Shown here: piece by piece, positions 1-64,000 of the stretch
Position numbering within the stretch: position 1 is the first letter of the stretch
Layout: every line of letters starts with the position of its first letter
Notes under the pieces: model-generated
What the model was told of the DNA's origin: nothing
The model's input: only the letters and a program-made list of their open reading frames with translations
Databases searched by the model: none
Program-made: the position numbers and the translations under genes
Assembly: GCA_025786725.1 (NCBI GenBank)
Contig: JAHLTZ010000001.1
Coordinates: 186,001-250,000, forward strand
Direction of reading: 5' to 3'
Length of the DNA stretch: 64,000 bases
From: Syncephalis fuscata
Lineage: Eukaryota; Zoopagomycota; Zoopagomycetes; Zoopagales; Piptocephalidaceae

Positions 1-2715
1 ATGTTCGGCACGCAGTGAGGCCAATGCTTCTTCACGTTCAGTATGATGTCTTGCTTGATGCTCTTCTAAACTGGCAGCAGCGGCTGCTTCAGCCTCAGCG
101 ACAGCAACGGCTACTCTCTCTTGTGCCTGTTGCACTTCAGTTTGCAATTGAATGATCTGTGCATTTAATTGTTCACGTTCGTTGTTTGCTTCTTGTTGAG
201 CTGCTTCTAGTGCGGTCAAATGGGCAATTTCGGCCTCTTGAAGTTTGGCATCGGCATTGGCTTGAATTGCGACTAATGTGGCTTCGTGTTCAGCGTGTAG
301 TTGATCCAACTGGGCTTGAAGAGCCAATAATTGCTCTGCAGCCTCAGAAGTGGCTGAAGAGCCTTTTGTCACCTCTGCAGCCTCTGCACGTACCGTTTCG
401 AGCTCTTCAGCATGTATACGTGACAGTTCTTCCAAAGACTGGGCATGTGAACTAGCGAGTGCCGTTAATTCTTCAGTATGACGGCTGATGGTAGTTTCAA
501 GCTGTAGACGCAGCTCATTCAATGTCTCGTCATCATCGTGTTGAACAATGGCAACAGCAGCAGCAGTGTTAACGGCAGTCAATTCCGCTTGATGGGCGGC
601 TTGCAGTTCAGCGATTTGCTCGTTATGGTTTGCTGTCAGTTGGCGTAATGCTTCTTCACGTTCGTCACGGGCTGCCTGTAGAAAAGGAATGGTTACGTCG
701 TGAACGCAAGAATGATGGAGGAGAAGAAGACAAGTGTCGCCAAACGTTAGAATGATGTCGATGCGGAAATGCATGCAATACAGATAACATTAAGCTTCTA
801 GAGCTGCTATCTTGTATATTCATTTCCTGTATGCTCCATCTCTCTTTTATTGAGCTATACTCTCTCACTCTACTCCCCCTTCGTTCTGAATTGACACGCA
901 CCTCCAGTTGAGCACGGGTATCCTTGGCATCCGCTGCTACCTTGTCAATCTCCGACTGGTTAACGGCAATACGTTCACGCAGTTCTTGTTCGACTTGAGC
1001 AATTTTTTCGGCATAACGTTCCTCGACCGCTTGTACTTCATCGATACGAGCTTGTTCAAGCTGTTCAATTACACTTACGTGTTGTGCTTCAATGGCAGCA
1101 ATAGCATCAGCCACACTACCTTCTTGTGCAGCACGTAAAGCATCGGCATGCTGTTCACTTAATCGAGCCAATTCAGCAACGTGGGACTCGGTAGCATTTG
1201 CCACTGCAGCAGCGACTGCAGCAGCAATTGCCTCTTCGCCTGCACCAGCTGCCGATGATGTTGCCGATTCACGTGCAGCTTCTAATTCGGCCTGATGAGA
1301 ACGCTTTAGTTCGGCTATTTCCTCAAAGTGTTCAGCAGCCAATCGTTCCGATTCATCCGACTGTGCACGTTCCGATGCAGCTAGTACTTGGATATGTGCA
1401 GTCTCCAATGCTTGAGTACGTTCTTCTAACTCACGTCGGGCCAAATTAAGCTGTTCAGTAAGTGATTCAATCTGCTCACGCAATGAAGTTACTTCTTCTT
1501 CTTTAGTCGCTAATTGTGCACGTAATGCATCGGCATCAATAGATATTTCACGTGCAATAGCATCAGATGCTTCATGCTGAATAGTTGTGGTAATAGTCTC
1601 TGCTGACTCCACAGCAGCTAGTGCAGTAGCTAGCTGTCCTTTAAGTTCAGTAACTTCACGTTCACGTTCAACCAATTTAGTGCTCTTTTCCTCAAGGGCC
1701 TTTTCACGTTCAGAGTCGCGTGTTTTAAGCAAGTTTAGCTCTTCACGTAGCTCAAGTAGACTGGCCTTGGCAGCAGCAGCACTAGCTGATCCAGCTGAAG
1801 TATTTGATGCATTTGATGCAACTGATGGCGCACGACGGGTTGTCGTAACATTAGCAGCTACTGTAGTACGTGTACGTGCAGTAGAAGTAGCTGCAGCTGA
1901 GGTTGTACGCGATGCAGTAGCAGTGGTAGTACGGCGAGCAGTGGCGGCTGATGTACCAGTAGAAGGTGTAGCGCTACTTGTACGTTTAGCAGCTACTGGC
2001 GTCCTTCCAGAGCTACTGGCAGCTGATGCAGTACGTGACATAGCAGTTGATGTAGTTGGCCGGCTAGTCGTTGTTGTCGTCGTAGTGGTCTTCTTTGCTG
2101 TTGTGGCAGCTGGCGTGGTGAAGTACGACGTGCTGCAGTTGTAGAGCTTGCAGTACGCGTAGTTGATGTCGCACCTGTTGCAGAAGTGCGTTTAGCTGCC
2201 GTTGTAGTCGTGCTACCAGTAGCAGTGGTGCTAGTACGTTTAGCAGTAGCACTTGTTGCTGTTGCTGTTGTAGTTGTAGTCCTGCGTGCAGTTGCTGTAC
2301 TGCTAGTCTTTGCTGCAGCAGTCTTGGTAGCAGCAGTCTTGCTAGTTGCGGTAGTAGTCGTTTTACTGCCTGGCGCCACCTTCTTCTTTACTGCAGTGGC
2401 CGACTTGGCATCTGCAGCAGCCTTCTTTTCTACAGGTGCTTCAGTTTCAGCTTCAACTGGCTTGTCCTCAGTAGCTTCATTAGCTTCTGGAATAGTCTCT
2501 GGAACAGTGTTTGGAATGGCCTCTACCTCACAAGTAGTGGCAGTTATTTCAACATCATCCGGTCCTTCAGTCGTTTCAGATGAATTAGGTTCTACATTAG
2601 GACTTTCCGCATTCTCTTCCGTCACATCCATGGTAGCATGCGTCTTCTCATGATCTGGCGACCGTGGGGGAGAAAGGATAGAAAGCGTATCAGCGGATGC
2701 GTTGATTGATGTCAT
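1..2715 (-). CDS. Long coiled-coil protein with basic Ala/Thr-rich N-terminal repeats (partial, 3' end outside window)
   Basis: I do not recognise the family. The start at 2715 opens an acidic segment of about 90 residues (many E, T, P). It is followed by about 150 residues of low complexity built from Ala/Thr/Ser with recurring basic units of the type A-K/R-R-T (AARRT, AKRTS, ASRTT). From about residue 230 it becomes a long Glu/Gln/Ala/Leu-rich heptad region typical of a coiled coil. One intron (901-676, 226 nt, GTGCGT donor, CTACAG acceptor) joins two coiled-coil exons in phase 0, and the second stays open to base 1. The frame changes near 2121 and looks like one missing base; the protein continues seamlessly in the next frame. 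A structural or cytoskeleton/chromatin-associated role is plausible from the basic repeats plus coiled coil, but this is inference. Confidence 0.75.
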
Positions 2716-3757
2716 ATTGATAATAAAAGTAGTGACGACAGCAATAACAAATAATCAACGGTAGCACTAGAATATCTTTTGTTAATTACAATTTAATCTC
2801 AGCACACAACACCGCTATTCATATCGCACACCGCTAATATAAATGCTATTTATTAACAGAGTGGCTGTGTGTAAAGTACAATGTACACAGAACATTACAC
2901 CATGCATATTTATGCACAGAAATTCGAGTTTATCTGTGTAATATTTACAATAATAAGCCAGCTATTTTTAACGCTCATTTGGCCTATTGAACATAAACAA
3001 GGATTAAAGATAGCCTTTAGCCTTCTCTTTTCTTTTAAACAAAGACAAAGCAAACACCGCAACTCCAGTGCCATAATCAGGATGGCATTGTAGATTAACA
3101 AATACAAATACAGCTATTGCTGTTGACAAAACAAAAGTATAGATAGCCCATCAGCGCTATTACTTCTTTACTTACCAGATGTACGTAGCCGTATCTGCCG
3201 TCAGCAATAGTAGCAGCGGTAGAATAGAACAAAGATGAACAAACGATAGAATCTAAGCGTATTCGCTCACACAATTACACGCATACAATGCGCTCCCTAA
3301 AGAGTGAACGTGCTACGTGTTGCAAAGATGAAACCGACAAAAATAAAGATGAGATAGTATGTGGTTGTGACTAGGTCAGCGTGTGAATACACAGTAGTAG
3401 CAAGTGGGCGTCAATAGACTGGCGCCGAGATAAAAAATAAGCAATAGTAAAGAAGAAGAAGAGGAAGAAAGAAGGAGGAGAGAAAATAACAAATGTCTTG
3501 CTGTGGCAATATAATAACAACAATAATAATAATCCGTGAAATTCAGTGTGGAAAAAGGGGCGGGGAAGGAATTATCAGTTAAGGAGAGGTCGCCCCAATT
3601 CATTAAATGATTAGTGTGTGTGTGTTTACAGGTAGATTGTTCAGAAAAGGTCAAATTGATAGTGTGGCAGATAACAAACTATAAGAAACTAGATAGTAAA
3701 GAAAAGTTTTAAAACTAGAAAGCTTTATTTTTTATTTATTTATTTATTATTGAATGA
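2716..3757. other. Intergenic region, 5' flank of the coiled-coil gene
   Basis: AT-rich with no coding segment I can support. It carries a purine-rich run at 3440-3490, a short GT run near 3615-3625, and a T-rich tract at 3720-3750 just past the stop of the next gene that probably belongs to its 3' UTR. Confidence 0.5.
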
Positions 3758-5215
3758 TTAACGACGGGGTGGACGTAGATAAGCAATGGTACCCGCCTCA
3801 TTTAGTGTGATCTGCTGTGATTGAAGATAATCAAGCGATGCCTTTGATATAGAGTCGAAACAAAGCCATTCAATAAGCCGCTCAGCTGGTAGCTGTAGAT
3901 GGCTAATACGCAATACTTGAAGCAGATTCTTACGCCATGATGGCATAATTAACTAAGTAATAAGCGATTAGAGTGTGTTTCAAGTATTTGCTGTATTCTT
4001 ATTATTACTATTGTTATTATTATTAATATTTACCTTCCAAACTGATCCATAAGAATCAATTCACTAGCTGTAGGTTTTAATAAATACAGATGCTTAGTAT
4101 CACTGGTGGTGATTCTTTATTTATGATCCTAGAACCGGAAATATCGCTACTCGTTTGTTGTCGCCTTTCTCTTGTAAAAGTGGGCCAATCAATTGACGAT
4201 AGGCCCGAGTGATACGCTCAGCAAATTGATACCACTGATCGCTTGTTATTTTATTATTTTTATTATTTGTATTGCTATTATCGGTGTTATTATTATGTTT
4301 TTGTTGAATGATTTTTGGTGGGCGTATAATTGCATCCAACTAGATTTATCTTGTATTGGTTCGATGGTTAGTAAAATAAGACGGAATGCTGTAAATAACG
4401 AACACGCGGTGTATCCATCTAGTATTGTAATTACTACCATTGTTATCATAGTAAATAATGCTACTTACTGTTGATAGTGCAGGATAGAGTTCTTCAATAA
4501 GACGAGTCAGTGCTACAATAAGCTCTGGTGTATCTTGTGCTAATAAAGCTGTCTCTGCCGATCGTTCATAGACTATATAAATATATAGTATATAATATAT
4601 AGTATATAATATATAGTTATTATAAAGTATTAAATATTAGTTTAATGGGTTATGTGCTTTATACCTTGTACAGCAAATGCATCAATACGCCGTGTAGCAG
4701 TAATCGTTTCTCGTAATTGTCCTATATATTTTATTATTACATTAATATTTTCAAGTGCTGTAATACTTACGAAAAGTCATAGCCATTTTACTCGCTTGTT
4801 TAGAAAGCACAGTCGGATCAGTAGTCTCGTTAATACAGTAATAATACGGCACAAGTGGATCATCAGTCGCATTACCACGATATACACCCATTGATACCAA
4901 CTAAAAGATCGTATTAACTTTTACTCTTTCTTTTCCTTAATGCTTACTTTATCCATCATATCGTAAAATATCTTTTCTTGTTCTTTTGTCGATAATAATC
5001 TACGTTCTAGCTATTACAATCCTGTTATAGCCACTGCTTTAAACTTGCCTCTTTTTGTTATCACTTGCATTAATACGACTAGGTAATGCAACGTAGCCGT
5101 CATCAATAACCTTTGACATCTGTTCCTGCTTGCTTCGTGTTGCTGGTTGTAAGCCCTTCCTACTGATAGACTGTGCGTGCCTAGCACCACGTCTTGACCA
5201 AGATGACGATGACAT
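3758..5215 (-). CDS. Small Sac3/GANP (PCI-like) domain protein
   Basis: Start at 5215 (MSSSSWSRRGARHAQS). Several short exons can be followed. The segment with QLRETITATRRI and FAVQVYERSAETALL resembles the part of the Sac3/GANP/Thp3 (LENG8) fold where family members carry LRQDLTVQ and FTVEVYETHARIAL. Next comes a segment with FTAFRLILL, and the C-terminal exon (3946-3758) has WRKNLLQVLR, LPAERLIEWLCFDS and a final TLNEAGTI, which fits the C-terminal winged-helix part. Family members act in mRNA export or splicing-linked complexes. Exon joints between about 3950 and 4460 do not all keep frame: either introns are mis-seen or a base is missing near 4450. The gene is divergent from RPA14, sharing a 395-nt promoter region. 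The family call rests on motif resemblance only. Confidence 0.55.
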
Positions 5216-5610
5216 ACTTGTAGACTAGTTTGTATGTAGCAGTATTTAAAAAGTAATTAGAAGAATGAATTGCTATACCGCTTTATTCTATTGGACTGGG
5301 TTGCTATATAATGGCTATGTTTAACATGTATTCAGTATGTAACTTTCACTCTTTATTTCAACACAAATGTATAAATATTAGCTTTATTTGCAATTATAGA
5401 CCATTATGGCATGTTATTATTACGGATAGGACTATTTAATAGACAGTTAATTATTTAATGTGATAAAATGTCATCTTTAGTCATGAAGAATTGTAATAAT
5501 GTTTAAAATAGCGCGAATTTTTATATTAATTTGGCCATTTTTTATTGTCTTTCTTTTATCGATTCATTGTAACCTTGACAGATTTATACGCTTACACGTC
5601 GCCCGTTATT
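5216..5610. promoter_or_regulatory. Shared divergent promoter region (Sac3-like gene / RPA14)
   Basis: This 395-nt AT-rich gap separates two start codons pointing away from each other. No specific operator or TATA motif stands out. The regulatory role is inferred from the head-to-head layout. Confidence 0.45.
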
Positions 5611-6016
5611 ATGAACCAACCAACACCTCGTGTCGACTCGGCGATGTTACGCGATCACATTGGTGACACTGTACGTTTAGTTGGCAAGGTACTTCAGGTA
5701 TGTATGATCGTGTTATCTTTTGCTTTAACGCGTCAATACTAATAGCTATGGTATTTACCACTGCTCTTATGACACTTATTCATAGTTACAACCACCAAAT
5801 CGTGCCTTGTTAGAAGCAGCTGACCATGGCCAAGTAAATATCAAACTCACGAATGATAGTACAATTGGTACGCGATTCGTTGAAGTAATTGGCCGGGTAG
5901 AATCCAATGATACCGTACAAGAATACGTAACACTTGATCTTGGTGAAGACTTTGATATATCGCTTTATCAACAGATGCTGCCCATCTTAAAACAACATCC
6001 ACAATTATTTGAATAA
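5611..6016 (+). CDS. RFA3: Replication protein A 14-kDa subunit (RPA3/Ssb3 type)
   Basis: Two exons, 5611-5697 and 5786-6016, joined in phase 0 (CAG|GTATGT ... CATAG|TTA), give about 105 residues, close to the fission-yeast Ssb3 length. The N-terminus NQPTPRVDSAMLRDHIGD matches the RPA14 opening (TPRV...ML..)and VRLVGKV starts the OB fold. VEVIGRVESN and the C-terminal DLGEDFDISLYQQML followed by a proline-bearing tail fit the last strand and the trimerisation helix. RPA14 is the smallest subunit of the heterotrimeric single-strand DNA binding complex used in replication and repair in the nucleus. An AATAAA-like signal follows the stop near 6057. It is convergent with the succinyl-CoA ligase gene, with 148 nt between stops. 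Confidence 0.9.
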
Positions 6017-6164
6017 CTTGATCAATAATAGCAACAATAACAACAATAACATGAATCAATAAAAGCTGTGCCATTTCATCAAATAGTTAGAACAGAGTTC
6101 TTTATTTTCAAATCATCATTCTTCTCTATCGATAATGTAAATCAAAGCGAAAAGAAATACGAAA

Positions 6165-8068
6165 TTATTGTGCCAACTCGACTGATTTACTGGCTGCCAC
6201 ATCCAAATCATCATTGGCGTAGATCTTTAGACCAGACTCGCTAATCATCTTCTTGGCTTCATCGACCTTGGTACCTATTATTATTATTATTATTATATCA
6301 TTAAAATATATATTAATATCGTTATTACATTGCAAATCGTAATAAATATAACTATTTACCTTGTAGACGCACAACTAGTGGAATCTTCAAGTTCAATTGG
6401 TTTACAGCCGTAATAATACCTTCAGCAATGACATCACAGCGCATAATACCACCAAAGATGTTGACAAGGATGGCCTTGACATGCGGATCTTCACTAATGA
6501 TCTTGAAGGCTTCCGTTACTTGTTCAACTGTGGCACTGCCACCAACATCCAAAAAGTTGGCTGGTGAGCCACCGTGCAGCTTGATGATATCCATGGTAGC
6601 CATGGCCAGACCAGCACCATTGACTAGTGTGCATTAGATAACATAATGCTATTGCTGGTACACCACTTACCGAGACAACCAATCGAGCCATCAAGGCCGA
6701 TATAGTTTAGCTTATATTTGGTGGCCGCTACTTCGCGTTGATCCTCTTGTGTAGTGTCACGCAATTCATAAATATCCTTTTGACGGAAGTCGGCATTGTC
6801 ATCAAAGTTAAGCTTGGCATCCATGCAGACCACTATAGGCAAATGTAAGATAAGGGGGCCGTTGATGTACTTGCCATTTCATACCTTCGCTGTTCTTCAA
6901 TGACTCGGCCAATGGGTTAATCTCGACTAGAGTGGCATCTTTCTCAATAAACAACTTGTATAGCTTCATGAATGTATCAGCTGCCTATTGATCATGACGA
7001 TGGCATCCATAGTTAGTATATGTACTATTATTTAAAGATAAATATAATACACTTACCGCAGCTTGATTCTCAGAGGCAAATCCAATCTTGGCAGCCAGTG
7101 CCTTGGCCTGATCCAACTGTAATCCTAACAAAACATATTATTTAATAATTAGCATGCATTCAGTAATATATAAAATAGTAATTATTACTGTTAAGACAGT
7201 TAAATACAATTGTATTTACCTTTACGGATATCAATTGGCAAAGTAACAATGGCCTCTGGATTGTCACGGGCCACACCTTCAATATCAACACCACCCTCGG
7301 AACTAGCAACAATGGCTGGTCCTTGTGATTTACGGTCCATAAGAATAGCAAAATAATATTCTTTATCGACAAATTTACGTTCTACAACAAATACCTATTC
7401 GTATTATAGTTAGTTAATAAATATTTAACATTGACATTTAACATTAATATTTTATCTTAACATTACTTACTTTGTTGCACACTTTACCAGCAGCACCAGT
7501 TTGTTTAGTCACCAATTTATAGCCAAGCATCTTTTCCGCATACTGTTCAGCCTCTTTTGCTCTAAATATACACATTTATTATTAATCAGTATAATATTAA
7601 TATACCATACACACTAAACACTTATTATTGTGTACTTACGAGGAAATAAGCTTGACACCACCTTGAAGACCACTTTCAAATGTGCCCTTGCCACGACCAC
7701 CAGCCAGTACTTGTGCCTTAATTACAAGATCCTTCTTGCCTATGACGCGTTATACATCGATAATTAACATCTGTCTCTGTATCTGTTGTGGAGAGAGAAG
7801 GGAAAGTACTTACCAAGTTCATTGGCTACTTTGAATGTCTCTTCTGGCGTAGACGCGACTTGGCCTTTTGGAACATTGATGCCGTACTTTTCAAGCTGAC
7901 GAACCGACAAGTACTCGTGGATAGATAGGAAACGACGCTACAACCACCATGATCCATAGGTTAATAACGCGTCATCTTCGCTTCTAGTCTCTTTACCTGA
8001 TTGGCAGTGACCAGCGACGATGATCGAGCCATACGACGAGCCGAACGGAAAGCAGCCGACGAGAACAT
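6165..8068 (-). CDS. LSC2: Succinyl-CoA ligase beta subunit, mitochondrial
   Basis: About ten short exons run from the start at 8068 to the stop at 6165. The first exon encodes [12 protein letters not shown], an Arg/Ser-rich mitochondrial presequence. Next come the ATP-grasp signatures: [61 protein letters not shown], then the magnesium-site region [10 protein letters not shown] and [10 protein letters not shown]. The C-terminal CoA-ligase half carries [51 protein letters not shown] and VVRLQG. The enzyme performs substrate-level phosphorylation in the TCA cycle in the matrix together with the alpha subunit, which is not in this window. ADP versus GDP specificity cannot be told here. All exons keep frame. 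Confidence 0.95.
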
Positions 8069-8283
8069 GATGATAGCGCGGAGTATACTATTTATTAAAG
8101 CAAACGACGCTTAGTAGTGAAAGTGCAGCACACGAGGGAGAATCAAAGAGAAAGAGCGGTAGAGTTAAAACTACAAAATGATGATGGCGATTAAAGCATC
8201 GTCATCAGCACCATTATTATTAGTTGGTATTATTTTGCATCCCATTCAGCGCAATAAATCGTTGTACGCCATCAATCATAATT

Positions 8284-8570
8284 ATTATTATAATGCTTTG
8301 AATACTTTACAGTAACAGTAAAATAGATTAACATTTATTTATTTATTATATTTTATTGTAAGCAGTATAGCATACTATTCAATATCTATTTTGATATTGA
8401 AAATAGTACAGATTAATTAAAACTCCACTTGATTCAATCAGAGTCGATATGACACTGCTTCAGCAAATAGCACTTCTCAGTAGTAAAAACTGATTGACGA
8501 TTTACTATTCGAATTATGGATCTTTTTGTCCCAGTTTAAGATAGGGGCATAAAAAAGTAGCTTCTTTAAT
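8284..8570 (-). repeat. Dispersed short repeat, copy A (inverted)
   Basis: On the minus strand this reads TTTATGCCCCTATC, AAACTGGGACAAAAA, CAGTTTTTA.TACTGAGAAGT, ATCAAAATAGATATT, TTACAATAAAATA and GTAAAGTATTCAAA, in the same order as in copies C and D. It lies directly downstream of the Nma111 stop and about 220-500 nt upstream of the succinyl-CoA ligase start. It is more diverged and shorter than C and D. There is no coding capacity. Confidence 0.85.
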
Positions 8571-8576
8571 TTATAA

Positions 8577-11500
8577 TTATTTAGTAATGTTACTACTACG
8601 CCAGCCACAGTCTGCACTATCATCTCGTTCCATTAGCGTGGTTGGCCTATTTATGTTATTAGTAAGGCTGTTACAACTAGTCCATTCATTCTACTTACCA
8701 GTAATGGAGGTTTTGCTTAATACTAAGTACCATAGGATCATATCAAATGTAATAATCTTAATTCGAACGTATGTATTATCGGGACAGGTGCGCACTACAG
8801 CAAGGAAAGCATCAACATCTGGTGTAGCTTGACCGTTAACATGCGTAATCCACATAGTAGGTACCTATTAGTATTGTGGTTGTTACTCATTAGCGATTGA
8901 GTTGGTGTCAATCCAAGTAGTTAGTCTTACCATGCCGTACATGTAGGCGGGTGAACCACGACTACGTGCTGAAATATAGACACGTGATGGCAGTTTTTTG
9001 GATTGTTGCAATACAGCCTTGTGTGGTTCTAATTGATTATACAAAATGTATTAGATTATTGAATATTGCTGATTGGTGTCTATATTACCTTGAATCATAG
9101 CACCGGCCCAGGATAGAACACGACGTACATCTTCGCCATCGACTGGGGTCGTCGGTACTTGTACAGTCATTTCTTTCTTTTCACGCAATATCGTCTATAG
9201 TATATAATATATGTATTAATTAAATAAACATCTACAATGTTGTAGTAATAGCATACCAATGATAGTGATTCTAATTCAACATGGGCATCAAGCTCAACCA
9301 TTCGTGTTAGGACCTTGCCATTAATTGCTAAAATCAAATCAAGATCCTTTAACCATTGACTGGCCACACTTGCCGTCTCTACACGCCGAATCATAAATAG
9401 CTGATGTCGTTGAGGATTGGCCACTTCTACTTGGCGGACCCAATCGTCAGATACGCCCATATGGCGTGCCTGCACCATCTGGACGGGTACCAATTCAACA
9501 CTCAGTACACGTAGTTGTGGGCGCTGACCAAGACGTAATGGTTCTAGAATTGGTCGAATAGTGTTGACGTGTAATCCCAAATGATACTCGTTATCATGTC
9601 CATTCACCGTACGCTCTCCCAAATAGGATAGCCATAAGCCTTGTACACGGCCATCATGATCGGCCAATACACCGCTTGAACATTGTTGAGCCAGTGGCGT
9701 ATCAAGCGTGATAGCATCCAAGTTAATACCACTGGAGTAGAAGCAGTGTAAGTAATTATTATAATATCTATAAATACATCAATAATTACCGGAAGCGAGG
9801 TGTAGCATTCTGTGGAATAGTTACACATGTAATATCGGTTACAACTGTAGTCAAACAGACGGGTCGATAATTGTGATTAAAAGCAAGTAGTGTCACCTTA
9901 TGGCCTAATATGCAACAATTAGTATAAATAGAGTATTTTATAGCCAATATTACGTACCCTGTACTAGTGGTGTATCGCTTAGTTGTGCTGATTGAACAGG
10001 TGTCTCACCAAGTAGACGTGGATCATAGGAGATCATTGCTACATTATGTGTAGGATGAAGGAATTCTACCTTGGCTGGAATAACAATAGAATCGGCAAAG
10101 GTAATTGAAAGATCGCCAAGAGCAAATGGCACGATATTTCGGCCCACAACCACTAAGCCACGTTCAGCATCTACAACAAGTCCAGCGCCTTGTTTCTAGT
10201 CATGTTGTCAATATATTTATAACACTATAAATCTAAGTAATGATAAAAACTTACCCGACTACGTGGAAATCCATCTAGTTTGATTGGCATATAATAAGTA
10301 ACCTTGACCAATGAAGAGATTAGCTGTTTAGCTGATCCTAAACTATCATCTAATTCAACAAACTTCACGGTAGCTGGTTCTAATTCCTTTACGGCGGGTG
10401 CTGGGTCATTAAGGTCGGTGAATTTCCATAGACCACTGACATCTATTATATTCGTGTAATTAGGCTATATATCCATATATTAGCATTAATGGTCTATTTA
10501 CCATTACGAACGGCTAAACGGAATCTTGACCAGTGACGATCAACTTGTACAACTGCCACACTTGTCATGTGGACATCGGCATGCTATAATAAACAATTGG
10601 TACACGTTCACGATCTGGAATACTTTGCATTACACGAATGAAGTCATCAAGCGTTGGAGTCAATTGACTATCCACTGAGGCAATAATCCAGCCATTGTCT
10701 GGCCCATCTAGTCGGAACATGCCAGCTGGTTCTGCTACATAGACACCACGTGCTGGTACACAGTATGAACGAGCCAATTGATACGAGAGCTCATTTAGTG
10801 TTGCACCACCAATTTCTACATAACGATCGGGTGTACTATTTATTGTGTAAGTAACGTGGGTGTTATTTGACATATTAATATATTTTGAGCAAATTAACCT
10901 ACATGCTATGTAAATTTTGTACTGTTACTGTTACTGTTAATGCTTCACCACCTCGTTCAATTTCTAAAACAATATCATGATTGACATGACTATCTAGCGC
11001 TTCTTCTAGTGAAACGAATTTGGTCACTGTCTGGCCATTAATGCGTATTAGAATGTCACCCTCTTCTAATTCGGCCGATCCTGGCCCTTCTGGTACAACT
11101 GTTTCAACTACAAGCATACCAATCTCTTCTGGATATTGCTCTCGAACAGTAGCCTCAGTCTCAGGTTTAAGACCCAGTCGACGTGTTTCGTCAAATGGTC
11201 GATGTCTAGATGTTATATTAGTAATTATAAATATTGACCTTTTACTATTAATCTTACAGAAACTGTACTTGAATAGTGCCACGTACTACTGGTTCGTTGC
11301 GTTGCAAGCATTGCAGAGCACGTACAACGCGATCTAGTGGAAGGAAAAAGTCTGTTGCTGCTTTTGTATGGCCACCTGCTTGCAAGGCTACTGCATTGCC
11401 GTTCAAATCAATAACGGGACTACCGGAACTGCCTGTAAATAGTTTAACTAAGTTTAAATCAATCAATGCATTTATTGGTCACCTACCACCACTCGTACTA

Positions 11501-12487
11501 GATGCTGCTTGTCTATAATAATAATAGGTATAAATGTAAGCATAAGTATTTGTATTATTATAAACTTACAAATAAAATGTGTTGAAATCGTTATAGGTCA
11601 TATCACCGTATTCGGGTGCATTACGATCAAGTCGTGAAATTGAACCAGCCAAAATGGACAGTTTCTCGCCGGCATCGTTACCTACAACACGGATATCCAA
11701 TCCAACACGGGCCAAATCTGGACGAAGAGGAATGGCCGTGACCGGCATATATCGAATTTTACTCGGATCGAATTTAAGAAATCCAAAGTCATGAATAGGA
11801 TCGCTAATGATGTAATAGACAGTGATCGGTGTTTGTTAGCTTTTTAATATATAGATAGCAACGCTAACTGTTATTACCGGTAGATTGCATGTACATCCAC
11901 CTCTTCATGGTCATGAGCAATGGCTTCACCTACAAATGGACCCGAACAAGCAACATGTCTATTTGAGTAAATAAACAAATAAATAATTAACGTGTTAGTT
12001 ATTGTATTACGTTTACTACTTACCGATTAGTAAGAATAATGCCGCGTTCTGCATCCACAATAAATCCCGATGCTTCTGACGTTTCCGCGCCTACATAAGA
12101 TTAAATAAGCACAGTGCTGTATAAACACTATTGTTGCCCATGTATAATACTCTACTGACCTTCCGTATCAAATGCTGCAACTTGACTAAATCGAATAGAA
12201 ACAATGGCTTTCACAGCAAGTTCAATCGTCGATTGCCAGCCTGTTGGTTGCATCGCACTTTGCGATCCATCATCGCCAATACAAATACTCGATGGCTCGG
12301 AGATGGAGCTTGTGCGTCGACGCTTATGGGCCACGTCAGTTCCAACACTAGCCGTATCTGTATCCATGTCAGCTAAAGGAGTACAATGGTCGTTGACTAA
12401 TAGTTTATCATCTGTCGCTGTCTCACGAGTCATCGTACCTAGGCCATTAGGCCGGGAGGCAGCAGTGATATCGTCTAGCTCCATCAA
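8577..12487 (-). CDS. NMA111: Nma111-type HtrA-like nuclear serine protease
   Basis: A multi-exon gene of roughly 950 residues, close to the usual size of fungal Nma111. The N-terminus has a basic AHKRRRTSS motif fitting nuclear import. Protease domain 1 shows the full triad: TNRHV (His), [11 protein letters not shown] (Asp) and [13 protein letters not shown] (Ser). A PDZ domain follows ([13 protein letters not shown]), then a second, degenerate protease half ([20 protein letters not shown]) and further PDZ segments ([24 protein letters not shown]). The C-terminal exon (about 8645-8577) ends SSNITK. Two apparent single-base losses, near 10578 (after YYSMP) and 8735 (after TFDMI), break an otherwise conserved frame. 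In yeast the protein is a nuclear protease linked to apoptosis and lipid homeostasis. The upstream start at 12487 is followed closely by other Met codons, so the exact start is uncertain. Confidence 0.92.
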
Positions 12488-12649
12488 TATTACACCTTAG
12501 TAGTCAGTGGTGGTAGCGATTAGTGAACAGTAACAAGGTAAGCGCGTTTCAAAAAAAAGCAAATGCAACAACTAGGAATACGAATACAAACAAAAAAACA
12601 CTACACAAACGATTTTTATTGTTTTCACTAATTAACTCCGATGAATTGA

Positions 12650-12895
12650 TTTCAATATAAAAGCTATTTTATTTTGAGTCACTAGCTTCAAACTGGGACA
12701 AAATATCATAATTTGAATAATAAACCATTGATCAGTTTTTAATACTGAGAAGTAATATTTGTTGAGCAGTGTCATATTAATTTTGATTGAATCAATCAGA
12801 GTCTTAATTAATCTGCACTATTTCCAATATTTGATGCCAGTGGTAATAAATGTTAAATAGTATTCCATGCTACTTACAATAAAATGCTACACTTA
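12650..12895 (+). repeat. Dispersed short repeat, copy B (shortened)
   Basis: It shares CAAACTGGGACAAAAT, ATAATTTGAATAAT, GATCAGTTTTTAATACTGAG, AGTAATATTTGTTGA, GTTAAATAGTATT and TTACAATAAAAT with copies C and D. It diverges in its middle and stops soon after the first arm of the hairpin seen in C and D. Confidence 0.8.
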
Positions 12896-13221
12896 ATTAT
12901 GATGTTGATGCAACAGTGTCAGTTTGATTTCTTATAATAGTAGGTGGTAAGAAATCAAAAGGCCTTGGTTTACTACTGGCCATTGTACTGAATATACTGT
13001 GCATGTTTCTGCTGCATTAACATCGCACTATTTATTTATTCATTTAAATTATTGGTTTATTGCTTCATCCTTACAATATAATTATATTTCATTATTTTAA
13101 TAATGACATTTGTATAATTACAATTGTCTTTAAAAAACACTAACTTTGATTGTATTTGCTATTACACTCAGTAATTTATTGGCAGTATACTCTATAGCAA
13201 CAACTTTTAGTATTAATATTA

Positions 13222-13620
13222 ATAAAAAAGCCACCTTTCTTTATGCCCCTATCCTTAAACTGGGACAAAAATATCCATAATTTGAATATAATCCAATCAG
13301 TTTTTAATACTGAGAAGTAATATTTGTTGAGGCAGTGCCACATCAATTCCGATTAATTCGAGTTGTCAGTCTGCACTATTTTCAGTATCAAAATAGATAT
13401 TAAATAGTATTTTATGTACTTACAATAAAATAGAATAAATAGTAAATGCTGATTTATTTTATTGTAACTGTAAAGTATTCAAAACATTATAATTTGATAT
13501 TTAATATAACTTACCATCCAGTTCCATGCTTAGTAGAACAACAAATGTGTAGTTCAAACAAGTAAAAGGATGTCAATTTTGATTTTTTGACACTGAATCA
13601 TATAAATCTACTAATAAATT
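13222..13620 (+). repeat. Dispersed short repeat, copy C (full length)
   Basis: About 400 nt, nearly identical to copy D. It starts at the AAAAAAGCCACCTTTCTTTATG segment and runs through to TTTTTTGACACTGAATCA. An exact 11-bp inverted repeat (TACAATAAAAT at 13421-13431 and its complement at 13456-13466) could form a hairpin. No reading frame is present. It looks like a MITE or other non-autonomous element; no clear terminal inverted repeat or target-site duplication is visible. Confidence 0.85.
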
Positions 13621-13873
13621 AATATATAAAGTTATTGTATTTTGATTTCCACATTTTATTTACTTATTTCACCATCTTTTTTATTGCTGTCTTATCGTTT
13701 TATCTTCCCTTTAGCTATTCTATTTAGTCAATTTGTGAGACTTATGGGTAATGGTTTTTATACATAATGAAAACAGGAATGGATTTTGGACAGAAAGACG
13801 TCATTTATTAAAATGGTTAAATAATTAAAATGATTGATTATATTTATTATTTATTATTGCTAGAATTACATCA

Positions 13874-16306
13874 TTAAGCGTATTGAAGTCCAATGACAAA
13901 ATCAGCTCCCCAAGGTGGCACCGTCCAGCCAGGTACTCCTACACGCTTCCACAGAATACGCGGCAAGCCTAAATCGGCCAGAAAGACTTCGCCTGACATG
14001 CCGAGTCCAGTAAGGCCGGTCTTGGGTGCGCCCATACAAAGTGTCCAGCGAGGAGTAATAAATGTATCTTGGTCGCCTGGTAAGCCTTTAATCGTATACA
14101 ATTAGATCGGATTCCGTGTAACACGTATAGCTACAATTGTAGCTATTACTGCTTACCTGTTGTGCCATCTATACCGCTCGGCATATCAAGTGAAAGAACT
14201 GGTGCTTTATTATCGTTTGCCCAGCTAATAAGATCGCACACCGAGGAGCGTGCATGTTCATTAGGTAGTTCGCGTAGGTATATTGATAGCCCAATAAAGC
14301 GTCGATAATTAAATCAACCGGCTGTGTAAATCGTGACGGTAATTCTGTAGTCATTGATAATAAGTCGTAAATAGTATATAGCCAATGGTTGACTCACCTT
14401 TAACACTACGGGCAATTCTACCTCCAGATGCACGCAGATATGATTGTTGTTGGCGTGTATGCTAAATAGTCATAGGTAAAGTAATTAGTTTGCGTGTATC
14501 AGCTCATATGATTAAGTTACACACTTTACTCAATTGGCGCTCTTTACCAACAGTGCATGCCACTACTTCACAGCCATGATTTAGTAGGTGCCGACCTGCG
14601 GCTAATCCATAAGCGCCTGACTTATTGTTTCCTGCCAATATAATAACGAGTGGTGGATCGTTATGATTAGACGCAAGTACACGCCGTGAACCACCTAGCA
14701 GTTATTTCGTATTAGTATTATGTATAATAGCTTTATTATACTACTTGCCCATTACTTGTAAGCATAGACTGGCCGCACTTCGCCCACCATTCTCAATCAT
14801 TTGTTCTCGTTGGGGCCAGTTTCTGTTACTGTGCAATAGTTTGTGTTAACCGACTATGACTAGTATTCATGTTTACTTACCGGCCATTCGTTCTACCTCA
14901 AGCATTTGCACGCCGGTTACAGCCCAGCATGGAGCACCGTCGGTTGTTTTAAACGTATAGCTGTTATGGTCTCCATTATCGCGCCATGTATCAATGTCGG
15001 ATCCATTATCTGTTTCTTCTTCAAGAGAAACGCGAGAAAGTACATTCTCACTAGGTAACAGATTGCGTACTCGTTGATCACGTCTATTATGGCTGACCAA
15101 GCGATCCTCTGGTGCTGTACTGTCAGTTTCCTATATGCATACAAGGCATTGATGGTTAGTATAATAGTCGATCTCTATTCACTGAATGCTTACCCGGATT
15201 TCTTCAAACACTTTTTTCTTATCAAAAAGCACCAGATTTTGTTGAAAGTCAAAGTCTTCCTCAATAAAATCATTAACATCGCTTTGAGCCCATTCATTAG
15301 TATCAGACGTCATTCGACGATGTGACATACGCGGACGTCCTATACCATCAACAGTTATTATATTGTTTAAATAGACAATGTTTGTTAAGTAATTACCCTA
15401 TCATAGCGTATAAGTAAATGGCCATTGATAACAATCAGGAACTTACTGTCTTATTGTTACGCTTTTTGCGTGTAGGTCTTGCTCGAATATCAATAGGTAC
15501 ATCGGAATCTGTGGCCTCAGTAAATGGAGTAGTGGCTCTATCTAGGATTGATTCTGTATCGTTGTTATCATTCGACTCAACCATAATTGATTGAGCCTTT
15601 GTTTGGTGGCCTTGTTGGCGCAAATGTGCCGATGTCTATGTTACATTGAGTAACACATAGTTTGATACCAAAGATGCCTACTACCTTTTCTATTAATGCT
15701 GGTGTGCTATCCATTAATCCCGATCTATTTAGTATTAGCGTGATGAGTAAATAGCCACGTAATAATATGCAGTATGCATTACTTACCGGTCTAGTGTTGA
15801 TATAAATGATTGCACTGATACTGGTGTTGCTGATAACGGCTGATTCGCTGAAAAGGGAGCATTAGGCGGGATCGGGGGCCGATTCGTCTATTAACAAACA
15901 TAAGTTATTAGCCATATTAAGCATAGCAACGCCCATTACCGATATAATCGCCGGATCTGGAGGCAGATTCAACGGAGCAGACATGCTTGAGGCGGCAGAT
16001 GACGGTGCTTGGCGTCCATAGTTCGAAGTAGATGGCGTTTTTTCTATAATACGTAGATCTACAATATGCTCTCCGGCCACCTGATGAACGGGCCAATGCC
16101 GTTGAATCCCATGCGGACTCGTGGTAAATACTAGTGCATTTTTACATGAGCCTACTACCTAGCAGGAATTCTAAGCGTAACAAGCACTTACCGTGTTCTA
16201 ATTGTAGTCGCTGCGTAGTGGGATCAACCATGGATACAACGCCCTGAATTGTGAATCCATCATTTAGCTTGATCTCAACAGTAAGACCGATAAATGCTTC
16301 TGTCAT
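13874..16306 (-). CDS. EDC3: Edc3, enhancer of mRNA decapping (LSm / FDF / YjeF_N)
   Basis: Start at 16306 (MTEAFIGLTVEIKLNDG). The N-terminal divergent LSm domain has GLTVEIKLNDGFTIQGVV and IVDLRIIEK. A Ser/Pro-rich linker follows, then the FDF motif region DFIEEDFDFQQN with LFDKKKVFEEIR. The C-terminal YjeF_N (Rossmann-like) domain has ILAGNNKSGAYGLAAGRHL, VDLIIDALLG, LSLDMPSGIDG and GAPKTGL. About ten exons. Near 14284 one base seems to be missing, and the conserved frame (REL.NEHARSSVCDLI) continues one frame over. Edc3 is a P-body scaffold that stimulates the Dcp1-Dcp2 decapping enzyme and dimerises through YjeF_N. Repeat copy D begins about 100 nt upstream of the start codon, inside the probable promoter. 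Confidence 0.93.
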
Positions 16307-16401
16307 CGTGTATTTTGTACCAATAGATGAGGATATAAAGTATAATAAAGAGAACAAGCAAAAGATGAGCCGACAAGAAATGACAGGGTGGATAAAACCC
16401 A

Positions 16402-16805
16402 ATATTAATAAAAAAGCTACTTTTCTTTATGCCCCTATCCTTAAACTAGGGACAAAAATATCCATAATTTGAATAATAATCCATTGATCAGTTTTTAATA
16501 GAAGTAATATTTGTTGGAGCAGTGCACATCAATTCCGATTAATTCGAGTTGTCAGTCTGCACTATTTTCAGTATCAAAATAGATATTAATAGTATTTTAT
16601 GTTACTTACAATAAAATATAATAAATAAATAAATGTTATCTATTTTATTGTACTGTAAAGTATTCAAAACATTATAATTTGATATTTAATATAACTTACC
16701 ATCCAGTTCCATGTTAGTAGAACAATAAATGTGTAGTTCAAACAAGTAAAGATGTCAATTTTGATCTTTTGACACTGAATCAATAAGTCTACTAATAAAT
16801 TATTT
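16402..16805 (+). repeat. Dispersed short repeat, copy D (full length)
   Basis: This is almost the same sequence as copy C, including CTTTATGCCCCTATCCTTAA, CCGATTAATTCGAGTTGTCA, ACTTACCATCCAGTTCCATG and TTTTGACACTGAATCA. The same 11-bp inverted repeat occurs at 16607-16617 and 16642-16652. C and D differ by small indels, as expected for recent copies. Confidence 0.87.
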
Positions 16806-18864
16806 AATATTATTTATAGTTACAGCAATCTCTATCGTTTTTATTTACTCATTTCACTTCCTTTTTTGAATAATTATAATAAAATAGTTTGCTAAATCAG
16901 AGTTAAAACATAGTAATAATAATATTTTTTGGCTTATTTACTTAATCTTACTAATGTATTAATTATTATATAGTTTCTGACTTTGATTGATACATACAAA
17001 AATACAAGTTTATTTAATATTTTTTAGTCAATTAATTACATGTAAAAACCGCCACTTTAATGTATGAACGAGTACTTTGATATTTCTTATTTACTAATAG
17101 TTAATTTATTAAATTAATTAATCATAATTCATTTAAAAATATCTTATGACTCAAAGTGATTCTGAATCATGCAGATCAACAAAATCAAATCAAATATATT
17201 TGTACAAATTTGATATGATATGCTTGTTAATATTTACTAATTATTAATTAAATAAAACTATGTGTTTATTTGTAATAATAAACATATTTAATAGATACAG
17301 CCAGAGGCAACCTTACAGGTAATATAGCAATATTATTCAATAAATAATATGAATAAAATCACTGTTTTTAGCTTTAATCCAGCTAAAATGCTGTAATCTA
17401 TCTACATTAAAGCAATAATATTTATTGCTCAATAAGCATAGTTATTCTATGTATAGATTCAGTATCTAGTTATCACATGGTTTTATTTTGCTACACAATA
17501 GCCACTGGTAGTACCTTTAGTCGAGATGTTTTTGCACATCCGCTAGAGCAAAGCTGCTCAGCTCTTAATTGTGTATTCGTTGCACATGATGTATTTTCTC
17601 GGCTTTTGTTTATTGATTCAAACTTTACAGACTATAGACCAACGTGATTCTATCCAATCACCCTGTCATAAAATAGTAGTCGAATGGTTACACCGTACGA
17701 ACTATTTCCATCCATAGCATGGCAGCAATGGCAACAACAGTCGCATTAATAGCTACTGTCGTGATACCACATGTAGCTGGTTATCGGTATAGGTACGCCC
17801 CATTGACGCACCTATCCCCACACCATTGGCATTGCATGCTTATTAAAATGGCAGCAACAGTAGCAACAGTCATAGCTACAACAAAGATAGCGATAAGCGG
17901 CGCTATTGACCCACCACATGCAGAGCTGTGTATATTTACATACACATGCACACGAGAAGAATAAAAATGCAAGTAGTCGTGCAGTAAGGCCATTATTCAT
18001 GCAAGCAGCAAGATGGACAAAAAGCACATTGTTGCTATGGCTGTTTTTCTTATTTCGTGTCCACAGCACGCACACTCTCGCACACCTGCTATTCGTTGCC
18101 ATACCTGTTGCTGCGGCAGTCACGATTTCAAGTTTAAGCAAAAGATTGGCTCCACATTGTAACATAACGCCGTACACCAGGAATCCAGAAAGCAATTCAA
18201 ACGAATGATGCTGATGGCTAGAATACACCACATGATGACGTGGTCAAATGATTCGTTAAAAGTTATTACCAATAGATTTTATCGTTTTGCCTTCTTTCTT
18301 TCTGTCTGTCTGTCTGTTTTACCCCTTTATGGCGAGACTATGCATGCATGTCAGGATTGGCAAAGAAAAAAAAAGAGAATAATAGCTTTTCTCAACCTAT
18401 TGTCGTCAATAATTTCTATGCCTGTTGCTTACTTGTTTGATGTCCACAAAGCACGTTTATTCTGTTGCAAAAGTTTCCTATGATGTGCCATCTAGTCCAT
18501 TAAACAAATAGTGTGCCATATGCAGCACTGCTTTAAAAATGCACACGCGTACGCACATACACACATACACACAGCAATGCATAGCTTTGTCGATTCCAGG
18601 CCTCTATGTAAATGTGTAGTGCCATTACTGCAGCATCAAAGACAATAGCCATTATTGTATTAATGGGTGCATTTTTGTTCATTATCGGTTGGATCGTCCA
18701 TTCTGGGTGATACGAGACAAGCTGCAGTTTACTTCAAAAGTATTATACCGAGCCAATGTCTCGTCACTAGTTGGAATACGGCTCCATTAGACGTGGCACC
18801 AAACACGATGTCTGTCTTGTATCACGATGCTTGATTAAGACGGTGCAATACACAATAATACTAT

Positions 18865-18890
18865 TGCTGCTGCTGCTGCTGCTGCTATCA
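18865..18890. repeat. CTG microsatellite
   Basis: Seven tandem CTG units in non-coding sequence. Confidence 0.85.
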
Positions 18891-21800
18891 TTCGTATTGT
18901 TACAGCTACTCATCCATCAATGCACATAATGACAAAAAAATAAAAATAAAAATATAGCACTATACTCGAGGCCTCGGCCCTTATTCAGAAGCCATAGTTC
19001 GTTGTGATAGATTCATGTGTAGATCCATGCTCGGCATTTATGATCTGGCGTAGCTGACCTGTTTCCCTTCTATGACGCCATGTTTTAATACGAATAGACC
19101 AACCGGAAAGTTCGTTCACGTGGCTCCATTTGCTGATCTCGACCATTAGTCATGAGTAACAATTATTGTTATCAATGCTGATCTGTCTGCCCATCTGCCT
19201 GTCTGTCTACTTGTGTCTGTGTGTCTGTGAACACATGTAAGTGGCATGTCGTACGATAGTAGACTGCAGCTTCCAACTAACTACTTGTCATGCAAAACGA
19301 AAAGAAAAACGGGTTCATGAACGACAACAGGTCTGTACGGTAGGGTACGGCCATTAGTACCAACATGTGGTGCCTAAGAGGAATGTGCATTGCTAAGATT
19401 GATACCATTGTTATGGCAGGCTGAATGGCCGCTTAATACGGTAGGGGATAAGCACCTCTGTGGAAACTATGGGTATCGTGGCACGAAGGGTCCTCGATTA
19501 TACTGTTGTTGCTATCACAATGACCACCTTCTTTTTCTTACAGACATGGAACATAGAATGTGACGTGTTCTTTTTCCATGACAATCTTGCGATGTTTATT
19601 TTTAATTTTATTACTGTTACATAGACAATGATTACCATTTCTACTACCGCTAAGGAACATATTCAATATTACCCACTAGCACCATTATCCTTGCTCAACG
19701 AGCAAAGGAGGTGAGTGTACCTTACCGACACGCTGCCTCCAACGCACACATAGCTGCACACATTTCTTCCATAGACAACCGATCATCCTTAGTGCAAACA
19801 AGGCCCAATCTGTTTTTACAAGGCACATGAATGAAATACTATTGATGAAACTTTGTATTGGTCCATGCCATTCTGGGCGGACAGAACAATAGAATGCAAC
19901 AAACGCAATGCTAGGAAGGCAATTGAAATGCCATCATTTACTGCAGCTGTATTCGTGGATACATTTGGAAACAAGTGTAGTAAGAATACTAAAGAGGCAG
20001 TATCATGATATACTCATCTAATTGTGATGATTGGTTATCGGAGTTGAATGATGTAGAATTTTGTTTTCCATTCTTTTGTTCTTATTATCCTTGTATATTG
20101 TCTGTGCAAAGGAAATGGTATGTTTATCAGCTCGACTTTCTTGTGACGTGCATCTGTACCACTTTACATTAAATTGTTTTTTATTGCATAGTTATAGTAA
20201 TTACAATTACAATTACAACTATTATTATTATTGTTGTTGTTTGAATATCGTGAAAATTATTGCCTTGAACAGTAATTTATTTGAAATAGTCTCGTGAAAC
20301 AATGCAATCTAGTTATTTTAACAATGGTCATGGATCCGCCTTGTTAAGCGTTGACTTTCCCAAACTGCGTTGTTTGGTATTTCTTTTGTTTTGCCGTCAT
20401 GTTGTCGTGTAGATGTGCCCGGATTGGGAACAAGCACGATCACTGAGGCCATTTTCGTCTAAGGCCGGTCAAACATCGGCAAAAATACCAAAAATGTACG
20501 CTTCATCACTGTCGTCTCTTGTATCTTATACGAAATAAAAAACAAGAATGAATAAATGAACCATTGTTGTTTTCACATGTTGTTTGCCTTGATCCGGCAC
20601 CTAACTAAGGAGGCCATTATCACGATTCTGTAGAGAATAGTGACGGTGTGACCCAATGGGTAGCTACCATAATGGCTGGTCGAGTATCGGGAATACAAAT
20701 GGATAAAACTTTATTGGCTGTCAGCAACAGTACCGACCATTCTATCGTGTTAATGCCAAACACAAACAATAAAACATCCATTTTTGATCATGTCGTCACT
20801 TGTCGCTTTATTCGGTGTTCCATGTGCTGTAGGCGTGGGCATGCGTAGAAGCGAAGAACAATATTCTTGTGAGCGTGGCTGTTTCTGTGTGGAAATGCCG
20901 TAGGATTGCCGATATGTTCACATCGCGCGTCAAAGCGTTGTTTAGAACACGACAAATAGTCGGCTCACATTGACTTTTTTCTTTCTATGCCGACATGCCA
21001 CCCTTTAGCACCGCTGCTAGAGGTCTATGGCTTTCCTGGCCGCATAAACATTTCTCCACATGGAATCTTGACCATTTTGTTTCATGATGACATTTTCAAT
21101 ACTTGTGGTGCATTTGCATGGCTTGTCTGGTTCACCAATCATGGAAATGGCTTGCCAAATGTCGTCAGTCGAGCAAGATCCAAGTGAACAACAATGGCTT
21201 TTCCGGACACATGCATTCCCCTTTGCCGCGTAAACTGGGCTGCTGATACACATGTCTCAAAGCTTACATACGCAGCGGTCAGTCTCGGCAGTCATGCTGC
21301 CAATGATGCGTACTTGCTTGTTCCAATAGTAAATGATAATTGATTGTAATACTGTTTTATTCAAATATTAAACGAAACAAAACATTTAATTAACTAAGTT
21401 ATTATTAATAACGTCAATAATAAACAATAGTAATACAGCCAACACAAATGCTATTAATAACACAAATGCCAACACCAATCTCATACACATAATAGTATTC
21501 ATAATACGCATTATTTATTATTCAACTTGTATAAAATTACCCATTGCTGTATTCTATTTGCATTCGCGTCTGCATTGTCACATTGCTCCACAGACATTTC
21601 CTACCTCGTGGTGCAAGTGTGTTACCCTGGCCTAACTTGCTCCGTTCTTAGTTTTTTCTTCGCCTTTGTGTGTAGAACTTCTTTCAAATGCCGACACACC
21701 TCACCACTGTGCATCCATGTGACAATCTTCATTGTTATTTTCATTTCGATTGGCCTTTCCTGTCGAATGCGGGTTTGAAATGTTGTTTTATTCAGTGCTG

Positions 21801-22713
21801 CTGCTGCTGCTATTATTAAAATCGTTGGCATTTTGTATTGTGTTGTGTCAAGGAGCTAAAGGATAAGCATGAATGAGGTGAGAAAAGGAGGGTGCCTTGC
21901 CGATGGCCGTTAGCGGTAACCAATGGTACTATCGCTAGCATGCTATTGCAAAATCAGGAGCCATAATAGTTGTAATATCGGTTGTTATTATTACAACCAT
22001 AGTTAATGACCCTTATTATTATTATTACTATGATTACTATGATTGCTACCGTATTAGTATTCCTAGTGTTTTAGTAAATGATGGGTATTTTTGCTATTAT
22101 ACCATCCTCCTGAAAAGGAGAACAGCACCTATTGCTTTATTCAATAAACATCAGTGTCCATTCTTTATCGGTTGCCACTTGCCCATGTTCATGGTAGGCG
22201 GAATTTAAAAAGGAGATTACATTGAATTCTGGTTTGTCACTTCTACAAGTCTTCATTAGCAACAATACAAATGCCGATGCCCATTCTCTCTCTCTCTATC
22301 TATGTATGTAGATATCTCCAATGCCTCATGATCCTTAATGGTATCGGATCATCGGACAAACCTACCTGCCCGCCCCTACACGCATAATACACATACGCAC
22401 ATGATATGATACAATGATAAAACTAACATCATGGTCGGCTGTTTTTTATGGTCACACGCTTACGACTACTTTCGCATTCTTGTTCTCATTCTTGATTACT
22501 CGTTTCTGTTTCTCTCTGTCAGTCTCTCTGTGTTTTTACACAACAGTCCATCACCGCGTCCCCATTGCATGCCATGCGTGCCTTTTTGGACACAGGGGCA
22601 GTTTCGGGTTGCATGGGGCGCATTCGCCATTCCAATCCTTACCAGTGTTGTGCATTTGTCCATTTTCATCCATGCCATCGCTCAGTCAGTCGGTCGGGCT
22701 CTTCCATTAGCAC

Positions 22714-22714
<1 letters not shown>

Positions 22715-22746
<32 letters not shown>

Positions 22747-22747
22747 T
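22715..22747. repeat. ATC microsatellite
   Basis: About ten tandem ATC units inside the pyrimidine-rich region upstream of the cyclin gene. Confidence 0.85.
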
Positions 22748-24021
22748 AGCAGCATCACGACCATCTCAGCAACTGGTTCTGTCTTACTTTGGTCTAGTCT
22801 TTTTCCGTCCATCAGCATTAACCACATCATTATCATTATTATCCGTGCTCTGCCTTATGCCTATTGAGTCCATACAAGCCTGTAATCCGACACACATACA
22901 CACGCTTTTACTATCACACTCCTACATTTGTCTGGACTGTTTCTAAACACACACACACACAAACAACACAGATACAGATAGACACATACACAAACATACA
23001 ATAAATCCCTTTTTATCATTTTAATACTAAATGGACAGTGCGATGATGACTGTCGCAGCCTTGGTGATATAAATACCTTAGAAATTATTTTCTTTAAACT
23101 TCCCCGCACTCGGCTCATTCAGCCAGTCTCTGTCATTCTCTCTTATTTACTCTTTCTTAGTAGCTCGCTCTCTCCCACTCTCTCACTCTCGCTACCTTAT
23201 TGTTACTGTCTTCTTACTACAGCTATTGTCAACTGTTTATTGCATTGCATTTTTCAGTGACATCGATGTATTGGTAACAATTGTTGGTTTGACCATACCT
23301 ACGTCTATCCTCGTTGTCCTTGATACTACTGACTGAATACACTTTTTGACTGATACACGCCACTTTACACATATACTATCTTCGATATATGTGCGGATAC
23401 ATATAGCTCGTTTACACTTTATCTATATATGCACCTGTCAATCTGTTTATTATAAAGCGTAGGTAAGTTAATGCGCCGGATAAATTGAATTATCCTCCGA
23501 TATCTATCTTGTTCAACATGAATATGTCGTTATCCAACACGCATATCGACGTTGAGCCATGTGCATTTATGCACAGACGCGAATGTACAGCTGCTTGCTT
23601 GCTTGGACGTTTGTTCGTTCACTCGCTCGCTCGCTCGCCGCTTACTTGTTCGTACACGTGTGTGCATTAATCGTGGTGTAACTGGGAAAGATGCATGAAT
23701 ACAGCTGCACTGCTGCCACTCTATGCAATACGTCAGTATTCACATAAAGCTGTCATATTGTATTTTATTTTGCAACGTTGTACTGTACTGTGCTGTACTA
23801 CCGCATTAACATTGTTTTACTCTGCATGAGTGTGGTGGGTATATACGTATTGCATCCTGATAAAAGCAGGCAAGCATGGCGAATATTGGAGACCAATTCT
23901 ATTTGTTACCTTTGTTATTGACCAACCATTTATTTTATATTGTTTTTGTTGTTTATACTTTTAGCCAGTATTCTATTGACTTGCGCCTACCTATGTACCA
24001 TTGTGCAGCACACTTTCGATA

Positions 24022-26806
24022 ATGCACATGGTAATGCCAAATTATTATACGTCCATGCCTGTAGCTGCTCAACAACCACCACAACATGCTATCACGTCTC
24101 GTTCGCATAACAACAACATATCCTACTCGGCTAGTACGGCTGCAGCCATGATTGCTGATGCCGCAAGTAACGCTAGCTTCTTTCACCATGTTATGGCACG
24201 TGCACCTGTAAGTCAGTGGCAGAAACAACAGCGCGGGCGTGGACGCGCTCATACAACGGCCAACGATACACTGGCTGAATTAACATCAAAACTGACAATG
24301 GCAAATACAACAACAGCTGCCAATCCAGTACCTTCTAATTTGTCATCTACTACTACTACTAACACCAATCCAGAATCAACACGAATGATTTGGCCATTTG
24401 AACAGTCAGTAGAAGATCAGGCTGATTTTGCTTCTCGTGTTATTTACGCACTTTGGTGCGGCAATGAACGTCCTGCATCTTTACCCAATCTTAGCAATAC
24501 TGGATTGCCTATTACATCATCATTTGATATGGCTACATCCACAACCAACGACAACGTCATTACCTTGGCCACTGGTCGATCTCATCCTTTGCTGACTATC
24601 TATGCGGCCAGCCTGCACCAAGTGATTATCGTCAGTTCTGCCATGAAATTCTACGGGTAACTCAGTTGCATCCATCAGTCATTTTACTTGCATTGTATTA
24701 TGTCTATCGGCTTGTATTTCTTAATCCAGAAATTCGTGGTGCAGCCGGTTCAGAAATGCGTGTATGGACTGTTGCATTGGCTTTGGCCAACAAATATCTT
24801 GACGACCATACATATCGTGCATCAACATGGCGTCAATTGACAGGTCTATCAACAAAAGAATTGACTCAAATGGAGTTTGAAATGCTACAAGCGCTGTGTT
24901 GGTCGCTGCACATCACGCCTGAGTCGTTCAAGAGCTGGTCACATTGGCTAGTTCAATTGCGCAAACGTTACAATGACGATCAACAGCTGCTAAAAGAGCA
25001 AACATTAGCGATTGAGGAAGCAATGCTGCTATCACCTATTACAACCACGCCAAATCACGGTCATCTGATGAGCATGGATAGTACATTTAATCCTGCTTTG
25101 GCAGCAACGGCAGCTACCGGTACTAACACCGAACAATCACGATCTAAACGACACTGGCGACACATGAGCAGCGAAGATATCTACACAGCTATGAGTGAGC
25201 ATAATGCATCCATTGCATCGTCTTACTATATGCCATCAGCTGCAACTGAATTTGTGCCTAAATTTGAAGCTGAAGAGCCATGGGCCAATACTGCAGTACA
25301 ACGACGACGTACAAGTCGCTATGGCTGTATGCCAACTGCTTGGTCTTCTGAACGACATTCAAGTACATCAGCTCATGCCACAGCAAGCCGAGAACGCCGC
25401 AATACAATGTATCATTTGCCTATGGATGTTACAATGGCTGGCAGTGTCCATGGCAAGCCACGTACAGTCAATACACTACATCATCAGCATTCAATGATGA
25501 CAGATCCATCAGACGAATTAATTTACTCGATGGCAACTGATGCTGGCATTACAATGTCTATGATGCGTCAAGCTCATAACGTTTCAGCATCCGAATCGGT
25601 CGATACGGCAATGCCACAGTTCTTTCACGCCATATCCAACTCATCTTCGTTGATGACTACGCCATCCAATATGCAAATTGCAACAGCTGCTGTTCCCACA
25701 GCAATCATTGCACCTGCATCAGGTACTGCCGATCATTGTGTTAGCATGGCCGGTCCATTGACGCCGGCTGAAGGCCAGCTTATTGACCCACGACTGGCCA
25801 ATATTCGTGCGATGGCAGCTGTTGCCAATGCACGTTCAAGCCATGCAACGCAAAAATCTGTACCTTTAGATTCAAATGGCAATGGTACAAGTACACACAC
25901 AACAGCAGCTTTACCTCTTCAGCCGTCATTTCCACTAAATGACTTGTATGCCACGCAACATGCAGCACAATCACTTGTGTTTTCACAACAACAGCAACAA
26001 TACACATTGTCATCACAGTCATTGATGACAGCAGGCAACATGTCCTCAGCAATATTGTCGTCCAGTCGGGCCGACTCCTATCAGCATAATAGTATGACCC
26101 GTGACTGTTCTATGCCAACGCCTTTGGTAGATCAAACGATGACGACCTCAACGTATTCGGTGCCATCGTCCTCACTTTCATCAATGGGATATCAGCGATT
26201 GTATCATAACAACAATTATTCGACCTCTTCTATAGAATCAATGATAACGACCCTTCCAATGGAAGGCGACGATGAAACATCGCTAGAGTTTGCAAATTAT
26301 TCCCATCAATATGGCCAGCAGGCATATCATCAACAACAACAACAGCAGCAGCAGCAGACTTGTTATAGTGCCACTCATTCTACTCGGTCTTACCACCACA
26401 CAACAGCAACAGCCCCACTTCTGCTGCTACTACTGCTACTGCTGTTACGATGAATACAGCAACAACAGCACAGCCTACTGCCATTACTGCCAAGACCACG
26501 CCTCTATCCGTTCATGATAGAACCGTGGCACCCTATGTGTACCACCACCCACCTCGAAATCAAGCACTACAGCATTCTGTGTCTTTATCATCGGTACTAC
26601 CGCATCAGTTGCATTCGCATTCCACAGTCACTTCACTAGCTGCACCTACTACTGCTACTAGCAATGGTGAACTATTATACTATAGCGACAATTATGGTCG
26701 TGGTCAACACCACCACCAACAACAACAACAACATAACAGCCATACAATGGCTGCTTACTCCTTGCATTCACGCTCCATGTCTTTCTCCTCGTCTTCTGCT
26801 ATGTAG
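24022..26806 (+). CDS. Pcl/Pho80-type cyclin with long Gln/Ser/His-rich C-terminal tail
   Basis: A single-exon-like gene of about 925 residues once two breaks are allowed for. Residues about 190-320 form a fungal Pcl-type cyclin box: YRQFCHEILRVTQLHPS, VILLALYYVYRL, VWTVALALANKYLDDHTY, WRQLTGLSTKELTQMEFEML and LHITPESFKSW. Such cyclins partner a Pho85-type kinase in nutrient and cell-cycle control, or control morphogenesis. The rest is low complexity: a Ser/Thr/Ala N-terminus and a Ser/Met/Gln/His-rich tail with poly-Gln runs. The frame shifts at 24611 (within CC, before the cyclin box) and 26413-26416 (within a run of C) and each looks like one missing C. The frame after 26450 continues the same composition and ends at 26806. 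The gene is preceded by an unusually long gene-free region. The start at 24022 has alternative Met codons just downstream. Confidence 0.85.
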
Positions 26807-27733
26807 GCAGAAAAGGAGAATAGGCATGACATCATATTTCTTCTGCTGTGCGACATATCATTTTGTTTTCTCTTGTGCGTTTTTTCTGTATTACTTTGGT
26901 AATAATGCATTCTTTTTGGACTCATGTATACATTCTACAACGATTCATCGTTGACAAGAGTGATAGTCATGCTGGGCTAGACCGGTGCTTATTACAACTA
27001 TTGCTATGTTCTTTTTGCTCCTATACTATTCTTTTGTCATATTATATCAATATTTGTATCAAAAGGCGTCTTTTAAAAATCTAAATTATAGAATCTGCTT
27101 TATTTTTATAAAAGTACATTGCAACTACATTGCATTGCTATATCACACAATATTATGTGTAAATGCGTGTTTTAAAATCTATTAATAGTATAGTAACATT
27201 ATTAGTATGCATAATTAGTGTAATCTTAGTTTTATTGTGCACTTAATAGAAACAATATGTAATAATAATACTAATACTAATCATATTTTTATAAAGCATT
27301 TTGTAATGCTCCTTTCTGGATGCTACAATAGTTACATAATGCATTAAATCATGATTAAAGTGATATTAGTTTATACTAACAAAGCTGTAACGCAGAATGA
27401 AAAAACAGAATATAAACACTTAATTACATTTTAAATACTAATAGCAAAGTATTGTTATTAATAAAAGTGCACAATTTATATTAAAGCCAATCTTTGGCAA
27501 TGATCATATCAAAGCGTAACATCTTTAATAAAATGAAAATAATGGGTATATAAAACTGATCGCAGTGTGAATAAATGAGTGAAGAAATAAAGCCACGCCA
27601 AGTCATATGCATTATGCTAGAGATACCGTAATTAGGAATTACATGCAAATGATACGAGTCTGAAGGCATAGCATTCATTTTCAGATTGGAATACGCAGAT
27701 AGACAATAACGCTAACTATGCTATAACTTAAAG
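26807..27733. other. Intergenic region between convergent cyclin and Chs7 genes
   Basis: AT-rich 3' flanking DNA of two convergent genes. It contains only short open frames and scattered AATAAA-like motifs. Confidence 0.5.
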
Positions 27734-29051
27734 CTAGTAGCCACCATGGTTGTAGCCGTGTTGTGGTGGCGGTGGTGGTGGCTGTGCTGGGTACGATTGG
27801 CCATAGCCCTCGGCACTTGGTGCAGCACCATAATGCGGCTGGTCATAGGCGACGTTATGCTCGTTGCCGTAGACGGCTGGCTGGTCGTAGCCGTGATTAT
27901 TGCCGACGCTATGCATTGGATAGCTGTAGCCGCTTTGATGCTTTGTGGGTCCATAGGCAAATTCCTCCTCGTCCACCACGTCTTTTACTTCCCAAACATT
28001 CTGTTTACCGCCAACCGAGAATTCCAGATCCTCTTTGGTGATAGAGTCCCAGTATTTGTAGACAAACATCACTGTTAGTAGGACGGAGCATGCGCCGAAG
28101 AATGTGCCGTCCAGATAGTGCTTGGAGCCATTGCAAATGGTATTGCTAATGCCAATGGTAATGATTTGGCCAATGGCAAAGAACACAATGCCAAATGTGA
28201 TATCACCAAGTGGCCAGCGGTCACGCAATGTCTTGAACACCAAGAAGATTTGTGATACAACATAGACCAAGATGCAAATGCCAGTGAATACATACATCAT
28301 CACCCAAAGCAAAATGGGATTGCTTTGTTTAAAGCCGGCTATGTTATCAAAGGTAGCAAACGCTACAAAGGCCGAGAATAAGCCAATCACAAATGAAGAA
28401 ATACGAACGCCCCAGATAGACAAACGGGTACCATCCTCCATGAACTGGAAACTGATAAAGCCGTTAAGCATTAAGCACCAGAAACAAGCAACAACAACGC
28501 CAAAATCGACGGCTACAAAGTACTGTGGCATATTTAGACAGGTGTAATTAAACAATCAGCGTCAACTTACGCGATAGCCTTCCCATGCAATAGGAATAAT
28601 ATTAGAAACAAGCAGCATCGATAGTATTGTATCCAATAGGAAAAGATAGAAGAACGTGACCATTTCCTTGCGACCTGGTGTGTAGGTAACCATTGAATGG
28701 TTGGTTAATAGAGGTCAACGATTGAATATGACACTGTCAATTGTGCCAAGACTTACCGACAGCCGTATATTTCGAGCTGATATGGAAGATCATAATGCCG
28801 CACATGAAAATGGTGACAACACGAATAAACAAAGTAGCTATTATAGCAAGTGTATTAGTTGTCGGTGTTTATTGCCATTGCGCACAATAAGCAGACTTAC
28901 CCGGTTGGAAGATAAGCACATTGGTCTTCATAACTTCCAAGTTACGTGCGTAGCATGTTGGCTGAAGTCCCACGCCGCTAACTTCGCCTAGCAGTGGACA
29001 TACTGTAAGTGCGTTCTGGGCGCATATCCCATCAAATTGGCCAAACTTCAT
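27734..29051 (-). CDS. CHS7: Chs7-family chitin synthase export chaperone, paralogue 1
   Basis: Exons 29051-28901, 28837-28757, 28674-28571 and 28522-27734 join in frame to give 374 residues. It opens with KFGQFDGICAQNALTVCPLL and a Cys-containing lumenal segment, then about seven hydrophobic helices (LFIRVVTIFMCGIMIFHI, MVTFFYLFLLD, YFVAVDFGVVVACFW and others). The signature DRWPLGDI and the tail motif [12 protein letters not shown] with VGGKQNVWEVKD follow. The cytosolic C-terminus is rich in Tyr/Gly/His with a PPPPPP run and ends HGGY. In yeast Chs7 sits in the ER and is required for ER exit of the class IV synthase Chs3. The first three exon boundaries match paralogue 2 exactly, but the two later introns of paralogue 2 are absent here. 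Confidence 0.95.
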
Positions 29052-30779
29052 GGTACTTAAGAGGTGTGTGTGTGTGTGTGCTTATGTGTCTAGATGCAGA
29101 ACAGCACTATCAATTACCACAGTGATTGGTTAGTTAGTTGACAAAAACTAGAAAGAAATGCAATGCAAAGAATTCACGTTCAAGGAGATGATGAAGAGGA
29201 GTAAAGTAGTTTGTGTAGTGTGTGTTTAGATATTTGTGTTGTCTTGCAACAGCAGTACACTGACAGAGATAAAACAGTGATATGAAGTCTCGAATGCCGA
29301 ACAAAAAACAAACAGAAATAAATGGATTTCTGTTTGCGGTGGTGTGCGTGCGTGTGCGTATGGTGGATTAAAAAGAATACCAAATAGGAAGAGAAAAGTA
29401 AAGGCTGTGCCAGAACGACAAGACCAGATGGTATAGATGCAAAGAAAAGGGTATTGTGCAGAATGAAGCGAGATGATAACTGCAAACTCCTTACCGTAAA
29501 ATAGAAAGCGACCAAGTAACTCCCAAGGTCGAATACAACACAGAAGAAATAAAGATTTCCAAATACGAAGAACTAATGGTAATAATAGAGCGGTGATGAG
29601 AGTAAAGTGGTAATAATAGTCGTATTCTTTAGCTTCTAATTTGTGTGAGCGTGTATTTGTGTGCCACTCTGTGGACTTGTTAGTCGGAGTAGAGCGGATT
29701 TGAAAGTAAAGAAAAAAACTGACTTCCTTGCAGTCGATAGTTCAATATTAGTGGATGTGGGGAAGAAGAAGCGACAAAAACAACTAAGCTCGTCTCGTGC
29801 TGCCTATAGAAAGATGAAAGATAGCCGACGAGTAGGCAAACCGGCGTACATCGATGGTAGACCGATGCAATAAGAAATGCCTACCATCCACTCATGGCAA
29901 TCATAACTGGATAGAACGACATGTTATGCTTTGGCTAAAACCGGTATTTGAATTCTGCGATAAGAACTTTGCTGGCGGCAGTTCAATGAAAATAAATGAA
30001 ACACCCATAAATGTTGTATTGCATTAACAAGCCCATCTTAGTAAAATTAAAAATAACATTAATGTTTAAGATGTAATGATGTGACACCTGTAACCAGAAG
30101 ATAGCATGTGTTGCTGTTGTATATTAATTCTTTTACATTGATTAGCGTTATTTTGATGCTTTTTATAGTAGTCGAATAGTTTTTGTCGTGCTTTTTACAC
30201 TAATCTCATCTTATCCTATTTACTATTAGAACATACAAAATAAATTTACAAATTCTATTATCATCGATTATAATTAAATGTTTAATAAAAATACTTGTTA
30301 ATTTACCTATTGAACTAAGGTATTTTGCTGATGTTAATAAGTGGTAGAAATTGATGATCAGCGGCTGATAAAAGATGTGCACACAGCAGTGTAAAATCCA
30401 CGTAATATCTAAATAGATCATAAGCAAATAGGAGTAAGAGTACTTTAGAACATTTGCACCAAAATTATTTAATAAACTGATTACAAAACTATATTTCCTA
30501 CTATTGATATTAGCTAATCAATAAAATGTATACAGAATTAAACATAATAATCCTTAATGTATGATAGCTATTGCATATTCATTTGCAACTTAGATATTAA
30601 GCAAAATAAATACTGATCTGTTATTTATCTAACAGCTATGTTTATTAATGGATTGCCCAAGCGTTTGGTGTAACTTGTATAGTAATCTACAAGCATTGGA
30701 TTATATTTATACCTAAACTACCATTGCAATATAGCATTAATTTCAAATATTATTTAAAATCAGCGTATTATTTGACATC
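29052..30779. other. Intergenic region, 5' flank of Chs7 paralogue 1
   Basis: It contains a GT run at about 29060-29080 and purine-rich DNA to about 29900, probably the promoter and leader of the Chs7 gene, then AT-rich DNA to 30779. A Lys/Arg-rich open frame at 29661-29873 has no codon or motif support. Confidence 0.45.
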
Positions 30780-31709
30780 TTAAGGTGTGCTAGGCATAGG
30801 GGGTGTGCCAGGTTCAGAAAAAACGCCAAAAGTACCAAGTCTACCAGGAGTCTTAGGATGTTTAGGATGTTTAGGCTTTTGGCCAGGCCTTTTAGGTGTA
30901 CCAGGACGTCAAGGACGGCCGGCGCTGGAAGCTGAACTAAAAGGTGAACCGGATGGACGACCAGGAACACCAGGTTGACCAGGTTTATGAGGTTGACCAG
31001 GCTTATGAGGTTTATGAGGTTTATGAGGTTTATGAGGTTTATGAGGTTTATGAGGTTTACCAGGTACGCTGATGCTGGAAGTTGAAGAGGAAGATGAAGT
31101 GGGTGGACGACCAGGAACACCAGGTTGACCAGGTTTATGAGGTTTATGAGGTTGACCAGGCTTATGAGGTTTATGAGGTTTATGAGGTTTATGAGGTTTA
31201 TGAGATTGACCAGGTTTATGAGGTTTAGGCTTTTGGCCAGGTTTATGAGGCTTATGAGGTTTACCAGGTACGCTGATGCTGGAAGTTAAAGAGGAAGATG
31301 GAGCGGGTGGACGACCAGGAACACCAGGTATAGCAGGAATGCCAGGTATACCAGCTCTTGCACGAATATTAACTCCTCTTTTAATTAGAGGTCCACGACG
31401 ACCAGGTATAGCAGGAATGCCAGGTATAGCAGGAATGCCAGGTATAGCAGAAATGCCAGGTATAGCAGGAATGTCAGGTATAGTAGAAATGCCAGGTATA
31501 GCAGGAATGCCAGGTATAGCAGGAATGCCAGGTATAGCAGAAATGCCAGGTATAGCAGGAATGCCAGGTATACCAGCTCTTGCACGAATATTAACTCCTC
31601 TTTTAATTAGAGGTCCACGACGAACCACAACTGGTTCCGAATCAATTATAGCCATATTGGCTACAAAGATAACACCAATGGTGTAAATAGCAGCAGTAGT
31701 AAGCCTCAT
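30780..31709 (-). CDS. Secreted collagen-like Pro-rich repeat protein, with in-frame TGA
   Basis: The start at 31709 gives a signal peptide (RLTTAAIYTIGVIFVANMA). The mature part is built from repeats. A GIPAIPGIP/GISAIPG tract is flanked on both sides by the same module (RRGPLIKRGVNIRARAGIPG). Then come two copies of a PGVPGRPP-Ser-rich-SISVPGKPHK module followed by KPH/PHK triplets. It is basic and rich in Pro, Gly, His and Lys. The first in-frame stop is TGA at 30909-30911 (266 residues). The same frame continues after it with the same style of repeat (RPGTPKRPGQKPKHPKHPK) to TAA at 30780-30782, 42 residues later. So the annotated end may be a recent nonsense mutation, a base error, or a readthrough site. 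Glycine is not at every third place, so a true collagen helix is unlikely. A cell-wall or extracellular matrix role is inferred. Confidence 0.75.
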
Positions 31710-32895
31710 ATTATTAGTTATTAAATCGAATAGACAAATAGACAAAAAGTGGCAGTTTACAATAAGAAGTAGGCAATGACAATAAATTACTAACTTGATT
31801 TGTATGGGCATTGCACAGTATTTAAATATGCGATAATGGCAGACCGACATGTTGTATATTGTACAACCAATGCTACCTGAACGCAATTTGAATGATGAAA
31901 TAGGACCACACGATGATTTAGTATGCATACGTGGCTATACACCCACAATACCAGTTTATTTACCCAGCTGCATGCACGGGCATAGTTTGGCTTAGAACAG
32001 TGCATATCATTATAAGAAGCTATTTACTTACCTTTCAAATACACGCTTAAAATAACTATTAAAAAGATGATCCATTAGTTATTACTTATTGTTTTTATTA
32101 TATTTAATTTTATTTCATAAAAATAACAACATAACAGCAAAAGCAGTTTACTTCTCTGCTGCTCAGTCAACTCGTAAATGACCGTTTTGTCATTTTGCCA
32201 TACCAACGTGGCAACATGCATACAGATATGCTTCGACAATCTAACATGCATGTACTCGCTATGAAGCTACTTCAATTTGGCCAAACAGCACAATCATACG
32301 GTAAATATTCTCACTACTCCCAGTATTGCATTAACTTGTTTTTTGCGCAACGTTATCGTATTAACTCGTTTTTTACGTCTACAGTATTTGATAAACCAAC
32401 TTTATTGGTGAATTTGAATTTTATTTAAGAGAATTTTTAAAAACCTACCGTTTTTGATTTTGTTTACCAAAAATCCACCAATTTAAAAAAATCTACCACA
32501 ATGTCTACTGAACTATTTAAAGAAGCTATGTTTAACAATATCAAAAAATTGAATATTGCCGTTGACAAGCTTAGACTTGTTGGCAATTGCGATTTTAAGA
32601 GAAAAGAGCAATTCAGTAAAATTACACTTTATTTGTCCTCATAAAGACAATTTCAGCAGCAAATATTAGTAATTGGTTTATTAAAGAAGTGTATTACTAA
32701 ATCCTTGCAGCAAACTACATTATTATTTAAATAAATATTAACTTACAATTGCATCTAGTAAAAGAGTAGCCATAACAAGCTAGACATTTAATTTACTGGT
32801 TACACTAAAATACATAAAAATGAATCCATACTAATTGCGTATCAGCTTTGATATTATCGTTTTTCCGACTATCAACGTCATCACAACTTTTAAGA
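31710..32895. other. Divergent intergenic region (repeat protein / allantoinase)
   Basis: This gap of about 1.2 kb lies between two divergent genes. Apart from the small open frame listed separately it holds AT-rich DNA with no recognisable feature. Confidence 0.45.
32501..32644 (+). CDS. Possible small ORF, 47 residues
   Basis: ATG at 32501 in a CCACAATG context, stop at 32642-32644. The product begins STELFKEAMFNNIKKLN and is Lys-rich and probably helical. I do not recognise it. It could be a real small gene, a first exon, or chance. The favourable start context and amino-acid-like composition are the only support. Confidence 0.25.
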   Translation: MSTELFKEAMFNNIKKLNIAVDKLRLVGNCDFKRKEQFSKITLYLSS

Positions 32896-34607
32896 ATGCA
32901 AGTAATTACAGGACAGCAAGTATTACTTTCTGCCAACGATACACCAGGGCCACATACTATCGAAGTATGTAGTACCACGGGACGTATCATTGCCATACAC
33001 CCTCGACATGCTCTTCGGACCGACTATGCAAACCTTGACGCAAATGCATTTGTAGATGCGGCTGACCTGCTTGTCATGCCTGGCGTTGTTGATGCACACG
33101 TTCACGTGAATGAACCAGGACGCACGGCATGGGAGGGTTTTGAGACGGCAACGTATGCTGCTGCTGCTGGTAAGAATAGAGCTGGATAGTTTATCGGAGA
33201 ATTGGCGATTAATCGCAGTGTGAATCAATAGGCGGAGTGACCACGCTGGTTGACATGCCGTTAAACGCAATTCCACCGACAACAACGCCGCATCATTTCG
33301 CAACAAAGCTCGATGCAGCCAAGGAGCAATGCTGGATCGATGTAGGATTCTATGGTGGACTTGTACCTGATAATGCGGTAATATTACAAATAGCTGACAT
33401 CGTTGACACAGCAAGCTAATAATTTGCATTAGGACTCGCTTAAAGATCTAGTTAATCTAGGTGTGCGCGGTTTCAAATGCTTTATGATTGAAAGTGGCGT
33501 CGATGAATTCCCTATGGTTACTGAGTCAGATATTCGACGAGGACTTGAGCAGCTTCAGGTAAATAATAGAAAAGCAATACATTAGAGTATATAACAGTTT
33601 ATTGATTATAACGACAGGGAACAGACATAGTTATGATGTTCCATGCAGAAATGGAACATGAATCCGAACCGATCAGTGCTAGTGGTGATGAGACACATTA
33701 CAGCACATTCCTGGCAAGTCGACCCACTTCACTGGAGTGTCGAGCCATTGAAACGGTCATTCGTCTGTGTCGTGAATTTAAAACTGTAAAATGCCACATT
33801 GTTCATTTATCGGCAGCTGATGCTTTGCCGATGATTCGTGCAGCCAAGAAAGAAGGCTTGCCATTGACGGTTGAGACATGCTTTCACTATCTAACATTGA
33901 GTGCCGAGCAGATTCCCACAGGTAAATTGGTAAATAATATTATCTATATGACTGTATTAACATGAATAGGCGCAACGCAATTCAAGTGCTGCCCACCTAT
34001 TCGCGATGACACCAATCGTCAGTTGTTATGGGAAGCATTGGCTGATGGCACCATTGATTTTGTTGTATCCGATCATTCACCGTGTGTAGCTGAGTTGAAA
34101 CGACTTGATCAAGGCGATTTTATGAAGGCGTGGGGTGGCATTGCCTCACTTCAATTCGGCCTTCCTTTGCTCTGGACCGAGGCATTAAAGCGTGGCCATA
34201 GGTAGGCAGTTTAGTTGTGCTGAATAAGCCATTGCTAATAACAGTTATGGCTTATAGTGTACAAGATCTAGTACGTTGGCTATCAACCCATACGGCAAAG
34301 CATGCAAGTCTATTCAATCGTAAAGGATCACTTGCAGTTGGTAAAGATGCCGATATTGTTATTTGGGATCCAAAGAGTAAATTTACGGTAAATTATTATT
34401 CAATATATTTTATTATTAATGTTGACTGATTTATGTTGTGTATAGATAACTCAAGATACGATTCGTTTTAAAAATAAGGTGACACCCTATATGAATCAAT
34501 CTCTGAATGGCCGTATTCATCGCACGATAGTTCGAGGAAAAACCGTATATTTAAATAATGATAGTAATGAGGCAGTGGCCAAACGTATTGGTATGTTATT
34601 GGTGTAA
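32896..34607 (+). CDS. DAL1: Allantoinase
   Basis: Seven exons run from the start at 32896 to the TAA at 34605-34607. All metal-site signatures of the cyclic amidohydrolase family are visible: [14 protein letters not shown] (two His), [18 protein letters not shown] (Lys to be carboxylated), MMFHAEME (His), [14 protein letters not shown] (His) and FVVSDHSPC (Asp). [28 protein letters not shown] and the C-terminal [16 protein letters not shown] are allantoinase hallmarks. The enzyme hydrolyses allantoin to allantoate in purine-nitrogen use, in the cytosol. All exon joints keep frame (for example CAT AG|T GTA at the sixth intron). Its stop lies only 22 nt from the stop of the convergent YbaK-domain gene, so the two 3' UTRs must overlap. 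Confidence 0.95.
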
Positions 34608-34629
34608 GGAATCTATTACATAAACTGTG

Positions 34630-35622
34630 TCAAGAAAGATCAGCTACAAAGCAGCCAGTTTTTTCAATAAATTCACCGACTGCCATAGCATTTTTCCAAT
34701 CTACATCACCTGCACCCAAGTAAAATACAGGAGGCTAGTATGCCATCATGAGTGTTTATATAGTTGATACTTCATTCCAAACTTACTGCTAATTGACAAA
34801 TACTCTGACTAATAATGATCGGTAGCAATGTAGTTGTGCCTATCGATAGTTTTGATTAGATTGAACTTTATGTTATGTCATTCACTCACCAATAGGCGAT
34901 ACGCCATTTTTATCAAATCCAGTTAGTTTAAACGACATTTCTGCATCGGCCAATCTGAAATTATAGTATTGGCGACTGATTTCTTTGTTTTTTAATGATC
35001 GCACGTAATTCATTAATTTTTGTGTATTTACGGAGGCTACATACTAAACTTTGCCAATTAGCTAGTCTGAATAGTGCCAATACAGCCATTACTTTTACCT
35101 GAGTAATAACGCAATAGTAACGAGAATTTAAGAAATCTAAGTTTAAAATTAGTATTGCTATATTATACAATCTATATTAATCTTACCACTTGTATCCAAC
35201 ACGGTACAGCGTGTGTTTTCAAACACAACCGTTTTGCATAAGTGACGTATTGATGGCGCTACTAATTGCGCACTATAAATAAACACAATTAACATACAAG
35301 ATGCATTTTAATGGCGTACTTACACTCGTTCTTGAAGTGTCCAGTCATAATAATTGGATGGTACTTTATAGAAACGAGCGTGGAGGCCAAGTCGTTGAAT
35401 TGCCTGCCATACCTACATATTCAATAAGCTACTAGTTACTAGAACATAAATAAGTAATTACAGTTTGCACAGTATCTGGTGCGTCGTTTTGTAGTTGTTC
35501 TGTAGAAGCTAGCTCTTTAAAATGCACCATATACACGTCTTGTATACATTGTGTAGCATAGAGTTCTGCCACTATCTCGGTTAACCGCTGGACACGGCGA
35601 CTAATATCAGTAGTATTACTCA
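34630..35622 (-). CDS. YbaK/aminoacyl-tRNA-deacylase-domain protein
   Basis: Start at 35622, stop TGA at 34632-34630. About eight exons all join in frame, including joints TQ|YVASVNTQKLMNYV and GVSPIG|TTTLLPIII. The features fit the eukaryotic YbaK-domain family. There is a helical N-terminus, then VPSNYYDWTLQERV, PSIRHLCKTVVFENT, a strand SRYYCVITQ, FRLADAEMSFKLTGF, KNGVSPIG and the final VFYLGAGDVDWKNAMAVGEF. Bacterial relatives (YbaK/ProX) remove wrongly attached amino acids from tRNA. The substrate of the fungal/plant proteins is not established. Length (about 250 residues) is typical. Confidence 0.82.
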
Positions 35623-35831
35623 TTATTATAGAAAAAGAAATACGTAAAAAGTGTTTAAAATTTTATTAGCTATTATTAGTGTCGATGTAAATATTTAATA
35701 GGTGGATTACAAAATCTGATATTTACGGTGGCTCAATGATTGTGGTGTAGTTACACTAATTAAAATAAAGAAAAAGAAAAAAAACTTTTATTCGCTGTTC
35801 TTTCACACTTGCCTGCTTTACACTAAATAAC

Positions 35832-38277
35832 ATGGGGAAATTCAAGAAAGAATCAAGCCGAGTGTCGCGCGACACGTCCGATCGCCCGGGCAATACCCGG
35901 CTAAAGGGCGAGAACTTTTATCATGACAAGAAGAAGGTGCAGTATTTGAATATGCTACGCGGTGGCCGTGCCGTACGTGATCGTGATGGCAATATTGTCA
36001 AAGCGGCCGCCTTCCAAAGCACCGAGGCACCTGTAGCACGCGTGGCACCCAACCGTAAATGGTTTGGTAAGTAAAATGTTTCATATACTAAAGTGCATGG
36101 TATATTAATATTGAATACTGTTAGGTAATACTCGAGTTATCGGCCAAAAAGAATTGCAATCATTTCGGGAAAAGCTTGGTGATGCTGTTAATGATCCATA
36201 CCAAGTATTACTGCGCCGTAACAAATTGCCAATGGGCTTGCTTCAAGATGCTAAATCGGTAATAATATAACATTGAATAGTATCTAATAGCTATGTATTA
36301 AACACGTATCTATTATTACGCTATTGTACCATTTAACTATTTAGGAGGCTCGTGTTCATGTTTTAGAGACGGAAAGTTTCTCACATACATTTGGACCAAA
36401 GTCACAGCGTAAACGTCCTAAAGTACTTGCCGCTTCGATGGACGAGCTTTTAACGTCAGCTGATGATTTAATTGGTAGGTTAAGGACATAACAAATAGCG
36501 TAATTATTGATTAACATATTAATTACTACCACATAGAAACCTATGATCAGACTAAAGATAACGACCTTGTTGCTAATAACATCTTTGATCATTTGGATTT
36601 GGCACGTGAATCGGTATTTCTTAAGGGACAGTCTAAGCGTATTTGGGGCGAACTCTACAAGGTTATTGATTCATCGGATGTTGTTGTGCATGTACTCGAT
36701 GCGCGTGACCCACTTGGTACACGTTGTCGCAATGTGGAGACTTATTTAAGCAAAGAAGCTCAGCATAAACATCTTATATTTGTATTAAACAAATGTGATT
36801 TAGTGCCAACCTGGGTAACCGTAAGTTGGATAACTTTCATAATAGTCATTATCTTACATACAGTTATTCTATTAAATAGGCACGATGGGTTAAAGTACTG
36901 TCAAGGGACTATCCTACACTGGCCTTCCATGCTTCAATCAACAATTCATTTGGCAAAGGTGCACTGATCCAGCTACTACGACAATTTGGTAAACTTCATG
37001 CCGATAAGAAGCAAATCAGTGTTGGCTTTATTGGTTATCCAAATACTGGTAAAAGCTCAATTATCAATACATTGCGTAAAAAACGTGTATGCTCTGTGGC
37101 ACCTATTCCAGGCGAGACAAAAGTATGGCAATACATTACGCTAATGCGTCGTCTCTATCTTATTGACTGTCCGGGCGTTGTCTATCCTGACCCAAAGGAT
37201 ACTGAAGCAGATATTGTTTTGAAGGGCGTTGTAAGTGTTTGAGCTTTATAACGATATATCTATTGATTATTGTTGAATAGGTACGTGTGGAGAACGTAAA
37301 AAATCCAGAAGATTATGTCGCACCTATGCTTGAACGTGTTCGACCCGAGTATATACGTCGTACCTACGATATACGTTCATGGACGGATCACGAAGATTTT
37401 CTATCTAAATTGGCCAAGAAAAGTGGCAAATTATTAAAGGTAGCTAACTAGATGGATAGATAGTATATGCAACTAAATGTTTATTTGTATAATAGGGAGG
37501 TGATCCAGATCTTAGTACAGTAGCCAAAATGGTATTAAACGACTGGCTACGTGGCAAAATTCCATTCTACACTGCTCCACCAGAAGATGAAAAGCCAGCA
37601 AGTACTGAAGTAGAGCAGCAAGAGCAATCAACATTAGAAACAGCTGATATGGAAATTACAGTTGAAAAGGTAATCATTTAATATGGTTTATAGATTATAT
37701 ACTAATAAGTGGATATGTATAGGGCAAGATTGGTGTGGAGCAACTGTTCCGTAAAATCCAAGTAACATCTACTTTCTTGCCAGAAGATATGAAGCGAGAG
37801 GATGTTGAGAAGGAAGAAGAAGCCAAAGAGAAGATGGCCAAGGAAATGAAGCAAGCTCGTGAACAAAACAAGACTGCAGCCAAGATAGCAGCTGTAGAGA
37901 AAGAGGCTGATAACGACGACGACGACGATGATATTCCTGATTGGGATGAAGTATTTGGCAGTGTAGTAGGCGAAGAAGTGGCAACACTCGGTGGAGTACC
38001 TGAACCATCTAACGATAGTTCAGAAGAGGAGGAGGAAGAAGATAACGATGAAGCAATGGAAGAAGACGACGACGAAGAAGACGGTAAACGACGCAAGACG
38101 GTAAAAGCACCGCGTATGACCACGAATAAGCAAAAGGTTGGCAAAAACTATTATGATACAGCCAATGTAAAGAACCGTAATCGTGATAAGAAGCGACCAG
38201 AAGATCCAAATAAATTGGCCAAGCGTCTAAAAGCGACCAGTGTTAGTGCTGAAGGCAAACAAAAGCGTCGTCGTTAG
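35832..38277 (+). CDS. NOG2: Nog2 (GNL2), nucleolar circularly permuted GTPase
   Basis: About eight exons. The N-terminal NGP1NT domain starts [20 protein letters not shown] and includes [15 protein letters not shown]. The GTPase motifs come in permuted order: LNKCDLVP (G4) and [10 protein letters not shown] (G5), then [14 protein letters not shown] (G1), GETKVWQYI (G2) and [10 protein letters not shown] (G3). This is the hallmark of the YlqF/YawG family. The C-terminus has an acidic stretch (DDDDDD and EEEEEE runs) and ends in a basic KQKRRR. Nog2 is a nucleolar/nuclear GTPase acting on pre-60S particles before export. No frame problem was seen. Confidence 0.96.
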
Positions 38278-38483
38278 AATTATTCGTTCATTTAATTATA
38301 ATTAAATCATTAAAGATTTTTATTTTTATCACTTTTATTTTATTTTTTAGCCAATTACGTTAATTGGCGTTTAAACAAACTGCTATCAGTGATTTGAACG
38401 TAGCATTATTGAGTTGCTTGTTTAAGAGCTTCTATTACTTAACGGCTATTTTCTGTTTTTTATTGATCTATACATTGGTCAAA

Positions 38484-39491
38484 ATGAGTAAACATCTTAT
38501 TGCTATGACGCAGGAATCGCTGTCGATGCTTAAGCGCGAGAGCCAACACAGTAAGTATATACACTATTTATTATCTAGCTGGTTATCTATAACATTTATA
38601 ATATATATAGTGTGGGATATGGATGTGGTGAAGCGTGTGCCTGAACAGCTGCTATTTCAATTTAGCAATGAAGTAGACTTGAAGAACTGGATTGTAGGCA
38701 GCGATAAAGATATTGGCGGTGAGTTGTTTATTGATGGCAATATAGAGCAATTTCTGTTTATTTATCATGAAAACTAGGATATTCATCGGCAATGTTTGAC
38801 TGCACTAATGATGGTAAAGCACGATTCCATGGTAATATATCATTGCAATTGCCGGAAAAGCGTAAAGATTTTATTCGAAGTGGCTATGCGGCCATTAGAT
38901 CCAAGGTAGACTATTACGCGTATGCTATTCATTATAGCATTGCTAACTAATAGATTTACAACTGTATATTGTATAGGAAGCACGCCATACACTATTGGGA
39001 TCTGGTTTCTGGGATACAGGCATATTTCGCTTTCTAGCACTACGTGTACGAGGTGATCATCGTCGTTATATGGTTAATATACAAACCGATGGTATTATAA
39101 AGTCGGATCTTTTCCAACATCGGCTTTTTCTACGCCGACCTGGTCATTGGGAGAATATTATTGTAAGTAACTGTGTATATGTATATAGCTATTTAGTAAC
39201 AACAAATATTGAATCGACTAGATTGGTTTCCGTGATTTTACTCAAACAAATAATGGCCTTATTCTACCAGAACAAATGCAAATGCTACGTGAACGCGTAA
39301 GAACCATTGGATTCTCAGTTATGGATGGACAAGAAGGACCATTCTCATTGGAGATTGATTCAATTAGAATGATGAATACAGAAGATACAGATGGTGATGT
39401 CGATATTCAGCCAGATGTTTTAGATACATCAACAGACTATACTGCATCGACTAACAGTAATAATAGTAATAGTAATAGTAACCATTTGTAA
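38484..39491 (+). CDS. CIA30: CIA30 family, complex I intermediate-associated protein (NDUFAF1)
   Basis: Start at 38484 (SKHLIAMTQESLSML). About six exons follow. The CIA30 domain is clear: LLFQFSNEVDLKNWIVGSD, GGYSSAMFDCTNDGKARFHG, GYAAIRSK, DTGIFRFLALRVRGDHRRY, HRLFLRRPGHWENI, IGFRDFTQTNNG and RERVRTIGFSVMD. The tail is Asp/Asn/Ser-rich. Such proteins chaperone assembly of mitochondrial respiratory complex I, so the organism likely keeps complex I. No strong presequence is visible, which is a point to check. The gene follows Nog2 in the same direction with about 200 nt between them. Confidence 0.9.
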
Positions 39492-39793
39492 TCATTTGCG
39501 TATTAAAAATAAATCAATATACACATAAACACACATTATATAATAATAGAGCAATGTAGCAATATACTAGTAATTATCTCCATTGGTAAATGCCCGTATG
39601 TTTATTCACGGACTAGATCAAACAAATAAAAACCGTTGGAACCACCTCCATACAATTTTCCTTTTAACTTGATCCTACAAATAAGTAGTGTGTATCCATC
39701 GACAAGTGTGTTTATAGATGTTATAGATCAAGATCCATGAATCTACAACCCAAGACTGTGGTGAATGCAGAATGCAAGCATACACGCACGCAT

Positions 39794-40678
39794 TTAGGAC
39801 TCGAGGATATCACGGAGACGACGCACGGTACTGCGCACGGTAGCAGCAGCAGTCGTGCTAAATAACGACAACAAATAGAGTAGATGCATAATGTATAAGT
39901 ATCCTAACACTGGTAATTGTATAACAAACTACTTACGAGACAGTCCAGGCACCACCGGCCATGGTCTTGCGGCAGGCACGGCACTGCCAGATACCGACAG
40001 CTTGACGCTTCACGGCATCCTTACCGCAGAAAGTGCAGGTATAACGCGAGTGCTGCGTAATTTCCATCTTCTTGATCTGCTTACGCAACGACGAACCGTA
40101 ACGAGTACCGTACTTGCCGGTGATTCCGACCTTACGAGTGCGCTTGGCCTATTGACATACAATTTAAATACACGCGCCATTATCATTATTAGTTACTGAT
40201 ATATAATATTAATTATAACCAATCCATATAATCCATGTCTATACAGCACTATAATAGCGTATATCCACACTACACATATAGCCATTTATGTTATATGCTA
40301 TATACTTTACGTGATGCTATTAGCAATCAATATAAGTGCATATAAGCAATATTATAGTATCCATTCCATAGTAGCAATCTAGCTTGTAAATAGCCAATTA
40401 CTGGCCCATTGTAACGTAGAACAGGTAAAAGAGCGAGTATAACAAGTCGCTAGACTTATGCTCAATGTTTGACGTTTATCGTTGTCATTCTGTACTAAGC
40501 ACTAATACTTTCGCTCGCTTTCTCCTTCTCCGTCTTATTCTACCACAACTACTGCTATTACAATAAGCCCATGGCTAAATACATCAATCGATTGATACAC
40601 GGATGGATGGATGGATGGATGCATAGATGGATGGATGCATAGACATGGATGCTGGATGATTCATTCAGTATTTACCAT
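39794..40678 (-). CDS. RPL43: 60S ribosomal protein eL43 (L37a)
   Basis: Three exons. Exon 1 contributes only the ATG (40678-40676). A 527-nt intron follows (40675-40149), then exon 2 (40148-39937) and a last exon ending at TAA 39796-39794. The 92-residue product starts [18 protein letters not shown] and has the zinc ribbon CTFC...CRAC with [19 protein letters not shown], then [12 protein letters not shown]. The size and motifs match eL43 fully. A long first intron directly after the ATG is common in fungal ribosomal protein genes and can carry expression control; here it includes a pyrimidine-rich tract near 40510-40550 and ATGG repeats near 40605-40640. Confidence 0.95.
40600..40642. repeat. 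ATGG microsatellite in eL43 intron 1
   Basis: Tandem GATG/ATGG units interrupted by GCATAG, just inside the 5' end of the first eL43 intron. Confidence 0.8.
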
Positions 40679-41077
40679 GGCGTCGAGTTAATTCGGTATC
40701 TTCCAAACGCGTTGGGTAGAACGGGGAAGAGAAAGGAGAGGAGGATTCTCGCTTTTGGGTGGTGAGTGGTGCTCCGTATGTGGCATGCGAGTCATCCATC
40801 CCCATCACACTAATAAAACAGTTACCATTAATTACTACAATTGTTACAATTACTACAATTACTATTAATTAGCCATTTACTGGTTTTAATTGATATTACT
40901 ATTTAATTATTTTAATGAATTACTTTTATTGGTGGATGCAACAACAATAATAATCATAATAATAACAATAGCAATTATATTATTAACTAAATATCAAATA
41001 CTATAAAAGTATTGGTATTAGTAGTGGATTTTAGTAAAAATAGATAGTTAAATAGCTGAAATGAATAAAGAAAAGTA
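40679..41077. promoter_or_regulatory. eL43 promoter region / 3' flank of chitin synthase gene
   Basis: This 399-nt gap lies upstream of the eL43 start and downstream of the chitin synthase stop. The stretch next to eL43 is richer in G and C (about 40680-40800) and the remainder is AT-rich. No specific site can be named. Confidence 0.4.
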
Positions 41078-44000
41078 TTAACGTCGTCTTGGTGTCTCAG
41101 GACGTTCTCGTGGACCACGTGGGCCACCTACATTACTACTGCTGCTATTATGATGAAGTTGTTGCTGGAAACTTGTAGCGCTTGAGGTAGGGCCACCATT
41201 ATAGATGTCGGTACGGGCAATAGGCATGACCGGTGGTGTATATGGTGGTCGTGCTGATAAAGGATCATTGGCCGGTGTCGCTATCTCTGGTCTGGCTAAT
41301 GATGGATCGGCCATTGTACTATTACTGTTACCGTTACTATTGGTCATGGCCATTGGTGTAGGCATCTTTAATGCTTCAGAAGCATAGGCTAGCCAACTAG
41401 CTGTTGCTTCAGATACTACACTACCCGCTGCCGGTGCAGGTGTATACGGTGCCGATATCTGGGAATAGCCACCCTGCAATGGTGGTTGTGATTGCACTTG
41501 TAGTGGTGATGATGGCTGCTGTAAACCGGGTATCGTGGGTTCTGGCATCGATAGTATCGGTGATTTATTAGCCAGTGGATCCGTATAATTATTGCCGTAG
41601 GAACTACTGCCCGATGATGGTGTATGAGCATATTGGTTATATTTGGTTGATTGTAATGCTGGCTCATTCAATTCGGTAATCGTTGCTTGCTCACCACGTC
41701 CTTCAGCGACCCATTCATGCCAGCGTCTCATTGGAATGACGTCTGGATTAAATTCATCGGTTTTGCCACTACCATCACCATGGCCGTGTCCATCGGGACC
41801 GTCAACTTTACGGGTGGCACCCCACGAGAAGTCATCAAAGTGCCAGAAAGCATAGAGTGGCAATACAAGATTCCAAATAGGCATACCAAGTAAGAATACA
41901 CCCATCCACATGACATAAACACCTTTACGCGTGGTAACAAGTACTAGGAATGCTTGTAGCATAAGTGTGGCACACATAAATAGCAAGGGTAGACCGACAT
42001 CAGTACCGGCAATACCGGCGACAATAAGGGCCAGTAAGAATATAAATGCCGCCGGCAATACCACTGTACCAATCAATTCCATAAATATAATAAAATGCAT
42101 CGAACAGCAAAAGATGCCACACAGTTCCGGTACTAGAATAAGTTCAAATAAATTATGAATGGTCGAGTTAATCCATCGTCGTCGTTGTGAAAGCAGTACA
42201 CGGAATTCATCCGGTACAATGGTGCGACAAACGGCCTTTGGTACATAGATCATTTTACGCTTAGGAAAGGCTCTAAGCATAAGTGTTGTCAAGTAGCGAT
42301 CTTCACCGAGTAGCAATAAATTCTTCTTGTGTAATGTACTTGTATCGTTCGAGCTGTACATTTCTACAATATCCGGATTGGCCAATACAGGCACTGAATA
42401 GCCATCACATTTGGGTGCCTTAATACGATACATACAGAAACAACCGGGTAAACAAGTAACGCCGCCAAAGATCGATTCAAATGCTTTGCCTAAATGATGC
42501 GAAATGTAATACTCGTATACTTGAATCATAGTAACCCATGATTGGCGCTTATTAGCCACTCTTGTCTCGCCACATAGGCCCATGACAGTGGGATCGCGTT
42601 CCATGGCAGCTACCATATAGCTAAGAGCATCGGGCATAACAAGTGTATCTGCATCGACCATCAGTACCATGTCGTATTTATCAGGCGTAACACCAGTCAA
42701 TGCTCTAGTTTTTTCAATAGATCAAACTCGAGTGGTGACATACGTTCGTTGAATATAACTTTACGCATCCACTGCATTAGAATAAGCTGTGAGTCGCGTT
42801 TCCACGATTGCCTGCTTTAGCACCAGCAGCCCGTTCTTCAGTGTACCGCATTTAACAATAAGTAAATACGGTAAACGGATATCATCACAGGCATAATGAC
42901 CAATATAGACTTGTGCCATATTATGTTGTTTAACACCATCGCCAATGGCCGTGTAGGAACAAGGTGTTGGTGTGGGCGAATTCGCATCACGATCCATTAC
43001 TTTGATACACAGATCAGGTGTACTTGCTCCATTGCCGGCACCCGTAACATCACCGTCAGCAATAACGAATAATAGACGATGGTCATTTGAGTAGGTCGAT
43101 CGAGCAATGGAGTCAAATGTTGTACGCAATCCGGCTTCATCCTCGGAATAACAAGTAACGAGTACCATAACGTGGGATATCGTATCTGGTGATCGGGCCT
43201 TGGTTGATACTTTACCGAGTTTCCAGCCTAAGAACCAATCAAAAGCAATGGCTGCCACAAATTTGATAATTGTAATAACAATAAGAATAGTGGTAAGAGC
43301 AATTAATAGTAAATTACTCGCAAAACAGCCAATCGTGGTGCCATCAACACGTCCTACCATAAATTGTGCATCAAGACATGGTACAAGATCAATTAGCGTT
43401 TGGCTACGAGATATTTGACGTGATGCATCTCGACCAGCCATTTTACGTAGTTCTTCAGTGGCATCATTACCCAAATACGTTTGATTTGCGTTGAAATACG
43501 AGCTTAAATCATATACTCGTTGATTGTAGACAAGTAGACTTTTACTCTCTGTAATATTATCCCACGAAAAGGCTACGTATTGATCGGTTGCATAGCGCAT
43601 CAAATCTTGTTGAGATGCGCTACTTGTGTGACAGTGCAAGTATTCTGCCTTGCTAATTGATGGACGGGTCGTTTTTAATTGACAGTCATTTGCTGTGCTA
43701 CTGGTAGGCCAGCGTGAACAGCCTGACTGTTGTCGTTTAGGTGGGAAAAAGTCGCTGATATCATTGCCATAGAGTGGATCAATAACAGTAGCCAAATCTT
43801 TATCAGTTAAAGGTGTAATGGGTCGATGAAAGCCGTATTCAAAATAGTCGCCCAGATGGAAGAGACGACCACGTACTGTCATGTATCGCTGACCAATAGC
43901 TGCTTCTACGCCGTGTTTTGCCGCTACTTCAGCAGGGAATATAGGCACAATCTTTTGACAGGCCAGACCGGAAAAGCCAAACGTAAGAAATCCAAGTATG

Positions 44001-45547
44001 ACTGAAATACAAAGAATAATAAAACATAGAGCAACCTTCTCCCGCCATGCTTGTCGAACATTGGGTGCACGTAGTCCGCCAAAATGGTTCAAAGCTGCGT
44101 CAAAACAACAGGCTGTTATGCCTTGTGAAAACCATTCCCAAATGCCACGTTTCTCTGTGCCATTAGAAAGAAGTCGTGAGGCGGCTGCAGCGGCTAATCC
44201 ACGTGGATGTTGACGTAGATTCGTATAGGCCATTTGTGGATAATTAGCCTGAGCCTCTAGTGCACCACCTAGGCTGCCGGGTGAAGCGGAAAAGTTTGGC
44301 AAATTATTACGCTGACGTCGTGAGCGTAGACCAGTGCGTTTGGCTGTTGCTTTACGTGGTGCCCGTCCCATGGTGGCCCGTCCCTATATGCATTAATAGC
44401 GTTGTGTTAATTACTGGCTATTTTATTGCAGCTATTATTCAACTTACTGGTCCACTGGCTCTTGTACGATTACTAACAGCACTGCGCATCTCAGTGACCT
44501 GTGAGCCACTACCACCACTAATGGCCGATTTGACTGCACTGGGTGACGGTTTATTCGGCAAAGGCGGTGGTCTTGGCGAAGATGAAGCTGGCATGGCTGT
44601 TCCAGATACGGGCACTGTATTCGCTTCAGCTCTTTCTGGATAAGCGTTATTGCCACTGACCGATACAGCCGATCCAGCCACGCCATATCGTAATGTAATG
44701 CCTACATCTGAGGCATTTGTATGCTGATGTTCTGTCAATAAAGCAATTACTTCATCACATCCAGCTTCCCGTGCCAATACATAGGCTGTCTTGTCATTAC
44801 TGGTAGCCACTGATGCATCGGCACCATGATCAATTAGAACTTGCAAACGGCATATCTACCGGCATAAGCAGCCAACATTAATGCTGTCCAGCCATACTAT
44901 AAATAAATGAATAAACACATAGATTAATATCACAATTGTAAATAGCCCATCTCCATACCTGATCGGTTGTATTAAGCTCGGCTCCTTGTTCGATAAGATA
45001 CTGCACGACTGAAGCGTGGCCTTCATAACTCGCAAGCACCAAGGCTGTTTTGGCCGAGTTATCTCGATGATGTACATTGGCTTGCGCTAATTCAACTAGA
45101 ATTTCACATACAGATCGATGTCCATTATAGGCAGCAATCATAAGCGGTGTAATTTGCTCATTATTGCCTAAATCAACCTTGGCGCCCGCACGAACAAGTA
45201 CCTCAACTGATGAATGATTACCGGCTGCACTGGCTTGGTAGAGTGCTGATTCACCGTCATTATCTAATAGTTATAGCCATATCCATTAATATACCATACT
45301 ATAGCGTATATATAGTCGATTATAATGAATATTTACCTCGAAGATCAACATCTACATTACGCATATTGCAAAAGTATTGAACTACCTGGTCCGCACCCGG
45401 TGTTTGACAGGCCACCATTAATGGAGTACGGCCATCTCGATTACGAATAATATTAAGATCATAGGGCGACTTTTCCAATACATTTCGGATAAGGTCAACA
45501 TCATTGACTAGGATGGCATCAAATATGGTTGCCACCGGGTTGCTCAT
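41078..45547 (-). CDS. Ankyrin-repeat / class IV (Chs3-type) chitin synthase fusion
   Basis: Exons 45547-45337, 45263-44959 and 44896-44448 encode six ankyrin-like repeats ([81 protein letters not shown]) and a Pro/Ser linker. A 64-nt intron (GTAAGT...CATATAG) then leads in frame into exon 44383-41078, a full chitin synthase. That part has two N-terminal membrane helices, a cytochrome b5-like segment ([20 protein letters not shown]), [69 protein letters not shown] and C-terminal helices. Total is about 1,420 residues against about 1,000-1,200 for usual class IV enzymes. Frame breaks near 44846, 42841, 42800 and 42711 each look like one missing base in or next to a homopolymer; the last three cancel out. 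The enzyme makes cell-wall chitin from UDP-GlcNAc at the plasma membrane. Confidence 0.88.
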
Positions 45548-47746
45548 ATTAACAATGGCTGGTTAGGCCACAATATGAATAAATAGGCAAATAGATACGA
45601 CAGATAACTGTAAATACGATGAATAAGCTACATGTCATTATTTGAAGCCATACTTACCTAATAATAGTGTTGGTAATAGTAATAATGGTATTAATAATGG
45701 CGTAATATCGGCGTTAGATATAGGTAAACACAGTACTTTTGCCGATATAGACAGTTGAAAGACAAAAGTAGAAAATAAACAAGTGCCGCCGTATCAAGAC
45801 TGAATGCAATCGAGTTGAAAGATCAAGATGATGTTAACGAATTCAATAGTGCTCGTTCAGACGTAACAATAAGCAGTATTAATTCAGTAGAGTTTGAGGA
45901 TAATAGAGTTGAAGATAGTTATCAAACGCTAGAATAGTCCAGACACACGACAAATAGGCAGACACAGATAGACAGGCAAACAAATAAGCACAGGAAAGAG
46001 AAAGAAAGGCGTCGGTACAAACGAACAATAAAAAGAAAGAAGTAAGGCCAAGCGAGTAATAGTGTAATAAACGTAGTACCAGTCTATTAGTAACAGTAAT
46101 ACTAATAACAACTCCACTAATAACACCACTTCTAATAATGGTAATAGTAATAATAACAATAAAATAGTACGAATACCAATAAATCGGAGTTTTTCCCTCA
46201 CTGAAATGCAAATGTGGTGTGAGATGGATTGAAAAGAGAAAATGTGTATGAATCAATAAAATAATGCAGCCACTTGTTTGACAATCTGTACAAAATAATA
46301 TTACTTGTACAGAAAGTACAATAGAATGGATGGCTTATTGATTACAATTGATCAATTGATTTGTAAGTCAGGATGCTAAACAATAAGCGTCTCCAACCTA
46401 CTGAATTGCTGAATAAGCTTAAAGAAAAGAAATACACTATCAATGGTAGTGGCACCGATCAAGTACCTAAGCGACGTCTACTGGTAACTGAGTAAACGAT
46501 ATACGAGACAAAACACCGTAACAATACGTCGGTATGAGAAAGAAAGCCTGCTTAGTGATACTGGTCCCGGTTACTTTGCAACTACCTGTACTGCGCTCAC
46601 AAACTGGCCAGTATTGTAAACAAAGTAAACAGTAGTAGTAGTAGTAGTAGTAGTACTGACGATGGTGACAGTGGCAGTGACAAGAGTGATGAAATTTGAA
46701 CAAACACGATACTATACCTATGCTACTGTAGTGCCAAGTATATCAAATATACAACGTTGTAGTATTCTACAAAAGAAGAAATAAAACGGTACCGTATGCA
46801 ATAGAGAAATAAAGAACAGCGAGATCAATGATATGTTATGAGATGCGTAGTAGTATAGAGAGAGAGAGAGCGAGATGTACTTTTATCCATAGTGTAAGTA
46901 TTTTATTATTAACATGTCTATCTTTAGTCATTTTGATCCAATGATATACACGTGACTATGGCTATGGGTCTACAAGTGTAGTACACACCCACTCATTCGC
47001 CCTCACCTATGATTGGCATGGTTATACAGAAAGACGTTCTATTTAATAATATACATTTGATGTCTAATGTTAATTAGAATGGTTATCATAGTTAATATAG
47101 ATGGTAAATAAGTGAGGAGTGTAATCATCTACTAACACCATTCTACTATTTCATTCACTCACTCAACATTCTTGCCTCTCTTCACTCTATCCTTTTATTT
47201 TTATTCTTTAACAACCACTACCACTACTACCACTACTACTACCACGACTGACTACAAGCACCGCTGTTCCACGATCTATTGGACTCGGTGGCTTCGTTTT
47301 TCTAGTCAATAGTTTACTTGGTAACTTGCCTTTTACAAGTCACTGTCCCTTTGACTCTTTTTTCTTACTTTTTTACTTCTCATCTATCTATCTAGTTCAT
47401 TTTAACTGCTATATATCGAGTCTATTGCAACGACAAGCACCGTGTGCATATTAGTAGATATACGGTCTTTTTTGTTACTCCATCTCGATTTGTACTCGGC
47501 ATTGTTATTTTAGTAAATCTATTTTGCGTACGTATTAGTACGGATAGTAGACTGGCCCACGTCCAACATCATCTTGCGGGATATAAAATAGCAATCTACT
47601 ATTGTGGTGTAGGCGCGTCTTAGTCGTGGCTAGTTGAGGTCGTCTATACTAAACGGAGGGTCTACGGTTGACTGCCGTACGGTAAGTGACTATGACGTCT
47701 AATAATGGAATCTAACAGTGATGTGCGCGGTCTATAGTGATTCAAT
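45548..47746. promoter_or_regulatory. Divergent intergenic region between ankyrin-chitin synthase and Chs7 paralogue 2
   Basis: 2.2 kb without a supported gene. It includes an AGT microsatellite (about 46631-46655), a short GA run (about 46858-46872) and pyrimidine-rich stretches at 47150-47400 close to the Chs7 start. It must contain both promoters, so shared control of synthase and chaperone is possible. Confidence 0.5.
46631..46655. repeat. AGT microsatellite
   Basis: About eight tandem AGT units in the divergent intergenic region. Confidence 0.85.
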
Positions 47747-49027
47747 ATGCAGTTCGGCTCATTTGTCGATATTTGCAATACGGCCTCCTTAATGGTGTGC
47801 CCCGTATTGGGAAAGAAAGGAGGCACTGGCCTAGAGACTGACTGTTATCCTCGTAATGTGGATATTGGCGGTGTTTTACTCTTTCAATCGGGTAAGTGGT
47901 ACATTTATATTGATTATATCCTATTTATAGTAAAATACATTTAGCCACTCTGATTATTCATATTGTTGCTTTGGTTATGACATCCATTATGATTTACCAT
48001 ATTCGATCCAAATATACGGCGGTTGGTAAGTGGATATGTCTATTATTAATGCTGCCATTTATTTAATACTAAATGACCATGTCAATTAGGTCGTAAGGAA
48101 ATTCTTATTTTCTTTTACTTGTATATGGTCGTCAGTGTATTAGAACTGTTACTTAATTCAAATATTATTCAAATGTCATACAGTGTCTATCCAGTAGGTA
48201 ACAATTGACATTATTTATTATTTAATACTAATTATACACTACTATTGATTTAGTATTTCACGGCTATCCATGTTGGTTTAATGTGTGCCACCTTTTGGTG
48301 TCTACTACTTAATGGATTTGTAGGATTCCAATTTGCTGAGGATGGTACACCTTTATCGCTTTGGGTAAGTAGTTTACTTAACTATTATTAAATTATTAAT
48401 TGATTTTTTGTTTTACTAGTCTATTCGCATTTCTTCATTGGTTATTGCTATTATTACGGCATTTATTGCCATTGGTACATTCCAGGGTATTGCCGGTCTT
48501 GATCCAACAAATCCAATGGCTCTATGGATTATTTATTTTATTTTTAATGGAGCGGCTTTTGCTATCTATGTTATTCTACAAGTAATTCTAGTGATTAATA
48601 CACTTGATGACCGTTGGCCATTAGGTAAGTTGGAGATGGATGGTGTGCTAATGCTGGTTAATAATACTGATGGCAATGGCGATTAGGTGATATTATTTTC
48701 GGTTTGTTTTTCTTTGTTATTGGTCAGGTATTGGCTCTTGGTTTCTCAAATAATCTATGCAAAGCAACCAAGCATTATATTGATGGCGTGTTCTTTGGGG
48801 CCATCTGCACACTATTGGCCGTTATGATGGTCTACAAATACTGGGACTCTATCACAAAAGAAGATCTAGAATTCTCAGTTGGCGGTAAACAGAATACTTG
48901 GGAAGTCAAGGATAATTACGGTGACGATGAATTTGCCTATGGTGCACCACCCAACTATAATGGCTCTCCTTCTGACCCATATGCTTATCCAAAAACTGCC
49001 TCAGCCTATTATGATGATCGATTCTAA
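47747..49027 (+). CDS. CHS7: Chs7-family chitin synthase export chaperone, paralogue 2
   Basis: Exons 47747-47891, 47945-48025, 48090-48193, 48254-48364, 48420-48624 and 48687-49027 join in frame to about 328 residues. It opens [20 protein letters not shown], has seven hydrophobic helices, and carries DRWPLGDI and [12 protein letters not shown] with [12 protein letters not shown] as in paralogue 1. The C-terminal tail is short (ends SAYYDDRF) and lacks the poly-Pro and Tyr/Gly-rich extension of paralogue 1. Exons 2 and 3 have the same lengths (81 and 104 nt) in both genes. The gene is head to head with the ankyrin-chitin synthase gene, whose Chs3-type enzyme is the known client class of Chs7. 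Confidence 0.95.
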
Positions 49028-49614
49028 TGGTGTTCATTTAATAGCCATTTAATAAGAATAGTAATCATCATTATAATCATCATAATATTAATCATAATAA
49101 TTATAATACGTTAGTCGTAACAGTAACCAATCAGCATAACGATGAACAACATCACCGATTATGCAAAAAACTATTTTTTAAATATGCTAGCCATCGTATT
49201 GCTTTTCTATTTCTTTCTATTTCTTCTACAGTGGATGTCAACTGTGTTAATCCTCTTAAATAAAGCATCAAAATGGATTTGAGTGAAACTGACTTTTTGT
49301 CTGATCTGAGTTGAATTGTAAAAGCACCGATTTGTTTATGATACAAATACACGCGTCGACACACACACATACAAAATATCTATTGGAATCTGCTTTCTTT
49401 TACTGCTTGCTCCACTTGTCGTTGTTATAACTATATACTTTCTTTATTCGGCGTGACGTTCTTTTTGTTTATCCCTTCGTCTATCTACTATAACACGACA
49501 AATAAGGCTTGCTGGAGGCATTCTACATCTGATCGTAAGTCTAATCAACAAGTGTACGCTGGTGTTTATTTATTTATTTTTAATCGTTTATTTTCTTGCT
49601 GGCTATAGTGTAAT
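49028..49614. other. Intergenic region, promoter of Nup192
   Basis: AT-rich with CAT/AAT-rich runs at 49055-49110 and a pyrimidine-rich stretch at 49385-49500 before the Nup192 start. Nothing coding is supported. Confidence 0.45.
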
Positions 49615-52600
49615 ATGTCGGCCTTTACCGATCCACAGCAATGGCGGCCCGATTCCTATCGATCTTTGCAAGAAGCAATATTAGCGGCTGTTACGAATTA
49701 TACGTTGGATCAACCAGCGATAGGCGATGAGGCAGTTCAGGAAACGGCGCGTCATTTAGCAAGCCGTTTAGAAGCCGCATTGCCTGACCTTAAGAATCTA
49801 CTCGACGATCCACCGCGTGACCCACAACATCGTGCACAGGTTGAAAAGGGCACAGTGGCTGTGTCGGGCAATAATAGACTAACAGTAAACCAAACATTTA
49901 TTAAAGAAGCACTATTACTGGCTGAAGAATTAAATATTGATGAATATTTGGCCTGTTCACTATTGCACCATGGCAAGCAGCAAAGTGCACGTTTTGACCG
50001 TTCCCCCGTCGAAACAGCCATATTTCTTTATCATGCCGAGCGTAATTGGAAGCTATCATGTCTTACACTGCTATTTAAATACGCCAGCGATATCGGCATT
50101 GTTCCAAAAATTCGTATTGTTCTTTCAAACTGTGTGGCGACTTTAATTGGCAACGATAAAGGCAAATCGATAGCATCTAGTTCATTTCCAAGTAAAGCAC
50201 TTAAGGCTGTTGACCAACTAAAGCAACAAGTTGAAAAGTTAAACAAAACAACTGCTACCGACTCAGCCAAGACGGATATTGGCGCCGATGTTCGTGCACA
50301 TTCTATTACAAGTTTAACCGACCAACGACATGCACTTGGACCCATCCTATTCTCTATTTCATACATTTACCAATTGGACCCAAATGATATGACCAGTCTA
50401 CTTGAAACATTACGTAAAGCCGATACAATTGATGAAATGACTGCCGTTTTACTTGTAGTATTGCTGGCTTCAATCGATTCACTACCCGAACATGAGTATA
50501 TTTCGACATCAGCGGCCATTTCAGCCTCCTTCAGCACTTCAACACGTAATACGTCGTCGACCAATGTATCTGGACTACAAACAGATCGTACTTTTCTAAT
50601 GCGTTTCAACGATGCTGTGGCAGCGCCTGGCTGGCAAGTGGCCGAAATTGGCGCTGTTGTCACCTTACAATGGGGCATGTTTCTTATGACGGCCGTGCAG
50701 CATTCACCAGCGTTAGAACGTGAATTGGCCTATCGAGAGGACCGCGTTGAGCAGATGATGGATGCAGCAGTAACTGAAGGGGCCTTTTCCTTCCTTGAGT
50801 CTTATTTACTGGCGGCACGTCATCATGTAGATTCTACGCGTAAATGGCAAATAATAGCCGGTGCTACAACAGTTGCCCAACTCGATGAAGAGTTCCAAAC
50901 GTGTATTCAAACGCAAGTCGATACACTGGTTACAAGTTTCCTTATTAAAATGCACGGCTTATTGAAGAAGATTCGTTCGCGTGAAGAACATCAAGTTGAA
51001 GCGTATACCCAGCGTATGAAGCATGGCCGAGCAGCCGGTACACCACCTCGTAATGATGTAGGGGCCTTTTTCGACCTTATTGCCACACTATATGCCGATC
51101 GACCTGATGCCGGCCTTAAATACTGGCAAACCGATCGTCTTCGTGGATTTCTTAGCTGGGGCCGTGAATCAAACAATTTTGAATCTATTCGCTCGTATTT
51201 GCGTATGCTAGGCTCGTTAACTGGCAAAGTATCAAGCCAATATGTTATGGAGTTTGTTACAACATCAACGCCACGTAGTAATCCAATATATACATGGACG
51301 CATTTATTTGATGTTATCGGCATTTACATCGAGCGTATGAAGCAGCAAGCACAAGCTGCCATTGCTGCCGGCGCTAAATTCGATATGCGATTTGGCATGA
51401 AGCCAAGTGAAGTAACGATTATGGTGCCATTCCTTCATATGCTGCGCCAAGTCGTGTTCTATTCACCGTTAGCACGTATGGCCATCTACGAACATCCAGA
51501 ATATCAGGCAATTGAACGTCTATTTAATCTGGCTACATGTTTTGTGCCTATTGAAGTTAAAGCGGCTTTATTCAATGCTATTGCCGCATTTTGTCTACCC
51601 GATACGCCGGCTGGTGCCGATATTTCTCGACGTGTATGGGCTGTTATGGAGGCCAGTCAAGTGTTACGTACAGTGACAGATCGTGATTTACGCCTATCCG
51701 ATAATATTCTACAAAGTGGTCAATTAGCACAAAGTGTAGGATTTGGTGTGACATCTGTCTTTGGTTTGGCACCTTCTGGTAATACTTTGCAGTATGAAGG
51801 ACGTGGCGGTATTCAGTATGAATTGGAAGAATTGGAAACTGCTCGTGAAACATATCCAGAAACACGCGCTTTTCTTAATCTACTTAATACGCTTATTCAT
51901 ACGCCATCTAAACGTGCCGCTTATCGTTTATGCTATGGTACACCTTCACCTTCCGTACCTGATGATCTAGGTGCCGGTATGCGTCAACGTACTGGCATTG
52001 TGCCCTATATCAATTTTGTTATTGAGCATGTCTTTTTAAAGGCCGCCAGTCGTGGTTATGCAAATCCGGCTGAGCGATGGACAGTAACCGAGGCAGCATT
52101 GGCACTACTTGAACGCTGTCTTATTTCATTTGATCTAGCAAATCTGTGCACTAATACTAACGGCGAGCCAGTTCCACCTGATACAACTGGTGCCCAAGTC
52201 AATATGGTCCACGCCATTGCTTTGATGTCACAGCCTGGCTTTGCCATTCTTACGCGTCTATTATGCGGTTCACAATTGCTAGAAGAAATTGTCCGTGTTA
52301 TTAATATCAGCGTGGATACACTTAATCGTCAAAATGCCCAACGTCAACCGGCAATGCGACGAAGTGTTCAAATAGCGCTACGTTTATTATGGCGTGTTAC
52401 CGGTGTTCAAGACGTATTTATCGACAAGCTTGTACCGGCCATTGTTGAACATTTAAGCCAAAATGCCGAATTAGGCGGTGATAACTTTAACCAGATTCTA
52501 CCGCCCTCCATTAGCAAATTGGATCAATGGCTATTATATCGTCAAGATGTTGTTATTCAAATTGCTCTTTATATCACATGCCATGAAGATACAGAGATTT

Positions 52601-55600
52601 GTTGGTTGGCTGTACGTCTTCTTCTTGTGCTATCACAATCATCGGCCTTTTCAAGCAGTGGACATCATGGCGATCGACTAGGCATGAATCGCCTAGTTGG
52701 TCTACTTGAATCCAGTGTCGAATTAAAGCGCATTCTACACGGCTTTATTGAAAAGCTAGAATTTGTGCCAATATTACCATCATCCGCATCATCAACAGCA
52801 TTGTCACCAGGTATGGCTAATACAAATGGTGTTGCTACTGCATTCTTTACTGAAGAGCCGAATGCATGGGAAGTTATGGAATTTACGGCAGAAGCAAAAC
52901 AAGAAGAACCCGATGCTATTAACGCTGTACGTCTAGCTATTCTAGAATTGCTTTTGAAGAATCTAGAAACGACCACCACAATACCTACACTTGCTCATTT
53001 ACTACTTGGCTTCCAAGTACGTGGTAAAATATCCGAAACACGTTTAAAGCATCCCAATGAAGATGGTGGTGAAATGTCACTATTCCATTCTATCCTTGAT
53101 TTATTACGTCATGGCACGGAAGACAATCCAACAGATCCATTACTTATTCAAACAGACCCAAAATTGGCTGTTGATTGTTATCAGCTTATTTATCGTCTAT
53201 GTCGATCAACATTAACATCAGTGCCCACACTTCGTTATTTGCACAACGATGAAGATTACTTTAATCGACAGTGTCTACACATTACAGCTGATATGCCAAT
53301 TACCGACAATGATCACGATGCTATTATTGTTAATGGTGTACCGCAACCAGCCAACTTTACACGACTATACGCGCAACTACATCAACGGGCCTGGTTGATG
53401 AAAACATTGGCTATTCAACTGCATACCATTAGTCGAAATGGTATTGGTTCACAGGCTAAGCGTCTTATGCAACTGCTATTCCAAGAAGATTCATCACTTA
53501 CCTGGCTAAGTCAGTCGAAGTTTGAAATGCCTAAAATGCGTATATTGGCTCTATTAGATGGCATTGACTTTGCATGGCGTGATTCGCTAATGAGCGGAGC
53601 TACGGGTGAATTCCAACCTACACTATTTGCTGGTTTAAACTTTGAACGATGTGCAAGTCTTGATACACAAGGTGCACAAGTATATGATCTATCGCGAGTA
53701 TTCGAGCTATTACTACTTGCTCAACGTCACTTGGAACAACAAGGCCGTCTTGTAGGTGATGGTGCATGGTCTAGTGCACAAGAGGAAAAACGAGAATTAC
53801 TACGTCGATTATTGGCTGAAAATCACTATCGCCAATTGGAACAGGCTAAATTTGCTTGTCTTTTGGCCTGGCAACAACTTGTTGAAGTAGCACTACGTGA
53901 TGCTAGTGAATATGTAGCCACTAATACACGTGCTTCATTATGGTCAAGTCTAGCAATAGCCGTATTGCCTAAACTAACGGCACCTGATCGATTATCTGGC
54001 CATCTTGAAGGATTAGGCAGTGTACTTGTGGCTGTTCTATCCACATTAAAACGCGATCAGCGTTTACAACAACTAGTTCAATATGACCGCCAAGTGCCGG
54101 TTGAACGATTGTCCGCAATACTCAAAGGACTTGTAGAAGCAGTTCAAATGACCGGTACTACTCTAGTAACTCGTGGTAATTTATACGCCGCCTTGTTAGT
54201 ATTCCTTCACTATTGTGGTGCCGAAAAGTCGACGACGGGCACTAATTCATCAGGATCGGATACATCATCACTTATTGATTTCAGTCAAAGTATCCAAGGC
54301 AAATCAGTATACCGTTCATCGGTTGATACAGTTATTCTAAATGTTTTACAAAGTGCCGGTGACCGATTCCTAGAGACTATTTGTCGCGATGCCGTTGAGG
54401 CTGACGATGTATGGCGAACTGTGGCCTATACGCTACTTGAAGTACAAAGTGGTTTATGGCGTAAGCAAAAAACTGATCGTGTACTGGCCTATCTATCTCG
54501 TTGGAATGTGCTGCAACACTGTGTTGACTGTCTACGTCAAGATGATCCAATGTTACAGTCAATTATTGCATCTGATTCAAGTAAGCTATTTAATGTATTC
54601 ACTGCATTTAATAACTAATTATATAATTTGTATAGCGTCGGGTAATTTACTTTATGTTTATGAGGCACGAATGGCCTTTTTCCTTCGTTTATCGCAACGT
54701 CGTGAAGGTGCACTTAAACTGCTTGAAGCGGGTATTGTAGAAACATTGACTGAATGTCGATTCCTTGATCGTCGTCCTGATTTTACACTACCAGCATTTG
54801 GTAAGTTGATGATCAATAATAGTATTATATACTAATTAGATGGCATTAATAGGTGAAGATTTGGGTATGGCCACTACTAATGAGCGCTATTATGCGCTAT
54901 TGCTACCTGCATTGCAGTTAATGGTATCACTTATGACTCGTCTACGCGATAGTCATTATACTCTTCAAAAGGCAAGTGTTCAACAACAGTTGTAATAATA
55001 GCTGCAATGTTAACAATGGCGCTAATAGATGATGAGCTTTGTTACGGGACATAAAGATAGTCTGTTGGCAATATTAAAGGAAGGTACACAACATGTAACA
55101 ATGCCAACAATTACAGCCGCCACTTGGGTAGCCGCTGTATTGGCCCAGTTAGCTCAGAAACCAGAGCCAATGGTAATTAACATCTAATTATTAGTTAAAG
55201 CTATACTTATGCCAAATATTTAGTTTGCTCTTGAAGGTTACAGTTCATTCCGAGTATGGATGCTAGGATTACTGTCAAAGTATTGCGCTCCTGATCGATG
55301 GGCAGCACAACTAACACCATTGCTGGATATTGAGCGTTTTGAACATAAAAGTATGTAGTATATGTTACTATAGCTGTTTATATCTAAACTAATAATCATA
55401 TTTATAGATACGCCGTCCTCGTTAGATGTTAGCGTATTCCAGAAACGAGTTGAAGGACAAGTTACTACTTTATGTGAACATTTGGTTTTATTCTGTCGGT
55501 CAATCTCATCGCCTAAAAATGGAGGTAAGTAATTGTGTAATATTAATAATGACCATTTTAATTAATAATCAATAGATTTTGTACCTTTATTCCACTGGAC

Positions 55601-56512
55601 ATTAACGGGTGTCATGGAAGGTGATACATTTGGCATGCAAGGTAAGCATTTTATTATAGCAATTTAATTTAGCTATTAACTATTATTAGAAATGACTACA
55701 CCGTCACTTGGTGTATTGGCCATTTTCCTACGTTCCTCGACCAATGCACTGACACGTGTTATGGATGATCATCAAGATCTATTGAAGAAAAAGTCGGTTA
55801 TTGGCTCGCTAAGATCGGATGAACTATCATCGGTAAGCGATATATAATATAATAGAGGGATTGGTTATTAATATTGATTACTATAAATAGATATTAAGTC
55901 CAGAAGCAGCTCGTTTAACAGAAGAAATTACTAGCGAGCAAAAGCATCGTCTTGTTGAACAGGAACTTGAACGAGTACTTGCACTAAAAGGACAACTGGC
56001 TACATCAACGCTTTGTAAGTAGTAGCTGATCATTTATAGTATATAATTGTGCTTATTTGTTTATTTATCATGTTAGATGTTGTTGAGAATGTATTGGCTT
56101 TACTATATCGCCATATTAGTTATTATTTAAGTGGATATGCTGCTTCATTAAAGAATGCGCCTCTCACGGGTACACAATCAATTCTTACACAATCACTGGC
56201 CAATTATGGCGCCATGGAAGGTGTAACGATGCAGCAGCCAAATATGGCTAATTTGCCAAATTCACTTGAATTGGATAAATTGCGTACTGATGCTAATGTT
56301 ATTTTATCCTCGTTATTCTCTCGTTTAAAGCAAATTGAATTGGCAAGTATAGGCGTAATATATTTAAATGCTATGCTAACTATCGGTGTTTATTATAGCC
56401 AAAGGAGACGATAGGAGCAGCGGCCGAGGATCGTCAAGCGTTTATTGTATTCCTAGCTGGCCGTCTACAAGATTTGTGCTTTCTAGGTGGCGATGATACA
56501 ATGGGATTCTAA
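49615..56512 (+). CDS. NUP192: Nup192/Nup205 inner-ring nucleoporin
   Basis: A first exon of about 5 kb (start 49615) continues without a break to about 54566. About ten short exons follow, ending at TAA 56510-56512 (last residues DDTMGF). The total is roughly 2,100-2,200 residues, in the Nup205 size range. The protein is almost wholly alpha-helical. Recognisable segments are YLACSLLHHG and ETAIFLYHAERNWKL near the N-terminus, AVLLVVLLASIDSLPEH, the LRGFLSWGRES stretch, and long helical repeats. Nup192 is a scaffold of the nuclear pore inner ring that binds Nic96 and Nup53. The last intron has a GC donor (TTG|GCAAGT...TTATAG), needed to reach the conserved tail. The very long intron-free first exon contrasts with the intron-dense 3' end. 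Confidence 0.9.
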
Positions 56513-57182
56513 TTACTTTTAAAATATAAAAAGATACATAGTTTATATCAATATTTAGTTGGTCTGCTTTATCATCAGTGTAACAATGGGACATGTCACA
56601 ATAATAGTTTTGTGCTAAATCATTACTACACTATGTATATTTCAAAAAATAACTATTGAATCTCAGTAATTTATTGCTTTTCAATTGAAATTGTTTGCTT
56701 TCTTTTAGAGTAAAAGCTATTTGTAAGTTTTCAAGTAAAACTAATGTCACAATATGTATAAAATGATTAATATATTATTTGGATTAAACTGTTGTATATA
56801 TATATGAGTGTATGTTGGATTAAAAAATAAAAACAAGTAACAGTAACGATTAGCAAGTCAAGATGTGACGTTAGGCTTGTACTACCTATCAATTTCTAAG
56901 CTGCTAATACACTAAGCTGTAGTTAAAAACTTGTTTGACCTTATGTGATGGCTATATTTTATCTTAGATTATGGCTATGATTATAAAAAGTTTAATTTAA
57001 TGTAAATTACGCACTTGCATCTATACTGTCATTTAGTTTACTTTTCTATTTATGCTAGGATGTAATTGCAAACTAATTCCTAATTTGGTCAATTTTTATT
57101 ATTATTTTATAGCAAACGCATTTTCTTCTTTTTTCATTTTTATACAAATATACAAAAATATAAAATATACAAAACTACTACT
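56513..57182. other. Intergenic region
   Basis: 670 nt of strongly AT-rich DNA with no supported feature. Confidence 0.5.
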
Positions 57183-58578
57183 ATGATATCCTACTCTTTA
57201 AATAGTCTAACGAAAGCAGCATCTTTGTTGATATGCACTTTCCTATACACGCCCTATTTTTCTACGGCTTTGCCACGAGGAGCTATAATAAATTCAGGCA
57301 TGTTTAACAATAGTGTAAAGTATCATGATTAATCATTGCTTATATAGATGCCGTAGCCCAAGGTCATTTTCTAGGTCAAAAGCTAAATAAGCCAGATGGT
57401 TTTGAGGAACTAGGCTTGGTTATTACAAAAGCGTTAACCAATTCAGGCAGTGTACAACTTGCAGAAGTCGAATATGGCCATAAGCACGGTTTTATGAAAT
57501 GTTTTAAAACAGGTGGATTTTCAGTAGATTCTGATATTAAAGATGATATGAATAGAGAGTACAATGCCAATATTGTAAGTAAATAAACTTGAGCCTTGTT
57601 TATCCATTGTTGATGTATTACTACTCGTTTTAGCTTCTTGAAAAAGAAAGAAAGAAAACAAAGGATTTTTTAGCCACAGGCCAAGAACATGTTGTTGATC
57701 TTTACCATAATTTCAAATACAAAAATATATACTGTTTTATATACGAGTATATTGGTACACAGACTTTGGCTGAATATACTCAATTCATGTCAGTTGAGAA
57801 AAAAGCAGCAGTATTACCCACTATTGCTATACAAATTCTGAAAGGTTTGGATCTAATCTAAACATTTATTAATAGTTCAACTAACATTATAACAATATTA
57901 GGACTTGCGTTTATGCATGGGGCTGGATTGGTACATAACGACATTAAGCCATGGAGTAAGTCGATGTGTTTTTCAATTAGTCTTTATACTAATCATATTG
58001 CATTAATAGACATTATTATAGATACATCCGTCCCTGATCATCATAGAGCCGTGATTATTGACTTGGATTTTGCTACTCCCTTGTCATCTGGTCTATTTGG
58101 AAAAGTGAAAATGGAAGTAGATACGTTGGGATCACTTTCCTTTAGATCACCTGAATGCTTGCAAGGCAAACCATGCGACAAACGCAAGAAAGATATGTGG
58201 GGTGCTGGTGCCACTATTTATTGGGCATTTTACAAAAAATTACTAGTCGAATACGACAGTGGAAATAGCGGTAATGAAGAACTTACGTCTTCGAGTGTCT
58301 ACATTAGTTACGATGTTTCTCCAAGCATGAAGCAATACATAAAACAGCTTACTGCCCTTCGCAAGATAGGAGTGAAGTTTATTAAGCCTTCCACATATGA
58401 TCCTCAAGCTGCTATGAATATGGATCTACTGGTTAAACTGATGCGTGCTATGCTGGAGCCCAAATCCGAGAAACGTCATACGCCCGAGAGCTATTTAAAT
58501 TCAATCCAACCATCGAATTCTAATTATATCTATCTATCAAATCTAATGCTTGATATCTTTAAAACGCAAACCCCATAA
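57183..58578 (+). CDS. Secreted protein kinase-like protein
   Basis: Start at 57183. The first 35 residues form a signal peptide or anchor (SLLICTFLYTPYFSTALP). About five exons follow. Kinase subdomains are visible: GFMKCFK (the VAIK-type lysine), FIYEYIGTQTLAEY (hinge), GAGLVHNDIKPWN (HRD loop as HND, with Lys and the metal-binding Asn restored by splicing at TGG A|AT), IIDLDFATP (DFG replaced by DLD), LGSLSFRSPECL (APE region) and KKDMWGAGATIYW. So the catalytic residues look complete, with an altered DFG. The first intron seems to use a GC donor (TCAG|GCATGT). Pseudokinase or active secretory-pathway/extracellular kinase are both possible. Closest relation unknown to me; an effector-like role is only a guess. 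Confidence 0.75.
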
Positions 58579-58808
58579 ACATTTAAATAAATCAATTTGA
58601 ATGTTAAACTAGACGCACACACTTGATGTATTTTGGTTTAGATTAATAAATAGAGGGAGTGGACGTCACACACACCCACTTCACTTCCCCAAAACAACAC
58701 TTGCTCAACTGTTACTCGTATACCTTGTTCATCGTTTAGCTATTGTATTAAGATGGCAGCATTTGGCGCATTTGCGCTAGATGGTCGGGAACGCGGTTCG
58801 CTCGACTG

Positions 58809-61800
58809 ATGGCTGAAGTTGACGACCGGCCAGCGATGTTTGCCTTGGACCGTGTTCAATTTCAACTGCCAGGATCATTGGTAACGATGGCGGTTGCAAA
58901 CAACATCATGCTTCTAGTGCTGGATACCAACCGTTTATTGCGTATTGATTTGCAGAAATCCCAGGATATTGATGGTAAGCCAGGTTGAATAATAGCATAT
59001 GTGTTATTTAATATATAATATATGTATATAGAAATTGAAATTCCTAAACGCAACGACGACAAGCTACACAAACTGTTTGTAGATCCCACTGGTCGCCATG
59101 TTCTATTGACCACACAGAACGGTGAAAATTATTATGTATTTATAAAAATGAAAAAGGCCAAAACACTAAGCAAGCTTAAGGTAGCTATATACTGCTTGGA
59201 TAGACCTGTTCATTATTGATATCCACTTCTGGCTATAGGGCATGGTGATTGAATCGATAGCCTGGAATAAAACAGCATCTAATCGATTACAAGAAAACTC
59301 GACCAAAGCCATTCTGCTAGGCACGCGGCAAGGACGTATATTCGAAGCAGAAATAGAGCCAACAGACGAGTATTTTAAACGAGAGGAGCGATATCTCAAA
59401 CTGGCAAGTTATTAATATGTTATCTAGCTGCTGTATTTAATAATATATCTGTATATTAGGTATTTGCATTGCCAGTGGCAGAACCCATTACAGGCATGTA
59501 CAGCGAACCATTCCCAACTGATTCAAAAAAACGACTTGTACTGCTTACAACAACCACACGTATCTATCAGTTTGTTGGACAGGTGGCAAGTACAGATGGT
59601 TTACAAGAACCGGTGTATGCATCTCTATTCTCGTCCTATGACATTGTAACGCGTAAGTACTAGCTATATTCTTGTTGGTGTCATCTTCTTATAGATTATA
59701 TAGCCTATCAGGAAATGCCCAATGATCTTGGTTATAGTGAGCTGCATCTATTTAGTCCCAACAATGATCTACAAAGTACACCAGAAAAATTTGCTTGGTC
59801 TGTCGGTATGTATAGACTGTATAGTATATTACAAGATATTTACCAGTAATATAGGTCCTGGCATTTATCATGGACAATTGGTATTTGGATCACAGAATCC
59901 AGGTGACAGTGTTATTGATCAAGCACAGTTATTACCGTAGGTTATATAAATCAGTAAATAAGCTAAATATTAATTTTAAAAGTTATCCACCTCGTTCGCT
60001 GAAAGCGACAGCAGCCGGCCATGATGCACCATTATCATTTGCCTTGACAGAGTTCCATTTCGTGATGCTATTCAACGATCGTTTACTAGCCGTGTGTCAA
60101 CTCAACGATGAAGTAGCGTATGAAGAGCCACTTGCTATAGATCTTGACTATCGTCGACTAATTATTGATCCGGTCAAACGCACCTATTGGGCATTTACCA
60201 GCCAGTCTATCTTTGAGTTGATTGTTGAAGATGAAGACCGCGATGTATGGCGATTGTATTTAAAGGCAAGATCTTATGATACAGCTCTGCGATTCTGCAA
60301 GGTAAATACCGTCTATTTATTTACTATTGCTGTGGTAATATCACTAATATTGTGGTAAATCAGCATATTTGGCAAAAAGATCATGTGCGTACTGTACAGG
60401 CAAATCATTACTTTGAAGCTGGTCGATATATGCTGTCGGCCGATTACTATGCTCAAACCAATGTGCCATTTGAGCAAGTTGTACTTCAATTTGTGGATAA
60501 AAATGAACGAGATGCTCTCCGACAATATCTGCTATTTAAATTAGCTAGTCTAAAGAAGACCGTAAGTAAAGCATTGATTATAGACACAACATAATAATAG
60601 CATACATGTAGGATGCAGTGCAAGCAACTTTAATTTGCACTTGGCTAGTTGAAATATATATTCACAAGTTAAATTTACTTGAAGACCACGCGTCGGCCGA
60701 TTATGCTGGTGCAGATGCCCGCAATTATTTAGAGGAATTGCAATTGATGAGAGAAGAGTTTCAACAGTTTATTGAACAGCAAAAGGTAGGGAAGACTTGG
60801 TAGTATTGGCGAATCATTAATAGTCCTAGGATAAACTGGATCGACGAACTACGTATCAATTAATTGAAAGTCATGCTCGTAAAGAAGAATTAATATTCTA
60901 CAGTAATTGTATCAGTGATTATGATCGGTTGATTTCATTTTGGATTGAAGAAAGCGACTGGTCAGCGGCATTAAAAGTGCTGTCTAAACATGTAAACCAG
61001 TTATACCATAGCAATAGTAGATATTTGGACTAATAGCAATGTAATAGGGAACTGTAGAAATGTTCTACAAGTATGCACCGGTTATAATTGAGCATTTGCC
61101 ACAAGAGCTTGTTAGTGTACTGATGCAGCAACAGAATCTGAACCCACGGCGTTTAATGCCTGCACTACTTAAATATCAACAGCATTCAATAAAGGCTAAC
61201 AAAGAAGTGGTACGTTTAGCGTGAGTGTATTTATACCATGAACTAACCATCAATACATAGAATCAAGCCATTCGATACTTGCAATTTGTTGTAGGCAAAT
61301 TATGCAATATGGATCCAGTTGTTCACAATTACTTATTAACGCTTTATGCCTCTCAACCAGATGAAGATGAATCGGAATTATTGGCATTTATTGGAACAGA
61401 GGTAGATTGATAGTCAATAGATTGATAGTGTCATGTTTATTAAATGCAATACGCTATTAGGATCGAACACGCTATTATAATCTTGATTATGCATTGCGTA
61501 TTTGTCTTCGACATAATCGCACACGAAGCTGTGTGTTAATTTACGGCTTACTGGGACAGTTTGAGGAAGCAGTCGATTTAGCATTGAAAGTAAGTGCAGT
61601 AAATTAAAATAAATTTAGCATCATTAACTCTGTAAAAGCTGGGAGATTTAGAACTAGCACACATTAATGCTAATAAGCCAGAGAAAGAAGAGGAGGATTT
61701 ACGTAAACGATTGTGCCTCAAGATGGTGCGCTATGTAATACAAGAACTTAATAATGTTCAATTGTAAGTGATTAGCAGTGACGACCATCATCACTTATAT

Positions 61801-62659
61801 TTACTATTAATATTGATAATAGAGCCATGTCCTATTTGGATATCTTTCCATTGATCAAGATTGAAGACGTATTGCCATTCTTTCCTGATTTTGTACTTAT
61901 TGATGACTTTAAGGTATGGATATAAAAATGGTATATTTGTTTAATTAAGATAATAATATGTATATATAGGAAGAAATTTGTAAAGCACTTGAAGAATACA
62001 GCACGAATATCGATGATCTTAAAGCAGATATGGATGAGGCGACCCAGACAGCCGAAACCATTCGAAGTGACATTAGTGAATTGAAGAATAGGTTAGTTGG
62101 AAAAGATGTAATCTTTATTGAAGCTAATAGTGTATAATATTATTAGATATGCTCTTATTACTACAGAGGATCGATGTGCAATATGCCATAAACTAGCATT
62201 GACACAACAATTCTATGTGTTCCCGTGTCAGCACATCTTCCATGTTCATTGTCTTGTTCAAGGTGTAAGTAATAAGAGAATTATATAAAATTATATTAAC
62301 AACACTAACAATATTGCTATAGATCAGTAAATATGTACATAGTAAACGACGAAAGAAGATCCAAAAACTTTATAATGAAATTACACAAGACTATTCAGTT
62401 ATGCATTCTGAATCAACGCCACGTAATTCATCGGCTCAACAGCACGATTTACAAAGAATAGCTCATAATAAGGTAACGCCTTTTATCAATGTCAATCTAA
62501 TAAATACTAATCATTAATCTCTAACTCTACTAGGCCCAACTCGATGAACTAGTGGCCAAGGAATGCTTTTTATGCAATGACATGATGATTCGTAGTATTG
62601 ATATCCATTCATTGATGAAAGCGAACGAGAGTTGGAAGATTCGTGGGCTTTATAATTAA
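58809..62659 (+). CDS. VPS18: Vps18/Pep3, CORVET-HOPS core subunit
   Basis: About 15 exons. The N-terminal beta-propeller begins MFALDRVQFQLPGSL, with LLVLDTNRLLRIDL-like and HKLFVDPTGRHVLL segments, YVFIKMKKAKTLSKLKG, SIAWNK and TRQGRIFEAEIE. The Pep3/Vps18 region has HFVMLFNDRLLAVCQL. Helical repeats follow (DHVRTVQANHYFEAGRYMLS, VLQFVDKNERDALRQYLL). The C-terminal coiled coil and RING-H2 have CAICHKLA, FPCQHIFHVHCL and CFLCNDMM. Vps18 is a shared core subunit of CORVET and HOPS tethers at endosome and vacuole. An upstream ATG at 58753 reads MAAFGAFALDGRERG and is one base out of frame with 58809. It is either a short upstream ORF or the true start with one missing base near 58807. The stop is at 62657-62659. 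Confidence 0.95.
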
Positions 62660-62883
62660 TGGATTATTCATTATAAATAAGAAGCTACTTCACCTTGACT
62701 CCCGCATTTTCTTAATACTTCAATACAATTAAACACTCATCCATCACTATAACATGTATAATATTACATCCAACATTAATTAATTTATGTATAATTAGCG
62801 GTATAATAATGTAATTCATTAGTTATCTTTATTATGGTTTTGGTATATATACATTGTCATTTATTTAGTCAGATTGACTATAA

Positions 62884-63150
62884 GGAAGTGGCTGTTTAAT
62901 AAATGACTTTTATAATAATTATATTAATATTGATCTTACATTACAAATATGCCCAGAATGCAATAGTAGAATATTAAAAGATAGAAGATATCATTTAGAT
63001 GCAAGAATCCACATTGTACGTAGATGCAATAACAACAAATGCAAAACGATATGGAATCGTGATCATATAATTTCTATTAATATTCAATTAATCTTTCTAT
63101 ATATGTCCAACAACAACAATGAACGGCCTCGAATGTTCCAAATAAATTAA
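62884..63150 (+). pseudogene. C-terminal remnant resembling TnpB/Fanzor RNA-guided nuclease
   Basis: An open frame of 88 codons without an upstream ATG ends at TAA 63148-63150. It contains a zinc-ribbon pattern, ICPEC, then about 22 residues later VRRCNNNKC, followed at once by WNRDHIISINI and, after 15-20 residues, ERPRMF just before the stop. In TnpB and its eukaryotic relatives (Fanzor) the zinc ribbon is inserted just before the last RuvC motif, which reads RDxNAAxNI and sits close to the C-terminus. NRDHIISINI fits this in spacing and in the catalytic Asp position. Nothing upstream in the Vps18-Rpb8 gap encodes the rest (RuvC I/II), so this is a truncated relic. Other zinc-ribbon transposases remain possible. 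Confidence 0.55.
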
Positions 63151-63401
63151 ATAGTATATTACATTGTTTATTTAAATCAATCCATTAATAGCATTTCAAT
63201 AAAAAGTAGTATAATTATGATGTGTATAGCAGCATGACTTTGATTGAAACGAATTGTGCTTTGGGACAGATGTGGGAGTCAACCAATAGTAACAATACAA
63301 ATTGAATAATAGCAACAATAGCAAGATAATATAAATTATACATTGGTGGTAATAATAGATGCCTACCTTTTAATTATTGCGTTATTGATAGAAATATTAC
63401 T

Positions 63402-63512
63402 TTATTTACGCATCAACAAGTACACTGTCTCGCCAATCATAAGTTTTTGTAAATGACGATAATCTCCTTCTAAGCACAATAAGAGTCCACCAAATGAGAC
63501 ATAGACCGCACT

Positions 63513-63545
<33 letters not shown>

Positions 63546-64000
63546 ACATTAGTATAACGCATAGCAATATCAATATTACACCTTATTGACTCTTAGATAT
63601 GTACTTACACTCTTGTGCCTGTACCCTCATCGTATTTGAATACACGACCGTGCATTACATAGTCATAATTATCAGCAAGTGTTGGTTCCTTGCGTCGACT
63701 AAGATCACGCCACGATTCCTCTTTCTGTTCAACTTCATCGGCAGCCGACGTTTGCTGTTTCTCAAGTGATAGCGATGAGGCAAGAGCAAAAGCAAACTTG
63801 TCACCAATTTCCATTGGATATAGTTCGCTATTCACATCAAGTGTCATTTCCATATCGTAGTTTTCACTTCGGGCATGGATACGCGACACTAATACGTCAA
63901 CATATTGAGTGTTATTAGTATACTGCCATTCCATTCTTCACTGTCTATAACCACCTACCACGATCAAACTGCTTTCCATCGCGATCCATGTCTTTGACGT
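63402..64000 (-). CDS. RPB8: RNA polymerases I/II/III subunit Rpb8 (RPABC3), partial
   Basis: Stop at 63404-63402. The last exon encodes AVYVSFGGLLLCLEGD and GETVYLLMRK. The middle exon has VSRIHARSENYDMEMTLDVN, YPMEIGDKFAFALASSLS and NYDYVMHGRVFKYDE. The upstream exon at the right edge has VKDMDRDGKQFDR. All are classic Rpb8 segments. The joint DR|VSRIHA uses a donor at about 63953, so the Met at 63934 (MEWQYTNN) is intronic and not the start. The 5' end lies beyond the window. Rpb8 is an OB-fold subunit shared by all three nuclear RNA polymerases. An AT dinucleotide run of about 26 nt lies in the last intron (63520-63545). Confidence 0.94.
63518..63546. repeat. AT dinucleotide run in Rpb8 intron
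   Basis: A (AT)n tract preceded by ACAC repeats, inside the last intron. Confidence 0.85.

Follow-up and report, generated by a model that had tools for sequence, protein, structure and literature searches.

A gene of Syncephalis fuscata joins an ankyrin-repeat array in frame to a division II chitin synthase and has relatives across early-diverging fungi

Results

Structure of the gene and the ankyrin/synthase joint

The window analyzed here is a 64,000-nucleotide stretch, bases 186001-250000 of contig C1 (1,005,272 bases), from the 28.95-Mb assembly of Syncephalis fuscata, whose genus belongs to the Zoopagales of the Zoopagomycota by taxonomy lookup. On the minus strand, from 45547 to 41078, lies a gene encoding an ankyrin array, followed by a Pro/Ser linker and then by a division II chitin synthase. 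Its features, with the evidence for each, are as follows.

45547, minus strand: start ATG (sequence)
45337-45547, minus strand: exon 1, which opens with the start ATG and encodes the N-terminal cap and the initial ankyrin repeats (translation, Pfam)
45344-45517, minus strand: Ank_2 match in exon 1, under the cut-off when taken alone
45264-45336, minus strand: intron 1, 73 nt, GT..AG, with exons 1 and 2 in frame across it
44959-45263, minus strand: exon 2, central ankyrin repeats (Ank_2 4e-19; match at 44962-45243)
44897-44958, minus strand: intron 2, 62 nt, GT..AG (splice check, translation)
44448-44896, minus strand: exon 3, carrying the final ankyrin repeats, interrupted by a frame break, and the Pro/Ser linker (read first in frame 0 and then in frame 2)
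44384-44447, minus strand: intron 3, 64 nt, GTAAGT...CATATAG, leading from the ankyrin/linker exon to the synthase frame (P0001 model, S. plumigaleata conservation)
41078-44383, minus strand: exon 4, encoding the chitin synthase as far as the stop codon; the frame is broken at about 42700-42830 (translation, Pfam)
44369-44371, minus strand: internal ATG, context GCCACC-ATG-G, a putative second start without the ankyrin repeats (sequence)
43352-43576, minus strand: CHS4 (chitin synthase 4-like) domain (profile match)
41708-43186, minus strand: Chitin_synth_2 domain, with D-A-D, EDR and QRRRW motifs present (profile match, motifs)
41080-41078, minus strand: stop codon (sequence)

An earlier note on this DNA had placed the joint between the two parts at 44448/44383, and these coordinates proved exact: the 64-nt intron 3, with its CATATAG acceptor, preserves the frame and leaves no stop. 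The linker frame of exon 3 ends at a codon boundary and exon 4 continues as GRAT-MGRAP. The in-frame fusion that the note proposed finds support in two public models and in dozens of relatives whose two parts are joined. One of the models, the S. fuscata gene prediction P0001 (1386 residues), covers both the ankyrin and the synthase parts and spans the joint. The other is the S. plumigaleata homolog P0002, also a gene prediction, which shares 25 of the 30 residues that precede the joint and 55 of the 60 that follow; this model starts within the linker, and the conservation relative to the window covers the linker onward. With the preceding residues so conserved in P0002, the linker exon appears to be translated and joined to the synthase in a second species as well, and an untranslated leader would not be expected to conserve amino acids as this exon does. 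P0002 is without residues around D-A-D that the window has in frame; this gap and the late start of the model are probably faults of gene prediction.

Exons and introns lie where the earlier note had drawn them, but the frame is not open throughout, and the note missed two breaks. One falls within an ankyrin repeat in exon 3 and the other in the catalytic core, in a stretch at about 42.70-42.83 kb where two stop-to-stop frames meet. We read the gene as assembled and left the frames unrestored; at the broken places, P0001 has one ankyrin repeat cut short and a run of residues read out of frame. A second contig of 15.3 kb, C133, is 99% identical to window positions 32993-42927 and ends inside the gene. 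The same core stretch is broken there as well. Across 41078-42927 the two contigs differ at 14 positions, and the only two indels both fall in the broken stretch. Since the indels are confined in this way, we favor sequence error over decay, and the frame breaks probably reflect errors in the sequence more than true decay of the gene.

Domain content and class

To assign domains, Pfam was run on five separate pieces of the gene. Exon 2 matched Ank at 8.8e-20 (70 bits) and Ank_2 at 69 bits, and these tandem repeats over the cut-off identify an ankyrin-repeat protein; the second part of exon 3 alone gave no Pfam match. In the synthase part, the N-terminal part of exon 4 matched CHS4 (6.5e-14) and two pieces matched Chitin_synth_2 (2.1e-35 and 1.6e-164). 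The Chitin_synth_2 domain of the gene scores 675 bits against a curated cut-off of 27, as expected of a division II chitin synthase. No Myosin_head match was found on any of the five pieces and no DEK_C match in the gene. P0001 contains the catalytic motifs MVDADT, GEDR and QRRRW, and GNRGKRDSQ is unreadable because it lies inside the frame-broken stretch.

Class IV enzymes (superclass IV, division II, Chs3 type) share with this gene the Chitin_synth_2 and CHS4 (PF22997) domains, the catalytic motifs and the lack of a myosin motor. By domains alone, a CHS4/Cyt-b5-like domain without a myosin motor would place the gene in class IV, but it differs from that class in its N-terminal ankyrin array and in its position in a separate sister clade. 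The myosin synthases of classes V and VII likewise carry an N-terminal add-on module on a division II synthase; here ankyrin repeats replace the myosin head, DEK_C is missing and the two kinds are distant in trees.

Elsewhere in the S. fuscata genome, there are three CHS4-type loci in all and several myosin chitin synthases in which Myosin_head is present. At least 48 Ank_2 matches occur in the genome, two of them in the window gene; the other 46 listed are all more than 10 kb from any chitin synthase match, the nearest being about 16 kb away (contig C79). Sel1-repeat genes, possible Chs4-type activators, account for 26 matches at several loci and tell us nothing specific about the window gene.

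Relatives carrying both parts

The earlier note had suggested looking among fungal proteins for others with ankyrin repeats and a chitin synthase, and we found at least 65. One protein search used the read-through protein as query, with words over its whole length (best 120 of 3547 matches listed). Another used an alignment of 23 proteins with both parts (best 120 of 1106 listed); its words came from the first 500 residues and its own query members P0027 and P0034 are absent from the list, so that it is incomplete. When the listed proteins were pooled (217 in all), a synthase profile derived from the same 23 proteins matched 150 of them, an ankyrin profile 132 and both profiles 65. Among the named sources of these 65 are Blastocladiella emersonii, Syncephalis, Coemansia, Basidiobolus ranarum, Entomophthora muscae, Calcarisporiella, Endogone, many Glomeromycotina and many Mortierellomycotina; the lineages of four species were taken from taxonomy lookup.

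No named protein of Dikarya or Chytridiomycota with both array and synthase appears among the matches listed (best 120 of 3547 and of 1106). Judged among these matches, the architecture may be missing from Dikarya, Chytridiomycota and Mucorales. The earlier note did not recognize the architecture as standard, which fits the survey passages discussed below; as a sign of uniqueness this was mistaken, for the architecture is widespread in early-diverging fungi.

P0006, P0017, P0027, P0034 and most other Coemansia proteins of this kind among the matches listed are publicly named "ATP-dependent RNA helicase", apparently a copied annotation error. The Glomeromycotina also have a second ankyrin chitin synthase branch (P0028, P0030, P0032, P0035, P0066 and P0121; SH-aLRT 100 in a 70-row tree), which stands beside their main copy.

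Phylogeny

In a quick tree of 70 rows, which included 30 of the 65 proteins, all 30 ankyrin rows fell within one group of 37 (SH-aLRT 94). Seven rows of this group are without an array, and the distribution of the array as labeled requires 8 changes. Five of the array-less proteins (P0002, P0003, P0024, P0025 and P0026) have models in which no more than 176 residues precede the synthase profile; in P0033 and P0039, about 713 and 116 residues, respectively, lie ahead of the profile and the array is absent.

A careful tree of 55 rows comprised 24 clade members (19 with arrays), 5 Mortierellomycotina proteins, 23 other CHS4-type synthases and 3 myosin synthases. Support was 100/98 for the clade together with Mortierellomycotina and 100/95 for the other CHS4-type synthases, a group that includes the basidiomycetes Rhizoctonia and Fomitiporia. 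The window protein lies in the sister clade of that group, whose Dikarya rows are basidiomycete only (P0118 and P0125, which we take to be class IV proteins), the tree having taken in no ascomycete row. The "class IV" of the earlier note is thus apt for a division II synthase with a CHS4 domain and no myosin motor, but not for its place in the tree, where the clade is sister to the basidiomycete class IV-type group.

Blastocladiella forms an early branch and most other lineages lie in groups of their own, which fits vertical descent, although support is weak at some deep forks. At the base, a Rozella protein that has no array groups with two ankyrin-bearing proteins. Five of the 24 clade rows have no array: P0002, P0003 and P0026, which are late-starting models, and P0033 and P0039. 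The simplest reading of these sequences would be one gain of the array and few losses, and true losses are possible. The best explanation of the trees is that ankyrin-bearing synthases are an old, mainly vertically inherited clade, sister to the class IV-type group, and the window gene, with its array in frame and N-terminal to a synthase of this clade, is a member.

Outside Mortierellomycotina, each of the motifs D[AS]DT, GEDR, QRRRW and GET is present in 47 of 49 proteins with both parts, and an exact GNRGKRDSQ in 40 of the 49. In the two proteins without the four motifs, P0136 and P0147, the synthase match breaks off early; it stops at residue 690 of 1022 in P0136, and P0147 is labeled partial in its source. 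Most members of the clade should thus be capable of chitin synthesis.

Predicted fold

In the predicted model of a relative, P0010, the array folds as a solenoid of seven helix pairs. These comprise six repeats plus an N-terminal cap, which corrects the six-repeat region of the earlier note. The model has a pTM of 0.60 and the placement of its domains is loose; a third, shorter hydrophobic peak near residue 385 leaves the topology ambiguous. Structural comparison returned ankyrin-type chains as the best 50 matches listed, and the synthase half was matched by Foldseek alone. Superposition of the whole model on solved chitin synthases by Foldseek was poor (TM by model length 0.22-0.26, rmsd 6-18).

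The P0010 array is 24-29% identical over the aligned part to the docking domains of ankyrin-B/G, gankyrin, FEM1C and DHHC17. The fold is common to all of these, which is no evidence of a common partner. We know of none of these arrays as part of a glycosyltransferase.

Loss of the active site in Mortierellomycotina

We aligned 16 Mortierellomycotina proteins with 24 others. In the 16, D[AS]DT, QRRRW, GNRGKRDSQ and GET are all absent (0/16 each), and EDR, scored by eye on the alignment, is retained in 12. A search from one Mortierellomycotina protein gave 57 matches, of which 21 were dropped (two active Calcarisporiella synthases and 19 ankyrin-only proteins) and 36 kept, 32 of these being assigned by source name. 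This family comprises P0137-P0145, P0148, P0149, P0151, P0155, P0164, P0165, P0201 and P0218-P0237. Q[QR]RRW, GNRGKRDSQ and GET[KR] occur in none of the 36; D[AS]D occurs anywhere in the domain in 6, EDR in 25 and an ankyrin match in 35. Hydrophobic peaks, read by eye, flank the catalytic part on both sides in 31 of 36, and the proteins retain the CHS4 domain besides the array. In the careful tree, the five Mortierellomycotina rows sit on a long branch (2.13) within the ankyrin clade.

To compare conservation of the two parts, we hand-picked 12 of the 36, filtered for a long array and synthase part, and 12 active members of the clade. Median pairwise identity in the Mortierellomycotina set was 83% (76-97) for the array and 46% (35-84) for the synthase half, with the array above the synthase half in 66 of 66 pairs. 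Among the active members the order is reversed, with medians of 46% for the array and 62% for the synthase and the array higher in 0 of 66 pairs. Since the active members come from several phyla and the others from one, it is the contrast within pairs that is comparable, not the absolute values; at 70% identity the Mortierellomycotina rows count as one effective sequence. In these pseudoenzymes, selection seems to have kept the array.

No active Mortierellomycotina protein with both parts was found among the best 120 of 3547 matches to the read-through query; P0120, a Mortierella synthase without an array, is among them. Six Mortierellomycotina proteins (P0139, P0140, P0151, P0230, P0232 and P0237) have the pseudo-synthase joined to a TBC domain (PF00566), either neighbors merged by gene prediction or a real fusion.

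Discussion

The whole is probably best explained by a single membrane protein in which a docking or regulatory array sits on a competent synthase of an old clade. The architecture, joint, clade, motifs, fold of a relative and array conservation in Mortierellomycotina are computed, resting on gene predictions, and from them we infer the cytosolic side of the array, enzyme activity, partner binding and an effect on placement or activity. The gene would give rise to one membrane protein. Its cytosolic N-terminus would carry about 250 residues of ankyrin repeats, connected by a flexible linker to a family 2 chitin synthase of fungal division II that is catalytically competent. The array would serve as an integral docking or regulatory module, and by binding a partner it would place or switch the synthase. 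Such a use can be likened to that of the myosin-like domain of classes V and VII, which, in passages of PMC4734345, assists localization of these synthases. The array may tether or regulate the enzyme, an inference backed by the relatives without an active site, whose array is the better conserved part. Because the array is less conserved than the enzyme in active members, the partner may differ among lineages.

Other readings bear on whether there is one intact gene at all. That the locus holds two neighboring genes, one for an ankyrin protein with its stop at 44441-44439 and one for a synthase starting from the ATG at 44371, is suggested by the ankyrin frame meeting that stop two codons beyond the donor and by the GCCACC-ATG-G context. 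This is highly improbable, given that the linker residues are kept in the same frame in S. plumigaleata and that the public model and so many relatives have both parts in one protein; moreover, the parts are only about 70 bases apart. A single gene could instead encode both the full protein and, through the internal start at 44371, a synthase lacking the ankyrin repeats, making the array optional. The context of the internal ATG and the identity of its RATMG residues in S. plumigaleata speak for this, but the start contexts of 25 long open frames, a rough collection that includes duplicates and ATG 44371 itself, share a weak consensus, so that a Kozak-like match says little here and we consider two products unlikely. 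A decaying pseudogene would account for the breaks in exon 3 and the catalytic core and for the broken core of C133; it is improbable, since D-A-D, EDR and QRRRW are all present and the confinement of the indels is what sequence error predicts.

A different possibility concerns the clade as a whole, whose members might be mainly scaffolds, with array and membrane anchor forming a platform and catalysis secondary. Mortierellomycotina proteins, which retain array, CHS4 domain and membrane helices without an active site, are what such a role would produce. Catalytic motifs are intact in nearly all members elsewhere, however, and the 12 active members compared conserve the enzyme above the array, making a mainly scaffolding clade quite unlikely.

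We found no description of ankyrin-bearing chitin synthases among the matches listed in the literature searched, where subscription journals are thinly covered, nor in passages of PMC4734345, PMC8778642, PMC4471660, PMC3942036 and PMC5122149; the word "ankyrin" is absent from the main text of PMC4734345 and PMC5122149. Survey passages give the division II domains as myosin, Cyt-b5 and DEK_C, not ankyrin (PMC8778642, PMC4734345, PMC5122149). In these passages, some early-branching genes are left unplaced as "others" (PMC4734345), and class IVc is confined to Mucoromycotina beside an outlying class with one Mortierella verticillata member (PMC5122149).

As a tentative but plausible reading, the clade may be a third division II branch in early fungi, next to class IV and the myosin synthases, lost before or within Dikarya, with the Mortierellomycotina membrane pseudoenzyme kept for its array. 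If this is true, that pseudoenzyme would probably be a regulatory or placing subunit for other synthases. In the Mortierellomycotina proteins, which lost the active site while retaining the array, nature seems to have separated the two functions. The ankyrin clade extends to arbuscular mycorrhizal fungi. To our knowledge, the placement of chitin synthesis in early-diverging fungi is poorly known, and a docking module fused to the enzyme would offer a direct handle on it, through identification of what the array binds.
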